In this document: positions 1-64,000 of the stretch, in pieces
Layout: the number at the start of each line of letters is the position of its first letter
Numbering within the stretch: position 1 is the stretch's first letter
Source: Candidatus Synechococcus calcipolaris G9
Lineage (GTDB): Bacteria > Cyanobacteriota > Cyanobacteriia > Thermosynechococcales > Thermosynechococcaceae
Direction: 5' to 3'
Assembly (NCBI RefSeq): GCF_029582805.1
Contig: NZ_JAKKUT010000002.1
Span: forward strand, 830,001 to 894,000
DNA: 64,000 bases
Notes under the pieces: generated by a model
Told to the model about the DNA's origin: nothing
Database searches by the model: none
Seen by the model: the letters and a program-made list of their open reading frames with translations, nothing else
Translations under genes and position numbers: made by a program

Positions 1-175
1 ATCGCTTCATGAAAATTCGATAGCGATCCATCATCTCTTCCATTTTTTCGATGTAGAGTTTTTTACCGGCCCGATCAAACTTGCCGTAGTCAGACCCCAA
101 GGCCATAAGAGACTGATAATCCATAAAAAGCTGTTGAGCTTCCTGCTGGACGATTTCTGAATCGAAAAATCCCAT
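1..175 (-). CDS. DUF1825 family protein, 3' end cut by window edge
   Basis: The minus strand from 175 to the window edge encodes a protein starting MGFFDSEIVQQEAQQLFMDY and reading on without a stop for 58 residues. This beginning is the one I know from the small (about 110-residue) cyanobacterial DUF1825 proteins, which have no established function. The visible part is soluble, helical and charged. The C-terminal half lies outside the window. Family assignment is from memory of the conserved N-terminus. Confidence 0.8.
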   Translation of the reverse strand, partial: MGFFDSEIVQQEAQQLFMDYQSLMALGSDYGKFDRAGKKLYIEKMEEMMDRYRIFMKR

Positions 176-267
176 AGTGGTTATTTTAACGTTGCTAGGG
201 GGACTGTTACCTTACTGGCAATCTTTTTACATTCTATCCCTTCTTAACATTCTCATTCTACCGCGGT

Positions 268-1428
268 TCAAGCTAAACCCAGGCATTGCTCTACATCGGT
301 CAAAATCAGATCTGTGAGAATTTTCTGGGTATATAGACAATGGAGGGTTTCGGTGGAGGCAAAGCTACCATTTTCCCAATATTTATTGCTGGGGGCACCC
401 CCACCACAAACAGGAAAATAATCACAGGTTTGGCGACAGGCTGTTACCCCCGCTTGAATATCCTGATAGATTCGTTGAAAGGTTTCGGTTTGGCAGACGG
501 CTTCAAAGGAATCAGTGCAAACATTTCCAAGGATAAAGCGGCCGTAGTCGGAACTGGTCATACCCAGAAGCTCCGGGGAATAGGTGGCAAAATTTCCATT
601 CACGTCCACGTTCACCATGGCAAAGGGGGTACATAGTTGATTACGGCCCATAGCTTTATCGGTGTAGAGGTGTTCACTCACCCGATCAAATTCCCGAACT
701 TTGAAGGTTCCTTTCGTGGCTTTGGTGAGTTGCCAGAACCGTGCCATGAAGCCTCGATACTGCGATCGCGTGTCATTTTGACTGAGGGAAGATTCCTGAT
801 TTGACCCTTCAATTTCCTCAATATTAAAACCAACATTATGAATCCCTTCTTGCTGGAAGAACTCAAAAATTTCATCAGGGTAGGCCAGGGCATCCTTTGT
901 CAGTACGGCAATAATATGAAAGTTGATCTGGTTATTTTGTAGGTGCTTGATCCCCCGCAGGGTTGCCTGGTGGGTTCCTAGTCCGGTGCGGGTTTTCCGG
1001 TGGGCATCGTGGAGAAAGGCCGGCCCATCTAAGCTTACGCCAACGGAAATTTGCTCGGACTTGAAAAAATCACACCAGTCCGGGGTGATCAATGTGCCAT
1101 TGGTCTGAATCGCATGGGTGACATAGCATTGACGGCTATTGTGCTGCTGCTCTAGGGCGTTAATCTGGGCAAAGGCCTTTTGATAAAACTCAAGGGGTAG
1201 GGTGAGGGGTTCACCGGCATGCCAACAGACCGTGAAATGCTTTCCCAGGAAGCGACTGCTAAACAGATTTTTGAAGAGTGGCTCTAGGAGAGCTAGATCC
1301 ATGCTCTGCCGTTGCGATCGCCCCGGCAGATAGCAATAGTCGCAGTCAATATTACAAAAGGGCGTAGGTTGAATGACCACCAGCCGAAAGGGGCCAAACC
1401 GAGCGAGTTCTGCGTCACTAATCATCAT
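268..1428 (-). CDS. Radical SAM/SPASM peptide maturase (GrrM/OscB-like)
   Basis: A 386-residue radical SAM enzyme. The cluster motif CxxxCxxC is at C25, C29 and C32, and a C-terminal SPASM-type cysteine set (CRQTC...VCGGG...HC, about 330-364) would bind auxiliary iron-sulfur clusters. This architecture is that of anaerobic sulfatase maturases and of peptide-modifying enzymes such as GrrM/OscB, which join aromatic side chains to nearby backbone or side-chain carbons. It lies 126 bases downstream of, and on the same strand as, a small gene whose C-terminus is rich in Trp/Phe-x-Asn/Asp motifs, the pattern expected of a cyclophane substrate. I see no sulfatase nearby, which favours the peptide-maturase reading. 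Radical SAM/SPASM membership is near certain; the substrate is inferred from the neighbour. Confidence 0.85.
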   Translation of the reverse strand: MMISDAELARFGPFRLVVIQPTPFCNIDCDYCYLPGRSQRQSMDLALLEPLFKNLFSSRFLGKHFTVCWHAGEPLTLPLEFYQKAFAQINALEQQHNSRQCYVTHAIQTNGTLITPDWCDFFKSEQISVGVSLDGPAFLHDAHRKTRTGLGTHQATLRGIKHLQNNQINFHIIAVLTKDALAYPDEIFEFFQQEGIHNVGFNIEEIEGSNQESSLSQNDTRSQYRGFMARFWQLTKATKGTFKVREFDRVSEHLYTDKAMGRNQLCTPFAMVNVDVNGNFATYSPELLGMTSSDYGRFILGNVCTDSFEAVCQTETFQRIYQDIQAGVTACRQTCDYFPVCGGGAPSNKYWENGSFASTETLHCLYTQKILTDLILTDVEQCLGLA

Positions 1429-1554
1429 GGCAGTTAGGGCAGGGCTTCAATTTGCCGCAATGCCGCAACCAACGGCAGGAATAGGTTTGCTTAGTGATTC
1501 CATAACCGTCAGATAGATCTAATTACTAAATTACTTTTAATTATTACTTTACTC

Positions 1555-1917
1555 TTAATTACTAAAGTCTGACCAAATATCTTCCCAGTAGGCCCCATCA
1601 TTAAAATTAATCCAGGTGTCTTCCCAATAGGCCAACTGCTGATTTTCTGAGACGGGAGTGAGTCCCATGGACTGAATTTGATCTTTGCCTTGCTGAAGGC
1701 GATCGCGCACCGTGGAAAGACGCTGGGCTAGGGAGAGGCTAGGGTCTCCATTGCCAAGGGTGGTATCGGGTACATCAGGGTTAGAAGCTGCTTCCCCTAC
1801 CCCTCCTGTGGTGACAAGGGTTAATAAAAACAGTAGGCTGGCAGTGCCGTGGCTTACAATACCGTTGTTATTCGGCATAATCCGATGCAGAAGTCCTTCA
1901 CGTCTAGGGTCACTCAT
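1555..1917 (-). CDS. Candidate cyclophane RiPP precursor (GrrA/OscA-like)
   Basis: A 120-residue protein with a hydrophobic, signal-like stretch near residues 24-45 and a low-complexity middle. The final 25 residues are two imperfect repeats, AYWEDTWINFND and AYWEDIWSDFSN, separated by one Gly. They contain six overlapping aromatic-x-Asn/Asp triplets (WED, WIN, FND, WED, WSD, FSN). Three-residue cyclophane (triceptide) maturases act on aromatic-x-x motifs, often ending in Asn or Asp, so the repeats look like the modified core and the rest like leader. The gene directly precedes the SPASM enzyme. An alternative start is Met14 (1878). Classical GrrA proteins are Gly-rich, and this one is not, so it would be an unusual member. 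Function is inferred from repeat pattern plus context. Confidence 0.7.
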   Translation of the reverse strand: MSDPRREGLLHRIMPNNNGIVSHGTASLLFLLTLVTTGGVGEAASNPDVPDTTLGNGDPSLSLAQRLSTVRDRLQQGKDQIQSMGLTPVSENQQLAYWEDTWINFNDGAYWEDIWSDFSN

Positions 1918-2090
1918 CTCACTTATAGCAGATTTAGTGATTAGGCGGAACGTCCTACCGCAAATTAACCTACACCACTGAACAGGGAAGAAGTAGAGAG
2001 CTATAGGTTTTGGGCGTTAGACTTAGGAGACCACCAGCCAAAATCATCATCAACAATGATCAATGATCATTAATCAATCCGATCAATAGC

Positions 2091-2231
2091 CTAGGCTGCG
2101 TTATGTTTTGTCGGGCGATCGCCGGAAAAGGGCTGAACTCCCGTGGCAGGATAATGATCATTTCGGGGGGTAAAAATACGTGTAAAGGCTTCAAAAAGAA
2201 ACCGCATCATGTTCCTCAAGGTTCGTAGCAT
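2091..2231 (-). CDS. Small conserved-looking protein (46 aa)
   Basis: A short minus-strand ORF beginning MLRTLRNMMRFLFEAF and ending with a DHYPATGVQPFSGD-type tail. I recall short cyanobacterial proteins with a hydrophobic or basic N-terminus followed by a P-x-DD-x-YPATG-x-QP motif, and this resembles them. Met8 or Met9 are alternative starts. It lies alone in the 1918-2436 gap; the remainder of that gap shows only AT-rich sequence with tGATCAtt-type repeats. No function is known to me. Confidence 0.55.
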   Translation of the reverse strand: MLRTLRNMMRFLFEAFTRIFTPRNDHYPATGVQPFSGDRPTKHNAA

Positions 2232-2436
2232 AAGACTTCTCCCTGTTGAGACTACCTTGCTATCTCAACTATAGAAAATCCATCTTGGTTCATGAGAAAG
2301 GTTGATACAATTATTTAGAAAAGCAGGGGATTTTGTAACATTTTATGATCATTTTATGATCATTTTTAACGTTGAGTTTTAAGTGTCCTTACGATTTATT
2401 GGTATTGTTGATTTTTGTATTTTATACCGTACCAAC

Positions 2437-3297
2437 ATGATGCTGGCAACCTTACCCATTCCGCTCAAAATCATCGTTTTTTTGTTTCTTTTTACATTTT
2501 TATTTTCTGTTGCCCTGGGGAAATCAACGGTTGAGATCATTACCTTGATGAAATCTAACGTATTGGGGCGATCTCTATTGGTGAATTTTATTTTACTGCC
2601 AGTTTTGGGGATAATACTCGTTAAGTTATTTCAGCTACCGTCGGAAACGTCCCTAGGGTTTTTAATGATAGCGGTAACTCCAGGGGGCTTACTGGCCTTA
2701 CACTTTGCCCGAGTTTCTAAAGGTAGTCTCATCTATGCCGTGGGGCTAGTGATTCTACTATCCTTTCTATCGATTGTCCTTACTCCCTTGCTCATTTATG
2801 TTCTTTTTCCCGGTTTCCAGGCCACGAGCATACCGATTTTGTCGCTGATTGGCCACCTTTTAATTCTGATTATCCCTCCCCTCTTTGCTGGACAGGTGAT
2901 ACAACGGTGGTTCCCCAGGATTACCCCAAAGCTACAAAAATTAGCAACGGCTTTATCTGTTGTCTTATTCATGGCATTAACGATCTATACCTCAACCCTC
3001 AAAGCCTTAGATCCCAGATCGCTGGGATGGAATAGCTGGGGAGCGATGGCCACATTTGTGATCATGGCATGGATCATGGGTTGGCTGTTTGGTGGCCCTC
3101 ATTTGGTAAATCGTAAAGTCCTAGCCATCAGTACCAGTATGCGAAATGTTGCCATTTGTCTATTAATTGGCAGTAGTAGTGGATTTAGCCAAGGGAGTGA
3201 ACTAGCCATTATTGGCTTTAGTGAGTTGCTAGTTCCCATGAATTTAGTGTTTGCGATCGCCCTACGTCGCCTCAAAACCGCGACTCTTATGCCTTAG
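2437..3297 (+). CDS. Bile acid:sodium symporter (BASS) family-like membrane protein
   Basis: About 286 residues, almost entirely hydrophobic, with roughly nine or ten membrane segments. A mid-protein stretch reading SETSLGFLMIAVTPGGLLAL and a second short NVAICLLIG segment resemble the two discontinuous helices of BASS/arsenite-transporter-type carriers. Such proteins move organic anions with sodium across the plasma membrane; the substrate cannot be told from sequence. A GTG upstream at 2383 would add 18 residues; I prefer the ATG at 2437 because the hydrophobic domain begins there. It is separated by 67 bases from the COQ4-like gene on the same strand, so co-transcription is possible. Confidence 0.65.
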   Translation: MMLATLPIPLKIIVFLFLFTFLFSVALGKSTVEIITLMKSNVLGRSLLVNFILLPVLGIILVKLFQLPSETSLGFLMIAVTPGGLLALHFARVSKGSLIYAVGLVILLSFLSIVLTPLLIYVLFPGFQATSIPILSLIGHLLILIIPPLFAGQVIQRWFPRITPKLQKLATALSVVLFMALTIYTSTLKALDPRSLGWNSWGAMATFVIMAWIMGWLFGGPHLVNRKVLAISTSMRNVAICLLIGSSSGFSQGSELAIIGFSELLVPMNLVFAIALRRLKTATLMP

Positions 3298-3364
3298 ATG
3301 GGATAATCGTATTCATTAACATGAACGTTAATCGATAAGAAAAACTGGGAACTCGGAGTAATAG

Positions 3365-4075
3365 ATGCTGAAACAATTTGAAGAACTCACCCGCACCGTT
3401 CGGAACTTACAGGCCGTTACAGATCTGCTCAAATCCATGGGGGAAAAAACCGACAATGTATTTGATATTGAAGATAACTTTCGCGGCAGTCATCAGATGC
3501 AAGTCTGTGTTGATCGGGTTAAAGCCATTCCCGATGCCCGGGCCATGATGGAATCTCGCTATCTTGGCCCCGATATTGATCTAGACGCATTAGTACAACT
3601 ACCACAGGGTAGCCTGGGTCATACCTATGCCACCGTCATGAAAACCCTCGGCTATGACCCTAATTTTTTCCGTCGTCGTAACATTGAAACCGATGACGAC
3701 TGGGTGACCATGCGCCTCCGCAAAACCCATGATATTATTCATGTCATCACTGGCTTTGGCCCCACGGGTGGCGAATTGGGGGTACTTTCTGTTAATGCGG
3801 TTCAGATTAGCTATCCCATGTCTGTTGTCCTTCAGGTGGCCAGTATGGGGTTAGCCCTAAAACGTCAACCGGACAAGCTCCAGTACATAACCCAGCAGGC
3901 AGCACGAGGTATGGGCATGGCCCTTCAGATCAAACCCCTCATTGCCCAGCGTTGGGAAGACGGTTGGCATAAGCCTCTGCGGCAATGGCGTGAGGAATTA
4001 AACATCACCGATCCTGTCATTGATGAACCTTATAGTCTCAAAAAGCGTCTACCGGAGCTAGATTTGGATTGGTGA
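3365..4075 (+). CDS. COQ4-like protein
   Basis: A 236-residue soluble protein with the COQ4 family signature: a HDxxH motif (HDIIH) followed about ten residues later by a Glu in GPTGGE, the ligand set that binds a divalent metal in COQ4. In mitochondria COQ4 takes part in ubiquinone biosynthesis. Cyanobacteria make plastoquinone instead, so the role here is open; an organising or decarboxylase-like role in quinone synthesis would be an inference. The ATG at 3365 follows a CGGAG ribosome-binding sequence. It lies between a BASS-type transporter and a hypothetical gene on the same strand. Confidence 0.8.
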   Translation: MLKQFEELTRTVRNLQAVTDLLKSMGEKTDNVFDIEDNFRGSHQMQVCVDRVKAIPDARAMMESRYLGPDIDLDALVQLPQGSLGHTYATVMKTLGYDPNFFRRRNIETDDDWVTMRLRKTHDIIHVITGFGPTGGELGVLSVNAVQISYPMSVVLQVASMGLALKRQPDKLQYITQQAARGMGMALQIKPLIAQRWEDGWHKPLRQWREELNITDPVIDEPYSLKKRLPELDLDW

Positions 4076-4293
4076 TTGGGCAATGTAATTGCTACATTAT
4101 AGGAACGGTAGTCAGGGTGTTTGGGGGATTGATGTGATCGGTGTCACCGATTTAAGTTGCGGTGGATCACCACTGGCTAGAAACAAATCTCCTATGATGA
4201 CACTCATGACAGCAGAAAGGATCTAAGGAGTATTATCCTTTGTGCCTGTGTTCCTGCACCTAAAACCGACGTTATATTTTTCAAATAGGAGCA

Positions 4294-5556
4294 GTGGCGA
4301 TCGTGAACACGTGGATTCAGCGAAGTGACTACCAACTCATTTATGATCATTTGCTTGACTGTGTGCAAAACGAAACGCCACAGCAGGTGATGGAGCGGTT
4401 TCGAGCATTGTTCATCATGGGGTACACCTACCCGGATCGTTCTGTGCAAGGGGCACTGGATCAGATCGTGGGCGATCGCAATGCCGAGCATAATTTCAAG
4501 CTTTTTATTAATCGCTGTTGCCACATTCTGGTTAATCGTTGGCAGAAGCGGCCCTTGCTCCATGGGGCAATCCCAGAATTTTTAGCTCTCCTGGAAACAC
4601 CCATTGCCATGCCCGCCGGTGGACTGAGCCGGGCCACCATTGTCCGCAGACTACGACTTCTATTTAAGGGCTATCTAGAGAGCGAATACTACCAAAAGCT
4701 GCAACGGGTGGCCCAGTTCGTGGGTGAGGATCACCGGGATCTGTCCTCCATTCGTCGCAATACCGATCGCCCTCTGAGTTCTCTCATTCGTCGTTATCCT
4801 TACCTTTACGATCATTGCCTCATTGGGGACGAGACGACTGCTGAAGAAAAAAGCTTTATTATGAGATCCCAATCTAAAATTCAGCAACAGTTTGAGTTAG
4901 ATCTTTCCAACTACCTGACGACGGAGTTTCGGATTGGTAACGGCAATACAGTCATTGCCCCAGTCAAAAATCCGACCCTCCTCAGCGATACGGAATTGAA
5001 AACCTCCCTGAAGCACTTTGTTGGCAAAGTAGACGGCCGCCAGACCTATCGGGATATGGCCCAGCAGTTTAACCAGCAAACCGCCAAGAATAAATCCACG
5101 GAAGCCTTTAAGCGCGAGTTTTACCACTATCTCACGGATACCAGTGGGGTTAGCTTTGGCAATGGTCGGTTTCGGCAGCGATTCGAGCAATACATCAAGA
5201 CGTTGCCCGCCCTCCAGCAGACCCACCAATTGAATGATTTTGCATTAGTGCGTACCTGTAGCCAAACCCTCAATTACCTGGTGGTGGATAGTGCCCAAAA
5301 TCCAAATCACCTTGTCTTTGTGGATCTGCTCAACAATATTGGTACCCCTGCGACCATTGGTCTGCTTCTAAAGATTGTCCTCGTATCTAAAAAAGTGAAG
5401 CCTTACCTAGAGAAGCGGTTTGCAATTCTGTTTAACCATTACCAGTCGTTTAATCGCGGCAAGGTCAAATGGTTGGTGAACTGCCTAGAGAACTTCAATA
5501 TTGCCACGGCCACCCATTTTGGTCGCCAAGACTTTTCCTTTTTCTCTAAACTCTAG
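4294..5556 (+). CDS. Conserved hypothetical protein (420 aa)
   Basis: GTG start at 4294 preceded by an AGGAG sequence. The protein is soluble, mostly helical and rich in Arg, Gln and Tyr, with no signal peptide or membrane segment and no catalytic motif that I recognise. The reading frame has normal cyanobacterial codon use, and its length and composition suggest a real gene. It lies convergent to chlD, with only 35 bases between the stop codons. No function can be given. Confidence 0.75.
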   Translation: MAIVNTWIQRSDYQLIYDHLLDCVQNETPQQVMERFRALFIMGYTYPDRSVQGALDQIVGDRNAEHNFKLFINRCCHILVNRWQKRPLLHGAIPEFLALLETPIAMPAGGLSRATIVRRLRLLFKGYLESEYYQKLQRVAQFVGEDHRDLSSIRRNTDRPLSSLIRRYPYLYDHCLIGDETTAEEKSFIMRSQSKIQQQFELDLSNYLTTEFRIGNGNTVIAPVKNPTLLSDTELKTSLKHFVGKVDGRQTYRDMAQQFNQQTAKNKSTEAFKREFYHYLTDTSGVSFGNGRFRQRFEQYIKTLPALQQTHQLNDFALVRTCSQTLNYLVVDSAQNPNHLVFVDLLNNIGTPATIGLLLKIVLVSKKVKPYLEKRFAILFNHYQSFNRGKVKWLVNCLENFNIATATHFGRQDFSFFSKL

Positions 5557-5591
5557 TAAGTTATAGAAATTATAGATTTCTCTCAAATTCC

Positions 5592-7598
5592 TTAAAAGTT
5601 CAGGGCATTTTGAGTCACGGTGGCGATCGCCTGATCCGTAGCCTTGGGTAGGTGATAGTATTTGCCCCCGGCTTGGGTTGCCAGATCCTTTGCCATCCCC
5701 GTCGATACAAAGCGATTTTCCGTATCAATTACCAAGAGTTTCAGACCGAGGCCCTGGATTTTAGCGGCAATATCTAATAACTCTCCCTTAATATCCGGCT
5801 TTTCCCCCTCTGGTAGCGGATCCCCTAGGGAACGCGCTAGGGGGATATTACCACGCCCATCGGTAATGGCCACAATCATCACCTGGCCAATATCGCCAGA
5901 CTGACGGGCATTCATGCCGACGCGAACCGCTTGGGTGAGTCCATGGGCCAGGGGAGAGCCGCCACCACAGGGCAAGGTTTCCAGACGACGGCGGGCCGCT
6001 TCAATGGATCGGGTGGGGGGGAGGAGAACCTCTGCCTGTTCACCCCGGAAGGGAATCAGGGCAATCATGTCGCGGTTTTGGTAGGCCTGGGTGAGTAATC
6101 GCAGGACGGCGCCCTTGGCAGAATTCATCCGATTGAGGGCCATGGAACCCGAGGCATCCACAACAAATATAATTAAGGCTCCGGCTTTGCGGGCTAGGCG
6201 TTTAATCCGTAGATCATTGGATTCAACAATGACCTTCCGGTGGGGCTGGCGCAGTCGTCGCGATTGTTGATAGGGTGCTGCCGTTCGCAGGGTTGCATCT
6301 ACGGCAATGCGTCCGCCTCGACCCCTGGGTAAAATGGGCCGGACATAGCGACCCCGATCCTGGGAATAGACTAAACTGCGACTGCCCGATTTCCCTTGGC
6401 GTTGGGATAGTTGGGCAAAGTAGAGGACGGAATCATCTAAAACCGTACCATCCGCATCAAAAACAAATTCCTCAGGAACCGGTGGCATTTCCTCGGGATC
6501 TGATTCTGGGGGGTCGCTCTCGTCCTCGTCTGGCTCATCCGGATCTTGCTGATCCTCCATTTGGTTATTGGGGGGAGGAGGTGGTGGGGGTGGTGAGGGC
6601 GTTTCCACTTGCGTCGCCCGGGGAACAATGACTAACTCGACGGCGCGGCGCAGATCTTCAGCAGTGACATCAGCGCGACCATTCAGGGCCGCATGGGCCC
6701 GGGCAACCCCCACGGCAAAGAGTTCGGCTCGGTGGCCCTGCACCCCTGCCCGGAGGGCCTCGGTCACTAAGTAGGCAATTTGTTGGCGTTGAATGCGGAC
6801 ATCTTTTAGCCATTCCCGTGCCAGAATAATTTGGGTTTTGAGATCATCCAGTTCGGGGGTGTATTCAGCTAAGAAGGCTTCTGGAGAATGGGCAAAGGCA
6901 GTAACTTGATCTACGGCAGCTACCCGTTCATCTAATCCGAGGACAGTATCCGCAGACAGGGCGATGGCAATGCGATCCAGTAAATGGGGCCGTAGTTCCC
7001 CTTCCTCGGGGTTGTAGGTGGCAATAAGTAGGGGGCGACAGGCGTGTTGAATACTAATGCCTTCCCGCTCAATTTGATTTCGCCCTTGGGTCAACGTGGT
7101 AAGTAATAAATTTGCAATTTGCTCATCCAGAAGATTAATTTCATCCACGTACAGGACTCCCCGATGGGCGGCGGCTAGGAGTCCCGGCTGGAAGACCGCT
7201 TCCCCACGCTGGACGGATTGACTCACATCCACGGAACCCAGTAACCGATCTTCAGTAATGCCCAGGGGAATTTGAATAAATGGTGCGGGAATCACTTCCC
7301 TCTCTAGGGTTTTGCCATGACTCCAGGCCAGGAGGGTGATGTCCCAATCCTGGGGGCGATCGGGATCAGGGTTGGCAAAGATGCGGGGAGCATCACTGGC
7401 GATCGCCGGCTGAATGACCTCAATGGGCGGCAAAAGGTGATGAATGGCCCGGGCCAGGACAGATTTAGCGGTTCCTCGCCGGCCAGCAATGACGACTCCC
7501 CCTAAGCCTGGGTCGATCGCCGCTAAAAGTAGGGCTAGTTTAATGGCTTCTTGGCCAATAACGGCGGTCAGGGGAAAATCGACGGTTTTCAGGGCCAT
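5592..7598 (-). CDS. chlD: Magnesium chelatase subunit D
   Basis: ChlD forms, with ChlI and ChlH, the ATP-dependent enzyme that inserts Mg into protoporphyrin IX, the first committed step of chlorophyll synthesis. The 668 residues show an N-terminal AAA+ module with a Walker A-like GRRGTAKS near residue 37, a proline run followed by an acidic Asp/Glu/Pro-rich linker (about 340-385), and a C-terminal integrin-type vWA domain with the MIDAS motif DASGSM. This order is diagnostic of ChlD. Met16 of the longest frame (7598) is chosen as start because the family begins close to [10 protein letters not shown]; the longest frame would start at 7643. Confidence 0.95.
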
Positions 7599-7829
7599 AG
7601 ACGGAATATATACAGGATTGACATCTACAGCTATCTTACGCAATTTTTTGTTTAATTTTTGGCTTTCAGAGTTTCAGGGGTCTTGGGATTGTCATCGGGT
7701 TGTGGTTCACCTGTCACACCGCTGAAATATACCTTTCCTAGATTGGTTACTGTCCACCTTGGTAAAGTTTTTCTGGGCTGTCCCTAAACGGATCATCCAG
7801 GAGGGCTTGCTAGGTTACATCGCTGAGCC

Positions 7830-8489
7830 ATGAATTTCCTATCTTTGTTGCCGATCGCCATTGCCCTGAGTCTGGATAGTTTTGGAGTAGGTGTCACCTA
7901 TGGGGCCCGCCGTCTCCGAGTCCCCCTGGGATCTCTGGGCATTATTACCCTTTGCACGGGTCTGAGTTTAGTCATTGCTGTTCTGATTGGGGATTTGCTC
8001 GTTGCCCTACTGTCTAAGGAATTAACCGAGTCCATTGGTGGATTCCTATTGGTGGCGATCGGGCTGTATGCGGTGATTAATCATTTCAAATCCCAATTAC
8101 AGCGATCCTCAAAACCCCTGGATTACCACGCCAACCCGACGGATCGGCCCGGGTATCACCCCCCGGAACACGAAAATTTAGGGGTCATTCCAGAGATTCT
8201 CCAGGATCCCATGGCCGCCGACTTCGACCACTCCAACTCCATTTCCTTGCAGGAGGCCTTCTTTTTGGGGCTGGCCCTCTCCATTGATTCCTTTGTGGCG
8301 GGGGTGAGTATTCGCCTGTTGGGATATTCTCCCTGGCTGATTATTTTTACCATTGCCATGATGAGTAGTATCTTTCTCTACATTGGCATTCAAACTGGAA
8401 TCATGATTGCTGGCCACCGTTGGCTGAAACAACTCCCCTATTTTCCCAGCACGATGTTGATTGTGATTGGACTCCATAAAATCTTTTAG
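7830..8489 (+). CDS. MntP/YtaF-like membrane transporter
   Basis: 219 residues with six predicted membrane segments arranged as two halves, each opening with an Asp-Ser-Phe motif ([12 protein letters not shown] near residue 15 and [10 protein letters not shown] near 155). This internal repeat of a membrane-embedded Asp is typical of the MntP manganese exporter and the related YtaF family. The hydrophilic loop between the halves (about 88-135) is His/Pro/Asp-rich, as in YtaF-type proteins. Manganese export is plausible in a photosynthetic cell but is not shown by the sequence. It converges with the IPP isomerase gene, overlapping it by 4 bases. Confidence 0.75.
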
Positions 8490-9529
8490 GGATTTCTGAG
8501 TAATGAACTTCCCTGATGGAGTTGGCTAAGGTTCTTACAACCAGTACAAAATAAAACGGTTTTTAGTTCCCCTAGGGTGATCTCAATATGTTCAAATAAG
8601 GCTTCTTCGGAAATATGGGCCGCTTGCAGAAACGGTCGGGCCAGCCCCCCCAGATCAGCTCCCAGGGCGATCGCCTTGGCCACGTCTAACCCATTCTTGA
8701 GACCGCCAGAGGCAATCAAAGGATAGTCCGGGTGGTTTTCACGAATATCCTGAAGACAGTCCGCCGTAGGAATCCCCCAGTCCGCAAAGGTTTGCCCCAA
8801 GGCGCGTTGGCGAGGATCCGTGGCCCGCGCTGCTTCCACCTTGGCCCAGGAGGTTCCTCCCGCACCGGCGACATCAATGGCCGCTACCCCAGCCTGGATC
8901 AGCTGATCGGCGATCGCCCCGGAAATACCATTCCCCACCTCTTTGACAATGACGGGTACCTCTAATTGCTGGCACAGATCCCTGATTTTGGGCAGGAGTC
9001 CCTTAAAGTTGCGATCGCCTCGGGTTTGCACCGCCTCCTGAAGCGGATTGAGATGGAGAATCAGGGCATTGGCATCTAAAATTTTAATAATTTTGCCACA
9101 GTCGTCCACCCCACAGCCATAGTTCAATTGCACCGCGCCAATATTTGCCAAGAGGGGAGTATCCGGGGCAACCTCTCGCACGGCAAAGGTTTCGGCGATT
9201 TGCGGTTGCTCCAATAACACTCGTTGGGAACCGACACCCATGGGAATCCGAAAATGTTGAGCGGCACGGGCTAACCGACGATTAATTTTTCCCGCTAGGG
9301 CCGTTCCCCCCGTCATGGATGAAATTAATAAAGGGGCCGCTAAGGGCCATCCCAAAAAGGTGGTCTGAATATCCAGATCATCAAAATCTAATTCAGGTAA
9401 ACAGGTATGACGAAAGCGATAGCGTTCCAGCCCTGTGGAGACAAGGGGTGATTCCACATCCCCATGGATGCAAATATCTAGGTGCTCAGCCTTACGATGC
9501 TCAATGTCACTAGCACGGGGATTATTCAT
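8486..9529 (-). CDS. fni: Type 2 isopentenyl-diphosphate delta-isomerase
   Basis: A 347-residue FMN-dependent TIM-barrel enzyme that interconverts isopentenyl and dimethylallyl diphosphate for carotenoid, phytol and quinone synthesis. Seen in order: RKAEHLDIC near the N-terminus, [41 protein letters not shown], and ASGGLKNG near the C-terminus. All are conserved in type 2 enzymes and absent from the metal-dependent type 1. The length is standard. It lies 7 bases downstream of the response-regulator gene on the same strand, so the two may be co-transcribed. Confidence 0.95.
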
Positions 9530-9536
9530 GGGAAGT

Positions 9537-10217
9537 CTAGGAGGCTAGATTATTTTCAAGGGCAAAGCGGACTAATTCGGTACGGCTACTTGTTCCCGTT
9601 TTTACAAAAAGACGACTCACATACTTTTCAATATTCCGCACACTGGTATTTAGCTGACTGGCAATTTCCTTATTCATGAGTCCTTGGACGACTAATTGTA
9701 AAACACTTTCTTCCCGAGGGGTTAAATCTAACTTGATTGGCTGTACCGTGGTTGATTTCCCCCCCTGCTTCACCAGCATGGTTCGTAGTTCCGCAATTTG
9801 TTGGGCAAGACTGGCTAAATTTGGCTCTGCTTCATCCCGAGCAGCGGCCTGCCGTCGGATCAGATTATTGACAATGGCGACTAATTCATCGGGGTCAAAG
9901 GGTTTAGAGAGATAGGCATCACAACCAGCATCATAGCCCTGGATGCGATCGCGCTTCATGCCCCGTGCCGTCAGAAAAATCACCGGAATATGGCTTAAAT
10001 GGCTTTCACTGCGTAGAGACTCTAGAAATTCGTAACCATCCACCTGGGGCATCATAATATCGCTGATCACCAAATCTGGAATCTCCGATTGTAAATAGTC
10101 CAAAGCTGCCTGGGCACTGGATACCGCCGTTACCGTAAAGCCACTGTCTTCCAGGTAGGCCTGTACGGCTTCCCGTAGGCCCGGTTCATCGTCCACTAAT
10201 AAAAGATGGCCACTCAT
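9537..10217 (-). CDS. NarL-type response regulator (Rre1/Ycf29-like)
   Basis: 226 residues: a receiver domain with the acidic pair D9/D10 and phospho-acceptor D53 (ISDIMMP), a conserved Lys in [10 protein letters not shown], a linker, and a C-terminal LuxR-type helix-turn-helix ([12 protein letters not shown]...[21 protein letters not shown]). The receiver and the pattern [23 protein letters not shown] match my recollection of cyanobacterial Rre1 and plastid Ycf29, regulators of stress-responsive genes. No histidine kinase lies beside it, as is usual for Rre1. The exact orthology is from memory. Confidence 0.8.
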
Positions 10218-10338
10218 CGTTCGTTTCCTCCCTAGGCTTAGTGTAGCTAGTTAAACCCATCTCCTCGAAAAATATATTGGGGTATGATGAAAACTCCCCT
10301 CCATAACCGTCAAGGGTTTCTCCCACTCTAACCATGCC

Positions 10339-11199
10339 ATGATCCACCATCAACTCCAGCGTCTGCGATCCCTGATTAATGAAATGGATACGGCTCTGAT
10401 TGCCTATTCCGGTGGCATTGATAGTACCTTAGTCGCAAAAGTTGCCTACGATGTTCTCGGCGATGGGGCGGTGGCTGTGACGGCAGTATCTCCTTCCCTA
10501 CTGATGGCGGATTTAGAAGATGCCCGAATTCAAGCGGCGGCTATTGGCATTCGCCATCAACTCATTGAAACCCAAGAACTCAGTAATCCAAACTATGCCA
10601 AGAATCCAGTTAATCGCTGCTATTTTTGTAAAAGTGAACTCCATGATTGCCTGCGGAGTTTAGCCCAGGGGTTGGGGTATCCCTACGTCATGGATGGGGT
10701 GAATGCCGATGACCTATCAGACTATCGGCCAGGCATTGCGGCAGCGCAGGAACGGGGGGTGCGATCGCCCCTAGCGGAAGTGGGCATGACCAAGTTAGAT
10801 GTGCGACAAATGGCGAAGCATCTGGGGTTGCCCTGGTGGAATAAGCCCGCCCAACCCTGTTTAAGCTCTCGTTTTCCCTATGGCGAAGAAATTACCGTTG
10901 AAAAACTACAGCGGGTGGGCCACGCGGAGCATTATCTGCGGAAATTAGGCTGGACAGAACTGCGGGTGCGAAGTCAAGGGGATACGGCCCGGATTGAACT
11001 GCCCCCCAGTCAAATTCAAGACTTTGTGATGGGTACGAACCTAGTAACCCTCGTGGCGGACTTGCAAGGGTTTGGTTTTCGCTATATCACACTAGATTTA
11101 GAAGGGTTTCGCAGCGGTAAACTCAATCAAGGCCTGGCCCAAGCTTCCGTAGGTTCTATCGATCTCGAGATTACTTCCCCCTCCACGTCTATCCCCTAA
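10339..11199 (+). CDS. larE: ATP-dependent sacrificial sulfur transferase LarE
   Basis: 286 residues. The PP-loop AYSGGIDST near the N-terminus activates the substrate carboxylate with ATP, and the family's sulfur-donor cysteine region is seen as PCLSSRFPYGE. An additional NRCYFCKSEL motif near residue 95 is also typical. LarE builds the nickel-pincer cofactor of lactate racemase and related enzymes together with LarB and LarC; neither is in this window, so the partner genes must be elsewhere if the pathway is complete. The start at 10339 is the only Met near the domain boundary. Confidence 0.85.
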   Translation: MIHHQLQRLRSLINEMDTALIAYSGGIDSTLVAKVAYDVLGDGAVAVTAVSPSLLMADLEDARIQAAAIGIRHQLIETQELSNPNYAKNPVNRCYFCKSELHDCLRSLAQGLGYPYVMDGVNADDLSDYRPGIAAAQERGVRSPLAEVGMTKLDVRQMAKHLGLPWWNKPAQPCLSSRFPYGEEITVEKLQRVGHAEHYLRKLGWTELRVRSQGDTARIELPPSQIQDFVMGTNLVTLVADLQGFGFRYITLDLEGFRSGKLNQGLAQASVGSIDLEITSPSTSIP

Positions 11200-11212
11200 C
11201 CCCTATTTCCCC

Positions 11213-11511
11213 ATGAGTACCCTCACCCCTGCCAAAATCTATATTGCAGATGAGTATCTGACTCCACTGAAAAGTACGATCGCGGCAACAAGTTCACGGC
11301 CTATCGCACAATTCCGGCGTTTAAGGAGTATCTGCTGATCTCTCAGGAGAAGCCCCAGGTTGAGCAATACATCAAACAAGCCGAAAACCAGTGGTTATTC
11401 AGCGAATACCATGATCTCAGCGAATCTTTTTTACTTCAGTCCGTCGGGGTCACGATCTCCCTCACTGACCTCTACGAGGCCGTTTTTACTGACATCCTCC
11501 CGATGCTGTAG
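11213..11511 (+). pseudogene. Uma2 (DUF820) gene remnant
   Basis: An ATG at 11213 opens a Uma2-like N-terminus (MSTLTPAKIYIADEYL). From 11275, in a different frame, the sequence reads a typical Uma2 C-terminus (YDRGNKFTAYRTIPAFKEYL, ending at a TAG at 11511). The central catalytic half is missing, so this is an internally deleted, frameshifted gene. It starts 13 bases after larE and abuts an IS3-family remnant. Confidence 0.75.
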
Positions 11512-11516
11512 CTTAC

Positions 11517-11738
11517 TTCCCACTGAATAGAGCATGTTCCTTAAACCCATTTCTAGGGCAACTTGACTGATAGGCTTGCCTGACTACTTCACAATTGCCA
11601 CAGCTACTGACCGATGGTCAGGAAAATTCTCTTTTTCTTCAGTAGTAAACGTTCGTCTTGGTTTTTGGCTCATTTGGACATTCTCCTTCATTGGCGACTC
11701 TTGGAGTTTGTCCACTTTTTTTAGTCAGGGTCAGGCAT
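11517..11738 (-). mobile_element. IS3-family remnant (orfA start and one end)
   Basis: On the minus strand an ATG at 11673, preceded by a GGAGA ribosome site, reads MSQKPRRTFTTEEKENF and continues into AVAIVK, an in-frame TAG, then SGKPISQVALEMGLRNMLYS. That is the helix-turn-helix start of an IS3-family OrfA with one nonsense codon. Upstream, 11711-11738 reads like an IS3 terminal end (TGACCCTGACTAAAAAAAG on the minus strand). The rest of the transposase (orfB, other end) is absent. This is a dead fragment joined directly to the broken Uma2 gene. Confidence 0.7.
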
Positions 11739-11781
11739 AATGTTCGCGCTCACCAGACGCAGATAAAATCGCAACTCCACA

Positions 11782-11816
11782 AGCAATCCTGATCTGTCCG
11801 CTGTACCAGGATTGCT
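11782..11816. terminator. Perfect 10-bp hairpin 3' of the Uma2 gene
   Basis: AGCAATCCTG and CAGGATTGCT form a perfect 10-base stem around a 15-base loop, just downstream of the minus-strand Uma2 stop codon. There is no T-run after it, so intrinsic termination is uncertain; it may instead stabilise the 3' end of the transcript. Confidence 0.4.
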
Positions 11817-11828
11817 ATGCCGCGATCG

Positions 11829-12455
11829 CTACCTACCGGCCCTCAACACTTGTTCAGCCGTCAGTTTCAAACCTGAGAAAGTTGAAGAAACAATCGTCTG
11901 ACTGCCTCGAAATTGCTGAATTTCATACTCTCCATCTACTAGCGTACAGATAGAGAGGGTGGGTTGTTTGGGCTTCCCAATATGTCGAGTACCCCCTAAT
12001 CCTGCGTAGTCTGCAATCCAATATTCAGGGATGCCTAACGCTGCGTAGTCTTCAAGCTTACGAGCATAATCATTTTGCCAGTTGCTACTTACAACTTCCG
12101 CTACAAATTTAATCGAAGTGCCTAGAGTCAAGATCGACTGGTCATACCAAAGCGGCTCTTGGGTCAGTTCACCTTGATCGACAACTGCGATATCAGGACG
12201 AAATGTCGTCATACCAGTTTTAGAAGGGCGCAACAGCCCCCGCTGGAGGACAAACCAAGGTAAACCTAATCCGTCGATCTGAACACATATCTTCGTCGTT
12301 ATGAAGGCTGCAACCTCCTCATGCAAGCCTGTTGGTTCCAAGTCGAACACCTCTCCGTCGATTAGTTCGTAGCGGTTATCATCACGGTAATGAGCGAGAA
12401 ACTCGTCAACGCTAAGTAGCTTCTGTTGAATTGCGTGATCGACTGTAATAGCCAT
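11829..12455 (-). CDS. Uma2 family (DUF820) endonuclease-like protein
   Basis: 208 residues with the PD-(D/E)xK-type fold signature of Uma2 proteins: YELIDGEV near residue 29, RPDIAVVD near 88, the acid in FVAEVVS near 117, and RKLEDYAALGIPEYWIAD supplying the Lys and the last strand. These proteins are very abundant in cyanobacterial genomes, often in many copies, and their biological role is not established. It appears intact, unlike the remnant 300 bases away. Confidence 0.85.
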   Translation of the reverse strand: MAITVDHAIQQKLLSVDEFLAHYRDDNRYELIDGEVFDLEPTGLHEEVAAFITTKICVQIDGLGLPWFVLQRGLLRPSKTGMTTFRPDIAVVDQGELTQEPLWYDQSILTLGTSIKFVAEVVSSNWQNDYARKLEDYAALGIPEYWIADYAGLGGTRHIGKPKQPTLSICTLVDGEYEIQQFRGSQTIVSSTFSGLKLTAEQVLRAGR

Positions 12456-12593
12456 AAGTCAACTTAGCCTAATCAGTGCCTCAAGTCTACCAAATTGAGT
12501 ATGTAAAACGCATGACCAATCGAGCCTCTGACTGCTTTGCCTTGAAGTACTAGTAGGCAGTCTTGCGACTAAACCCAATCTAAGGATCAAGCG

Positions 12594-12690
12594 GCATAAC
12601 CGCCTTCGCTTCACCGGCGCAAAAGAGATTTTAGACAATCCCACAGCCATTGCATAGACCTGAGCGTTCGAGTGCAAGCAACTGTTAATT
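12594..12690. other. Weak attC-like site
   Basis: GCATAAC at the left and GTTAATT at the right bracket 97 bases. Next to them TTCGCTTCAC and GTGCAAGCAA can pair over nine base pairs with two single-base bulges, the layout of an integron attC site. The outer boxes fit the consensus poorly and the stem is short. It matters because, together with the site at 13463-13550, it would bracket the RelB/YafQ pair. The 12456-12867 gap otherwise shows no convincing gene. Confidence 0.3.
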
Positions 12691-12867
12691 TGTAGGAATG
12701 AGGATATGTTAATTGCCCCCACAAACCTTACCAAAGGCAAGAGGCGATCGCGCTTGCGCCTTCGTACCATTTTGTGATACAAATCGAATACAAACTACAG
12801 CATATTAATCTTTTTCTTCAGCACATCTGAGCTAAAGGTACGAGGTTTCTAGCGAGAAGGTTTACCC

Positions 12868-13125
12868 ATGAAAACTCAGACAACAAAAGTTCAAGCAAGG
12901 ATGAGCCCAAACCTAAAAGCAAGGGCAGAGGAGATTTTTGCTGAGTTGGGGATTACGTCAACCGAGGCGATCCGTATGTTGTATCAACAGGTGATACTCC
13001 GTCGAGGTTTGCCTTTTGCAGTAGAAATTCCAAATGAGATTACGTTGGCTGCGATCGCAGAAGCAGAAGATCCTGAGCGATTGGAGACTGTTGACGATAT
13101 TGACGTTTTTCTGGCAAGCCTTTAG
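12868..13125 (+). CDS. RelB/DinJ-family antitoxin
   Basis: 85 residues with the ribbon-helix-helix N-terminus of RelB/DinJ antitoxins (TTKVQARMSPNLKARAEEIF then GITSTEAIRMLYQQV) and an acidic C-terminus (AEDPERLETVDDIDVFL) of the kind that wraps the toxin. It would bind its own promoter and neutralise the toxin encoded 20 bases downstream. Confidence 0.85.
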   Translation: MKTQTTKVQARMSPNLKARAEEIFAELGITSTEAIRMLYQQVILRRGLPFAVEIPNEITLAAIAEAEDPERLETVDDIDVFLASL

Positions 13126-13145
13126 TGTTTACCAAAGACTAATTA

Positions 13146-13439
13146 GTGCGTGAGGAAAAAATTACCAGTCAATTCAAGAAAGATGCAAGGGCTGCTAAAG
13201 CTCGCGGTAAAGACATGGCTAAGCTGGCATCTGTCATCAAAAAACTTCAAGCAGATGAACCACTGGACTCCCGTTATAAGGATCATGTTCTTCTTGGGGG
13301 TTGGAAGCCAAAAAGGGAATGTCATATCGAACCAGACTGGCTCTTGATTTATGACACCTCGCAGCCAGGGTTACTGATCTTAGTCAGAACAGGCAGCCAC
13401 TCTGATCTATTTGAAAAGACTAAGCGGAAGAAAAAATAG
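13146..13439 (+). CDS. YafQ-family mRNA interferase toxin
   Basis: 97 residues, GTG start. It has the YafQ pattern of a basic N-terminal helix pair and a C-terminal core with histidines and acids in HIEPDWLLIYD and RTGSHSDLF, corresponding by position to the catalytic His/Asp set of E. coli YafQ (here H60, D64, D70, H85). YafQ cleaves mRNA on the ribosome. All core residues are present, so it is probably active. It is paired with the RelB/DinJ antitoxin, and its stop is 23 bases before an attC-like site. Confidence 0.85.
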   Translation: MREEKITSQFKKDARAAKARGKDMAKLASVIKKLQADEPLDSRYKDHVLLGGWKPKRECHIEPDWLLIYDTSQPGLLILVRTGSHSDLFEKTKRKKK

Positions 13440-13462
13440 CCCTCTTGCAATCACCCACTGAA

Positions 13463-13550
13463 ACCTAACGGTATAGTTCAGCGGTGGTGAGGGACGATCG
13501 CCTCGTGACATAGCTCTATGGATCCCGTCCGTTGCAACGCCATATTAGGC
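13463..13550 (-). other. attC-like recombination site 1
   Basis: An 88-base imperfect palindrome. On the plus strand it opens with ACCTAAC and closes with ATTAGGC (R boxes). Inside, GTTCAGCGG pairs with CCGTTGCAAC over nine pairs with a single bulged base, the hallmark of integron attC L boxes; the inner part holds CATAG-CT-CTATG. Read on the minus strand its crossover box is GTTAGGT, a perfect GTTRRRY. I assign minus orientation because the adjoining 6-kb operon reads that way. Confidence 0.7.
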
Positions 13551-13719
13551 TGAGGCGCGGATTAGAGGGCCGCTCAACCTAATTTTTCAGTATAGACATA
13601 AATCTTGCAACTGGGGCGAGATCGAGATCGCTCTTCACGACAGGTGCGCTGACAAGACCAATGCTCTCCCAGTAACCAGAAGTGAACAAGGCGAAGAGGT
13701 TCCCAGCGCAGTAGCATAA
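13463..13719 (-). repeat. Small cassette, copy 1
   Basis: A unit of about 257 bases running on the minus strand from a GTTATGC box (13714-13720) to attC-like site 1. It is strongly similar to a second copy at 19777-20015, most clearly over 13465-13670 with few differences at constant offset 6314. A short minus-strand reading frame ending GLVSAPVVKSDLDLAPVARF plus seven residues is kept in both copies, but I find no good start for it. The two copies bracket the three-gene operon. Confidence 0.75.
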
Positions 13720-13800
13720 CGTTCCTGCTGAGCGGCTGCATGTAGCCTTTGCAACACAACCAAAATCTCCCAACAGTCCGCTCCAGCAGGTTTGTTAGCT
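13714..13800 (-). other. attC-like recombination site of the 6-kb cassette
   Basis: An 87-base site. The outer boxes are GCATAAC and GTTAGCT on the plus strand. Three bases inside each are CCTGCTGAGCGG and CCGCTCCAGCAGG, which pair perfectly over 12 base pairs with exactly one extrahelical base. Equal 3-base spacers, one bulge and a long unpaired centre are the structural definition of an attC site. On the minus strand it lies just 3' of the STAND gene, where the attC of a cassette carrying that operon should be. Confidence 0.75.
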
Positions 13801-13963
13801 TCTAATCTAATTCCCCTATATCCAGTTGCAGACTGAGAAAGTTATTAGAACTCTGATATGGCAATTAGTTTAGATTATTTGTAGCTAAGAAGCTTGATTG
13901 ACTAACTAATCTATTTCCCTTCGCCAACTTGAACCTTATTAATTCGGATAGGAGGTGATTTAG

Positions 13964-16900
13964 TCATTCATAGCGCTTGATAAAAATGTACACGACATAA
14001 GCTGGATCTGGGCGATTGGAACTATTAAAGAATTTGTTAGCTAGGTTCGATGAATATTGACGTTCGCCCCAGACAGCCCAAACAAGAGCAAGATTATTTT
14101 CCTTAAGGAAGTCTCTCAATAATTCCTCCCGTATGTAGAACATTGACTGGCTATTGTTGAAATCATCGCTACGATCAGAAAATTCATATGTTGCTCTCAC
14201 CCCTTTAGTTGTAACCAGATCGAAAGTTTGTGATTGACCGATTAGTTTCAAATCTGAGGCAATCTCTTTTGCTAATGTAGTGGCATGGCTAACATTATTG
14301 GCAATGCTACGACTACTTTCCCAACGAAAGTCGCAGACCGGAATGAGTGCATGATATGTGATTATATCTTGCTGTACTTCCTTAACCTCCACAAGTATTT
14401 CACGGACTTCAATACGTTCAAGTTCTTCTTCGCTGAGTTTTTGATCGTCCTCATCGTATGCGTTAACACCTAATAAGCGAAGTCTAACTATATCGACATG
14501 ACTCAAATCTAGCTGTTTACCATCTAAAAAGAATCTTGGTTCCATCCGCTCAACTTGAACAGTCTCCTCCTTCACAACGAACGAGAACTCACAAGCGCTA
14601 TTTTCAGGAAACGTTTCACACCACGGAATCTCGCCTGAAAACGTATAGCCAACCGATGGCTTTTCAGGCAACCATCTTCCACCTAAGTTTTGATTGGATA
14701 GATGCTCTAAAAAAGAATCAGCCTCGCTAGACAAGACGAGAAAACTTCGGATGAAGCAAAAAATATTTCGACCAAGAGTTTCGTTTTCCTGTGCTATATA
14801 GCCATCTAACATAACCCAAGGCCCAGCTTCGTTTTGAATCTCCGCTATTTGAAGATAGGGGTTTACATCAGGTAGTGCTCCATTGGTGATCCATTCCTTC
14901 ATCTCCATGTCAGGATCGCCAAGGAAGTCTGCGTGTATAAGGTGAACCTTTGGTGACTGCTCTGGAAAACTTGGGTCAATATCTAGATCCCAGTTCCAAT
15001 CACGCTCACTGGATCTCTCAATTTTTCCTAAATCATGTAACAGACCAGTCATCTCATAGAAGGCAATCCATGAATACTTCTTCCCATAGCGCTCTATCTT
15101 CTTAGTATCACTTCCTGTTCTATTCCAGCGGTGCTCGTTTTCTATTGAGCTTTCAATATCCTTAAACTTTTCACTTGACCATCCAAGCTGCTCGATTCGC
15201 CAAAGAATTTGTGATCTGACTTTGCTATACTCAGCGTTTTGGAAATCATAGTTGCTGCGACCTGGCACCAAACTTCCGATAGTATAGTTTTCAAAATCCA
15301 TTCCTAATGGTGAATCTGCACCATAACGCCTTTCTCTAGATTCTTCACTTTCGCCCCAATCGCGAAGTCCCCCTTCAAATGGAGCTTTACTTCTTTGAAT
15401 CTCCTCAGAAGTGAAAAGCTCAGGATGATGTATAGAAACCATTTCTATAATTCGGCTTCCGTACTCTCTCATGAGGGAATGTGTAGTGCTAAATGGTGCG
15501 CTTTCTGCAAACATTGAGTCATAGATACTCCGCACATAGGTCGGTAAGGTTTCAGTCACAAACGTTTGGTCGCCTAAATCCACATGCCGTGCCATTGCAA
15601 CTCCATAGCTTGCAGCAAGCATTCGCTCTGGGACATAAGGATCATTAATTGCAAGTGCCGTTAAGCTCTCTTCAAATAGTGCTGCGGGGTTTCTCCGTCC
15701 AAACCAGTACAATGCACGGGTTGCTACATCACGAAGTTCTCGGTCTGTAGAGGTCAAAAGCCACATGACCCACTTTGCACGCAGTCGATCAGAATCAGTC
15801 CGAAAGTCCTGCTGTTGTTTCCACCTACCCTCTATTGCTAGTAGATCGTTCAATCTCTCGGATCGTGTTTCTCGAATCCACTCAGTCCAGATAAGATCTC
15901 GCCCAGAAACTGACATTGCTCGGAGTGTTTCATCAAGAAAAGCAGCATTAAGTGGGTGGAGCGCTACTGCACGGGCTACTTGAAATCGAACGAATAGACG
16001 ACTTCTAAATCTTGAGGATTCATGTGAAAGGCTCAATAAAGCGCTTACTGTCTCTTGGTCTAAATACTCTGCATCTATTTCAGCCGCCAATGCAATAGCG
16101 TTTTTCTTTAACGGCTCTGATACATGCCGCCAAATTTGTTTCCCTTGCATTCGGCGTGGAGTCAGTGTGACCAGAGATCCAAGTATGTCAAATGCCAATT
16201 CGTGGCTAGTATTACCAGTAAATAGTGCAACAATCTCAGGGTTATTCAGCCAAGCAAAGGAAGTATCCCGCGCGTATTTAGTGAGAAGAGCATTAGCGAC
16301 AATATACCCTCCCAATGCATCATAAGTTGGCGTGACTACATACTCATACGGTTCAAAACCTGGGTTCTTGAAGAGAATCCCTTCCTGTGCCAGAAGATTA
16401 ACGATACTGCTATTCCATGAACGAGAAGCATCAGATGCTGCATCACGAAAGCTTGCCTCGCTAACCTCTCGCTTCCCACACTTCCATAATTCAATTCCAA
16501 GTACGTAAACTGCTCTATCCACTTCATTTGCAGCGTAACTATGGCTGAGGTTAGTCATCTGTGAAATGCGCTCAGCAGCATTAGCAACATATTTTTCAAA
16601 TAGTGGTGCAAGCGAAGTAGGAAAATAATCAATCTTGACTTCAGATTCTTTTTTCGGGTTGGTGACCTCGCAGAATATTCTCAACGTTAGTGGGTGTTGT
16701 AAAAACTCCGCAGGAATCTCTGAATCGCCGGGGTCTATTTTGAAGTGGCTAAAATACTTTTCGATCGCCTCATCAACATCACCTCCAAACCCCTCACTTT
16801 CTATTGTCTTTATGCCATCAGGAAGAGCCATGACTGCAAATGATTCTCTAGTCTCAGTTTGTGACTCTCGATACTGATGCCAATCTTCCTTCTTCCGTTC

Positions 16901-18226
16901 TCCAGTTCTTAATGTGCAGACTACTAGAACGTTAGGAAATTTCTTCATAATCTCGCTAAGTGAAGCTAATTCAGGCTTCCAATCTTTGGGATTCTCAGCT
17001 TCGTTAAGTCCATCAATTAAGATTGGTAATCGACAACAAGAACGTTTACCAGCCGCATCTACTGCTGCCATTAACATCTCTATGCTCGGCATAGGAATGC
17101 CATTAATTGAGATGCTTTTTGCAAGATCGTCAAGAGACTGCCCTCTGTGAAGATTACGACCTTGGAGAAAAACGCCAGCAGGTCTCTTCTCCTGGGGAGC
17201 AGTTAATTGAGCAGCCATCTGCGTTTTACCACTACCTGCATCTGCTAAAACCCCAACCAGACCAACTCCGAGAAATTCTTCAGCTTCGTCGAGGAGTTCT
17301 TGCGCTGTGTACATATCGTCTAGCGCGTTAGTGGCATGTAGTGCTGCTGGATGGTTTGCAGACCGTAAGTGTCTAGGAGTCGAGCGAACGTCTATATTGA
17401 TTAATATTTTGCGTTCCTTTAGTTTTTGCTGGATAACATCAAGGTCTCCATCTGCAAGGATTTGATGAAAATTGATCAGAGTATCAGCAAACGCTGAGCA
17501 AGCATCAATAAAAGAGGTTATGTAGGGTTTTAATCTGGGTACAGCGCCGTCTAACTCACACGATAGTAAGTCAGATATGTTCTTCAAATGCTCCCCGACT
17601 TCAATCAATTGTCCCCATGAGTCAACCTCTCCCAGCATTCGCCGAATCATCCGCTCGGCATCAACGGCTTGGTGGACTGGTACTAGCCAGCGCTCTTGAA
17701 TTGGCTGAATTGCTATCCTGTGTCGTTCTGCGAGATTACTTGGAGTTAAAACCTGCTCACCAAAGTAGGTGCTTCTGAGTATTAGGGCATCGCCACTTAG
17801 GTAAGTATCAACTTCTTCCTCAGCCCATAAGTGCAAATTGTATTGTGTCGAAAGACTGTGATACCAAGCCTGGTCTTTCTTACTGAGAGTATAGGGTGTC
17901 CAAAGAACCCAATCTGTGAGGTCTGGTAATACTCTTTCAGTAGTTGCAAGTGAATGTTCAATATCTTGACGACTTGCTGCATTTAGTGTTCCATCTTTAT
18001 TCCGCTGGTATAGTTTACATTGCCATCCAAACCAACGAGATGCATTGCCAAGCTGACATGGTTCAGTCAGTTTTATGTGAAATTCAACCCCAGGTTGATT
18101 AGCCAAAGCTTTGAAATCTCCAAATCGTCCATATTGCAGTCTTACGAGACCACGACATAGATTTTCAAAGTTACGGGTCTTGTCACCTGGAAGTGAATCA
18201 AATTTTGTCCAGTCTAGAGAAGGCAT
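13964..18226 (-). CDS. STAND NTPase with N-terminal restriction-nuclease-like domain
   Basis: A 1420-residue protein. Residues 1-140 look like a PD-(D/E)xK nuclease domain of Mrr type: FENLCRGLV around E21, E48 in PGVEFHI and the Q-x-K motif Q69-K71 in WFGWQCKLY. A P-loop NTPase of the STAND class follows, with Walker A ADAGSGKT at about 328-335, Walker B LPILIDGLNE ending at about 409, and an Arg-bearing CTLRTGER near 437. The remaining 900 residues are helical repeat-like (LRDVATRALYWFGRR) and end in a mixed alpha/beta region. Nuclease, STAND ATPase and long repeat sensor is the architecture of Avs-type antiphage proteins, which recognise a phage protein, assemble and cleave DNA. It is the last gene of an operon, 17 bases after the DUF6375-like gene. 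Defence is inferred; the nuclease assignment is moderately sure, the NTPase assignment very sure. Confidence 0.8.
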   Translation of the reverse strand: MPSLDWTKFDSLPGDKTRNFENLCRGLVRLQYGRFGDFKALANQPGVEFHIKLTEPCQLGNASRWFGWQCKLYQRNKDGTLNAASRQDIEHSLATTERVLPDLTDWVLWTPYTLSKKDQAWYHSLSTQYNLHLWAEEEVDTYLSGDALILRSTYFGEQVLTPSNLAERHRIAIQPIQERWLVPVHQAVDAERMIRRMLGEVDSWGQLIEVGEHLKNISDLLSCELDGAVPRLKPYITSFIDACSAFADTLINFHQILADGDLDVIQQKLKERKILINIDVRSTPRHLRSANHPAALHATNALDDMYTAQELLDEAEEFLGVGLVGVLADAGSGKTQMAAQLTAPQEKRPAGVFLQGRNLHRGQSLDDLAKSISINGIPMPSIEMLMAAVDAAGKRSCCRLPILIDGLNEAENPKDWKPELASLSEIMKKFPNVLVVCTLRTGERKKEDWHQYRESQTETRESFAVMALPDGIKTIESEGFGGDVDEAIEKYFSHFKIDPGDSEIPAEFLQHPLTLRIFCEVTNPKKESEVKIDYFPTSLAPLFEKYVANAAERISQMTNLSHSYAANEVDRAVYVLGIELWKCGKREVSEASFRDAASDASRSWNSSIVNLLAQEGILFKNPGFEPYEYVVTPTYDALGGYIVANALLTKYARDTSFAWLNNPEIVALFTGNTSHELAFDILGSLVTLTPRRMQGKQIWRHVSEPLKKNAIALAAEIDAEYLDQETVSALLSLSHESSRFRSRLFVRFQVARAVALHPLNAAFLDETLRAMSVSGRDLIWTEWIRETRSERLNDLLAIEGRWKQQQDFRTDSDRLRAKWVMWLLTSTDRELRDVATRALYWFGRRNPAALFEESLTALAINDPYVPERMLAASYGVAMARHVDLGDQTFVTETLPTYVRSIYDSMFAESAPFSTTHSLMREYGSRIIEMVSIHHPELFTSEEIQRSKAPFEGGLRDWGESEESRERRYGADSPLGMDFENYTIGSLVPGRSNYDFQNAEYSKVRSQILWRIEQLGWSSEKFKDIESSIENEHRWNRTGSDTKKIERYGKKYSWIAFYEMTGLLHDLGKIERSSERDWNWDLDIDPSFPEQSPKVHLIHADFLGDPDMEMKEWITNGALPDVNPYLQIAEIQNEAGPWVMLDGYIAQENETLGRNIFCFIRSFLVLSSEADSFLEHLSNQNLGGRWLPEKPSVGYTFSGEIPWCETFPENSACEFSFVVKEETVQVERMEPRFFLDGKQLDLSHVDIVRLRLLGVNAYDEDDQKLSEEELERIEVREILVEVKEVQQDIITYHALIPVCDFRWESSRSIANNVSHATTLAKEIASDLKLIGQSQTFDLVTTKGVRATYEFSDRSDDFNNSQSMFYIREELLRDFLKENNLALVWAVWGERQYSSNLANKFFNSSNRPDPAYVVYIFIKRYE

Positions 18227-18243
18227 TGCAGTATCTTAAAAGT

Positions 18244-18639
18244 CTATTTACCCCGACCATAATCAGTATCTGGGTAATCATGAGCTGAAAAAATCTCAAT
18301 TTTTGCTCCTCTATCAATCATAAGCTTGATAAAAGCAGAAACGTCCGATTCATCAGTAGTTAGAATCAATTTGTCTTCTTCTATTCGAGTGCTTATGTCA
18401 TACAAAAATTGCTCAAGTTCCAGAGGCCCAAGAGTATAGATATTTGCATCCTTTAAAAGAGCAAAAACTTCATCCTCAAATCGGTTTCGAGTTCTGCCAA
18501 CTTCTATTTTGTCAGTAAACTTTTCAGTAAGCTGGTCAATTGTTTGTTTGGTTTTTCTCGCGTCATCAACGCTCTTAAACTGCCCAATCATCACTAGATT
18601 CATTGAGTGCTCAGATCCATAGCCACGCCAAACTTTCAT
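18244..18639 (-). CDS. DUF6375-like small protein
   Basis: 131 residues starting MKVWRGYGSEHSMNLVMIG, which I recall as the opening of DUF6375 proteins; this is from memory. It alternates strands and helices (a ferredoxin-like alpha/beta pattern, with FKSVDDARKTKQTIDQL as the first helix) and has no cysteine, signal or membrane segment. Its start overlaps the stop of the radical SAM gene by 4 bases (ATGA), which implies translational coupling, and the STAND gene follows at once. A partner or substrate-presenting role for the radical SAM enzyme is possible but not shown. Confidence 0.7.
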   Translation of the reverse strand: MKVWRGYGSEHSMNLVMIGQFKSVDDARKTKQTIDQLTEKFTDKIEVGRTRNRFEDEVFALLKDANIYTLGPLELEQFLYDISTRIEEDKLILTTDESDVSAFIKLMIDRGAKIEIFSAHDYPDTDYGRGK

Positions 18640-19586
18640 GAAGTCACCTCCTGGTTGCTTGTAGCTAACTTATAAAGTGCTGGCATCACTCTATCTTCAG
18701 TAATCCGAACACCGTCGGTACTATATGAGGTTCGTTTCAAAATTCCTGAAGCATCTATGTGGGCAAAAGCCTCTAATCCTGTTTCCGCAATAAGGGGATT
18801 ACAGGTCGGAAGTCCATCAGCACCACTCTCGCTGACTGCAAGGGGAATAAATCCACGGTAGTTAGCCACCCATTCTTGCAATATCCTACGAGTATCGCTA
18901 TCAATCCCGCTAGTTCTTAGAGTGGCTTCTTCAGGCAAGAGTAAGAATTCAGAGCAGCCAAATTCCTCCGCGAGATCAATAGCTTTATCAAGATCATCAA
19001 TAGTTTTCGAGTTAACCACAAAGTTGATGCCAAATGGAAAACTTTTACTAAGTGCCCTGATACGTTGAATCAAGGTAGCAAAAAGTCTTCCTCGGAGAGA
19101 TTCATAGGTGGCTTCAACCCCATCCATACTCACTCTGATGAAATTCACATTCCCTGCAAGATCTTTAAGAAGTCGATCGCTGAGATGATGGGCATGAGTG
19201 GTCATGGTAACAGCCAAACCCGTTTTTTCGGCTGTGTACGAGCAGAGTTCTGCGAGCCGAGGATACAGAGTTGGTTCCCCACCCCCGAAGCCCACACCAA
19301 TGCAACCATTAGCATCTAAATCAGTTAGCCAATTCGTTAACCGCTCAAAATTCAACACGGCAGGATTTTTCGGTGCGTAGCAGTGAGGGCATGCAAGATC
19401 GCAAGCATTTGTCAATGCAATTGACACCTGGCGTGGAGCATTCGACCACATACTTGGAGGTAAACTGATTTCATTTACTAAGAGATTCAAGCCAGTGTTT
19501 CGATTGAATAAATGTAAACCTGCGGCTCCGAAACGAATCTTTAAGTGGGAAGTAGTATTGATAGAGAGTTTATTGACTGTAAACAT
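18636..19586 (-). CDS. Radical SAM protein of the STAND operon
   Basis: 316 residues with the CxxxCxxC cluster motif in TNACDLACPHCYAPK (about 61-75), GFGGGEPTLYP as the SAM-binding GGE motif and IRVSMDGVEATYESLRG further on, as in MoaA/SPASM-type radical SAM enzymes. A 55-residue N-terminal extension (GLHLFNRNTGLNLLVNEI) precedes the cluster. The C-terminus carries no SPASM or Twitch cysteine set, so only one cluster is likely. It lacks the motif pattern of viperins. It is the first gene of the three-gene operon and is preceded by an AT-rich promoter region (19587-19776). The substrate is unknown; modification of a protein, peptide or nucleotide is possible. Confidence 0.85.
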   Translation of the reverse strand: MFTVNKLSINTTSHLKIRFGAAGLHLFNRNTGLNLLVNEISLPPSMWSNAPRQVSIALTNACDLACPHCYAPKNPAVLNFERLTNWLTDLDANGCIGVGFGGGEPTLYPRLAELCSYTAEKTGLAVTMTTHAHHLSDRLLKDLAGNVNFIRVSMDGVEATYESLRGRLFATLIQRIRALSKSFPFGINFVVNSKTIDDLDKAIDLAEEFGCSEFLLLPEEATLRTSGIDSDTRRILQEWVANYRGFIPLAVSESGADGLPTCNPLIAETGLEAFAHIDASGILKRTSYSTDGVRITEDRVMPALYKLATSNQEVTS

Positions 19587-19618
19587 ATTAGAAACTTAGA
19601 GCCAATCCTTACAACCGT

Positions 19619-19675
19619 TAGTCCAGTTAAAAACGTACAAAGCTATTAAATGGTGAGTAAAATCCCAGTGGACTA
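19619..19675 (-). promoter_or_regulatory. Upstream region of the STAND operon with inverted repeat
   Basis: TAGTCCA and TGGACTA form a perfect 7-base inverted repeat spaced by 43 bases, just upstream of the radical SAM gene. The 19587-19776 interval is AT-rich and must hold the operon promoter. Whether the repeat is an operator or an RNA stem cannot be told. Confidence 0.25.
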
Positions 19676-19776
19676 GGCTCACAAAACATAGAGGTTTACG
19701 AAAATAGTATAGATAACTTTTGACTCGTCACCAAGAAAAATATTCTCTAAGTACTTTTTATCGCGATAATGTGTGC

Positions 19777-19864
19777 AGCTAACGGCATAGTTCAGCGGCG
19801 GTGAAGGACGATCGCCCCGTGACATAGCTCTATGGATACCGTCCGTTGCAACGCGGTGTTAGGC
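19777..19864 (-). other. attC-like recombination site 2
   Basis: An 88-base site nearly identical to site 1. On the minus strand it opens with GCCTAAC, a perfect RYYYAAC, and closes with GTTAGCT, one base off GTTRRRY. The L boxes GTTCAGCGG and CCGTTGCAAC pair with a single bulge. It would form the upstream junction of the cassette carrying the three-gene operon. Confidence 0.7.
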
Positions 19865-20015
19865 TGAGGTGCGGATTAGAGGGTCGCTCAACCTAGTATT
19901 CCAGTATAGACATAAATCTTGCAACTGGGGCGAGATCGAGATTGCTCTTCACGACAGGTGCGCTGACAAGACCCATGGTCTCCAAGTGATCAGTAATGAG
20001 AGCGCAGCAGCATAA
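19777..20015 (-). repeat. Small cassette, copy 2
   Basis: Second copy of the unit at 13463-13719, with a short internal deletion relative to copy 1. It also starts, on the minus strand, with a GTTATGC box (20010-20016) and keeps the frame ending GLVSAPVVKSNLDLAPVARF plus a few residues. No complete attC partner remains upstream at 20016-20200; that stretch, up to recJ, shows nothing else. Confidence 0.75.
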
Positions 20016-20262
20016 CTACGTATTAGACCGCAAGCGCAAGATAACTCCTTCTGAGAGGTTTCAGTTCTAAATGCGAAGGTCAAGAATTTATTTCTACTAT
20101 TTTTATATATCCTTTACAATAATGTACTGCTAGATGCGGGGAACCGAGCACTCACCTAACCAGCACTTGCACAGAGCCATCGGTACATACTGATGCTGAA
20201 TTATACTTTATCTGTTGCCTGTGAAATGCGTGCCGATCTACAACTACCTAGGAGCGATCGCC

Positions 20263-22575
20263 ATGGTGATGTGGCAACGGGTTAGCGATGACTTAGCCCC
20301 TGCGGATTTTGTAACAGCCGTTCAAGCCATGGACCCCGAGGCAGGGAACTATACGGCCCAGCTTCTTTGGCAACGGGGCTATCGTGATATTCGTGAACTC
20401 AGTGGCTTTTTTGATCCTGGGAACTATACCCCTACCTCAGCCTTGGCTTTTCCAGAGATGGCGGCGGCCCTCGCCCGGCTTCAGCAGGCCCAAGAACGTC
20501 AGGAAAAAGTTGTCATTTGGGGAGACTTTGATGCCGATGGTGTAACGGCAACGGCGGTGCTATGGCAGGGGTTAGGTCAATTTTTTACTCCCCATACCCA
20601 CCTAACGTACTACATTCCCAACCGACTCAAGGAATCCCATGGTCTCTCAAAAGCAGGATTAGAGAGCCTGGCCCAGGCCAGTTGTCAGTTAATTATTACC
20701 TGTGACACGGGCAGCAGTGATGCCACGGAAATTGCCTATGCCCAGACCTTAGGCATGGATGTCATTGTCACCGATCACCACACCATGCCCACTGACCCCC
20801 TAGGGGCGATCGCCCTGATTAATTCCCGCCAGTTTCCCCAAGATCATCCCCTCCGCCATCTATCGGGCGTGGCCGTAGCCTATAAACTCATAGAGGCCCT
20901 GTACCACGTCTGGCCCGAACAGGTACAGGAACCCCTAGACCATCTGTTAGATTTGGTGGCCATTGGCCTGATTGCGGATCTAGTTGAACTGCGGGGAGAT
21001 TGCCGTTACCTTGCCCAGCGGGGCATTGCCCAACTCCAAAAAAGTCAACGGCCGGGGATCCGGCTGCTCCTGGATCGGTGTAAAGCCAAGGGCGATCGGG
21101 CCACTGATATTGGTTTTGGTCTGGGACCGCGGATTAATGCCGTTAGTCGCATCTATGGGGATGCGGGGCTAGTGGTGGATCTGCTGACCAGCAAGGATGA
21201 GAAATACTGCCGTAATTTAGTCAATCAAGTGGAATTGGCTAACGATCGCCGTAAGGCTCTCCAAAAGGATGTGTTCCAAGATGCCTGCACCCAGGTGGAA
21301 CGGTTGGATCTGTCCACAACTCGGGTGATTATTTTAATGGATGATCAATGGCCCGCTGGCGTGTTGGGATTAGTCGCCGGGCAACTCACCCAGGAGTATG
21401 GTCGTCCCGTGATTTTACTCAATGGGAATGGAGAGAACCCGGAAACAGCTATGGCCGCAGGTTCAGCCCGATCCTATGGCGGCATTGATCTCTATGAATT
21501 GTTTCACAGCCATGGCCATCTCCTGGATCGCTATGGTGGCCATCCCTTTGCTGCTGGTTTACGTTTGCCGGTGCGGAATATTTCCCTATTGCAGGCTGCC
21601 TTGAATCAATCCCTAGGGGAAACCTTGGATATTCCTAACTTTGGCGAGAAGGTGATTACCATTGATCTGGAAGTGAAGGTTCATGAGTTAGGCCAGGCCC
21701 TTTTTCGAGAACTCTATTTGCTAGAACCCTACGGTATGGGCAATCCTGTACCCAAATTACTCCTAAAAAATGTCACCCTCACGAAAATCCAACAACTAAC
21801 CACTAAAGATAGTCGGGGTAAGAGACAAAATTATAGTTTCACCACCTTTGAGTTTGATCGCCGTGCCGCTAACTTACCCAACTTCGATGGCATTGCCTGG
21901 AATTATAAAGCAGTGGATTTTCCCAAGGGGCCCTGCGATCTGGTGATTGAATTAGGGATTGACGCAAAAAGGAAAGTTTATCAGGCTCGAGTGATTGATA
22001 TTCATCCCAGCCAAACCCTGGAAGTAACGACGGCCACGGATACCCTAGATTGGCTATGGGATTACCGGCAAAAGCCCTTCCCCAAACTAAAAACCCCCGT
22101 GCTGATGATGCGCCAATGCCCCCAAAGCTGGCAGGACTGGCGGGACTGGTTCCAACGGGCCCAAGCGGAAAATCTGCCCCTGATGTTGGCCTATCCGCTC
22201 CCCCAATTGTCTCCGCCGGAGCATACCTGGAGAATATTCGTTGGCACGATCAAATACCTAAGCCATCACCGCGAACCTGTCAGTCGTTCTGAGTTAAAAC
22301 TGCGCCTGAATCTGGGCGATCGCTCCCTAGACCTGGGGTTACGGGTCTTACTAGTCCTAGGGATTCACATTGAAACGGATCGGGATCCTGGACATCGGGA
22401 TGATCTGGACATAATCTATCGATTTACCTGGCCCCAAGCTCCCAGCTATAACATGCCATCTAGTGGGACGGCCCTTGAGCAGTTTTTCGAGGCCCTCAGG
22501 GAAGAGCAGTTTCGTTACCGCTATTTTGGGTCAATTCCCCTTAATACCTTGAAAAAAGTATTATCAACGGGTTAG
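20263..22575 (+). CDS. recJ: Single-stranded-DNA-specific exonuclease RecJ
   Basis: About 770 residues. RecJ degrades single-stranded DNA 5' to 3' in recombination and repair. DHH-family motifs are in order: GDFDADGVTA (motif I), TCDTGSSD (motif II), TDHHT (the DHH motif), and the DHHA1 GGH signature in RYGGHPFAAGL. A long C-terminal extension after about residue 560 is usual in cyanobacteria. I choose the ATG at 20263, preceded by TAGGAG, over a TTG at 20215. It is a core gene lying within an otherwise accessory stretch. Confidence 0.93.
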   Translation: MVMWQRVSDDLAPADFVTAVQAMDPEAGNYTAQLLWQRGYRDIRELSGFFDPGNYTPTSALAFPEMAAALARLQQAQERQEKVVIWGDFDADGVTATAVLWQGLGQFFTPHTHLTYYIPNRLKESHGLSKAGLESLAQASCQLIITCDTGSSDATEIAYAQTLGMDVIVTDHHTMPTDPLGAIALINSRQFPQDHPLRHLSGVAVAYKLIEALYHVWPEQVQEPLDHLLDLVAIGLIADLVELRGDCRYLAQRGIAQLQKSQRPGIRLLLDRCKAKGDRATDIGFGLGPRINAVSRIYGDAGLVVDLLTSKDEKYCRNLVNQVELANDRRKALQKDVFQDACTQVERLDLSTTRVIILMDDQWPAGVLGLVAGQLTQEYGRPVILLNGNGENPETAMAAGSARSYGGIDLYELFHSHGHLLDRYGGHPFAAGLRLPVRNISLLQAALNQSLGETLDIPNFGEKVITIDLEVKVHELGQALFRELYLLEPYGMGNPVPKLLLKNVTLTKIQQLTTKDSRGKRQNYSFTTFEFDRRAANLPNFDGIAWNYKAVDFPKGPCDLVIELGIDAKRKVYQARVIDIHPSQTLEVTTATDTLDWLWDYRQKPFPKLKTPVLMMRQCPQSWQDWRDWFQRAQAENLPLMLAYPLPQLSPPEHTWRIFVGTIKYLSHHREPVSRSELKLRLNLGDRSLDLGLRVLLVLGIHIETDRDPGHRDDLDIIYRFTWPQAPSYNMPSSGTALEQFFEALREEQFRYRYFGSIPLNTLKKVLSTG

Positions 22576-22591
22576 ACCTCCAATCTCAACG

Positions 22592-22912
22592 TTAAATGCT
22601 GACCACGGTAGCTTGTCCTTTAGCCACGATCCCTAAAATAGCTAAAACTTGATGTGCTAGAGGTTTGAGATCAGCTAAACGATTGGATGGTGCTTGCAAA
22701 ACAATTACCGCAATATCAAACTGCGGTAAATTTTGTTGGAATGACAGATTCCGATCAACGGTAATGAAAATATCAAACTCTGCTTCTGCAAGGGCAAGAA
22801 GTTTTCCATTCTTGACCCCTGACCATCCCATTTGCGGAACTGTTTTTACTTCGTAGCCAGGAAATTCTCTTGAAAGCCTGCGATCAATACACTCATCCAA
22901 CAGGAGCTTCAT
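22592..22912 (-). CDS. DUF5615 PIN-like toxin
   Basis: 106 residues starting MKLLLDECIDRRLSREF, the DUF5615 opening. Further acids sit in FDIFITVDRNLSFQQN and the chain ends in a typical VLQAPSNRLADL. DUF5615 proteins are PIN-like nucleases paired with DUF433 antitoxins. The start is Met15 of the longer frame, because the DUF433 stop is one base upstream of it, giving tight coupling. Confidence 0.8.
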   Translation of the reverse strand: MKLLLDECIDRRLSREFPGYEVKTVPQMGWSGVKNGKLLALAEAEFDIFITVDRNLSFQQNLPQFDIAVIVLQAPSNRLADLKPLAHQVLAILGIVAKGQATVVSI

Positions 22913-22913
22913 G

Positions 22914-23156
22914 CTATGCCGCCGTACCAATAACCTGTTTCCCAGCCTCTTCAAGTAGGGCGATGACCTGCTCTCTGGTCACAGTTGGAAATCCATCTAA
23001 GAAATCATCTATGGATTCTCCTGCCTTAAGATAGTCCAGTAGCGTTTGAGCAGGAACCCTAGTGCCAGTAAATACTGGAGTGCCGCCCATAATCTCAGGG
23101 GATGCACTAATGATTGGGGAGTTCTTAAGCATAGAACTGTGACCTCTGGTTTCCAT
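22914..23156 (-). CDS. DUF433 antitoxin
   Basis: 80 residues with the DUF433 pattern: a short N-terminus, MGGTPVFTGTRVPAQTLLDYL, SIDDFLDGFPTVTREQVIALL. DUF433 proteins are helix-turn-helix antitoxins for DUF5615 or VapC-like toxins. The gene precedes its toxin by one base. Met9 (23132) may be the true start, since the family core begins there. Confidence 0.8.
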   Translation of the reverse strand: METRGHSSMLKNSPIISASPEIMGGTPVFTGTRVPAQTLLDYLKAGESIDDFLDGFPTVTREQVIALLEEAGKQVIGTAA

Positions 23157-23214
23157 ATCGATATTTTATCAATTCTTTCTGTCCAAAGTAGCTCTAAGTC
23201 AGGTAAACGGCGCA

Positions 23215-23303
23215 GTTTAACAAAGCCCATGTACACCGACCGCTGAAAGTTGTTCTGTTATGATGTAGAGGTTGTCTGCGACGGGTAATGAGCAACGTTA
23301 GGT
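23215..23303. other. attC-like recombination site, isolated
   Basis: 89 bases bracketed by GTTTAAC and GTTAGGT, both perfect matches to the RYYYAAC and GTTRRRY boxes. Three bases inside each, GCCCATGTACACC and GGGTAATGAGC pair over about ten pairs with one mismatch and two single bulges. It lies between the DUF433/DUF5615 pair and a small plus-strand ORF. The fit is better at the outer boxes than in the stem. Confidence 0.4.
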
Positions 23304-23323
23304 ACGATTCAAGGACTTGATGT

Positions 23324-23485
23324 ATGGACGCAGATTTAACGAAGATTTTTGCCAAAAATGGGTTAGTGGATAAGAAAGGGAAGACTATTGATCTACCGGA
23401 TGATGATGCCGATGGCTGGCGGATGTCGGATATTGGGGTAATCAATTTTGCCTGTGAGTGTAGTCACTGGTGCAAACGGGAGTAG
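23324..23485 (+). CDS. Small hypothetical protein (53 aa)
   Basis: ATG at 23324 opens MDADLTKIFAKNGLVDKKGK and ends WCKRE. It begins 21 bases after the GTTAGGT box of an attC-like site, the position of a cassette gene. It has two cysteines near the C-terminus (CECSHWC region) and no family that I recognise. It may be a fragment of a longer gene. Confidence 0.35.
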   Translation: MDADLTKIFAKNGLVDKKGKTIDLPDDDADGWRMSDIGVINFACECSHWCKRE

Positions 23486-23615
23486 GGATACGAGTTACTA
23501 CCTGAAGTCCCTGAGCCAACAATCTATGCGGCAATGACTCACCTGACAATAGGCTAACTTGCCCCTGCTTAATCTTTTATTTTAAGCAGCCGCTCACTTT
23601 CAATACTTCTGGATA

Positions 23616-23972
23616 TTAGCTAAAATCATCGGATATAAAATTATCAGATAACTGTCCTAAGTACTGAGACTGTTGCCTTAACCGATATTCCAAACTTCGG
23701 CAGGCAAGTTCACATAGCTCAAAAATTATGGGATCGGCAATTTCGTAATATACAGTCACTCCCTGGGGATGACGCTTGACTAAGGCTGCCTGCGCTAGGA
23801 TTTTCAAGTGTTTCGAGACATTTGCCTGTCCCAATCCCGTTGCGGCCATAATTTCCGTGACGTTTTTTGAGCCATCCTTCAGCACACACAACACTTGCAG
23901 GCGACTCGGTTCCGATAGCACCTTAAAGTAATCGGCAATATGACGAAGGGCAGCATTGGATAGGCGCAGCAT
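23616..23972 (-). CDS. ArsR/SmtB-family repressor
   Basis: 118 residues with a winged helix-turn-helix of ArsR type: HIADYFKVLSEPSRLQVLCVL, then VTEIMAATGLGQANVSKHLKIL as the recognition region, then VTVYYEIADP as the wing. Metal-sensing members of the family use Cys or His ligands; here there are cysteines in VLCVL and in LCELACRS, but the classical ELCVCDL box is absent, so the effector is open. It lies 87 bases downstream of the His-rich membrane protein gene on the same strand. Confidence 0.85.
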   Translation of the reverse strand: MLRLSNAALRHIADYFKVLSEPSRLQVLCVLKDGSKNVTEIMAATGLGQANVSKHLKILAQAALVKRHPQGVTVYYEIADPIIFELCELACRSLEYRLRQQSQYLGQLSDNFISDDFS

Positions 23973-24059
23973 TGAGAATTCGCGAGATTAGTGCTTCTGG
24001 ATGCCTTGACAGTCTTGGCACTAAAGCAAGGTAGATTTTCAGTGTAGCCTACAGCAGGA

Positions 24060-25193
24060 TTAGCTTCCTAGGGATAGTCTTAAAAACCGACGATGTATGG
24101 CCAAACCCACTAGGGTACTCACAAGAAAAATGCCCGTCAAATAGGCCAAGCTAATCAAGCGCACCGATAGGGGCGGGGCGATCGCCTCAACATCAATATC
24201 CTGACCCACTTGTAGAGTTGACCCATTCCCATTCATTTCTGCTATGACCCGATGGGGTGCGCCATCAAAAAACTGCTGGCCCCACGTCACATCCCCTTGG
24301 CGATCGCTCAGTCCTGTAAAGCTAAAGGTTTCCCGGCCATGATCCAGATCAATGGTTTTCACCTGCACGGGCATATTGGCTTCTGGATTCCCCGTTGTCA
24401 GATTTTGAATGTGAATCCGTTGCTGGGCCAGTTGTCCCACCTGGGTAAGTTGATCTCCAGTAATTTGCAATTCGAGGTTATTGGATTGCTCCACTGGGGC
24501 GGCATTGATCAACTCTTCATCAAAACTGTGATCATGATGGGGATGGGCTGAGGCAACTTCCGCACTAATATTGACATACAGCAACGTGGCGATCGCCACC
24601 ACAATCACCCCACTTAGAAGCAACTGTACCCGTTGGGGCACAACCTCCCCCGATTCCAGGGTTTGATCACCACCAATCAACCATCCTCCCCCTAGACCGG
24701 CAAGGATCAAAATAGCAATTAAAATCCCACCGTTTCGATACTTGACTGGGTTTTCGGGTACGGCTAATTCGAGGGACTGCTGAAAGGGTTGCCATGCCCC
24801 TGGTTGAGTCGGGATGAGGGCCACATTCAAACGATAATTCCCCCGAATCGGCATCACTTGGGCAAACGTAACAATTCCCGTTGGGGCTTGGGTCGTCAGT
24901 TCTAGGAGGGTTGTTCCCTCAACAATCGGAAAATCAGAGGATAACCATGGGGTTTTAGGGGGGGTGAGTAATTGGATATTAAATTCAGCGTCATTTAAGG
25001 GATGCCCGGTAGCATCCTTGGCCTGTAGGCTAATCTGTACCGGCTCGCCATTGGGAGTAATTTGGTTCAAACTCGGCGTGGTGTGAAACTCTACCCTAGA
25101 TTGATTCCCCAGGGACGGTGGGATAGCTAAACTCAAGCCAACCCAGAGGATGCTTGCAACCAGAGCCAACCCCAAATAGCGAAATTTTTGCAT
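24060..25193 (-). CDS. Membrane protein with His-rich extracytoplasmic segment
   Basis: 377 residues. A signal peptide (about 1-27) is followed by a beta-rich domain with a QITPNGEPVQISLQAKD pattern like FixH/YtkA-type Ig folds, two membrane segments (about 155-172 and 190-208), a His-rich stretch HPHHDHS near 217, a second beta-rich domain and a final membrane segment near 345-370. The two similar Ig-like domains suggest an internal duplication. It neighbours CbtB- and ArsR-like genes on the same strand, so metal transport or periplasmic metal handling is a reasonable inference; I know no named family. Confidence 0.55.
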   Translation of the reverse strand: MQKFRYLGLALVASILWVGLSLAIPPSLGNQSRVEFHTTPSLNQITPNGEPVQISLQAKDATGHPLNDAEFNIQLLTPPKTPWLSSDFPIVEGTTLLELTTQAPTGIVTFAQVMPIRGNYRLNVALIPTQPGAWQPFQQSLELAVPENPVKYRNGGILIAILILAGLGGGWLIGGDQTLESGEVVPQRVQLLLSGVIVVAIATLLYVNISAEVASAHPHHDHSFDEELINAAPVEQSNNLELQITGDQLTQVGQLAQQRIHIQNLTTGNPEANMPVQVKTIDLDHGRETFSFTGLSDRQGDVTWGQQFFDGAPHRVIAEMNGNGSTLQVGQDIDVEAIAPPLSVRLISLAYLTGIFLVSTLVGLAIHRRFLRLSLGS

Positions 25194-25284
25194 ATCCTAC
25201 CCTAGTATTTATCCAATCCTAAAATTTAGCCATATTAAGCCGTCCTAGATGGAGCCAGAAGGCAGTTACCTAACGCATTTTACC

Positions 25285-25470
25285 CTAGTGGCAGGAAACT
25301 CCCATGGTATTGTGGCGGGTTGTGTGCAGGGCATCATGAACCGGGGGATAGGTACTGAAGAAAAGTGTCCAGAGAATGAGGGAAGACAGGCTCGTAAGGA
25401 GGGTAATCTGGACAGGAACGGAGAGGGTGATCTGTTTTGTCCGTTGCCAAAGAGAAGTTGAAGCTGCCAT
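25285..25470 (-). CDS. CbtB-like small membrane protein
   Basis: 61 residues, one membrane segment (about 18-38), and a C-terminus YPPVHDALHTTRHNTMGVSCH. The H-D-x-x-H...R-H...C-H pattern is the CbtB signature (putative cobalt transporter subunit). In other bacteria CbtB pairs with CbtA; no CbtA-like gene is seen here and the 377-residue protein stands in that place. A possible metal site is formed by the His/Cys tail. Confidence 0.65.
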   Translation of the reverse strand: MAASTSLWQRTKQITLSVPVQITLLTSLSSLILWTLFFSTYPPVHDALHTTRHNTMGVSCH

Positions 25471-25496
25471 CTTATGTCTTTTCCTCGTCAGAGCCG

Positions 25497-25682
25497 ATGA
25501 GTTTGATTGATTATACCAAGCAGCTCGAGGTTTTCATTCATTTATGGGAAGCCGGTCTGGGGATCAGTCTCAAAACCTATCGCCCTCAAACCGATCAGAA
25601 CCTTGTCATCAAAACCTTGTTTTGTGATCCCCTTCTCTGGGAGGATCTGGACAATTCATTGAATGATCCAATCCTTCAATGA
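25497..25682 (+). CDS. Small hypothetical protein (61 aa)
   Basis: A short frame starting MSLIDYTKQLEVFIHLWEAG, divergent from the CbtB-like gene and 52 bases before fabG. No family recognised; composition is protein-like but support is weak. The stretch also has to contain the fabG promoter. Confidence 0.25.
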   Translation: MSLIDYTKQLEVFIHLWEAGLGISLKTYRPQTDQNLVIKTLFCDPLLWEDLDNSLNDPILQ

Positions 25683-25719
25683 TCGAAGGTGTATCGAATA
25701 TTTAAGTTTAGTAAGTTAG

Positions 25720-27464
<1,745 letters not shown>

Positions 27465-27544
27465 TTAAGACTGACTATGGTACGATGGTGAGTCAAATGT
27501 CACATTAGTCCTTCAGTACTACATTAAACTACCTAAATCAAACA

Positions 27545-28243
27545 ATGACTGAAATTCACCAAAAAGAGACTAATCCTAGTTATGGTAGAATTGACCATTA
27601 TGTAAGCGACAAGGGTCAAGCTTACTTTCAATGGCAAGCTGAGGATGGGCTGACCCAGGCAAATTATAACAAGCATATTTGGCAAAACTATGTCTTAGAA
27701 ACAGATGATGTTTTAGATTTTGGCTGTGGAGGTGGTTTTTTACTCAATGCCCTCCAAGCCCATAAAAAAGTAGGTGTGGAAATCAATCCCCATGCCCGCA
27801 AAAATGCCGCAGAACTGGGTATCGATGTTTACGCAACGATTGAGGAGGTCTCTGGAGCCTTTGATAAGGTGATTAGTAGTCATGCCCTTGAGCATGTCCC
27901 CCATCCCCGTCAAGCGATCCTGGCCCTTAAGGAAAAGTTAAAAGACCAACAAAGCCGCATGATTCTTCTTTTGCCCTTGGATGATTGGCGTTCAAGCTAC
28001 AACCGAGAATATAAAGCCAATGATGTGAATATGCATTTATATACTTGGACACCGCAATTATTGGGTAACTTGCTCAGTTCCTGTGATATGCGGATTGAAA
28101 TGATCAAGGTGATTAATCATGCCTGGCCACCGAAAAAAGAACTCCTGTGGCAACTTTCTCCCCAACTGTTTCATTTAGCTGCCACAGCCTGGTCTGTGAT
28201 CAGCAAGCAAAGGCAATTGTTGGCAATAGCAACGTTAGCTTAA
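27545..28243 (+). CDS. Class I SAM-dependent methyltransferase
   Basis: 232 residues with the SAM-binding motif VLDFGCGGGFLL near residue 57, an acidic strand end VGVEINP and the post-motif SSHALEHVPHP. This is the pattern of the broad Methyltransf_11/23 group acting on small molecules, sugars or lipids. No neighbour indicates the substrate. It stands between the SWIM gene and the lytic transglycosylase with its own promoter region. Confidence 0.8.
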   Translation: MTEIHQKETNPSYGRIDHYVSDKGQAYFQWQAEDGLTQANYNKHIWQNYVLETDDVLDFGCGGGFLLNALQAHKKVGVEINPHARKNAAELGIDVYATIEEVSGAFDKVISSHALEHVPHPRQAILALKEKLKDQQSRMILLLPLDDWRSSYNREYKANDVNMHLYTWTPQLLGNLLSSCDMRIEMIKVINHAWPPKKELLWQLSPQLFHLAATAWSVISKQRQLLAIATLA

Positions 28244-28377
28244 GCCGCAGAAGCCCCATTGTCGGGCATGGTCAAGGGCTAGGATAAACGTTAAGTGAGT
28301 TGACTGACGATTCTATGGCTAGCAACCGGCCTGCTCGATAAGGCGATCGCCCTTTCTCTCCTCTCTCAAAAAAATTT

Positions 28378-30531
28378 ATGAAGAAGCCGACAACGCCCCT
28401 CAAGTCTCGTTTAGAGTCTCTTGTTGCCCAGAATTCCCCCTTTGCCCATTTACGTCGTTGGTCGGTGGGGGTGGGGATTGTATTGGTGGCGATCGCCGGT
28501 GGTGGGGCCTGGTATTTATGGCAACAGTCGCCAATGTCTGCCCCCAGTTCCTTCTACCATTTAGCGATTCAGTCTCCAGAACAACGCCAGGATCAACTCT
28601 TGCAAATCGCCCAGGGGGAGCCTGGCCGGGAGCGAGATCGGGCCCACTATTTATTGGCGGTAGATGCCCTCGACAAGGATCAACCCGAGGATGCAATTCG
28701 CTGGCTCAAGGCCCTGGAAATGTCCTATCCGCCGATGACGGCCCCCATTTTAGTCTTGCGGGCAGAGGCCTATCGTCGCTTAGATGATTTTAATCAGGCG
28801 CGATCTATCTGGGAAGACCTGTTGCGCCGATACCCCGATCAACCGGAGGCGGCGGTGGCCCTTTTGGCCTTGAACAATCCCGATGCAGCGATCGCCCGAT
28901 TTCCCCAACATCCCCTAGTGGTCGAGTTTGCCCGGCAACAACTGGCCGAAAATTCCGATCAATTACCCTTGTTGGTATTGATTGCCCGCCATGGGTTACA
29001 TTTGCCCGATTATGGCAACTACCTGGAACTTCTCACAAAAAGCTATGCCGATGAACTTACTCCAGAGGATTGGGAAGCTATCGCCTTTGGGTATTGGGAA
29101 AAACTAAACTATAAAAGTGCCGGTCAGGCCTATAGCCAGGCTCCCCCCAGCCCCCTGAATCTCTATCGGGCTGGCCGTGGCTTGCAATTGGGCCAAGAGA
29201 AAGAGGCGGCGATCTCTGCCTACCAGAAATTAATCACGGCCCATCCCCAAAGTTCTGAGTCTGCCCTGGCCTGGCTGCGTTTAGCCCAAATCAATGAAAA
29301 TCCCCAGGAAAAACTGCAACTTCTCGACCGGGCGATCGCCACGGCGGATACGGCCAACCGCCCTGATCTGACGGGAGATGCCCTCAAGGAAAGGTTTTTA
29401 GTTTATGAATCCCTGAAAGCGACCGCAGAAGCCACCCAGACCCAAAAGCAACTCCTGGATCGTTTTGGCCAGACCCCTGGGGCCGCAGAACTGCGCTGGA
29501 TGCTGGCCGATCGCTACGGAAAGCAAGCCAACTGGGATCAGGCGCGCCATTGGGCCAAGGAACTGGTTAAACATAATCCCACCAGTGATCTTGCACCCCG
29601 GGCTGCCTTTTGGGATGGGTTATGGGCCCAAGCCGCAGGCAAGGGCAGTGAAATTAAACCCGCCTGGAATCACCTACGCCAAGCCTATCCCCATTCCTAC
29701 TATGCCTGGCGGGCCGCCGGTTTGAGCCAAGAACCTGTGGGTCAATTTAGTACCATCAGTCAACTTCAGCCCAGGGTGGATCCCCAGCGATTTGAGCGAC
29801 TCCCCCTAATGGCTGGCTCAGAAACTCTCCAAGAACTTTACCTCCTGGGTCAGTCCCAACCCGCCTGGGAACGATGGCAGTGGGAATTTCGCAATCGGGT
29901 TGAACCCTCCGGCCCTGAGCAACTCAGCGATGGTCTGATCCGCATGGGAGTGGGTGAGTATCTCGATGGCATTTTTATGCTGGAAAATCTTGGCCAGCGA
30001 TCGCAACGGGAGCCAGACATCGCTCAATTCTTTGATTCCATTCGCACTGATCCCCGCTATTGGTACGCCCTCTATCCCCTACCCTACTGGGACACCGTAG
30101 AAAAATGGGCCACCTCCCGTAACCTGAACCCCCTACTGGTGATGGGTCTGATCCGCCAGGAATCTAGGTTTCAAAAAGATATTCAATCCATTGCCGGAGC
30201 TGCTGGCCTAATGCAAGTGATGCCGGAAACCGCGGAGTGGATTGCCGATCGGGCCCAAATTGAGTCCTATGACCTGAATGATCCCGAGGACAGTATTCGC
30301 CTCGGCACCTGGTATTTAGATCACACCCTCAAACTCTATGACCAAGATGCCCTCTTAGCCTTGGCCGGATACAATGCGGGCCCCGGCCATGTGGATGATT
30401 GGTTAAAGCGGTTTGGCTACACCAGTGCCGATCGCTTTGTGGAATCCATTCCTTTTCCAGAGACCTATGGCTATGTCAAATCGGTATTGGAAAACTATTG
30501 GAACTACCTACGTCTCTACAACAATGGGTGA
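28378..30531 (+). CDS. Lytic transglycosylase with TPR-like region
   Basis: 717 residues: a single N-terminal membrane anchor (VGVGIVLVAIAGGGAWYLW, about 31-50), a long region of TPR-like helical pairs (about 70-540), and a C-terminal SLT domain with the catalytic Glu in GLIRQESRF, AGLMQVMPETA and ALAGYNAGPG. This is the Slt70-like arrangement in which a helical ring holds the catalytic domain against peptidoglycan. It cleaves between MurNAc and GlcNAc with formation of an anhydro ring in the periplasm. Confidence 0.92.
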   Translation: MKKPTTPLKSRLESLVAQNSPFAHLRRWSVGVGIVLVAIAGGGAWYLWQQSPMSAPSSFYHLAIQSPEQRQDQLLQIAQGEPGRERDRAHYLLAVDALDKDQPEDAIRWLKALEMSYPPMTAPILVLRAEAYRRLDDFNQARSIWEDLLRRYPDQPEAAVALLALNNPDAAIARFPQHPLVVEFARQQLAENSDQLPLLVLIARHGLHLPDYGNYLELLTKSYADELTPEDWEAIAFGYWEKLNYKSAGQAYSQAPPSPLNLYRAGRGLQLGQEKEAAISAYQKLITAHPQSSESALAWLRLAQINENPQEKLQLLDRAIATADTANRPDLTGDALKERFLVYESLKATAEATQTQKQLLDRFGQTPGAAELRWMLADRYGKQANWDQARHWAKELVKHNPTSDLAPRAAFWDGLWAQAAGKGSEIKPAWNHLRQAYPHSYYAWRAAGLSQEPVGQFSTISQLQPRVDPQRFERLPLMAGSETLQELYLLGQSQPAWERWQWEFRNRVEPSGPEQLSDGLIRMGVGEYLDGIFMLENLGQRSQREPDIAQFFDSIRTDPRYWYALYPLPYWDTVEKWATSRNLNPLLVMGLIRQESRFQKDIQSIAGAAGLMQVMPETAEWIADRAQIESYDLNDPEDSIRLGTWYLDHTLKLYDQDALLALAGYNAGPGHVDDWLKRFGYTSADRFVESIPFPETYGYVKSVLENYWNYLRLYNNG

Positions 30532-30587
30532 CTTAATGGATGATTTAATACATGATTCCTGTCATGTTTTGACGGAAACGTAGTAAA

Positions 30588-30606
30588 AATGTAACGAAAA
30601 TGTAAT
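30588..30606 (+). promoter_or_regulatory. HLR1-like tandem element upstream of psbD
   Basis: AATGTAAC and AATGTAAT are spaced by 3 bases about 140 bases before the psbD start. On the opposite strand they read TTACATT repeats, like the high-light HLR1 element bound by RpaB, which has two such half-sites usually 2 bases apart. The one-base difference lowers confidence. Confidence 0.35.
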
Positions 30607-30747
30607 GTTCCCTTTGAAAACTTCAGGGTAGGTTTGCTAGATTAAGAATGTTATGAAGATTCGTAAACTTGCCCCCCTGTTTTTTTATTTTTCGGGGTGT
30701 CAGGTTTAGATCTGCTATTTTTCCTAGCACTTTTAGGAGCTTATTAT

Positions 30748-31806
30748 ATGACCATAGCGATCGGACGCGCACCAGCAGAGCGGGGGTGGTTTGACATCCT
30801 CGATGACTGGCTCAAGCGCGACAGATTTGTCTTCGTGGGTTGGTCGGGTATCCTACTATTTCCCTGCGCCTATTTGGCTCTGGGGGGATGGTTGACCGGC
30901 ACCACCTTCGTCAGTTCTTGGTATACCCACGGACTGGCTTCCAGTTATCTCGAAGGCTGTAACTTCCTCACCGTTGCAGTCTCAACCCCAGCAAACAGTA
31001 TGGGACATTCTTTGATCCTATTGTGGGGCCCCGAAGCCCAGGGGGACTTCACCCGTTGGTGTCAATTGGGTGGACTGTGGACTTTTTTGGCGCTCCATGG
31101 TGCCTTTGGGCTGATTGGTTTTATGCTACGGCAGTTTGAAATTGCCCGTTTGGTGGGCATTCGTCCCTACAACGCCATTGCCTTCAGCGCACCCATTGCC
31201 GTTTTCGTCAGTGTGTTTTTGATGTACCCCTTGGGGCAGTCCGGTTGGTTTTTTGCCCCTAGTTTTGGTGTCGCTGCCATTTTCCGGTTCCTGCTCTTTT
31301 TGCAAGGCTTCCACAACTGGACCTTGAATCCCTTCCACATGATGGGGGTTGCCGGGGTCTTGGGCGGTGCTTTGCTGTGTGCCATTCATGGTGCCACGGT
31401 TGAGAATACCCTCTTCCAGGATGGAGAAGGTTCTAGTACCTTCCGAGCATTTAACCCAACCCAAGCGGAAGAAACCTATTCGATGGTGACGGCGAACCGG
31501 TTCTGGAGTCAGATTTTCGGTATTGCCTTCTCCAACAAACGCTGGCTGCACTTCTTCATGTTATTTGTGCCTGTGACCGGTCTGTGGATGAGTTCCATTG
31601 GCATTGTGGGTTTAGCCTTGAACCTGCGCGCCTATGATTTCATCTCCCAGGAGATACGGGCAGCGGAAGACCCAGAATTTGAGACGTTCTACACCAAGAA
31701 CATTTTGCTCAATGATGGTATCCGTGCCTGGATGGCTCCCCAAGATCAACCCCATGAAAACCTAGTCTTCCCCGAAGAGGTACTGCCCCGTGGTAACGCT
31801 CTCTAG
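30748..31806 (+). CDS. psbD: Photosystem II D2 protein
   Basis: 352 residues, the normal D2 length. D2 forms with D1 the photosystem II reaction centre in the thylakoid membrane. The key residues are at canonical positions: H117 (peripheral chlorophyll), Y160 (TyrD), H197 (P680 chlorophyll), H214 and H268 (non-heme iron). The start is the ATG at 30748, preceded by AGGAG; a longer frame would open at 30697. Residues around 71-106 match what I remember of Thermosynechococcus D2. psbC does not follow, whereas one psbD copy normally overlaps psbC, so this is probably the stand-alone second copy (psbD2). Confidence 0.97.
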
Positions 31807-31890
31807 GGATTCGTAACGAGATTCGTAACGATTTGTAATGCGTTGACTCATTAATCACGCATTAATTAAAGCCAGTTCGTTGGAAAAATG

Positions 31891-31930
31891 ATAGCAGTGG
31901 TCATAATATAAAAGGCTGCTGCTATTTTTT
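31891..31930 (+). terminator. Probable intrinsic terminator after psbD
   Basis: ATAGCAG pairs with CTGCTAT over 7 bases and is followed by a run of six T. It lies 85 bases after the psbD stop. A second stem, TAATGCG with CGCATTA (31836-31864), lies before it and has no T-run. Confidence 0.55.
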
Positions 31931-31997
31931 ATGTAGCTCTTATATAATCTTGAAGCCCTTCCGTCGATGGGCCTGCCCACCCCGCTGCCGAGTCACT

Positions 31998-33473
31998 ATG
32001 TCCTTGAGTTTTGAAGCCTCTGCGATCGCCACGGCCCGCCACCTTCTCTATGAAAAAGCCCTCGTCTATTTTAATCATGAACCCGTTGGCACCATTGCGG
32101 CCATCCCCCAAAAAACGCGGGTCTATAAAGATGGCAGATATCAGACCGTCGTTCCAGAAACAGACTTAAACTACACAGAGCTATTTATTCGGGATAATGT
32201 CCCCACAACGCTCTTTTTCTTGCTGGATGGCCGGGCGGATATTGCTCGTAATTTTTTAGATACCTGTTTACTCCTCCAGAGCAAGGATATTTATACGGCG
32301 GGTATTTTTCCCGCTAGTTTCCATGTTGGCCCCGATCGCCTCACCCCCGATTATGGTCAACGGGCCATTGGTCGGGTTGCCTCGGTGGATGCCACGTTGT
32401 GGTGGCTCATTTTGGCCGAAATCTATGTCCAGCGCACCGGCGATCGCGACTGGGCTAAGCAGGATTCGGTGCAGCACGGGATCCGCCAATTTTTACGGCT
32501 CCTATTACATCCCGGCTTTCGCGAAGCACCCACCCTCCAGGTTCCCGATGGGGCCTTTATGATTGACCGTCCCTTGGATGTGTGGGGCGCGCCCCTAGAA
32601 ATTCAAGTGTTGCTCTATGGGGCCCTGATCAGTTCGGCCAGTTTAATTTTGGCCGGCCATGACTACGACTTAACTCCCGATGATCATTGGCGGGTGCAGC
32701 AATCCTTAAAACGGGCAATTCGACTACGGCGGTATCTACTCAAACACTACTGGCTGAATACCCGTATTGTCCAAGTATTGCGGCGGCGGCCCACGGATCT
32801 CTACGGCGATAGCAGCATTATCAATGAGTACAATATTCGCACAGAAACCATTCCCCATTGGCTGCAACATTGGCTAGGGGAGCAGGGGGGCTATTTGATT
32901 GGCAATGTGCGTACCGGTCGCCCGGATTTTCGATTTTTTACCCTGGGGAATTGTTTAGGAGCCATTTTTGATCTGTTAACCCGGAAACAGCAAAAATCTC
33001 TTTTTGAACTCATGCTCCATAACCACCAAGAACTCTTTGCGGAGATGCCCCTACGGATTTGCCATCCCCCCCTAGATAACGAAGACTGGCGGAATAAAAC
33101 TGGCTTTGATCCAAAAAATCAAACCTGGTGCTATCATAATTCCGGTCATTGGCCCTGTTTATTTTGGTTTTTAGTCATTGCCATGATGCGACATCAGGAC
33201 TATGCAGCGGATGTACCCGAAAGCTATGCCTATCATCGCCTCTTGAAAGATGGCTACGAAACCCTACTCCAGCGATTACCGGAACAGCAATGGGCAGAAT
33301 ATTTTGATGGGCCCACGGGGGTGTGGATTGGTCAACAGGCCCGTACCTACCAAACCTGGACTTTCACCAGTCTCTTGCTCAGTCATCATTTGTTAATTAC
33401 CCATCCCGGCGATCGCGATCTGATGAATTTACCGTCATTGCGGCAGTTACTCTGTTATCTGCGGCCCAATTAG
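31998..33473 (+). CDS. invA: GH100 alkaline/neutral invertase
   Basis: About 491 residues. GH100 invertases hydrolyse sucrose to glucose and fructose in the cytosol. Family-typical stretches are present: an ETDLNYTELFIRDNVP N-terminal motif carrying an Asp near the catalytic position, GRVASVDATLWWL, SSIINEYNIRTETIPHWL, FFTLGNCLGAIFDLL and QTWCYHNSGHWPCLFWF. The start chosen is Met17 of the longest frame (31998). Sucrose is a compatible solute in cyanobacteria, which fits a turnover role. Confidence 0.9.
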   Translation: MSLSFEASAIATARHLLYEKALVYFNHEPVGTIAAIPQKTRVYKDGRYQTVVPETDLNYTELFIRDNVPTTLFFLLDGRADIARNFLDTCLLLQSKDIYTAGIFPASFHVGPDRLTPDYGQRAIGRVASVDATLWWLILAEIYVQRTGDRDWAKQDSVQHGIRQFLRLLLHPGFREAPTLQVPDGAFMIDRPLDVWGAPLEIQVLLYGALISSASLILAGHDYDLTPDDHWRVQQSLKRAIRLRRYLLKHYWLNTRIVQVLRRRPTDLYGDSSIINEYNIRTETIPHWLQHWLGEQGGYLIGNVRTGRPDFRFFTLGNCLGAIFDLLTRKQQKSLFELMLHNHQELFAEMPLRICHPPLDNEDWRNKTGFDPKNQTWCYHNSGHWPCLFWFLVIAMMRHQDYAADVPESYAYHRLLKDGYETLLQRLPEQQWAEYFDGPTGVWIGQQARTYQTWTFTSLLLSHHLLITHPGDRDLMNLPSLRQLLCYLRPN

Positions 33474-33535
33474 CTCCATCAGGCATCATTAATTCTCTAA
33501 ATTTATACCCAAAAACATTTATACCCAAAAACATA

Positions 33536-34616
33536 ATGAGTGAGCCACCCAATTCCCATCCACTTTGGGAGAAATGGAGTAATTCTAGATTAGTTCGCTA
33601 TTTATTACTCTTTGCCTTGGGCTGGGCGATCACCCAAGTTTTAGTTTATTTTGAAGCGGTTATTATCATTTTCATTTTCTCCGCTGTTTTAGCCTTTTTG
33701 CTCCATTATCCTGTCCGTTGGCTGGCCCACTATATTCCCCGCAGTGCCGCCGTCCTCATTGTTTTTTCAATTACCCTTTTAATCCTGGGGGGATTACTGA
33801 GTACTCTGGGTTTAGCTATTATTTCCCAAGGGCAGCAACTCCTCAACCAAGCACCGGTTTTCTACAGTGCCGCCATTGAGTTTGTGGAAACAATGCAAGG
33901 CTTACTGACCCGTTGGAATCTGAATGTCAACTTTAATGGCATTGAGGATCAAATTCGGGATCAGGTGATTACGGGAGTTGGGTTTGGCTTTAGTACGCTT
34001 CAGGGGGTATTAGCCAGTTTACTGGATATGATTATCATTGCAGTGGTTGCTTTTTTCATGCTGTTGGATGGCGGAAAACTTTGGGAATTTATGCTCAAGG
34101 CCATTCCCATACACCAGCGTCAAAATTTTACCATTGCGGTTAAACGAAACTTTCTGGGTCTTTTTTTGGGGACGCTTAATTCTTTCTCTATTTTTTGGCG
34201 TATCTGTCTTTATTGTTTTATTATTCTTAGATGTTCCCTATGCCTTATTTTTAGCGGCGATCGCCGGTGTTTTTGATCTCATTCCCGGAATTGGAGCCAC
34301 CCTGGGCATTAGCCTCGTTTCAATTATTTTATTACCTCAGGGTATTTTTCTCAGTCTTAAGGTGCTTGTCAGTTGTGTATTGCTGCAACAGGTGGAGGAA
34401 AATTTATTAATGCCACGGGTGATGCAAAACTCGGTTAATCTCAATCCAGTGATTATGTTTCTAGCACTCTTAATGGGAGCTAGGATTGCTGGACTTGTGG
34501 GCATATTTTTAGCCATTCCCATTACTGGGGTCGTCATTAGTTTACTCAATATTGATGAAATGCAAAGTAATGGCGAGGCAACGAAGAAAACAAAGGGTTT
34601 AGAAAACCCAAGCTAA
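33536..34616 (+). pseudogene. AI-2E family transporter, frameshifted
   Basis: Two overlapping frames together read one AI-2E/PerM family protein of about 360 residues with about eight membrane segments. The first frame, from ATG 33536, is correct through KRNFLG; the second takes over with FFWGRLILSLFFG and continues to the normal end (LIPGIGATLG, PRVMQNSVNLNP). The total of 1081 bases is one more than a multiple of three. The break falls in a run of seven T at about 34158-34165, so an extra T, by mutation or sequencing error, is the simplest cause. An intact paralogue lies at 56587. Confidence 0.8.
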
Positions 34617-34634
34617 AAACTCTAAAACTAAAAG

Positions 34635-35666
34635 TTAAAGTCGAAAATAACGGACAATACCATCGGCGATCGCCACCGCAAGGGCCTGGCGATGTTCGGG
34701 TCGAGCTAGGTTTCGTGCATCTTCCCGGCCCGTCAAAAAACCCACTTCCACTAATACGGCGGGCATGGTGGTATGGCGGAGAACATAAAAACGGGCTTGG
34801 CGAACCCCGCGATCGCGCACCTGAACCCGACTCAAAATACTATTATGAATGGCGCGGGCCAGGGGTAAACCCGTTGCGTAATAGTAGGTTTCCAAGCCAT
34901 TAATATCGGGTCGGGACATACTGAAGGCATTGGCATGGATACTCACAAAGGCGCGGGCATTGACCTGGGCGGCTCGAGAAACCCGTGGGGCTAAATCCAA
35001 CTCGCGATCGTCATTACGGGTCAAAACTACCTGTACACCCCGCTGTTGCAAGATTCGCGAGAGTTGCTGGGAAATATCTAGGACTACATCCTTTTCCCGC
35101 AGGCCACCAATGCCAACGGCTCCGGGATCTCGACCCCCATGGCCCGGATCCACGGCAATCACGACGCGGGCCCGGGGATAGGCAGGAGGATTGGGCACGG
35201 CAATTTGAATCGGCTGCGCCCTGGCTACGGCGGATCCCTCTAGGGGTAAAAACTTCGGCAGTTGAATATACCAGCGATTGGGGGCCAGGGCCCGCACCTT
35301 TACCTCCTGGGGACGCATGGTATAGTTTGGCCCTAGTTCAATCACAATCCGGGTCACTTGGGGGGTGAACTGCCCCACCCGTACTTCCCGGACAAAATTG
35401 CCAATGGATCGCTGGGTCAGGGGCCGGCCAAAGGATGTGCCCGGTAAATCCACCACGAGGCGAGCTGGGTTACTAAGTAACTGGACTTGGGGACGCACCC
35501 CCTCCTCTGCCACCATTTCCAGGCGGCCCATGGGCGCGTTAAATCGCCAATAATCTAAACGATTTGCCCAGGCTGGACAAGTATTTAAGAGCCAAAATCC
35601 AATGACGCTTAAGGAGCCTAAGCGCAAAAATTTCCATGGCGATCGCCCCATCACTCCCCCCTTCAC
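34635..35666 (-). CDS. amiC: N-acetylmuramoyl-L-alanine amidase, AmiC type with AMIN domain
   Basis: 343 residues. A hydrophobic signal near residues 14-32 is followed by an AMIN domain (about 40-140) that targets septal peptidoglycan, and an Amidase_3 zinc domain from about 165: VAVDPGHGGRDPGAVG, FVSIHANAF, and VLVEVGFLTGRED with the catalytic Glu. AmiC cleaves the amide between MurNAc and the stem peptide and takes part in cell separation and septal junction formation. Met6 is an alternative start. Confidence 0.9.
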   Translation of the reverse strand: MKGGVMGRSPWKFLRLGSLSVIGFWLLNTCPAWANRLDYWRFNAPMGRLEMVAEEGVRPQVQLLSNPARLVVDLPGTSFGRPLTQRSIGNFVREVRVGQFTPQVTRIVIELGPNYTMRPQEVKVRALAPNRWYIQLPKFLPLEGSAVARAQPIQIAVPNPPAYPRARVVIAVDPGHGGRDPGAVGIGGLREKDVVLDISQQLSRILQQRGVQVVLTRNDDRELDLAPRVSRAAQVNARAFVSIHANAFSMSRPDINGLETYYYATGLPLARAIHNSILSRVQVRDRGVRQARFYVLRHTTMPAVLVEVGFLTGREDARNLARPEHRQALAVAIADGIVRYFRL

Positions 35667-35782
35667 ACCCCGCCGCCATGGATTTCAACCCAATGGTTTT
35701 CTGATCCGCCGGTGGCGTAGACATTCTCTGTTTCTTCTAATGGGAAAAAGACGGCTCCATGCAGAATAGAGTTCCAGCTAGG

Positions 35783-37954
35783 TTAACTGGGCAGGCGGCG
35801 CAGCTCTTGGAGGAGGAGATCCACCGATTCGTAGCGATCTGTAAAGTTAAATTTCACCATGCGATTAATAATGCGAGCTAGTTCTGGGCTGACCTGGGTA
35901 TACTGTTCCCAAGCCAATTCCCCACTGGCTCCATCCCGGGGAATATCCCGCGGCTTGACCCCCGTTAAGGCTTGAATGGCAATCATCCCCACCGCATAAA
36001 TATCACTATTGAGGCAGGGTTGACCCGATAACTGCTCTGGGGGCGCATAGCCCATCGTGCCAATCACCACCGTACTGCCATCGGTTTTTTCCGTTTCCTG
36101 GGGTTTCATTTCTTTCACTGCCCCAAAATCAATCAAGACCAATTTTTGATCCGATTGACGGCGAATAATATTGTCTGGCTTAATGTCCCGGTGGATCACG
36201 TAATTGGTATGGACAAAATTGAGAATACCTAAAATATCCCGGAGAAAATCAATAACGACGGTCTCGGGTTGGGGGCGGGCAATTTCGGCGGTAAGGGATT
36301 GACCTTCAATAAACTCTTGAACGAGGTAAAATTCTTGGTTTTCTTCCACGTAGGCTAGAAGCAAGGGAATCTGATCATGGCGACCCAGTTTTTCTAAAAT
36401 CTCCGCCTCTGTATTAAATAACCGCCGGGCAACCTGCATAAAGCGGGCATCGGTACGACCCGGCCGCAGATGTTTGACGACGCAAATGGGTTGACCGGGC
36501 CGTTGGGTATCTTTGGCCAAATAGGTGCGGCCAAAACCACCAGCTCCCAGGACTTTTTGAATTTTGTAGCGACCACTCAGGAGAGAACGGGGTTTGCCGG
36601 TAATTTCCGTCGGCTCCTGGAGAGCTTGGTTAAGGGCGGCGGTATTATCGGCCATGAGCGATCGCAGCACAGCAAGGGCTTTGTCCTGTTCTGCTACTTT
36701 TTCCCGGAAGGATTGCTGTTCCTTTTGGGCTTCATAACCGACGTAGGCGACAATACTACCACTGCTGAGGACCAAACCAATGGCGGCGGGGACCACCGGA
36801 ATCCACCCTGCCGATCCCACAAATATGCCCCAACTGCCTGCCACCAAAAGGGCGATCGCCGCCAAAACCGCTCCCCCTAAATACAGAGGTTGACGAATCC
36901 ACCAGGCGAGACTACTGCCCAACCCCGTCCAAACCCCAATCCACACCACTACTAAGGGAAGGGGCCAGTACCAAATGGGGCCGCGACCATCCAGGGCCGC
37001 ACTGAGAAATTGGCTCACCATTTGCCCATGGACGACCACCCCAGGCATTTGCTGGGCAATGGCATCACTGCCGCTGTAGGGTGTCAGGAAAATATCTTTG
37101 ACACTGGGGGCAGAGACACCAATTAAGACCACGCGATCGCGGATTAAATCTTCACTGACATTGCCTTCTAGGACATCGGAGAGGGTGACGGTTTTGCTCA
37201 GTTGATCCGTATTTCCGCGATAGTTTAATAGCACCTGCATCCCTCGGGCATCCAAGCCCACATAGCCCCCAGGGTTGGGATTTAGGGCAGGAAAATAGGT
37301 AGACCCCAAAATAATGCGATCGTCATTAATATCCACATTGACATCCGGTTCCTGATCCAGGTAGATCAGGGAAAGGATAAACCCAAGGGAAAAGGGTGTG
37401 GTGCAACGGGTGGCATTACTATTGGAAATTAAGAATAGATTACGGCGAATCACGCCATCGTTATCAATGGGAATGTCGGCAAACCCCACCTGCTCCGGGA
37501 CGCGATCCGTGGGAATAATGGGTGGGGGTGGAACCTCTGGCTGATCGGTGGTTTCTCCGGCCGCTTTACAGACCGGGACAATTTGGGGATTAGCGGCAAA
37601 GAGCGTCGATAGCTCTGGATGGCCCGGCTCCGTTGGTAGATCCCGATAAATATCGAGGCCGATGGCCCGGGGACTGGCTTCATTCAAACGACGCAGAAGA
37701 TCCGCAATGGTTTGATCACTCAAGGGCCAGGTCTGCTGCTTTTGAATATCCTGTTCCGTGACCAAAACCGTTAGGATCCGTTCATCGGGCGGTAGGCTGG
37801 GCCGCGATCGCAGGAACAGGTCATAGAGACTCAATTCACTTTGTTGCAGCCAGCCAAATTGACGCACCCCTGCGACTACGCCTGTTACCACTAGGGTTGT
37901 GACTAAAACAGGCATGGCGGTTAGTTTTTTCCAGTTTTGCCAGGGGATTGCCAC
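35783..37954 (-). CDS. CHASE2-domain serine/threonine protein kinase
   Basis: 723 residues. An N-terminal membrane segment (about 13-30) leads to an extracytoplasmic CHASE2 sensor domain (about 40-325). Three or four membrane segments follow (about 330-405), then a coiled linker and a C-terminal eukaryotic-like kinase domain: LGAGGFGRTYLA (glycine loop), VIHRDIKPDN (catalytic loop), LIDFGAVKE (DFG), and GYAPPEQL (activation segment). All catalytic residues are present. Such kinases are common in cyanobacteria; the signal sensed by CHASE2 is not known. Confidence 0.92.
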   Translation of the reverse strand: MAIPWQNWKKLTAMPVLVTTLVVTGVVAGVRQFGWLQQSELSLYDLFLRSRPSLPPDERILTVLVTEQDIQKQQTWPLSDQTIADLLRRLNEASPRAIGLDIYRDLPTEPGHPELSTLFAANPQIVPVCKAAGETTDQPEVPPPPIIPTDRVPEQVGFADIPIDNDGVIRRNLFLISNSNATRCTTPFSLGFILSLIYLDQEPDVNVDINDDRIILGSTYFPALNPNPGGYVGLDARGMQVLLNYRGNTDQLSKTVTLSDVLEGNVSEDLIRDRVVLIGVSAPSVKDIFLTPYSGSDAIAQQMPGVVVHGQMVSQFLSAALDGRGPIWYWPLPLVVVWIGVWTGLGSSLAWWIRQPLYLGGAVLAAIALLVAGSWGIFVGSAGWIPVVPAAIGLVLSSGSIVAYVGYEAQKEQQSFREKVAEQDKALAVLRSLMADNTAALNQALQEPTEITGKPRSLLSGRYKIQKVLGAGGFGRTYLAKDTQRPGQPICVVKHLRPGRTDARFMQVARRLFNTEAEILEKLGRHDQIPLLLAYVEENQEFYLVQEFIEGQSLTAEIARPQPETVVIDFLRDILGILNFVHTNYVIHRDIKPDNIIRRQSDQKLVLIDFGAVKEMKPQETEKTDGSTVVIGTMGYAPPEQLSGQPCLNSDIYAVGMIAIQALTGVKPRDIPRDGASGELAWEQYTQVSPELARIINRMVKFNFTDRYESVDLLLQELRRLPS

Positions 37955-38076
37955 GGAGATGCCTATAAAAATAGAGAATATGGGCTTTATCTTATCGAAA
38001 ATTTGGTGACTTGCTATAGAAATCCTGGCTCAAGGTTATAGGCTGAACATAGCCCGCTAGGATCCGTTGGTTTCTT

Positions 38077-38886
38077 ATGTCCGTTGAATATCCAGAGCAG
38101 CCCCTTGAGGATGAAAATGAGAATAATGGGACTGATGTGCCTGTTCCCAGTCATCACCACCCGCCCTTTGATTTTCATGCCCGTTTCCATGGTTGGATGG
38201 AACTCTATGCCCCCGTCAGCCAGTACGAAGCCTATTTGAATGACCATCGTCAGTGGTTTTATCGCTGCGCCCATCCCATGGCAGCCGAACCCATTGGCGA
38301 GAATGGTTATATTTTGACCATTGGCCGCTACGGTTCCTTTGGCTATGAAGTCGAACCGAAGATTGGCCTAAATTTACTCCCGGAAGACGAGGGAGTGTAT
38401 CGGATTCAGACCATCCCGGTGCCGGATCAACCCTTTTTGAACTATGAGGTGGATTTTCAGGCAGAAAAAGCCCTAAAGCCAGCGATCGCCCAGCCAGAAC
38501 AGGATCAGGATTTAATTGATCTGGGGGTGAGTCAGTACACCATTGTGGATTGGCAGCTAGATTTATCCGTGAAGGTCTATTTTCCCCGCTTTATTTATCG
38601 CCTACCCCATGGACTGATTCAACGCACCGGCGATCGCATTTTGGCGGAAATTGTGAAACAGGTCTCCTATCGTCTCACGGCCAAAGTCCAGGATGATTTT
38701 CATCAGACCATTGGTTTGACCCTAGGTAAGCGTTGGCGACGACAGCGATGCCACAATGCCCGCCTTAATCACCCAGCGGACGATCTGGATGCTCTAGATG
38801 ATCTAGACCCAACACTTGACGGAATCGCTTCACCCGCGCCTGAATTGCCAGCCAATTCTGAGTCGCCACCCACTCAGGAGCCATAA
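38077..38886 (+). CDS. DUF1997 family protein
   Basis: 269 residues. The central domain (about 25-215) has the DUF1997 pattern of the cyanobacteria and plants group (FHARFHGWMELYAPVSQYEAYL near the start and VKVYFPRFIYRLPHGLIQRTGDRILAEIVKQVSYRLTAKVQDDFH). No catalytic motif. The C-terminal 45 residues are Asp/Pro/Ser-rich and are encoded in a stretch that overlaps, tail to tail, the aldolase gene by 122 bases. Function unknown. Confidence 0.8.
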   Translation: MSVEYPEQPLEDENENNGTDVPVPSHHHPPFDFHARFHGWMELYAPVSQYEAYLNDHRQWFYRCAHPMAAEPIGENGYILTIGRYGSFGYEVEPKIGLNLLPEDEGVYRIQTIPVPDQPFLNYEVDFQAEKALKPAIAQPEQDQDLIDLGVSQYTIVDWQLDLSVKVYFPRFIYRLPHGLIQRTGDRILAEIVKQVSYRLTAKVQDDFHQTIGLTLGKRWRRQRCHNARLNHPADDLDALDDLDPTLDGIASPAPELPANSESPPTQEP

Positions 38887-39430
38887 GATCACTACCCACC
38901 CCCAGGGCGATCGCCCCCGCCTGAATCAGTTCCGGTGCATTTTCGAGGGTGACACCCCCTGTAGGAATGAGGGGAATGCCCGCGAAGGGCCCCTGTAAAT
39001 CCCGCAGATACCTCGCTCCGCCCATCACCCCAATCGGAAACACCTTGACGCAGGTTGCCCCCCCTTGCCAGGCTTTTAATATTTCCGTGGGAGTCAAGGC
39101 CCCTGGAATAATGGGTACGGCAGCGGTTTTGACATAGCGAATTAAAGACGGATCCGTGTGGGGAGTGAAGATAAATTGAGCCTCGGCGGCGATCGCCTCG
39201 GCCGCCATGGTTTCATTGAGGATCGTACCTGCCCCAATCCAAGCCTGGGGAAATCGTTTCCGAAAGTGGCGAACAAGCAAGGCTGGCTCTGGCATATTCC
39301 AGGTAACTTCCAGAAGGCGAATCCCCGCTTGAATTAAGACCTCTCCCAGGGCGATCGCCAATTCCGGTTCCCCAACCCGCAGAACGGCAATTAACCGCTC
39401 TTGCAGAAGATGTTCTTGCCAGTTGTTCAT
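38765..39430 (-). CDS. eda: KDPG aldolase (bifunctional KHG/KDPG type)
   Basis: About 221 residues forming a TIM-barrel class I aldolase. The motifs are EVTWNMPEP, GAGTILN, FTPHTDPSL and the Schiff-base Lys in TCVKVFPIGVMGG, with IPTGGVTLEN. It splits 2-keto-3-deoxy-6-phosphogluconate into pyruvate and glyceraldehyde 3-phosphate in the Entner-Doudoroff route. Met33 of the longest frame is chosen as start (39430). Its 3' end overlaps the DUF1997 gene. Confidence 0.88.
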   Translation of the reverse strand: MNNWQEHLLQERLIAVLRVGEPELAIALGEVLIQAGIRLLEVTWNMPEPALLVRHFRKRFPQAWIGAGTILNETMAAEAIAAEAQFIFTPHTDPSLIRYVKTAAVPIIPGALTPTEILKAWQGGATCVKVFPIGVMGGARYLRDLQGPFAGIPLIPTGGVTLENAPELIQAGAIALGVGSDLMAPEWVATQNWLAIQARVKRFRQVLGLDHLEHPDRPLGD

Positions 39431-39431
39431 C

Positions 39432-39839
39432 TTAAAATGAGGGTAAAGATTTGACAAAGCAGCAATCTCCCAAATCATAGGAATACAGTTTTGGGCACTG
39501 GTTTGGGGCCACTTCCCTGTAGCCAAGACGTTTTAAGAGGCGAATGCTCCTCTGATTCATAGGATGAACCGTGGCCCACCACTCTGTTCTGGGTGTAACC
39601 GTAGCGAGGTAATCGTGCCACCAAGACATCGCCTCAAAGGCCAATCCCTTTCCCCACCAAGCTTCACCTAATAGGTAGGCAACTTCGCCCCAGGCTCCGT
39701 GGCCTGTCGCCTCAAATGGGACGAAGACTTTTAGTTGACATGAAGGTACAAATACAAGATAAATGAAAGAGATCCGCGGGGGTGAGTTTATGAGTGTCAA
39801 ATGGAATTGTAAATGAGTGTATCCCCATGATTGCCTCAC
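39432..39839 (-). pseudogene. Truncated GNAT acetyltransferase
   Basis: 135 residues. The C-terminal part is a clear RimJ/RimL-type GNAT domain: GEVAYLLGEAWWGKGLAFEA (motif with acetyl-CoA contact) and NQRSIRLLKRLGYREV. The N-terminal strands of the fold are not there, and the first 40 residues look unrelated, so the gene seems cut. It abuts the aldolase start and overlaps the next divergent gene at its own 5' end. Confidence 0.55.
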
Positions 39840-41089
39840 TGATAGCTACGTTCTGGGGACAAATGCAATCCTGGTTTACTCAGGCAAAGGCAGTCACAGA
39901 ATCGACCGATGATTTGATGCCCCTGCCCAATTCCTTAGAAATTCAAGTTTCCCAGCATATCCAGTCCCTCCCCAGTCCCCAAGCCTATCAAGCTTTTATT
40001 CATGAGTCCCTCTCTAACGCCCTTAGTCCTTGGCAAACGGACTTGGATGCCCCCAATAGCTTGGTCATTTTGGGGAGTCCGGTGGAATCCATTGCCAAAA
40101 TTATTAGGGATGGTTTACAAACTTGGGTCGATCGGCCCCCTTTAGAGATCATTACGCCCCTGTCCTGCCGAAGTCGTCCCCAGATACCCTGGATCGTTAC
40201 TTCCCAAATTCGCCAGGCCCTACAACCCTATCCCCAAATTAATGTGTCCGAGGATCTCCCTATGGATGATTCCCTGGATTTGGGTAGTCTGGAGGAGCGC
40301 ACAACCCTAATCGTCATACCCTGTTTAGAACAGTGTTTTCTCCGTTGCATTGGCGGTTGGGAAAGTATTGAATTCCTACGGGATAGGGTCATCCATAATC
40401 CCAACTGTTTTTGGTTAATTGGCTGTAATCATTGGGCCTGGGATTATCTTGATTTTGTGTGTCAGGTGAGGGCTTACTTCAATGATGGACTGTATGTACC
40501 CCCCTTAGGGGGGGAGATGCTGCAGGCCTGGTTAGACCCGGTGATGAAGACCGTTGTCGCTCCCACCATTGATTTTGGCGATCGCCAGCATTTCATATTA
40601 CAGAACTCTACCCGCCACCATCAACAGTCCCTCACGGACGAAGAACGCCACCAAACCTACTGGAATGTCCTCGCCCATCAATCCCTAGGCATTAGCAGTA
40701 TGGCCACCAGCCTGTGGTTAAAAAGTTTACGCATAAAAAATGATGCGATCCCTGGGGGAACCGTCCCCAAACTTGAGTTGTCTGCGCAGGAGTCAACGGA
40801 GCAACCCTTTACCATCCACGAAGCGTTTCCTGCCCCCCCTAGCCTGCCGACCCTAACTGGCGGCGATCGCTACCTGCTTAACTCCGTTCTCATCCATGGC
40901 CACATTACCCGCTCTCACCTGGCCCTGAGTCTAGGAGAACCGGAAAGTAAAATCCGAGCACAGGTGCAATCCCTTCTGCGGGCCGGTGTCTTAGATCAGG
41001 GCCAGGGGGTATTGTCCGTACAGCCCGCCTATTATGGCAAAATCAAAAGTGAATTAGCCAATAATAACTTCTTTGTTAGTAAGAACTAA
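39827..41089 (+). CDS. Conserved hypothetical protein upstream of MscS
   Basis: About 420 residues, soluble. A segment LVILGSPVESIAKIIRDGL followed by an ERTTLIVIPCLEQCFLRCIGG strand gives it the look of a degenerate nucleotide-binding domain without a proper Walker A. A C-terminal winged-helix-like tail is seen in LLNSVLIHGHITRSHLALSL followed by VQSLLRAGVLDQG. It ends 28 bases before the MscS-type channel gene on the same strand, so the two are probably co-transcribed; a regulatory partner role is a guess. Confidence 0.65.
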   Translation: MIASLIATFWGQMQSWFTQAKAVTESTDDLMPLPNSLEIQVSQHIQSLPSPQAYQAFIHESLSNALSPWQTDLDAPNSLVILGSPVESIAKIIRDGLQTWVDRPPLEIITPLSCRSRPQIPWIVTSQIRQALQPYPQINVSEDLPMDDSLDLGSLEERTTLIVIPCLEQCFLRCIGGWESIEFLRDRVIHNPNCFWLIGCNHWAWDYLDFVCQVRAYFNDGLYVPPLGGEMLQAWLDPVMKTVVAPTIDFGDRQHFILQNSTRHHQQSLTDEERHQTYWNVLAHQSLGISSMATSLWLKSLRIKNDAIPGGTVPKLELSAQESTEQPFTIHEAFPAPPSLPTLTGGDRYLLNSVLIHGHITRSHLALSLGEPESKIRAQVQSLLRAGVLDQGQGVLSVQPAYYGKIKSELANNNFFVSKN

Positions 41090-41116
41090 ATGGCCGTCAC
41101 TTAGGTTGATCGGGAA

Positions 41117-42007
41117 ATGTTTGAATCTATAGGATCATTTGTCACACATCAAGTTCTTTATCTGCCGGTATTCTTGGCCAACGTGTTCTTAGCCGACATT
41201 GAACCGTCGGAAGAACTACCTCAACTATTAACTGAATTAACCTTGCAAAAGGTGGTGCGGGCGATAGTCATTATTATTATTGCCTACGCTTGTATGTCGA
41301 TGATCCAAGCCGTCACCAATTGGCTATCAGAACGAGTACCCCGACGATTTCGACTCTTAATTAAGCAATCCCTACCCTTTTGGAAGGGGCTGATTTTAAT
41401 CGTCACGATTTCCTATTTACTCAACTTATTTCTCAATTTATCGGAAACAAATCTGTTGGCACTCACTGGCACGATGGCCGTTGCCCTGGGTTTTGCCTTT
41501 AAGGACTACATTAGCTCTATTATTGCCGGTATTGTGGCTCTGTTTGAAACCCCCTACCAAGTGGGCGATCGCATTCAAATTGATGATCATTATGGCGAAG
41601 TCGTCGGCTATGGCTTACGGGGAATTCGGCTACAAACCCCGGACGATAATACGGTGACAATCCCCCATAACAAAACCTGGACAAATGCTATCTCCAATGC
41701 CAATAGTGGTCAATTAGAGGCCCAAGTTGCCACGGATTTTTATTTTGATCACCATGTAGATGGGGACAAAGTTGTCCAAATTCTCTACCAAGCCGCCTAC
41801 AGTAGCAAATATACCCAGCTTAAGTTACCCATTGTGGTGGTAATGAAAGAACACCCCTGGGGAACCCAGTTTAAGCTGCGCTCCTATCCCATGGATGCTC
41901 GGGATGAATTTGTATATCAAACGGATTTGATTTGCCGCGCCAAGCAGGCCTTTAAGCGTCAGGGTTTTCCCTATCCAAAATTATGGCGTGCCGCTTTTCC
42001 TGATTAA
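41117..42007 (+). CDS. MscS-family mechanosensitive channel
   Basis: 296 residues: three membrane segments (about 45-65, 85-108, 112-150) and the MscS soluble cage domain. The pore-lining helix and following beta domain show LALTGTMAVALGFAFKDYISSIIAGIVALFE and PYQVGDRIQIDDHYGEVVGYGLRGIRLQ in sequence, conserved in the family. These channels release solutes upon hypo-osmotic shock through the plasma membrane. GTP- or ligand-binding extra domains are absent. Confidence 0.92.
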   Translation: MFESIGSFVTHQVLYLPVFLANVFLADIEPSEELPQLLTELTLQKVVRAIVIIIIAYACMSMIQAVTNWLSERVPRRFRLLIKQSLPFWKGLILIVTISYLLNLFLNLSETNLLALTGTMAVALGFAFKDYISSIIAGIVALFETPYQVGDRIQIDDHYGEVVGYGLRGIRLQTPDDNTVTIPHNKTWTNAISNANSGQLEAQVATDFYFDHHVDGDKVVQILYQAAYSSKYTQLKLPIVVVMKEHPWGTQFKLRSYPMDARDEFVYQTDLICRAKQAFKRQGFPYPKLWRAAFPD

Positions 42008-42039
42008 GGATATACCCGTGAACCAATGAGATGGGTAGA

Positions 42040-42699
42040 TTACTCGTCAGATTGGCTGCCGTCAGGCATGGTGGCATTGCGTAAATTAATCCCCCGCATT
42101 TCCGCCTTATAGAGATTGGCTCCTAAAAAGCAGGTGCGACAGGCATTGGCCTTCATCAGGTTTGCCTCCACTAAAATGGCATCCGTAAAATCCGTATTAA
42201 TCAGGCTGGCTCCCTCCAGAATCGCCCCTTGGAGAATGGCTCCCTTACAATTAGCCTGGAGGAGATTGGCCTGTAACAGGTTGGCGCGGGTCAGGTTAGC
42301 CCCTTCTAGGGTGGCCTCCAAAAGATTAACCCGCCGCAGGAGTGCCCCCACCAAATTGGCATTGCGGAGATCGGCCATAGCGAGGTTTGATTTATAGAGA
42401 TCTGCCCCCGCTAGGGTCGCACGCTGCAAGCAGGCCCCCTCCAGATTCGCCTCAATCAAATCACACATATAGAAATTGGTGTTGGTCAAATAGGCTTCCC
42501 GGAGCGTGGCCCGTCGCATATCAGACCCGGCCAAGTTGGCCCCCTCTAGGTTGACATCATTGAAATTAATGAGTTCTAGGGTCATACCACTGAGGTTGGC
42601 TCCCCCCAAATCTGGGCGAATCTTGGGATAATTCTCTCGCCACTGGTTCCACTCATTGGTTCCCTGCTGCAAAATTTCTAGGTGTTCAGCGTTTGCCAT
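42040..42699 (-). CDS. Pentapeptide-repeat protein
   Basis: 219 residues, nearly all of it tandem A(N/D)Lxx repeats (about 30-205), for example NLEGANLAGSDMRRATLREA and similar units, forming a right-handed quadrilateral beta helix. An N-terminal 30-residue cap (LEILQQGTNEWNQWRE) is typical of cyanobacterial members. Cytosolic, since no signal peptide is seen. No function is established. Confidence 0.92.
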   Translation of the reverse strand: MANAEHLEILQQGTNEWNQWRENYPKIRPDLGGANLSGMTLELINFNDVNLEGANLAGSDMRRATLREAYLTNTNFYMCDLIEANLEGACLQRATLAGADLYKSNLAMADLRNANLVGALLRRVNLLEATLEGANLTRANLLQANLLQANCKGAILQGAILEGASLINTDFTDAILVEANLMKANACRTCFLGANLYKAEMRGINLRNATMPDGSQSDE

Positions 42700-42915
42700 A
42701 GATTCGGTTCATCCTAAGAAGCCATAATTATATTATCTTGCAATCTGATAATTTTTCCTGACGTTGGTAGATTCGGAGGTTTCACCCAGGATGTACCCTT
42801 TCTAGATGTGCCATTTCTAAAAGCGGCTTGAAGTTTTATATTTTGAAATCAATGTCTATAATTCTTACAGAGACGTGAAACAAAACGTTGCAGAAAGGAG
42901 ATCGAGTCCCGTTGC

Positions 42916-43650
42916 ATGAAGCCACGAATTCTAATTATTGATGACGATGCAGCGATCGCCGATGTACTGTCGATCAACCTAGAGATGGCTGGATACGATG
43001 TGAGTCAGGCCTTGGATGGCATGAAGGGGCAGGCCCTAGCTGTTCAACTGTCTCCGGATCTAATTTTGTTGGATTTAATGTTGCCCCAGGTGGATGGATT
43101 TACGGTCTGCCAGCGACTACGCCGGGATGATCGCACCGCCAATATTCCCATTTTGATGCTGACGGCCCTCAGCCAAACCCAAAATAAGGTGGATGGCTTT
43201 AATGCCGGGGCCGATGATTATCTAACCAAGCCCTTTGAATTAGAAGAAATGTTAGCGCGGGTGCGGGCCCTTCTGCGGCGAACGGAGCGAATTCCCCAAA
43301 CAGCGGGGCATAAGGAAATTTTGAGCTATGGCCCCCTCACCCTCATTCCCGAACGATTTGAAGTATTCTGGCTCAATAAGGTGATCAAGTTAACCCGCCT
43401 AGAGTTTGAATTACTTCACTGTTTACTCCAACGCCATGGCCAGACCGTTGCCCCCAGCGAAATCCTGAAGGAGGTGTGGGGGTACGATCCCGATGATGAT
43501 ATTGAAACGATCCGGGTTCATGTCCGCCATCTGCGTACTAAGCTGGAGCCGGATCCCCGCAGTCCCCGCTATATTAAAACCGTGTATGGAGCTGGGTATT
43601 GCCTGGAGTTGCCCAGTAGTATTGAGCCAGTGGAATCCTTAGCTCTCTAG
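42916..43650 (+). CDS. rpaA: Response regulator RpaA
   Basis: 244 residues: OmpR-class regulator with receiver acids D10/D11, phospho-site D53 (LLDLMLP), the Lys in LTKPFELEE, and a winged-helix domain containing [24 protein letters not shown]. The linker and the segment [20 protein letters not shown] match RpaA rather than RpaB as I remember them. RpaA is the output regulator of the circadian clock under the kinase SasA. An AAGGAGATC sequence lies upstream of the ATG. Confidence 0.9.
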
Positions 43651-43666
43651 GGTTTTAGGCAGGATT

Positions 43667-44848
43667 TTAGGCAAAGAGAGGGGCGGTGGGGGGAGCGATC
43701 GCCGAGGGTTCGGCCCACTCCAATTGTTGCTTCAGTACCAGGGCCAGCCAATCAATATCTGCTTCGCTGGTATCCCGCCCCAAGGTGAGACGAATACTTG
43801 ATTTTGCCATGGCCTCGTCGTAACCCATGGCCATTAACACCGGACTGGGAATGGATTGGCCACTCTGGCAGGCAGAACCTGAACTAATGCCAATGCCAGC
43901 TAAGTTGAGTTGGCGCACGACGGATTTACCACTGAGGGGCGTACCATCGGCCAAGGTCACGGTAAAACTGAGGTGATGGGGTAAGCGTTTCCAGGGATGG
44001 CCGGTCAGATGGAGTCCGGGTAAGGCATTAAGTTGATGGTACAGGCGATCGCGCAGTCGCTGTAATTGCAATCCGGCGGCGTTCACTTCGTTACTGGCCA
44101 ATTCCGCCGCCACACCAAAGCCAACGATGGCGGGTAGGGCCTGGGTTCCCGACCGCAGACCCATTTCCTGGCCCCCACCCCGATTCATGGCGGCGAGGTC
44201 AACCCCTGGGCGAATATAAAGGGCACCTGCCCCCTGGGGGCCATAGAGTTTATGGCTAGAGAGGGATAATAAATCAACGGGGAGGGTTTGCACATCAATG
44301 GGAATGCGGCCCGCCACCTGAACCCCATCGGTATGGAAGAGGATACCCCGTTGCCGGGCAATGGCCCCCAACTCGGCGATCGCCTGGAGGGTTCCTACTT
44401 CACTTTGTCCATAAATAATAGAGATTAAGACCGTATTTGCTTGCAGGGCCCCCTCCAAATCGACGGGATTCACCTGTCCCCAGCGATCCACGGCTAAACG
44501 GGTGATCTGCCATCCCTGGCGTTCTAGGGCGGCCATGGGCTTGCTAATGGCCGAATGCTCCACCTGGGAGGTAATCATGTGTTGAGGCTGGGCATACTGC
44601 TGGGCGACTCCCCACAGGGCCAAATTATTGGCCTCCGTGCCGCCAGAGGTAAAGACAATGGATTCCCCTGAACCATGGAGCAGACTAGCCACTTGCATTC
44701 GTGCCTGCTCTAGGGCAGTGGCCGATCGCTGACCCCATTCGTGCAGACTGGATGGATTCCCCCAATGGTTGTGCAGAACCTCTTCCATGGCGGCGATCGC
44801 CTCACTGCGGCAGGGGGTTGTGGCACTGTAGTCAAAATACAGTTGCAT
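43667..44848 (-). CDS. Cysteine desulfurase (NifS/IscS-like)
   Basis: About 393 residues. A PLP enzyme that takes sulfur from cysteine for Fe-S cluster assembly and other sulfur needs. Motifs: YFDYSATTPCRSEA, FTSGGTEANNLALWG, TSQVEHSA, HTDGVQVAGRIP, SLSSHKLYGPQGAGALY with the PLP-binding Lys, and SGSACQSGQ bearing the persulfide Cys. I choose the ATG at 44848; one at 44866 follows an AGGAG two bases before it and is also possible. It is convergent with rpaA, 16 bases away. Confidence 0.92.
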   Translation of the reverse strand: MQLYFDYSATTPCRSEAIAAMEEVLHNHWGNPSSLHEWGQRSATALEQARMQVASLLHGSGESIVFTSGGTEANNLALWGVAQQYAQPQHMITSQVEHSAISKPMAALERQGWQITRLAVDRWGQVNPVDLEGALQANTVLISIIYGQSEVGTLQAIAELGAIARQRGILFHTDGVQVAGRIPIDVQTLPVDLLSLSSHKLYGPQGAGALYIRPGVDLAAMNRGGGQEMGLRSGTQALPAIVGFGVAAELASNEVNAAGLQLQRLRDRLYHQLNALPGLHLTGHPWKRLPHHLSFTVTLADGTPLSGKSVVRQLNLAGIGISSGSACQSGQSIPSPVLMAMGYDEAMAKSSIRLTLGRDTSEADIDWLALVLKQQLEWAEPSAIAPPTAPLFA

Positions 44849-44988
44849 GGAGTCGCCCAAGTTCATCACTCCTAGTATATCTTTGCCCCTTCCCCCCTTT
44901 GTCTTTTGCATAGAATTGTACCCCGGATCGTAGTTTCCCCTTGGAATCAACTGGCACTGCTACAAGTAAGGACGATTTAGGGGTAACA

Positions 44989-45954
44989 ATGACAGTGAAC
45001 AGTGAGTCACCAAAAACGGGTCACGAATCCGCCTATCGGGTTGAGGCTTGCCTCCATGATGTTTGGGCTAACCGGGTCATTGATGACCTGTTTACTGATC
45101 TTGATTCGGCGGAGTACGACCCTGAGGAATCCCTAGCGGAGTCGGATTGGTTAGACAACCCCTTCAATAAGCCAAGAACCTTAGACGTTCAAGCCCTTGA
45201 TCCGCGAGAGCAGGATACCGCTCTTTTGGTTCCCTACGTGCCAGGGGAGGCCCCAAGTCCCCAGACCTTATCTCCTAAAGCCTTACCCTCTAAAGAACGT
45301 CCCCTTAAGCCCTTCATTCATTCAGCAGAAACCTTCAGCGGCCGCGATCGCCTGCTAATGGGTGTGGGCATTGCCTCATTCATTGTGAGTGCGGGTCTTT
45401 GGATTGCCAGTCTCCAGCGATCGCCGGTCACGGCCGTTCTCCCCCCCATGGATGGTGTGGATGTCAATCCCCAGGATGTTGAGTTTGCCCGCTATATGGA
45501 GGAAGCCCTTACCCAACTGTCACGACAATCGGTGGCCCTGGCCCAAGAACCGGGAGCAACCGGCACGCCAACGATTACGGTGCCAGGGGCTGGAAATCCC
45601 AATGGCACTACGAATGGTGTCGAGCGGGTTTATGTGCCCGTCTATCAACCCCAGCCACCGGAGCAGGTATCTATTCCAACTTTGCCTAACCCAGGGAATG
45701 GCACCTCCTCGGCAATGACCTCTCCCCAAGCCGCCGTAGCTCCGGCTCCCCCCCCACCCACCCGTACCCTCGTCGGGGTTCTGGAATTAGACCAGCGATC
45801 GGTGGCCATGATTGAGATGAATGGCTCTACAGAGCGGGTTTCCGTTGGACAAACCCTAGATGGGGGTTGGAAACTGGTGCAAGTTAGTGACCAACGGGCT
45901 GTGTTACAACGGGGTGGGGAAGTCCGATCTATTGGGGTGGGCCAAAAGTTCTAA
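44989..45954 (+). CDS. Single-pass membrane protein of cyanobacterial type
   Basis: About 321 residues. An acidic cytosolic N-terminus, one membrane segment (about 122-140 of this start, LLMGVGIASFIVSAGLWIASL), a Pro/Gly/Thr-rich linker and a C-terminal beta domain reading TRTLVGVLELDQRSVAMIEM and KLVQVSDQRAVLQRGGEVRSIGVG. The last domain resembles PilP/GspC-type homology regions, so a role at the cell envelope near a secretion or pilus complex is conceivable. The ATG at 44989 is used; 44941 is an upstream alternative. Confidence 0.65.
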   Translation: MTVNSESPKTGHESAYRVEACLHDVWANRVIDDLFTDLDSAEYDPEESLAESDWLDNPFNKPRTLDVQALDPREQDTALLVPYVPGEAPSPQTLSPKALPSKERPLKPFIHSAETFSGRDRLLMGVGIASFIVSAGLWIASLQRSPVTAVLPPMDGVDVNPQDVEFARYMEEALTQLSRQSVALAQEPGATGTPTITVPGAGNPNGTTNGVERVYVPVYQPQPPEQVSIPTLPNPGNGTSSAMTSPQAAVAPAPPPPTRTLVGVLELDQRSVAMIEMNGSTERVSVGQTLDGGWKLVQVSDQRAVLQRGGEVRSIGVGQKF

Positions 45955-46020
45955 AATGGGTAATCATTCACTCGTTTTAGCCAGTTTTCCCCATCTTCCC
46001 ATCGTTCTAAATGTAGCCTA

Positions 46021-46563
46021 ATGACTTTTCTTGATGACTTGGCGGCCTTTCTTGAGCAACGCCTAGATGATTTTATTCGGGCGAATCCTGGCCTTGAATT
46101 AAATTTGATTCTGCTGGATATACAGGAGCAGGAACGCCATACCCTTCATTTATTACAAACCCTAGAACAGAAATGTCAAACCTGTGAGAAGGATATTCTT
46201 GGCCTAGTTGAGGATATTCGCCGCTGGCACGATCGGGTTAAGAAAGCGGAAGCTGCCGGCCGCGCCGACCTTGCTAAACTTGCCCGGGAAAAGGAAGAGG
46301 AACTCCGCCAACGGGGCCAAGACCTCTGGGGCCAGCGCACCCAAGCCCAAGCCCAGGTTGAACCCACTCGTTTGCTTCTAGCTAAAATTCGCGATCGTCG
46401 CAAAGAACTAGAAACGCGCATTCCCCAACCCCAAGGGACACCACCGCCCAAAGCCAGCTACACTCCTCCTAAGAGCGATCGCACGGATCCCATTGAAGCT
46501 CAATTTCGTAACTGGGAATTAGAGGCTGCCCTGAAAGAGTTAAAGACCTCCATGGGGCTGTGA
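46021..46563 (+). CDS. TIGR04376-type cyanobacterial protein
   Basis: 180 residues opening MTFLDDLAAFLEQRLDDFIR, then a long charged coiled coil (about 35-125) and a Pro-rich linker before a short C-terminal helix (QFRNWELEAALKELK). I recognise this as a conserved cyanobacterial family (TIGR04376, from memory). No function assigned. Confidence 0.75.
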   Translation: MTFLDDLAAFLEQRLDDFIRANPGLELNLILLDIQEQERHTLHLLQTLEQKCQTCEKDILGLVEDIRRWHDRVKKAEAAGRADLAKLAREKEEELRQRGQDLWGQRTQAQAQVEPTRLLLAKIRDRRKELETRIPQPQGTPPPKASYTPPKSDRTDPIEAQFRNWELEAALKELKTSMGL

Positions 46564-46676
46564 TATTTGTTTACTGGGACTATGAAATAGGTAAAATTTC
46601 AACGATTGAGAAGTCCCTGTCCATTACTAACGACGAAGACAAAAACCAACTCCTCCTACCGTGTTTGCAACCTTAG

Positions 46677-47087
46677 CTAGGATACCAACAACGCAACAAA
46701 CTCTGCCGCTTTCAGAATTACAATATCTTGATAGTTTGTCAATGCCAAAAGATGCTTGTCTCCCGTAACGATGTGAGTTGCATTACCAACGACTGCACAC
46801 TCTACAATCATGTCATCATCTGGATCGTCTGGAACTACCTTAAGCGTTCCAGAAATCTTAACTAATCGAGAGAAATCACGTACTTCCTTTACTGCTGATT
46901 GTGTCATATCTTCAGAAAATTTGAACTTCATGAGCAACTTCTCGGCAAGCTCGTCTAAAATTTCCTGACAGGTAATAGACTCAACCTGTCCAATCTTTGC
47001 CAAAGCTAGACACCGAAATGGATGACCATTTGTAGAAAGTAGAGCGGAGAGAAAAATATTGGTGTCAAAGACCGCAACATACCCCAT
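46677..47087 (-). CDS. PIN-domain toxin
   Basis: 136 residues with a PIN nuclease pattern: VFDTNIFLSALL (first Asp), a Glu-bearing EILDELAEKL, and DDPDDDMIVECAVVGNATHIVTGDKHLL carrying the remaining acids. Members of this group act as RNases in toxin-antitoxin pairs. Its start codon overlaps by one base the stop of the small gene upstream, which is its presumed antitoxin. Confidence 0.85.
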   Translation of the reverse strand: MGYVAVFDTNIFLSALLSTNGHPFRCLALAKIGQVESITCQEILDELAEKLLMKFKFSEDMTQSAVKEVRDFSRLVKISGTLKVVPDDPDDDMIVECAVVGNATHIVTGDKHLLALTNYQDIVILKAAEFVALLVS

Positions 47088-47326
47088 TAGTCCTCATGCA
47101 CTACATTATTAACAAAGTCTTCCCGTTCTTGCTCCGTCATTATATCCCAGTCATAGCCTCGCTCCTGGGCTACTAGTCTGGCTTTGTTTGACCCATAACG
47201 TGATAATGATTCCCACATCCCCCATTGCTGGAGGAGTAAGAGCCTGAATACTTCCACCTGTTGCTCAACTGGCAACTGTTTGACCAGTTCAACAACCTGC
47301 TCATTACTAAGAGTTACTATGGACAT
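47087..47326 (-). CDS. Antitoxin-like partner of PIN toxin
   Basis: 79 residues beginning MSIVTLSNEQVVELVKQLPV, with a helical N-terminus and a charged C-terminus. Not a classical fold that I recognise, but the tight overlap with the PIN toxin gene gives the antitoxin reading. Confidence 0.7.
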   Translation of the reverse strand: MSIVTLSNEQVVELVKQLPVEQQVEVFRLLLLQQWGMWESLSRYGSNKARLVAQERGYDWDIMTEQEREDFVNNVVHED

Positions 47327-47523
47327 CTTTCACCTTAAAGTTAACGTTCTATAAATACCTTTATTGTAGACAATACCCAACTTTTAACGAGAAACAGATT
47401 GTAATAAAAATTCACATAAGCCCAAGTTGCTTTTTTACAGGTTGCGCCGTCTCCCAACAGGTAACCGATTGTCTAAAGTGACTCCATAAAGGTTATTTAT
47501 CCGTAGCTCGGCAGCAGATTTAG

Positions 47524-47631
47524 GATTATTTACAGGATATCTTGAATGTCATGAGTGCGATTGAGCAATTTACTACTGGAATTGAATTTGAAAATTTTGA
47601 TCAGAACTTAGAAATTGATTCGTTTATTTAG
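47524..47631 (+). pseudogene. HepT-like (DUF86) remnant
   Basis: In the 47327-47728 gap, one frame reads DYLQDILNVMSAIEQFTTGI then EFENFDQNLE and stops. This is the first helix pair of a HepT-type toxin or minimal nucleotidyltransferase partner, here cut to 35 residues with no start. The rest of the gap shows only AT-rich sequence. Confidence 0.5.
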
Positions 47632-47728
47632 TTGATCTGCTGGGAAAATCTGGGCATTTCTGCCCCCAACCGACTATAATTCGGGCATCTTTCTTTGGCC
47701 CAAGGATCACGGCGATCTCAGAGTAACG

Positions 47729-50700
47729 GTGTACGTCAAACAGCTTGAACTCACAAATTTTAAGTCCTTTGGTGGTACGACCCAAATTCCGTTACTGCCA
47801 GGATTCACCGTGGTTTCCGGGCCCAATGGATCGGGTAAATCCAATCTTTTAGATGCACTCCTTTTTGCCCTAGGGTTAGCTGGCTCCAAGGGAATGCGGG
47901 CGGAGCGATTACCGGATCTGGTGAATCACAGCCAGTCGCGGCGGGGGCATCAGGTCATTGAAACCAAGGTTAAGGTGACGTTTGCCCTAGAAGGGGAGGG
48001 GGCCGAAGTCGTATCCGGGGAAAATCAGGCCCCTAGGAATGGAGCTAAGACGGGTTCAGAAACCGCCGATGAAACCCACCCCGCCCCAGGGGAATGGCAG
48101 GTGACACGGAAACTACGGGTGACAAAGCAGGGAACCTATACATCCACCTATTACTTAAATGATCAGCCCTGCACGCTGAATGAGCTTCATGGCCAACTCC
48201 AACAGTTACGTATTTATCCCCAGGGTTACAACGTGGTGCTTCAGGGGGATGTCACCGGTATTATTTCTATGAATGCGCGGCAGCGACGGGAAATTATTGA
48301 TGAATTGGCGGGGGTTGCTGACTTCGATCGCAAAATTGACCAGGCCCGGGACAAACTGGATACGGTAAAAGAGCGGGAGGAGCGGTTTCGGATTGTTGAG
48401 AATGAACTGATCCAACAGCGCGATCGCCTCCAACGGGATCGGGTGCAGGCAGAAAAATATCGCTCGGTGCGCCAAGAATTAGAATCTAAGGAGCAATGGG
48501 CCGGGGTCTTGCGATGGAATGCCCAAAAAGCAAAAATTGACCAGCTTAAAAAAGCCATTGCCCAAACCCAGGGCGATCGCCAAACCTGCCAAACCGAGAT
48601 CGACCTGCTGAAAACAACCATTGCCCAGGCCAGCCAAGTCCTAGAGGGGTTGAATGCCCAGGTCAAAGCCCTAGGGGAAGAGGAGTTCTTGAAACTTCAG
48701 TCAAACCTGGCGCAGCAGCAGGCGGAGGGACGGCAATTAGAGCGGCAACAACGGGAACTCCAGGAGCAACAAACCCGTGTAGAGTCACAGATTCAAGCTC
48801 AGGAAACCCAACGGCACCAAGAGCAACAGCAATTAGAGCAACTTCGCCACCAGATTCACCAGCGTAGCGAAACGGAACTCACGCCCCTGGATCGGGACTG
48901 CCACCAGGCCCGCCAAGCCCTAGACCAGATTCGCCTGGAATCCCAGGATTTAACGGCCGCTGCCCAGGAATGGATGGAGCAACACACCCACCTGCGCCAA
49001 AATATTGAGGAACTCCTAAAAAAACTAGAACCGGGCCGCAGCGAATTATCTCGCCTATGGGAGCGATCTCACCAGTTGGAGACCCGTACCCAGGAAACCG
49101 GCCAAGCTCTCCAAGACCTAGAACAGCAACGCCACCACCTGGATCAGGAGATGGCCACCCTCACCCAGGAATTACAAACCCAGGAAGCCCAGGTGCAAGC
49201 CACCGCTCAGGCATTGGCGATCGCCCAGCATGATCTGACCCTTCAGCAGGAAACCAAGACCCGCCTAGAACGGGAACAACGGGATAAACAACGGCAATTG
49301 GACAAACTAGAGGCCCGTCAACAGGCCGTCCAGGAAACCCAGGGCACCCACGCCACCCGTTTGATTTTGGCAGCGAATCTACCTGGGGTAGCCGGAACCG
49401 TTGCCCAACTCGGTCAGGTCGCCCCAGACCATCAATTGGCTCTGGAAACTGCCGCTGGAGGACGTTTGGGTAATATTGTCGTAGATGATGACGGTGTAGC
49501 AGCGGCCGGCATTGAAATTTTGAAGCGACAGCGGGGTGGTCGGGCTACCTTTTTGCCCCTAAATAAAATGAAGCCACCCAAGCCTCTGTCCCCCGTGAAT
49601 TTTTTGGGTTGTCTGGACTACGCCCTGAATCTAATTGACTATGATCCCCGTTATCAGGGAGTCTTTGCCTATGTGTTTGGCCAGACCTTAGTGTTTGAAG
49701 ACCTAGGGGCAGCCCGGCGGTATCTGGGGCAGTATCGCATTGTCACCCTAGAGGGAGAACTCCTGGAAACCAGTGGAGCGATGACCGGCGGCAGTCGCAG
49801 CCAACAAACTATGTTCCACTTTGGTCGGGGCAGCCAACCCCAAACCTGCCAAGAGACCCAAGACCTGGGCGATCGCCTCGCAGAAATTGAACGACTATTA
49901 GGGCGGTTGGAACCGGATCTGGCTGCAAAACAGACCCATGTACAAACCATCAGCCAAAGCCTGAATGAAGCCCGCCAACACCACCGCGATAGCCAACGGA
50001 ATTTAGAGCAACTTCGCCGCCAAAAAGACCAGCTGGACAATCAATATCAGCAACAGCAGCAGCAGCAGGAACAGCAGGCCCAAGACCAGGCCACCACCCA
50101 CGATCGCCTAGAAACCCTAGAGAACGAGTTACCCATCCTGGAAAATCAATTGCGGGATGCTCGCCTTGCCCTTGCCGAACTGGAGGCATCCCCCAGCCAT
50201 ACCCAATGGCAAACCCTGCAAGCCCAGATTCAAGCCCAGGAACAGGCCTGCCAAGTCCAGGAAAATCGGCGGCGATCGCTCCAGGAACAGATTCAAGATC
50301 AAACCTATCAAGCCAACCGGCTAGAGCAACGAATCCAAGAACACCAAGGCCAGATTCAAACCCTGCACCACCAGCACAGCCAATGTTTAGCCCAGAGCCA
50401 AACCCTTCAGACCCAGCAGGAGGAACAAGCCCGCCAATGCCAAGCCATTCAAGAGCAACTCCAACGCCTCGAAGACCACATGGGGGCCATCAAAACCCAG
50501 CGCGATCGCCAGGATAACGAACTGCGCCAGAGCCAAGCCATCCTCCAGCAAAAAGAATGGCACCTAGAAAAATTACTGACCCGCCAACAGGAGGCAGAAA
50601 ACCAACTCACTGCCCTGGAAGAGGATATACCCCCTGAAGCCCCCACCCCACCCACCCCAATCCCGGAAGCCATCACCTTAGAGGAACTGGAAAAAAACCT

Positions 50701-51319
50701 AGAATCCCTGGAAAAGCGATTGCGAGCCATGGAGCCGGTGAATATGTTGGCGATCGAGGAGTACGACCAAACCCAATCTCGCCTAGACGAACTGCAAACT
50801 AAACTTAATGTTCTGGATTCCGAGCGTACCGAAATTTTATTGCGCATTGAAAACTTCACCACCCTGCGCCACCAAGCCTTTCGGGAGTCCTTTGATGCCA
50901 TTAATGTAAACTTTCAAGGAATTTTTGCCGAACTCTCTGATGGAGATGGCTATCTGCAACTGGAAAATAGCGAAGATCCCTTTGCCGGTGGCCTCAACCT
51001 TGTCGCCCATCCCAAGGGCAAACCCGTCCAACGCCTAGCGTCGATGTCTGGGGGAGAAAAATCCCTCACCGCCCTTAGCTTTATTTTTGCCCTCCAACGC
51101 TATCGCCCCTCCCCCTTCTATGCCTTTGATGAAGTGGATATGTTTTTAGATGGGGCCAACGTGGAGCGTCTATCGAAAATGATTCAAAAACAAGCCCAGC
51201 AGGCCCAATTCATTGTGGTGAGTTTGCGTCGTCCCATGATCGAAGCCTCCCAGCGTACCATTGGTGTCACCCAAGCCCGAGGCCAACATACCCAAGTCAT
51301 TGGTTTAGCTTTATCCTAG
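47729..51319 (+). CDS. smc: Chromosome segregation protein SMC
   Basis: 1196 residues, GTG start. N-terminal Walker [10 protein letters not shown] near residue 33, two very Gln-rich coiled-coil arms (about 170-520 and 690-1000) and a hinge in between ([18 protein letters not shown] through [14 protein letters not shown]). The C-terminal ABC signature SMSGGEK and Walker [13 protein letters not shown] complete the ATPase head. SMC forms condensin with ScpA and ScpB, neither of which is in this window. Confidence 0.96.
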
Positions 51320-51424
51320 AAAAGGTTTTTACCATTTTTTTACTATTTCTGTGTAAGCTCTTTTTCTGTCTAGTCCCAGTTCTTTGTACGTCATTGATCC
51401 ATTCCCTTCAATCATCCCCATCCC

Positions 51425-52150
51425 GTGACCGATAGTTTTCTGCATAGTTGGCACGCCCATTCCCAATGGATCATGGTGGGCCTCATTCTCACCTTCGCGA
51501 TCGCCCATAGTGGTTTAGCGGCCCTGAGACCTTGGGCCGAGGACAAAATTGGCCCCCGCCCCTATCGCATTGGTTTTGCCCTGGTATCCCTCTCCCTCGC
51601 CCTAGGGATGATCGGCTATTTCTTGGCCCATCGTTATGATGGTGTCCAACTCTGGCAGGTGCAGCAGATTCCCTGGATCATGCCCCTGGTGTGGCTCCTC
51701 TCAGCGATCTCGTTTTTGTTTCTCTATCCCGCCACATTTAATCTTTTAGAAATTGCCGCCATTCAAAAACCCCAGGTTCACCTCTACGAAACCGGGATCA
51801 TTCGCATTACCCGCCACCCCCAACTCTGGGGCCAGGTGATCTGGTGTCTGGCCCATACCCTCTGGCTGGGAACGTCCTTTACACTCCTTACGTCCCTGGG
51901 ACTCATTGCCCACCATATCTTTGGAGCTTGGCATGGCGATCTCCGCTGGGAGAAACGCTATGGCGAGGCCTTTCGAGCCGTTAAAGCCCGAACCTCCCTG
52001 ATCCCCTTTTTAGCCATTGCCCAGGGAAGACAACAATTTGTGATCAAAGAATTTATTCGCCCCGCCTATCTGGGGGTGGGACTTTTCATCGGCCTACTTT
52101 GGTGGGCCCATCCCCTAATTTATCGTGCAGGTACAGCCATTCACTGGTAA
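51425..52150 (+). CDS. NnrU family protein, possibly zeta-carotene isomerase
   Basis: 241 residues, GTG start, six membrane segments. The family signature is in IRITRHPQLWGQVIWCLAHT and in HHIFGAWHGDLRWEKRYGEAF. NnrU is related to plant Z-ISO, which uses a His-ligated heme to isomerise 15-cis-zeta-carotene; cyanobacterial homologues have been proposed to serve that step. The histidines in RHP and HHIF are candidates for heme ligation. The family is sure; the carotenoid role is likely but not proven by sequence. Confidence 0.8.
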   Translation: MTDSFLHSWHAHSQWIMVGLILTFAIAHSGLAALRPWAEDKIGPRPYRIGFALVSLSLALGMIGYFLAHRYDGVQLWQVQQIPWIMPLVWLLSAISFLFLYPATFNLLEIAAIQKPQVHLYETGIIRITRHPQLWGQVIWCLAHTLWLGTSFTLLTSLGLIAHHIFGAWHGDLRWEKRYGEAFRAVKARTSLIPFLAIAQGRQQFVIKEFIRPAYLGVGLFIGLLWWAHPLIYRAGTAIHW

Positions 52151-52181
52151 GATGATCCCAAGGTAAAATGGGTTAATATCC

Positions 52182-52547
52182 GTGGAATCCATTAACGAAA
52201 ATAATTTTAATCAAGAAGTTATAGAATCTACGATCCCGGTCATTGTCAACTTCTGGGCCCCTTGGTGCGGAGTCTGTCGATTGATTGAGCCAGTTCTCAA
52301 CCAGTTACAAGCTAATTTTCCGGCAACCTTTAAGGTTGTGCGTATCAATGCCGATGAAAACTTCCGCCTCTGTTGTAATTATCGGCTCACCAGTTTGCCC
52401 ACCCTCTTGATTTTTGAACAGGGAGAAATTGTACAGCGGTTTGATCCCCTCCAGGCCCAAGGAGATTTACGCACCGCTCTGCGGCAAATGATTGAGCAGT
52501 TTTCCCCTACGCCCTGTTTGCAGGGGAGTGTTATCTCAAAGTCTTGA
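52182..52547 (+). CDS. Thioredoxin-like protein with CGVC active site
   Basis: 121 residues, GTG start, a complete thioredoxin fold. The active site is FWAPWCGVCRLI, i.e. Cys-Gly-Val-Cys instead of the usual Cys-Gly-Pro-Cys. The cis-Pro is present in LTSLPTLLIF. Replacing the Pro changes redox potential and is seen in some cyanobacterial thioredoxin types. It lies 31 bases after the NnrU-like gene on the same strand. Confidence 0.88.
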   Translation: MESINENNFNQEVIESTIPVIVNFWAPWCGVCRLIEPVLNQLQANFPATFKVVRINADENFRLCCNYRLTSLPTLLIFEQGEIVQRFDPLQAQGDLRTALRQMIEQFSPTPCLQGSVISKS

Positions 52548-52552
52548 TCCCC

Positions 52553-53812
52553 TCACCCTGGGCTGTCCTTAATTAGAGCCTGCACAATGCGATCGCTGGC
52601 TAACTTTGCGCCAAATAGATTGCGGGCCACCGGGCCGATGTGGAGGGCTGCGGCACCACCCATGATGAATAATTCACAGCCTGGCCAGCGCAGGTGATGA
52701 TCCAGAATCGGCAGTCCTTTAATAATCGGCAGTGGATAGCGATCTCGCACATCAGACAACAGCGGCCAATGATTCACGTTGATCGTACCTCCCGTGGCCA
52801 ACCAGATGCGATCAATGGGTAGATGGGCAATACAGTCGTGGCCATCCCCATGGGTACCTCGTTGGGCACAGGTAACGTTCCAGCCCTTCTCATGCCACGC
52901 CGCTGTCTGCACTTCGCACTGTTCGTAAAAAGACAGCTTGCCCTGCCGTTCTAACCGCCGCAATTGGGTCAAAATAGCATGGGTGAGGGAACCACCATTG
53001 CGGGCCGACTGGATCATTTGCCAGCGATTTTCCCAATCAGGTTCACCATGGAAGCCCTTGAGATACTTGGGCCCCAGCCAGCCTGGATCCGCATCAAATA
53101 ATTTTTCATAGAATTGCCGTCGCGCCATCAGGATAACTTCAGCACCTTGGGCGATCGCCCCTAGGGCAAGGTGTCCACTGGTCAGACCACTGCCCACAAT
53201 CAGCACCCGTTCCCCAGTAAACCGCGATCCCCGTAGATCAACTTGGTGGGAATGGCGTAGGCGATCGGGGGGATAGGTGAGCGGTAAGGATCGGGCCCAT
53301 GGGGGCAGGTGGGGATCCCCGCCAGCGATCGCCAGTACCACCCGCCGAGCGGTCAACTCCCTGCCATCCGCTAAACCCAACCGAAACCGCTGCCGACCCT
53401 TCTGATCAAATAGTTCGATATGCTGCACCAGTGCCGGGATCACCCGCCTTTGCAAATTCCAACGTTCAATTACATCCTGGCAAAAATCCTCAAATAGTTG
53501 CGTTCCCGGCAGATCATAGGGGGGAAAAAGCTCCTGCGATCGCGATGCAGCAAAGGCACGAAGGGCATGGGGGTTGGGATCGGGATGATGGACAGCGGGC
53601 GATCGTAAATGGGGAATCCCATAGGCCGCAAACTGCTCCTGCCATTGTCTCAGCCAATTCCCCGCCGGATCCAACACCACAAAGCGGCTTTCCATAGACC
53701 GCTTCTTTTGCAACAGGTGCGTCACAAGGGTGAGGGATTGGGGCCCCGCCCCTACGATCGCTAGGTCAACTGAAACCGGCAATGCCCCCGAACCATCAAC
53801 CATACAACTCAA
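52553..53812 (-). CDS. FAD/NAD(P)-binding protein (N-hydroxylating monooxygenase-like)
   Basis: 419 residues with an FAD-binding GxGxxS motif at the N-terminus (LAIVGAGPQSLTLVTHLL) and a second dinucleotide motif (VLIVGSGLTSGHLALGAIAQ). The stretch GIPHLRSPAVHHPDPNPHALR resembles the class B N-hydroxylating flavin enzymes such as ornithine or lysine monooxygenases, although no siderophore genes are nearby. It diverges from the P-loop gene across a Zur-type box at 53831-53845, so it is probably metal regulated. The substrate is unknown. Confidence 0.75.
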   Translation of the reverse strand: MSCMVDGSGALPVSVDLAIVGAGPQSLTLVTHLLQKKRSMESRFVVLDPAGNWLRQWQEQFAAYGIPHLRSPAVHHPDPNPHALRAFAASRSQELFPPYDLPGTQLFEDFCQDVIERWNLQRRVIPALVQHIELFDQKGRQRFRLGLADGRELTARRVVLAIAGGDPHLPPWARSLPLTYPPDRLRHSHQVDLRGSRFTGERVLIVGSGLTSGHLALGAIAQGAEVILMARRQFYEKLFDADPGWLGPKYLKGFHGEPDWENRWQMIQSARNGGSLTHAILTQLRRLERQGKLSFYEQCEVQTAAWHEKGWNVTCAQRGTHGDGHDCIAHLPIDRIWLATGGTINVNHWPLLSDVRDRYPLPIIKGLPILDHHLRWPGCELFIMGGAAALHIGPVARNLFGAKLASDRIVQALIKDSPG

Positions 53813-53830
53813 GGTAAAAAAGGTGAATTA

Positions 53831-53845
53831 TGATAATGATTATCA
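53831..53845. promoter_or_regulatory. Perfect 7-1-7 Zur-type operator
   Basis: TGATAATGATTATCA is a perfect palindrome of two 7-base half-sites around one base, the form reported for cyanobacterial Zur boxes (TGATAATNATTATCA). It sits between the divergent FAD-enzyme and CobW-like operons, 18 bases from one start and 51 from the other. A Fur site is an alternative, but Zur fits better in symmetry and gene content. Confidence 0.75.
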
Positions 53846-53896
53846 TTTTAGTATTATAATTTACCCGTAGCTTCTAGCTCCGATTCTTAGGCTCAG

Positions 53897-54694
53897 ATGA
53901 ATCCCCACAACATCACACTGATCGCAGGCCCCCCAGGTGTGGGCAAAACCGCCTGGATCAGCCAACTACTTCAAGATAAGACCCGGCCCATGTTTTACCT
54001 TTGTCCAGGGATGGGAGAGGTTTCCGTCGATTTGGCACGCATGGGCTATCAATTTCCCTGGGTGTCTTTGCTTTCAGAGGATCAAGCCCCCAGGGTACTG
54101 GCTAACCTTCCCGATCAAGCTCAGGTCTACTTGGAAGTAGGATTTCACCTGAACCTGGAAACACCCTTTTTCACGACCTTGCCTTGCCATCGAGTAGCGG
54201 TGTTACCCCCTAGCCTTGAGCAATCTGAATGGCATCACTGGGCAGATGACGTGATTCCCGGAAATGACATTGGGGTGCCTGATCTTGGTCAATCCCAACA
54301 ACTACCAGAGCTATGGCGATCGCTGTTGACCGGCCAAGTATTAGATCCCCCCAGCCTGGATGAGATATTGATTGAACTCACGGGAGGAGCCTACGGCCAG
54401 ATTATGCGTCTAAAAGGCATCTTTGAACTGCCGGATGGTCGGGCCTTTTATGTTGATTTTGTTGAAGGATTGTCCGGCATTGAATATGGCGATCTGAACC
54501 TTCCTCCCTGGCGGCAGGGCCGTCCCAACCGTTTCAGTGGTCTGGAAGTCATTGGTTACAACCTAGAACGGGACATCATCGCTAAAACGTTGCTAGAAGC
54601 CTGTTTGGCAGAGGATGTGCTGGCCCAGTACCAGGAACAATACCAGATGTTGCACCCACAGGGTAAGGATACAGAAGAGGTGATCTCCCCATGA
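53897..54694 (+). CDS. P-loop GTPase of CobW/COG0523-like type
   Basis: 265 residues. N-terminal P-loop IAGPPGVGKTAWI. The C-terminal part (LTGGAYGQIMRLKGIFELPDG onward) resembles the CobW_C domain. The CxCC metal motif of typical COG0523 GTPases is not found, and the GTPase domain is short, so it is an unusual or reduced member. COG0523 proteins hand metals, mainly Zn, to client proteins and are classic Zur targets. It is the first gene after the Zur box and overlaps the next gene by 4 bases. Confidence 0.65.
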   Translation: MNPHNITLIAGPPGVGKTAWISQLLQDKTRPMFYLCPGMGEVSVDLARMGYQFPWVSLLSEDQAPRVLANLPDQAQVYLEVGFHLNLETPFFTTLPCHRVAVLPPSLEQSEWHHWADDVIPGNDIGVPDLGQSQQLPELWRSLLTGQVLDPPSLDEILIELTGGAYGQIMRLKGIFELPDGRAFYVDFVEGLSGIEYGDLNLPPWRQGRPNRFSGLEVIGYNLERDIIAKTLLEACLAEDVLAQYQEQYQMLHPQGKDTEEVISP

Positions 54695-55503
54695 AACTCG
54701 CAGTGATCTCCTGCATTCACGGCAACTATGAAGCATTAAATGCCGTCCTCTCCGATATTGATACTCAAAAAGCAGACCAGATTTACTGTCTGGGTGACTT
54801 AGTGGGGTACGGGCCTTACCCAAATGCAGTCGTAGAAATGATTTGCTCCCTCGATATTCCAACCTGTCAGGGGTGTTGGGATGAAGATATTGTGGAGGGT
54901 TTGAATGCCTGTGAATGCAGCTATCCTTCCCAACTGGCGGAAAAGCGGGGCAGGTTGGCCCATGAATGGACGAATCAGAGGATTCACCCAGAGGTGCGGG
55001 CCTATTTAGCCGCATTGCCCATGACGTTGCGTCTGGAAAATCTTGGTTTTGTCCATGGTAGTCCAAGTAGTCAGCACGAGTACCTGTTACCCAGCATGGA
55101 CGGTTTTGCGGCCTTAGAACGGGTACTGTTCGCCGATGTCGATGTGCTGTTCTGTGGTCACACCCATGTTCCCTATGTCCGGGATATAGAGGATGCAACG
55201 CTATCGGTACGGGTTCATCAGCCGGATCACAGCGAACGTCAGCACCAGTTTCATACTCCCTTGAAACGGATTGTTAATGTTGGTTCCGTGGGCGAACCTC
55301 GCCATGGTCGTCCCCATGCGACCTACGTACTCTATGACACCGATACGACGCAGGTGGTATTGCGCGAGGTTCCCTATGACTACGCCAAAACCTGTCAGGC
55401 GATCCTAGACCAGGGCTTGCCCCCGATTTTTGCCTGGCGACTGGCACGGGGAATGGAGTTTGCTGAACGAGCCGATGATCCCAACCATGTGTGTCAGCGG
55501 TAA
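54691..55503 (+). CDS. Metallophosphoesterase with Cys at two metal-ligand positions
   Basis: 270 residues of the calcineurin-like family. Motif I reads SCIHGN in place of the usual SDxHGN; motif II GDLVGYG is normal; motif III reads GCWDED where GNHD/E is usual; HGS and GHTH motifs follow. The first Asp and the Asn of the metal site are therefore Cys in this protein. It is the second gene of the Zur-box operon. Phosphoesterase activity is likely, metal preference open. Confidence 0.8.
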   Translation: MKLAVISCIHGNYEALNAVLSDIDTQKADQIYCLGDLVGYGPYPNAVVEMICSLDIPTCQGCWDEDIVEGLNACECSYPSQLAEKRGRLAHEWTNQRIHPEVRAYLAALPMTLRLENLGFVHGSPSSQHEYLLPSMDGFAALERVLFADVDVLFCGHTHVPYVRDIEDATLSVRVHQPDHSERQHQFHTPLKRIVNVGSVGEPRHGRPHATYVLYDTDTTQVVLREVPYDYAKTCQAILDQGLPPIFAWRLARGMEFAERADDPNHVCQR

Positions 55504-55526
55504 GGAAATAAACTTGCGGAAAGATA

Positions 55527-56246
55527 TTGGGAGGTCGGATGGTGAACTGGGCAATTTTGAGCGGTATTGAGGGAAATTTGGCGGCCTATGAGGCTGTTTT
55601 AGGGGATATGCGGCGGCAGCGAGATCCCGTAACTGATCTCTATATTCTTGGGGACGTGATTGGCCTCCAGGGAGATAATGAAGCGGTGATTCAGCGACTC
55701 CGCTTTCCCCGGCCCCATGAACTGATACCCCAGGTTTGTATGGGATGGTGGGAAGAACAATGCTTTAATCTGCATGGATTGAGTGGATTGCCCCAGGCCC
55801 CTGAGTTAATTGCCCAGGTGGGCGGTAATGGGGCAAAACAATTGTGGGAATCCGTATCCCGGGAGTCAGTTCAGTGGTTGAGATCCTGCCATTTTGGCTT
55901 TCATGAACTAGGCTGCTTGCTGATTCATGGTAGCACCGTTAGCTATGCCGATGAATTAACCCCAGAAACCTCCCCAATTCAGCTATGCGATCGCCTCATC
56001 CGTGCGGATGCCAATCATTTATTTTGCGGACGGTCAGGTCTCAGCTTTGAGTGCTGGGTTACCCCCGTCGGTTTACGGTCTACCATTACTACCCTCGATG
56101 GCGTTCAGGATCCCCAGGATCAGGGAAAAACACCTCGCCGCATTGTCGGAGTCGGCTCTGTTGGTCGCACACCGGGCCAGGCAACCTATACGCTATACAA
56201 TCCTTCCACCGATCGCCTGACGTTCAAAACTATAATAATTTCATAA
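55527..56246 (+). CDS. Degenerate metallophosphoesterase paralogue
   Basis: 239 residues, clearly related to the previous gene product along its length (LSGIEGNLAAYEAVLGDM, ILGDVIGLQGDN, a GWWEE motif III, LIHGS, then CGRSG where GHTH is expected, and RRIVGVGSVG). The metal-binding His of motif I, the GNHD motif and the GHTH histidines are gone, so it should not bind the dinuclear metal centre. It may be a regulatory partner of the active paralogue. It starts 24 bases after it on the same strand. Confidence 0.75.
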   Translation: MGGRMVNWAILSGIEGNLAAYEAVLGDMRRQRDPVTDLYILGDVIGLQGDNEAVIQRLRFPRPHELIPQVCMGWWEEQCFNLHGLSGLPQAPELIAQVGGNGAKQLWESVSRESVQWLRSCHFGFHELGCLLIHGSTVSYADELTPETSPIQLCDRLIRADANHLFCGRSGLSFECWVTPVGLRSTITTLDGVQDPQDQGKTPRRIVGVGSVGRTPGQATYTLYNPSTDRLTFKTIIIS

Positions 56247-56275
56247 ATAGTTAACTCTGGGTGATCTAAAATACC

Positions 56276-56512
56276 ATGGGACAACCATTCTCCATTGGCG
56301 ATCGGGTTCATTTAGTCGCCCTGCCCACCTACGTCAAAACCGCAGAACCAATGCCCATGCTACGTCCACCCAATGTCTTGACCCTTGGGGAGGAGGGGAT
56401 CATTTTGGGGCGAGAACCAGGGGACTACTGGGTAGTGCGTTTAGAACGGGGCACGTTTTTACTTGAAGAAAAATATTTAGAGGCCATCCAGGGCGATCGC
56501 CCAATGGAGTAG
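56276..56512 (+). CDS. sipA: Regulatory protein SipA (DUF3148)
   Basis: 78 residues with the SipA/DUF3148 pattern: FSIGDRVHLVALPTYVKTAE, then PMLRPPNVLTLGEEGIILGREPG and ending EEKYLEAIQ. SipA is an SH3-like small protein that binds and activates the histidine kinase NblS of the NblS-RpaB pathway. It lies 30 bases downstream of the degenerate metallophosphoesterase gene and may be in the same operon, or have its own promoter. Confidence 0.85.
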   Translation: MGQPFSIGDRVHLVALPTYVKTAEPMPMLRPPNVLTLGEEGIILGREPGDYWVVRLERGTFLLEEKYLEAIQGDRPME

Positions 56513-56586
56513 ATTTTAGTAACGATCGGCAAAATACCCCCTAGCGTGCTTAAATGCTTAAAGCAAGGTTCAGGGAGGACATCTAG

Positions 56587-57654
56587 GTGAAGCTGGGACA
56601 GTGGATTGGCCTCTTTGTCTTTTTAGTGTGTCTGTATATTCTCTGGGAGATCCGTCAAGTTGTTTTAGTCATCTTTTTAGCTGTTGTCCTAGCGACGGCC
56701 CTCAACTGGCTTCAGAATCGACTACAGCAGTGGGGCTTAAACCGTGGCCGGGCGATCGCCCTCACCCTAGGGATGACATTCTTGATCATGATTGGCTTTG
56801 TGCTGATTATCGTGCCGCCCTTTTTGCGGGAAACTCAGCAACTAACGATTTTAATTCCCAAGGGACTCCATCGCTTGCAGGGTTGGCTAGAGCAGGTTGA
56901 CACACTTTTCTCCATTAATGGATTGAATGAGGGCCCCCTAGTAGATCGGTTATTCCGACAAGTTGAGCCATTTCTAGAGCGAATTTTTGATAACTTTTTC
57001 TCAGTTTTTTCTAATACCTTGGCTATTTTGCTGAATACCCTGTTGGTTTTGGTATTAACGGTGATGCTGGTCTTAAATCCTTCCCCCTACCGCCGTGGCT
57101 TTATTCGCCTGTTTCCCGCCTTTTATCGTCGTCGCATTGACATGATTTTGACCGAGAGCGAATCCCAACTCCTGGCCTGGTTAGCGGGGACGGGCTTAAA
57201 TATGCTGGTGGTGGGAACGGTGAGTGGGTTGGTACTCTTGGTTTTGGGGGTACGCCTGGCCCTGGCCAATGCCTTTTTAGCTGGGCTTTTAGAAGCCATT
57301 CCCAATATTGGTCCCACCCTGAGTGTGATTCCCCCCATCGCCATTGCCCTATTGGATGATCCCTGGAAGGCCGTGGCGGTTTTAATTGCCTATATTATTA
57401 TTCAACAACTAGAGCAATATTTACTCGTGCCGGTGATCATGGCCCACCAAGTCAATCTTTTACCAGCCTTTACCTTAATTTCCCAGATTATTTTTGCGAT
57501 CTTCTTTGGCTTTTTGGGACTATTACTGGCTCTGCCCCTAGTTATTGTCGGAAAAATTTGGTTTGAGGAAATTGTTCTTAAGGATATTTTAGATCCGTGG
57601 GATCATGCCCTAGGGTCATCATCCCTAGCCGAGTCATCTTCCGAATCCAAGTAG
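56587..57654 (+). CDS. AI-2E family transporter, intact
   Basis: 355 residues, GTG start at 56587 behind an AGGGAGG sequence. About eight membrane segments in the AI-2E/PerM order, with the family-typical IPNIGPTLSVIPP and LEQYLLVPVIMAHQVNLLP near the end. Substrates of cyanobacterial members are unknown; Na/H exchange or signal-molecule export has been described in distant homologues. A second, frameshifted member is at 33536. Confidence 0.87.
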   Translation: MKLGQWIGLFVFLVCLYILWEIRQVVLVIFLAVVLATALNWLQNRLQQWGLNRGRAIALTLGMTFLIMIGFVLIIVPPFLRETQQLTILIPKGLHRLQGWLEQVDTLFSINGLNEGPLVDRLFRQVEPFLERIFDNFFSVFSNTLAILLNTLLVLVLTVMLVLNPSPYRRGFIRLFPAFYRRRIDMILTESESQLLAWLAGTGLNMLVVGTVSGLVLLVLGVRLALANAFLAGLLEAIPNIGPTLSVIPPIAIALLDDPWKAVAVLIAYIIIQQLEQYLLVPVIMAHQVNLLPAFTLISQIIFAIFFGFLGLLLALPLVIVGKIWFEEIVLKDILDPWDHALGSSSLAESSSESK

Positions 57655-57727
57655 AAGCGAATTGAGCCACACAACATCCCAGCATCAACATCGGGAGAAC
57701 TGATGAAAAATTGAGGTACTCTATTCA

Positions 57728-58555
57728 TTAAAAATTATTTTGCTCTGGGCTGTTCACGTTATCTGGATTATTGTTAAATCCTGGATCCTCATCAACGTCA
57801 AAGGGGGCTTCCTCAATAAATCCTTCTTCAATAAAGGGGTCATCCTCAATAAAACGTTCGTCTACGGGTGGGAGCAAATCTTCGGGAATATCAAAATCTC
57901 GTCCCGCTAGATCCGCTGGAGATAGCTCAAAGGAGGCAGGACTGTCTTCCTCTAGGGGACGGCGTTCGGGAACCGGCATATGGTAGAAAACAGCCGCCAT
58001 GATGGCTAAACTGGCTGCACCCAAGGCCACCGGCGTTAATTGCTTGCCCAGGGGAACTTGGGGGGCGATCGCCCGGCGGGGCAAGGAGCTTAACTGAGTG
58101 CCCAGACTAGGCAGGGTTTGGCTATCACAGCAGAGTTGATCCAGGGCTTCTAACAGGTCAAAGAGTTGCAACCAGGATAGGGACACCTGCACCATTTTCG
58201 AGTCGGGATGCTCCTTTGTCACATGGGCCAGATCCGTTTGGGTGAGTAGGGCCGCAGGAATGGTTAGGAGAAACTGATGGGATTCCTGCTCTTCTAGATG
58301 AATCAAATGCTCAGACTTCACCAGCGATCGCCGTAAGCGTACCCCACTCATCCAGGTTTGCACCATAGGCGGCAATTGCTCCACTAGGGCATCCAAAAAT
58401 TCACGCCCCCCCCTCAAGACCGATTTTTGTCCCAAGAGTTGACATTCACAAACCGTGACCACATCTAAGACCGGAGATAGGGTATTGGTTGGGTTACTTA
58501 ACCCTTCAATGACCAGAATGCAGTTGGGTAAACTGTACTGACGTTGGACGAGCAT
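57728..58555 (-). CDS. DUF4335 family protein
   Basis: 275 residues: a conserved N-terminal domain (QRQYSLPNCILVIEGLSNP), a membrane segment (about 178-195, ALGAASLAIMAAVFYH), and an acidic Asp/Glu/Asn-rich C-terminal tail. It follows the DUF3038 gene by 3 bases, a pairing conserved in cyanobacteria as far as I recall. Function unknown. Confidence 0.75.
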   Translation of the reverse strand: MLVQRQYSLPNCILVIEGLSNPTNTLSPVLDVVTVCECQLLGQKSVLRGGREFLDALVEQLPPMVQTWMSGVRLRRSLVKSEHLIHLEEQESHQFLLTIPAALLTQTDLAHVTKEHPDSKMVQVSLSWLQLFDLLEALDQLCCDSQTLPSLGTQLSSLPRRAIAPQVPLGKQLTPVALGAASLAIMAAVFYHMPVPERRPLEEDSPASFELSPADLAGRDFDIPEDLLPPVDERFIEDDPFIEEGFIEEAPFDVDEDPGFNNNPDNVNSPEQNNF

Positions 58556-58558
58556 CGT

Positions 58559-59185
58559 TTAATCCACTTCCCCATCAAAAAGACTAAACCAAAGCCGCTC
58601 CATACCTAGGGTTCCCGTACAGATCAAGAGTTGATGAAGTAAGCGTAGACCTAGGGCATTAAGCTGGGCATCATCCCTATAGATAAATAGGCTAGAACGG
58701 CGTAAGTTCATCCGTTTGCGAAAATGACGGCGAAACCGATCCAGATAGTCTCTCAGGGGCCCATAACTCTCCGGGGATAGATTCTGGGCTTCCATTTGGG
58801 GCAGAACCAGGAGTAGATGACGAATGACAGCGGTTTGGCGACGGGCCACATGGCAAATAATCATTACTAAGGCTTTGCCTTCCTCAAAACTGAGGGGATG
58901 ACGTTGGGCTAAATGTCGAAATGGATTGGTACACCGCAATTGCCAAAAAATAACTCGATTGGGAATAATTACCTGAAGGCTGAGTTCGCGAGCAGCTTGC
59001 AGCATCATCTCCGCCGCGTTTAAGTCAAGGGACTCTAGGGCAATCATGAGTAGATCAATCTGCCAACGGGCACGCCTTGGACAAATACTCACCCCCTTGG
59101 GATTGGCTAAGGTGGCCAAAAGGGGCGGTAATACGTCCGGGGAAGGGGATTCTAAAATGGTGGTCGTGGGTTTTGCCGTCTCCAT
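58559..59185 (-). CDS. DUF3038 family protein
   Basis: 208 residues, soluble, helical. It has the ARWQIDLLMIALESLDLNAAE segment that I associate with DUF3038 and lies immediately upstream of DUF4335. A cytosolic protein without recognised catalytic motif. Confidence 0.75.
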   Translation of the reverse strand: METAKPTTTILESPSPDVLPPLLATLANPKGVSICPRRARWQIDLLMIALESLDLNAAEMMLQAARELSLQVIIPNRVIFWQLRCTNPFRHLAQRHPLSFEEGKALVMIICHVARRQTAVIRHLLLVLPQMEAQNLSPESYGPLRDYLDRFRRHFRKRMNLRRSSLFIYRDDAQLNALGLRLLHQLLICTGTLGMERLWFSLFDGEVD

Positions 59186-59305
59186 AATCCTAGATTGCCC
59201 TATCTAAGGGGGCACTGTACATGGGCATTAACCTAACGATGGTACATCACCACTGTAGCCTTTGCGGCTAATGGGCCTCTAGGGAGTCCTCTATGACCTT
59301 GATCT

Positions 59306-60745
59306 TTAGTGGCTAGATTTAGGTTCTCGGAATGTGCGAATCAAGGCGTAGCCCAGGATCAGCCAAAACAGCAACAGTCCTGCGGTCAAGGCCAGAATGG
59401 GTAGTAATCCAAATCGACTAATGAGGACAGGAGCGGCCGCCGTGAATAGACCACCGCCGACAATGGGTTCAAAAAACAGTTGCTTGTAGGCAAAGCCTTC
59501 AAAAGCACCGGTACGGTTATCCGGGTCCACCATGCGTAATAACAAAATGCCAGTGGCTGTTACTCCCATGGACTGTCCCATATCGCCAATCCCTTTCTCA
59601 AACCAGTAGCTAGGGAAGATGCGGGGGGCCCACCACAGAAAAATCAGCACATTCCAGAGGATTCCAGCCCCACTTAGGATCAAAAAGACCGCTAGGTTGC
59701 CGCCAATCACTTTCAGGGAAATAGAGGCGATCGCCGCTACAACGACCACATCTAGGGCGACACCGGCAATATTCTGCACCATGGATCGAATGACTAAGAC
59801 CCCTAAGCCGAGGCGGTTCAGTAGGGATTGGGTGATAATGCCACCAATTAAGGCCACCGGAAACAGGGGCACAAACTGAAATATGGCAAATCCATCTTCC
59901 CCGCCCCACGTCATGGATTCGACCCATCTCAACGCTTCCAGAATCAGCCAGCCAATGGCAATGGCCATCCCGACAATGGCAAAGTTAATGGATAGAGGAT
60001 CAATGAGTAGATTTCGCAGCAGTCGGGCGCGATGCCGCCGCACCTCTGGAGTTTCCGTAATCACATTTAAGTCTGGAATTTCTTCCGGTTCAGTGACATG
60101 ATGGTTCACGGCAGTCACATGGCCCTTGCGGCGACCCCAATCCGCCAGAGCCGTACCGAGGACAATTCCGGAGACAATGCCCACGGTTGCCAGGCCAATG
60201 GCTAAATCAGCCCCATCGGTATATCCCAACTCCTTTAGGGTGTCTGCCATCCCCCCAGCGGTGCCATGCCCCCCTTCAAAGCCAATCTCAATCAAAGTGG
60301 CGGAAATGGGATGGGCACCAAACAGAGGGCCCAACACCAGTAATGTGGCTAAAATACCCACCACATACTGTCCCCAGGCTAGGGTTTGACCAAAGACGAC
60401 TTGGGGGGCAGCCTTCCGCCAAATATCTTGGGGCGGTGGAATGGTTTCCCCTAAAAAGAGGGCGGCAAAGACAATATTGATGAACACTCCTGGTGCTTGA
60501 GACCAGACTGCTCGAATATTTTCAGAAAAGAGTCCCCCAGCAAGGAATCCAACGTTACCACCCCGGGCCGTGGCGATCGCCCCCAACACCTCCGGCCCCA
60601 AAAGTAACGCCAGCACTCCAGCCACCACTGAAGCAGGCAGATACAATTTCTGAAAGACCTGAACTTTTTGCTTGAGAAAGCGTCCTGCCAACAACAACAG
60701 GGCTAACAACACAAAGGCAAATAAAACGGTTTGTAGATTAAACAC
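59306..60745 (-). CDS. GltS-like sodium/glutamate symporter
   Basis: 479 residues with about twelve membrane segments in two inverted halves. Each half has a Gly-rich re-entrant motif, seen in EGGHGTAGGMADTLKELG and in GMGQS-like GDMGQSMGVTATGIL. This matches GltS-type carriers, which import glutamate with Na+ across the plasma membrane. A short N-terminal segment and a hydrophilic central loop (about 200-235) are normal for the family. Confidence 0.87.
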   Translation of the reverse strand: MFNLQTVLFAFVLLALLLLAGRFLKQKVQVFQKLYLPASVVAGVLALLLGPEVLGAIATARGGNVGFLAGGLFSENIRAVWSQAPGVFINIVFAALFLGETIPPPQDIWRKAAPQVVFGQTLAWGQYVVGILATLLVLGPLFGAHPISATLIEIGFEGGHGTAGGMADTLKELGYTDGADLAIGLATVGIVSGIVLGTALADWGRRKGHVTAVNHHVTEPEEIPDLNVITETPEVRRHRARLLRNLLIDPLSINFAIVGMAIAIGWLILEALRWVESMTWGGEDGFAIFQFVPLFPVALIGGIITQSLLNRLGLGVLVIRSMVQNIAGVALDVVVVAAIASISLKVIGGNLAVFLILSGAGILWNVLIFLWWAPRIFPSYWFEKGIGDMGQSMGVTATGILLLRMVDPDNRTGAFEGFAYKQLFFEPIVGGGLFTAAAPVLISRFGLLPILALTAGLLLFWLILGYALIRTFREPKSSH

Positions 60746-60840
60746 CGATCTTGAGGACTCCCCACGGACTATTTACTGGAAATACGGCTCAGTTCAGCAG
60801 CGTGGGATAATCATACCTGATAGGTCAAACAATACCTGCT

Positions 60841-61083
60841 TCAACTGTATTTCTCCTCCAGGTAATCCACATAGGACTCTGTAGGCTCTTCTGTATCTAA
60901 CTGAACTACCCCAATTAGACTTTGAGTCCAGGAACTAAGGCCCGTCAAAGAACTCACGTTTGTTGCTAGAGGACTAAAAACGAGCGTTTCCTTTTGAATT
61001 GAACTCAACAGCGACTGCACTAAACGCCAGCGATCGTCAATCGGCAGTTGCAATGCCTGATTTTGGATCTCTTGCAATGTCAT
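60841..61083 (-). CDS. Small antitoxin-like protein
   Basis: 80 residues starting MTLQEIQNQALQLPIDDRWR and ending SYVDYLEEKYS. Similar small proteins are common in cyanobacterial genomes as the first gene of toxin-antitoxin pairs with a PIN toxin. Here no toxin follows; the GltS-like gene ends the group, so it is an orphan. Confidence 0.65.
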   Translation of the reverse strand: MTLQEIQNQALQLPIDDRWRLVQSLLSSIQKETLVFSPLATNVSSLTGLSSWTQSLIGVVQLDTEEPTESYVDYLEEKYS

Positions 61084-61216
61084 CAGCCTTTCACTAGCAA
61101 CTCTTGGGATTCTATTTTACAAGGTACTCTTTTCGGTTGGGGTGAGGGCTATTGGATTTTAGGGCGATCGCAATAATGTTGAGCCATTGTTCCCGCCCCA
61201 AACGGCTCTGCAACCA

Positions 61217-62008
61217 TCACGCCGCAGTGAAACCCCCTAAACCAGTTATGGCACTCTGACTCACTCGCAAGGCAGACTGGGAAAATAGTTGAAAGGCCTG
61301 TTGAATTTCTTTATGGCCATTCCCAGGGGTGAGAATCCATTCATCCCGGATACCCATAGACTGAAACACTTGGCGAAAGTCCGTGGAGCGATCATCAATC
61401 CCCATGGCAGCAATAATGTGATTTTCCGCCCGCAGCATATCCTGCACCAGCGATCGCACCGTTTGGGCATTGGCCCGGTGAGAATGTTGATCTGCCCCAT
61501 CGGTAATTAAAAGGGTAATGGTTCGCACGGGTACGCCATTTTCGGCAAAATCCTGGGCTTTGGCAATCACTGTTCCCAACACAATTACGGTTTGATCGTA
61601 AAGGGGCGTGCCCTGGCGGGGATCATAATTCTGGGCATCCATGGGAATGGCCTGTAGGACAGGGCAGTAGGGGTAGAGAACCATACCATTGAGGTAACGA
61701 TTGTGAATGAGAATACTATCCTTTTGGTTAGAGGCTTGCAGGGCACTGAGGATTGTATTATGGCCCGCCCGCACCACTGGGGTATTGCCGGCAAACTGAA
61801 TTGAGCCGGAATCATCGGTCATAATCGTCACTAATACCACTTCACTGGCCGTCACGTCATCAATGGTAATGCCGAGACCCGCTTGGATCTGGGCACCAAT
61901 ATCCATCACGTTTAGGGCTTGCATTGAGGATGTTGACAGGAATCCCTCGTTTTGGGCTGATTGAAACAGATCATTTAGATTGGGAGTGGACATTTTTAGC
62001 TCCTGCAT
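61217..62008 (-). CDS. vWA-domain protein
   Basis: 263 residues with an integrin-type vWA fold: MIDAS motif TDDSGS near residue 68, a Thr in GTPLYD and an Asp in LLITDGADQ as second and third metal sites. No signal peptide. It is the last gene of a set on the same strand with a cysteine hydrolase and a propeller-like protein. Binding partner unknown. Confidence 0.8.
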   Translation of the reverse strand: MQELKMSTPNLNDLFQSAQNEGFLSTSSMQALNVMDIGAQIQAGLGITIDDVTASEVVLVTIMTDDSGSIQFAGNTPVVRAGHNTILSALQASNQKDSILIHNRYLNGMVLYPYCPVLQAIPMDAQNYDPRQGTPLYDQTVIVLGTVIAKAQDFAENGVPVRTITLLITDGADQHSHRANAQTVRSLVQDMLRAENHIIAAMGIDDRSTDFRQVFQSMGIRDEWILTPGNGHKEIQQAFQLFSQSALRVSQSAITGLGGFTAA

Positions 62009-62061
62009 GATTGCATGAAATCAAGATAAAAATTGGAAAAAACTAGAATTTGATGTTGGGC

Positions 62062-63114
62062 TTAGAATTTGATATCCGGCCAGGTGGCGATCGCCTCGGT
62101 AGATTTGACAATGTGCATCCCGGCATCGGCAAAGCGTTGAAAGGCCTGATCCGCCTGCTCACTAAAGTCCACCACCCCAGGAACGACGACGGGGGACGTG
62201 CAGTCTTCCAGGAGATACACTTTTTTAACCAGGTCTGACCCCTGGGCCTGAAGCTCTGTGAGCAGATCCGCAATTGTCCAGGCCACACAATGGCTTTTGG
62301 CTTGTCCGGCAATAATGACCACATCAAAATCCAGCAACCGTTGGATAAAGCGGGTATTTCTCTGGGCGATCGGGTGTCCTTGGCTACTCTCTAAGACCTC
62401 GGGCTGGAGGACAGAATAGTTTTCCGTCAGGGGATTACCGCCCTTAATTTCAAACCGAGTCTGGCTATGGCGAGCCATATTGTGGAAAAAACAGGCTTCT
62501 TCCACGGCCGCAACCAGGGCATGGCCGATTCCCCCCAAGAGAGAGTGGTAGGGCCAAATCGTCAGCGGGAATTTCCCGACCTGATCCAATGTTTGTACAT
62601 AGTGGAGAGCGTGTTGTTGCAGGCCCATGTAGTTCCCCGCGGCTAAACTATGGGCGATCGCCGGGTTTACTTTCCAGCGGCCGGTTTGCACATCGGTCAA
62701 TGTAATGGTTTGGAGAGGTGCGGGGTGATGCCCCCCATCATCAATCCAAAAAACAGCATGGAAAATTTGGCTGGCGGTGTGGGTGTCCATTGTCGGCGCA
62801 ATTTCCGTAATCACACCCAGGTTGCGATAGATAAATTCACAGAGGCGGCGATTGTCCTCTACCGCACCCATCCCAGATGTTCCCCCCACAAACAGTTCAA
62901 AGCCAGGAATACAAAAGGTATTTTGCACATCCACGAGCATTAAACAAATACGGGTTTTATCCGTAACCGCTGGAGCTAAAGGGTGGTACTTGGCCCAGGC
63001 CTGCGCCTCACTGGCCCGCTGTTGATAGGGCACTCGCCAGACTTCGCCGACGCGATCGCCGTGAAAATGTTGGGGAATGGGTAGTTCCGTAAGAGTTGGT
63101 GTTTTCATCATCAA
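62062..63114 (-). CDS. Cysteine hydrolase (isochorismatase-like)
   Basis: 350 residues. The catalytic set of isochorismatase-like hydrolases is seen in LMLVDVQNTFCIPG (Asp) and SHCVAWTIADLL (Cys), with NTRFIQRLLDFDVVIIAGQA between. This family includes nicotinamidases; at 350 residues it is longer than most (about 200), with an extra N-terminal part and an insertion in the middle. The substrate is unknown. It lies 53 bases before the vWA gene and 6 bases after the propeller-like gene. Confidence 0.8.
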   Translation of the reverse strand: MMMKTPTLTELPIPQHFHGDRVGEVWRVPYQQRASEAQAWAKYHPLAPAVTDKTRICLMLVDVQNTFCIPGFELFVGGTSGMGAVEDNRRLCEFIYRNLGVITEIAPTMDTHTASQIFHAVFWIDDGGHHPAPLQTITLTDVQTGRWKVNPAIAHSLAAGNYMGLQQHALHYVQTLDQVGKFPLTIWPYHSLLGGIGHALVAAVEEACFFHNMARHSQTRFEIKGGNPLTENYSVLQPEVLESSQGHPIAQRNTRFIQRLLDFDVVIIAGQAKSHCVAWTIADLLTELQAQGSDLVKKVYLLEDCTSPVVVPGVVDFSEQADQAFQRFADAGMHIVKSTEAIATWPDIKF

Positions 63115-63120
63115 GGTTTC

Positions 63121-64000
63121 CTAAAGTATCTGTAGATATTGAATGGATTGGGGGTGAATCCCATAGAGGCCCTGCCGAGCCGGTAATAACTGGCAATGGC
63201 TATTCACAAAGGGTTCCGTTTCCGTAAATAAACGGGTGGGTTGCAGGTGTCCCTGCTGGAGTTCCAGCCGCAAAATTCCTGCATCTGTGGGGACAAACAA
63301 CTGATCTGCGATTGGGCAGGATCCACGACTGGCTAACCAATGATCCTCTTGATCGCTGGTGAGACTGGCTTCAATGTGGCCCTGAGCCTGGATGACGAGG
63401 AGGTGATAGTGACGTTTACCTTGACATTGGCTGGTGGCAAAGAGCCAGGCCCGATCGCCACTAAAGCAGCAGTGGAGGGTTAACAGTTGGCCCGGCCAGG
63501 CAGGAACGGTGAGGTGATCCTTGATGCCGGGGCGATCGCAATCAAAGATCAAAAGGGTCGTCAGGGTATCCATTCGATACAATCCCAACCCAAACGGGCC
63601 CACCCAAATAGCCGTTTGATGGAGGAGAACATCGCCCATATAAACCGGTGCCATTGGGCTCCCACGCAAGAGTTGGCCCTGATGAATCCAGTAGTAATGG
63701 CGATCGTTGCCCGCAAAACTGTGGCCCGGTAAATGGCAGGGATCCAGCCCAAAACGTTTCCTTAGATGGGGGCGATCGCCCAGAAGAACTAATTGGCCAC
63801 CGTTGCTGATGAGTGTAGCGGCTCCGTGGAGCATAAATTCTAGGTGGGGAGCGGGGGTTCCTTCTCCAACAATGGCCCCGTCCTCGCGGTGAAACCCCTG
63901 ATGATCGTGATAGAGCCAGCATAATTGATCTCCTTGCACAGTGGCAGTCACAATAATTCCTTGGGTTTGGAACAGCGTTTTTACATGGAGCGTCCCAGAT
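63121..64000 (-). CDS. Beta-propeller-like protein, 5' end outside window
   Basis: At least 293 residues, open to the window edge. A GTG at 63951 could be the start, but the frame continues upstream without stop through LHVKTLFQTQGI. The chain is a series of short beta stretches with Trp/Gly/Asp turns (CWLYHDHQGF, LFVPTDAGILRLEL), suggesting a propeller. No catalytic motif. First known gene of the set with the hydrolase and vWA genes. Confidence 0.6.
   Translation of the reverse strand, partial: SGTLHVKTLFQTQGIIVTATVQGDQLCWLYHDHQGFHREDGAIVGEGTPAPHLEFMLHGAATLISNGGQLVLLGDRPHLRKRFGLDPCHLPGHSFAGNDRHYYWIHQGQLLRGSPMAPVYMGDVLLHQTAIWVGPFGLGLYRMDTLTTLLIFDCDRPGIKDHLTVPAWPGQLLTLHCCFSGDRAWLFATSQCQGKRHYHLLVIQAQGHIEASLTSDQEDHWLASRGSCPIADQLFVPTDAGILRLELQQGHLQPTRLFTETEPFVNSHCQLLPARQGLYGIHPQSIQYLQIL

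Follow-up and report, generated by a model that had tools for sequence, protein, structure and literature searches.

Why should a radical SAM enzyme and a small DUF6375 protein be encoded together with an Avs2-like STAND protein? The question is raised by three genes that form a tight operon on the minus strand of the window (by which we mean the whole stretch of DNA that was analysed, 64,000 nt from a host genome of 3.3 Mb that is probably cyanobacterial, as inferred from its nearest relatives). The first gene (18636..19586, minus strand, as are all features given here) encodes a radical SAM enzyme of 316 aa (hereafter rSAM; PF04055, 9.9e-17), the second (18244..18639) a DUF6375 protein of 131 aa (PF19902, 3e-44), and the third (13964..18226) a STAND protein of 1420 aa that carries an Mrr-like nuclease. 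A 4-base overlap joins the rSAM gene to the DUF6375 gene, and 17 bases separate the latter from the STAND gene. GC content is 43.1% in the operon compared with 50.3% in the remainder of the window; an Rfam scan of the operon region gave no match. A preliminary description, made from sequence alone, had claimed precisely this one-strand arrangement, with its overlap and its gap: the claim held, and both coordinates and residues were right.

A critical issue is whether the trio is a unit or a chance juxtaposition. A scan of genome contigs using the DUF6375 protein as query produced 36 loci, and at every one (36/36) the DUF6375 gene is flanked, on its own strand, by an rSAM gene directly upstream and by a STAND gene directly downstream. 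These loci are spread over about a dozen phyla, drawn from the Cyanobacteriota, Desulfobacterota, Planctomycetota, Verrucomicrobiota, Nitrospirota, Bacillota, Actinomycetota, Alphaproteobacteria, Gemmatimonadota, Acidobacteriota (Terriglobia), Chloroflexota, Dadabacteria and the Bacteroidota/Rhodothermota group. Because all 36 loci share gene order across many phyla, the trio is more than the product of chance: it is a real, recurrent unit. Recurrence in other genomes, which the preliminary description had put forward as a check on its own proposal, was thus found at every DUF6375 locus from the genome scan.

The same association is seen in other collections. Among 72,556 plasmids, the 16 records that match rSAM are the same 16 that match DUF6375 (12 from Vibrio, two from Deinococcus, and the others from Picosynechococcus and Synechococcus); the plasmids hold 15 STAND genes of the trio clade, all on those records, while the sixteenth, from Deinococcus peraridilitoris, has IS genes at the position where the STAND gene would be expected. 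A profile search for rSAM in 246 genomes of the Streptomycetales found four intact loci, each with the trio, and one further locus that has decayed. The overlap between the rSAM and DUF6375 genes is exactly 4 bases at 40 of 49 loci, and pairwise distances among the three proteins are correlated (Mantel r 0.79-0.89, a value reached by 0/999 permutations). No fourth partner recurred among 110 flanking genes scanned with PADLOC and Pfam, the commonest Pfam family being present only twice. DUF6375-like matches within large ORFs of two cyanobacteria fell under the cut-off and were left out.

Two viral contigs bear on a rival explanation, the independent-module model, which holds that the rSAM-DUF6375 pair is a defence or counter-defence module that became linked, on a single occasion, to an Avs2-like gene. 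A scan of viral contigs with rSAM gave three loci; a scan with the DUF6375 patterns gave none. At two of the loci (L070 and L071) the pair is present and no STAND match was detected anywhere in the contig, although the records are possibly fragments. L070 has the order DUF6375 then rSAM and adjoins type III R-M-like genes, and L071 is a Mu-like phage contig. A 'methyltransferase' of Salmonella phage Arash was rejected: only one third of rSAM was matched and there is no DUF6375 gene nearby. The two contigs favour the independent-module model; two observations speak against it. In cellular genomes and plasmids, the only pairs seen to lack an intact STAND gene are those in which it has been broken or has decayed (IS in L046 and L062; also L083), and the distances of the pair and of the STAND protein correlate. 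We consider this explanation very unlikely. In the opposite direction, no intact STAND gene of the trio clade was found without the pair wherever the flank could be read; one locus, L095, begins at a contig end.

What, then, is the STAND protein? The preliminary description had claimed an Mrr-like nuclease (E48, Q69-K71), a STAND ATPase (Walker A at about 328-335, Walker B to 409) and the overall layout of Avs/AVAST proteins, and on each of these points it was borne out for this gene. The Mrr-like, PD-(D/E)xK-type nuclease region occupies residues 1-165 (17732..18226). Among 36 family members E48 is kept in 35 and Q69 in 34; position 71 is K in 24 and R in 11, so that a basic residue stands there in 35/36. 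In the alignment, six Avs2-type proteins that have no rSAM carry E, Q and K at these three positions; two of the eight such unlinked proteins lack the N-terminal nuclease domain. The NTPase region (residues 301-560, 16547..17326) has its Walker A motif at 328-335 and its Walker B motif at 400-409, with G331, G333, K334 and T335 of the former and D405 and E409 of the latter each conserved in 36/36. A Pfam match to NACHT in this region is weak and below its cut-off, and identity here to the eight unlinked Avs2-type proteins is 18-24%.

The C-terminal region, presumed to be the sensor, was delimited from domain-wise identities and the conservation profile as residues 961-1420 (13967..15346). Where a repeat-like sensor of 900 residues had been claimed, we find that residues 961-1205 align with Avs2-type proteins at 19-27% identity and that residues 1206-1420 are divergent and poorly conserved. 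Two candidate features of this part of the protein were ruled out: hints of an HD domain or myo-inositol oxygenase, in which the HD residues are not conserved, and the motif RYGKKY (1046-1051) as a specific target of rSAM, a similar motif being present in most rSAM-free Avs2-type proteins.

The relation to Avs2 is close, and falls short of identity. PADLOC reports Avs2 (PDLC02164, 4.5e-113, across residues 1-962), and the solved Avs2 structure 9o4e matches at 1.2e-22; against the NCBIfam Avs2 model (NF041813), however, the protein scores 288.7 bits, under the equivalog cut-off of 1000. In a tree, 41 rSAM-linked STAND proteins split from the eight unlinked Avs2-type proteins with a support of 0.999, and no rSAM or DUF6375 gene was found at the eight unlinked loci examined. 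By membership the STAND protein belongs to a sister group of Avs2 and lies outside Avs2 as NCBI defines it, with the reservation that the comparison set comprised only eight unlinked sequences. Avs1-4 have been shown to sense, to assemble in an NTPase-driven manner and to act as nucleases on DNA (PMC12931631), and by analogy the STAND protein is likely to function as Avs2 does; its function remains an inference.

We turn now to the enzyme. The rSAM protein has the motifs C62-x3-C66-x2-C69, GGGEP (101-105) and T129-T-H131-x-H133, the three cysteines being kept in 49/49 sequences and the unusual T-T-H-x-H motif (129-133) belonging to the conserved set. No auxiliary-cluster (SPASM) cysteines are conserved in the C-terminus of the 49 sequences: C262 is present in only 27, and 13 proteins have no Cys at all past residue 205. 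An AlphaFold2 model (pLDDT 90) searched with Foldseek gave SkfB as the best match, then SuiB (including peptide-bound SuiB), then viperin. Given the absence of conserved auxiliary cysteines, and given that the viperin cut-off is missed, rSAM is neither a typical SPASM maturase nor, by cut-off, a viperin. And since it is without the auxiliary-cluster cysteines of SkfB and SuiB, its chemistry may differ from theirs.

The resemblance to viperin invites a second rival. Here rSAM would produce a modified nucleotide, a small molecule with an antiviral or signalling role; DUF6375 would be the partner subunit of the enzyme, and the STAND protein would form a second layer of defence or the receptor for the rSAM product. 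In its favour, pVip is the best PADLOC match of rSAM (7.5e-21) and viperin its best NCBIfam family, viperin folds come directly behind SkfB and SuiB, and rSAM, as viperin, is a single-cluster enzyme. Nevertheless the NCBIfam score is 56.7 bits where the cut-off is 180, and PqqE is nearly equal at 53.5; for both reasons we regard the viperin match as generic. Nor does this model explain the conserved, disordered tail of DUF6375 described below, and we think it unlikely.

The small protein bears on what the enzyme may do. An AlphaFold2 model of DUF6375 (built from 37 sequences, pLDDT 83.5) has a ferredoxin-like core after residue 14, comprising a strand (15-20), a helix (24-41), two extra helices, strands 82-87 and 90-95, a helix (101-109) and a strand (113-118). 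Foldseek with this model returned only generic ferredoxin-like folds, none at E <= 0.001; a weak PDB match to cytochrome c found no support in the fold search. Ahead of the core lies an N-terminal tail (residues 1-14, MKVWRGYGSEHSMN; 18598..18639), defined by information content and by the model, in which residues 1-11 are predicted to be unstructured (pLDDT <50). It is among the best conserved parts of the protein: mean information is 3.59 bits over residues 1-14 versus 2.38 bits over residues 20-131, all 49 sequences have W4, H11 and S12, all but one have E10 and all but one G8 (48/49 each), and the consensus reads MK[IV]WxGYGSEHS.

A tail that is conserved yet disordered, encoded beside the gene for an enzyme, has the appearance of a modification site, and we infer that DUF6375 is the probable substrate of rSAM, with the tail as the proposed site. 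That the enzyme may modify the small protein had also been suggested in the preliminary description. The support that we can add is indirect only: the tail itself, the RiPP-maturase-like fold of rSAM, the 4-base overlap of the two genes, and the existence of the pair without a detected STAND gene. Catalysis is inferred, and it is conceivable that the tail, modelled with low confidence, folds only in a complex, in which case it would be no substrate.

A third rival, the adaptor model, would have DUF6375 dock rSAM onto the protein that it modifies, either the STAND protein or one from the phage. Such a role would fit a small protein that has a ferredoxin-like fold and a conserved tail for binding. 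However, W4, H11 and S12 are retained in the tails of both phage-borne pairs for which no STAND gene was detected; tail conservation therefore tracks rSAM rather than STAND, albeit in only two cases. On this evidence the adaptor model too is improbable.

Is the operon a defence system? Its distribution is patchy and the trio is rare: it was found in 3/386 cyanobacterial genomes, in 3/231 genomes sampled from the phylum of locus L034, and, in two further phyla (samples of 237 and 239 genomes), in no genome but the centre one. It is plasmid-borne, often on conjugative Vibrio plasmids; one copy directly adjoins BREX genes, and type I R-M or PglX-like genes adjoin the trio at three loci (L009, L010 and L032). 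In being patchy, rare, plasmid-borne and, at several loci, a neighbour of R-M or BREX genes, the trio resembles a defence system, with the caveat that we have no background rate from random flanks. Phage defence by the operon is inferred and rests on no experiment.

The immediate surroundings of the operon suggest a further route of movement. A simple attC pattern scan proved too noisy, and we used instead a covariance model trained only on four attC sites of a cassette array elsewhere in the genome. With this model three sites in the window, each on the minus strand, scored strongly, and the trio sits exactly between two of them: an upstream attC-like site (19778..19864, 43.2 bits, E 1.2e-8), which marks the start of the cassette, and a downstream site (13714..13799, 46.5 bits, E 1.7e-9), which is the trio cassette's own, both oriented as the genes are. 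The alignment to a 90%-identical locus from a Scytonema MAG stops at 19783, the core site, and at 13756, within the downstream attC. Folding of the flanking repeats as DNA gave no signal. The genome contains no functional integron integrase, the sole integrase being a broken remnant of 146 aa with an apparent internal deletion. It is possible, by inference, that the trio was once mobile as an integron cassette.

How might the three proteins act together? We propose that the operon is a three-gene anti-phage system of an Avs2-like branch, in which rSAM modifies the DUF6375 tail and DUF6375 controls the STAND nuclease. The STAND protein would be the effector: its C-terminal part would sense infection, its NTPase drive assembly and its N-terminal nuclease cut DNA. 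rSAM would take the unstructured tail of DUF6375 as substrate, the ferredoxin-like core serving as a docking domain; DUF6375 would in turn be a subunit that licenses or restrains the STAND protein or that senses for it, and its state of modification would help to set the nuclease or to trigger it. That DUF6375 binds the STAND protein is, like catalysis on the tail and the direction of control, inferred. The proposal draws support from the constant gene order, the co-occurrence on plasmids and in Streptomycetales, the frequent 4-base overlap and the correlated protein distances; from the conserved nuclease and NTPase residues and the conserved tail; from the RiPP maturases SkfB and SuiB as best rSAM folds; and from the defence-like distribution and neighbourhood. 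Against it stand the absence of any experiment, an rSAM that lacks SPASM cysteines and to which viperin is nearly as close by fold, the replacement of K71 by R in 11/36 nucleases, and the two phage contigs with the pair and no detected STAND gene. Taking these together, we hold the proposal to be as likely right as wrong.

A bolder version can be put forward with rather less confidence, the balance tipping slightly against it. Among the bacterial relatives of NLR immune receptors the Avs proteins are understood best, and they are thought to sense phage proteins directly. In the bolder reading the state of an NLR-like receptor would be set by radical-SAM modification of a dedicated small protein, the modification serving either to license the receptor or as a bait through which an attack by phage on SAM or iron-sulphur metabolism is reported. 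The second of these options leads to the remaining rival, a guard model, in which the rSAM-DUF6375 pair is bait and the STAND protein monitors whether DUF6375 is modified. Modification would halt when a phage attacks SAM supply (as by phage SAM-degrading enzymes), iron-sulphur clusters or translation, and unmodified DUF6375 would fire the nuclease. Such a model accounts for an enzyme and small partner that are inseparable from a STAND sensor, and for the conserved disordered tail; moreover, there is a precedent in the bacterial NLR bNACHT25, which senses indirectly via the host protein DnaJ (PMC12169576). Yet there is no evidence for the direction of control, and the C-terminal region is common to Avs2-type proteins that sense phage proteins directly. 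The guard model is a possibility, no more.

Our preferred reading, that of an Avs2-like effector controlled by a modified DUF6375 protein, leaves the question of novelty. The claim that the radical SAM enzyme and small protein stand outside any AVAST type was borne out in the libraries and literature searched: the STAND protein alone is Avs2-like, and no named system searched contains both rSAM and DUF6375. In the open-access literature searched, which runs to 5.39 million papers, we found no mention of DUF6375 and no paper that joins a radical SAM enzyme with Avs2. Nor did the literature searched describe any STAND system, whether Avs, NACHT or another, with a switch that works by radical-SAM modification. 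Supplementary lists were not covered, and an earlier listing of the operon is not excluded. The trio thus probably represents a kind of bacterial immunity that has yet to be described, phage defence being inferred. It gives DUF6375 its first functional context, and a widespread Avs branch with rSAM and a small protein would, if true, add protein modification by radical chemistry to the ways in which such receptors are armed or triggered.

Comparison with known systems places the trio among several relatives. With RiPP maturases SkfB and SuiB it shares a radical SAM core fold and a small partner gene adjacent to it; it differs in the missing SPASM cysteines and in a partner that is a folded, conserved 131-aa protein rather than a short precursor peptide. 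With prokaryotic viperin it shares a single-cluster enzyme, a defence context and the next closest fold, whereas rSAM misses the NCBIfam viperin cut-off. The nearest published idea concerns FtsH ternary conflict systems, in which a radical SAM enzyme accompanies a proposed peptide effector (Kaur et al. 2020, PMC7159879). There, as here, the enzyme is proposed to modify the product of a neighbouring gene within an NTP-dependent conflict operon; unlike the trio, those systems have a vWA-MoxR-FtsH core and no Avs-type nuclease-STAND protein, and DUF6375 goes unmentioned. In AVAST types 1 and 3 the Avs gene has partners of its own, which in type 1 encode a metallo-beta-lactamase-fold protein and a protease and in type 3 a small protein. 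The trio likewise ties an Avs-type gene to dedicated partners, but AVAST types 1 and 3 are not known to include a radical SAM enzyme. There remains Avs2 (AVAST type 2), which the STAND protein resembles in its Mrr-like nuclease residues, its Walker A and B motifs, its size and a C-terminal region homologous to about residue 1205, and from which it departs in forming a separate clade, in scoring below the NCBIfam cut-off, and in having its gene tied to those of rSAM and DUF6375.

The trio is bracketed in the window by attC-like integron recombination sites, three strong and two weak, as recognised by a covariance model built from four attC sites of another cassette array of the same genome. The strong sites (36–46 bits, all on the minus strand) occupy window 13463–13550, 13714–13799 and 19778–19864; the weak ones (about 15 bits) lie at 11735–11820 on the minus strand and at 23215–23303 on the plus strand. 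For a cassette, three genes and 6 kb would be an exceptionally large size.

A 221-nt direct repeat is present as one copy on each side of the trio (window 13465–13685 and 19779–19999; 90% identical) and comprises an attC site together with part of a short non-coding mini-cassette. A third copy, 78% identical, is found at G000:C2:682670–682816, inside L100, a locus elsewhere in the source genome (G000:C2:676000–690000). L100 carries a second cassette array (4945–9405) with at least four attC sites; by eye we assigned to it an apparent MazEF-type pair, a GNAT-like gene, the same mini-cassette and a DUF4238-like gene, with the attC sites lying around them. The same genome also retains an integron integrase remnant (L105, G000:C2:1914500–1918500, at 1734–2174), a 146-aa frame that matches positions 1–64 of TIGR02249 and whose core has apparently been deleted.

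Beside the trio (window 11829–13439 and 22592–23156) are a Uma2-family endonuclease gene and a RelB/YafQ-type toxin–antitoxin pair; a DUF433–DUF5615 pair lies on the far side of a recJ-like gene. On Vibrio harveyi plasmid p345-185 (L043:9045–16873) the trio stands immediately ahead of qnrVC6 and dfrA6, and the sequence that follows these genes looks integron-like, a judgement made by eye only.

At several loci the STAND gene is damaged or missing: it is interrupted by IS3 on Vibrio plasmid pLH80-1 (L062:2646–9332), replaced by IS genes on a plasmid of Deinococcus peraridilitoris (L046:8096–10519), and lost from a Streptomycetales locus in which the rSAM–DUF6375 pair is itself decayed (L083:9184–10756).

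The pair also occurs without a detected STAND gene in two phage contigs, one of them Mu-like (L071:8001–9265) and the other with the gene order swapped and type III R-M-like genes adjoining (L070:7555–8903). Finally, Salmonella phage Arash encodes a large protein, annotated as a methyltransferase (L084:3542–4972), that is partly similar to the rSAM protein, sharing 34% identity with its N-terminal third over 102 residues.
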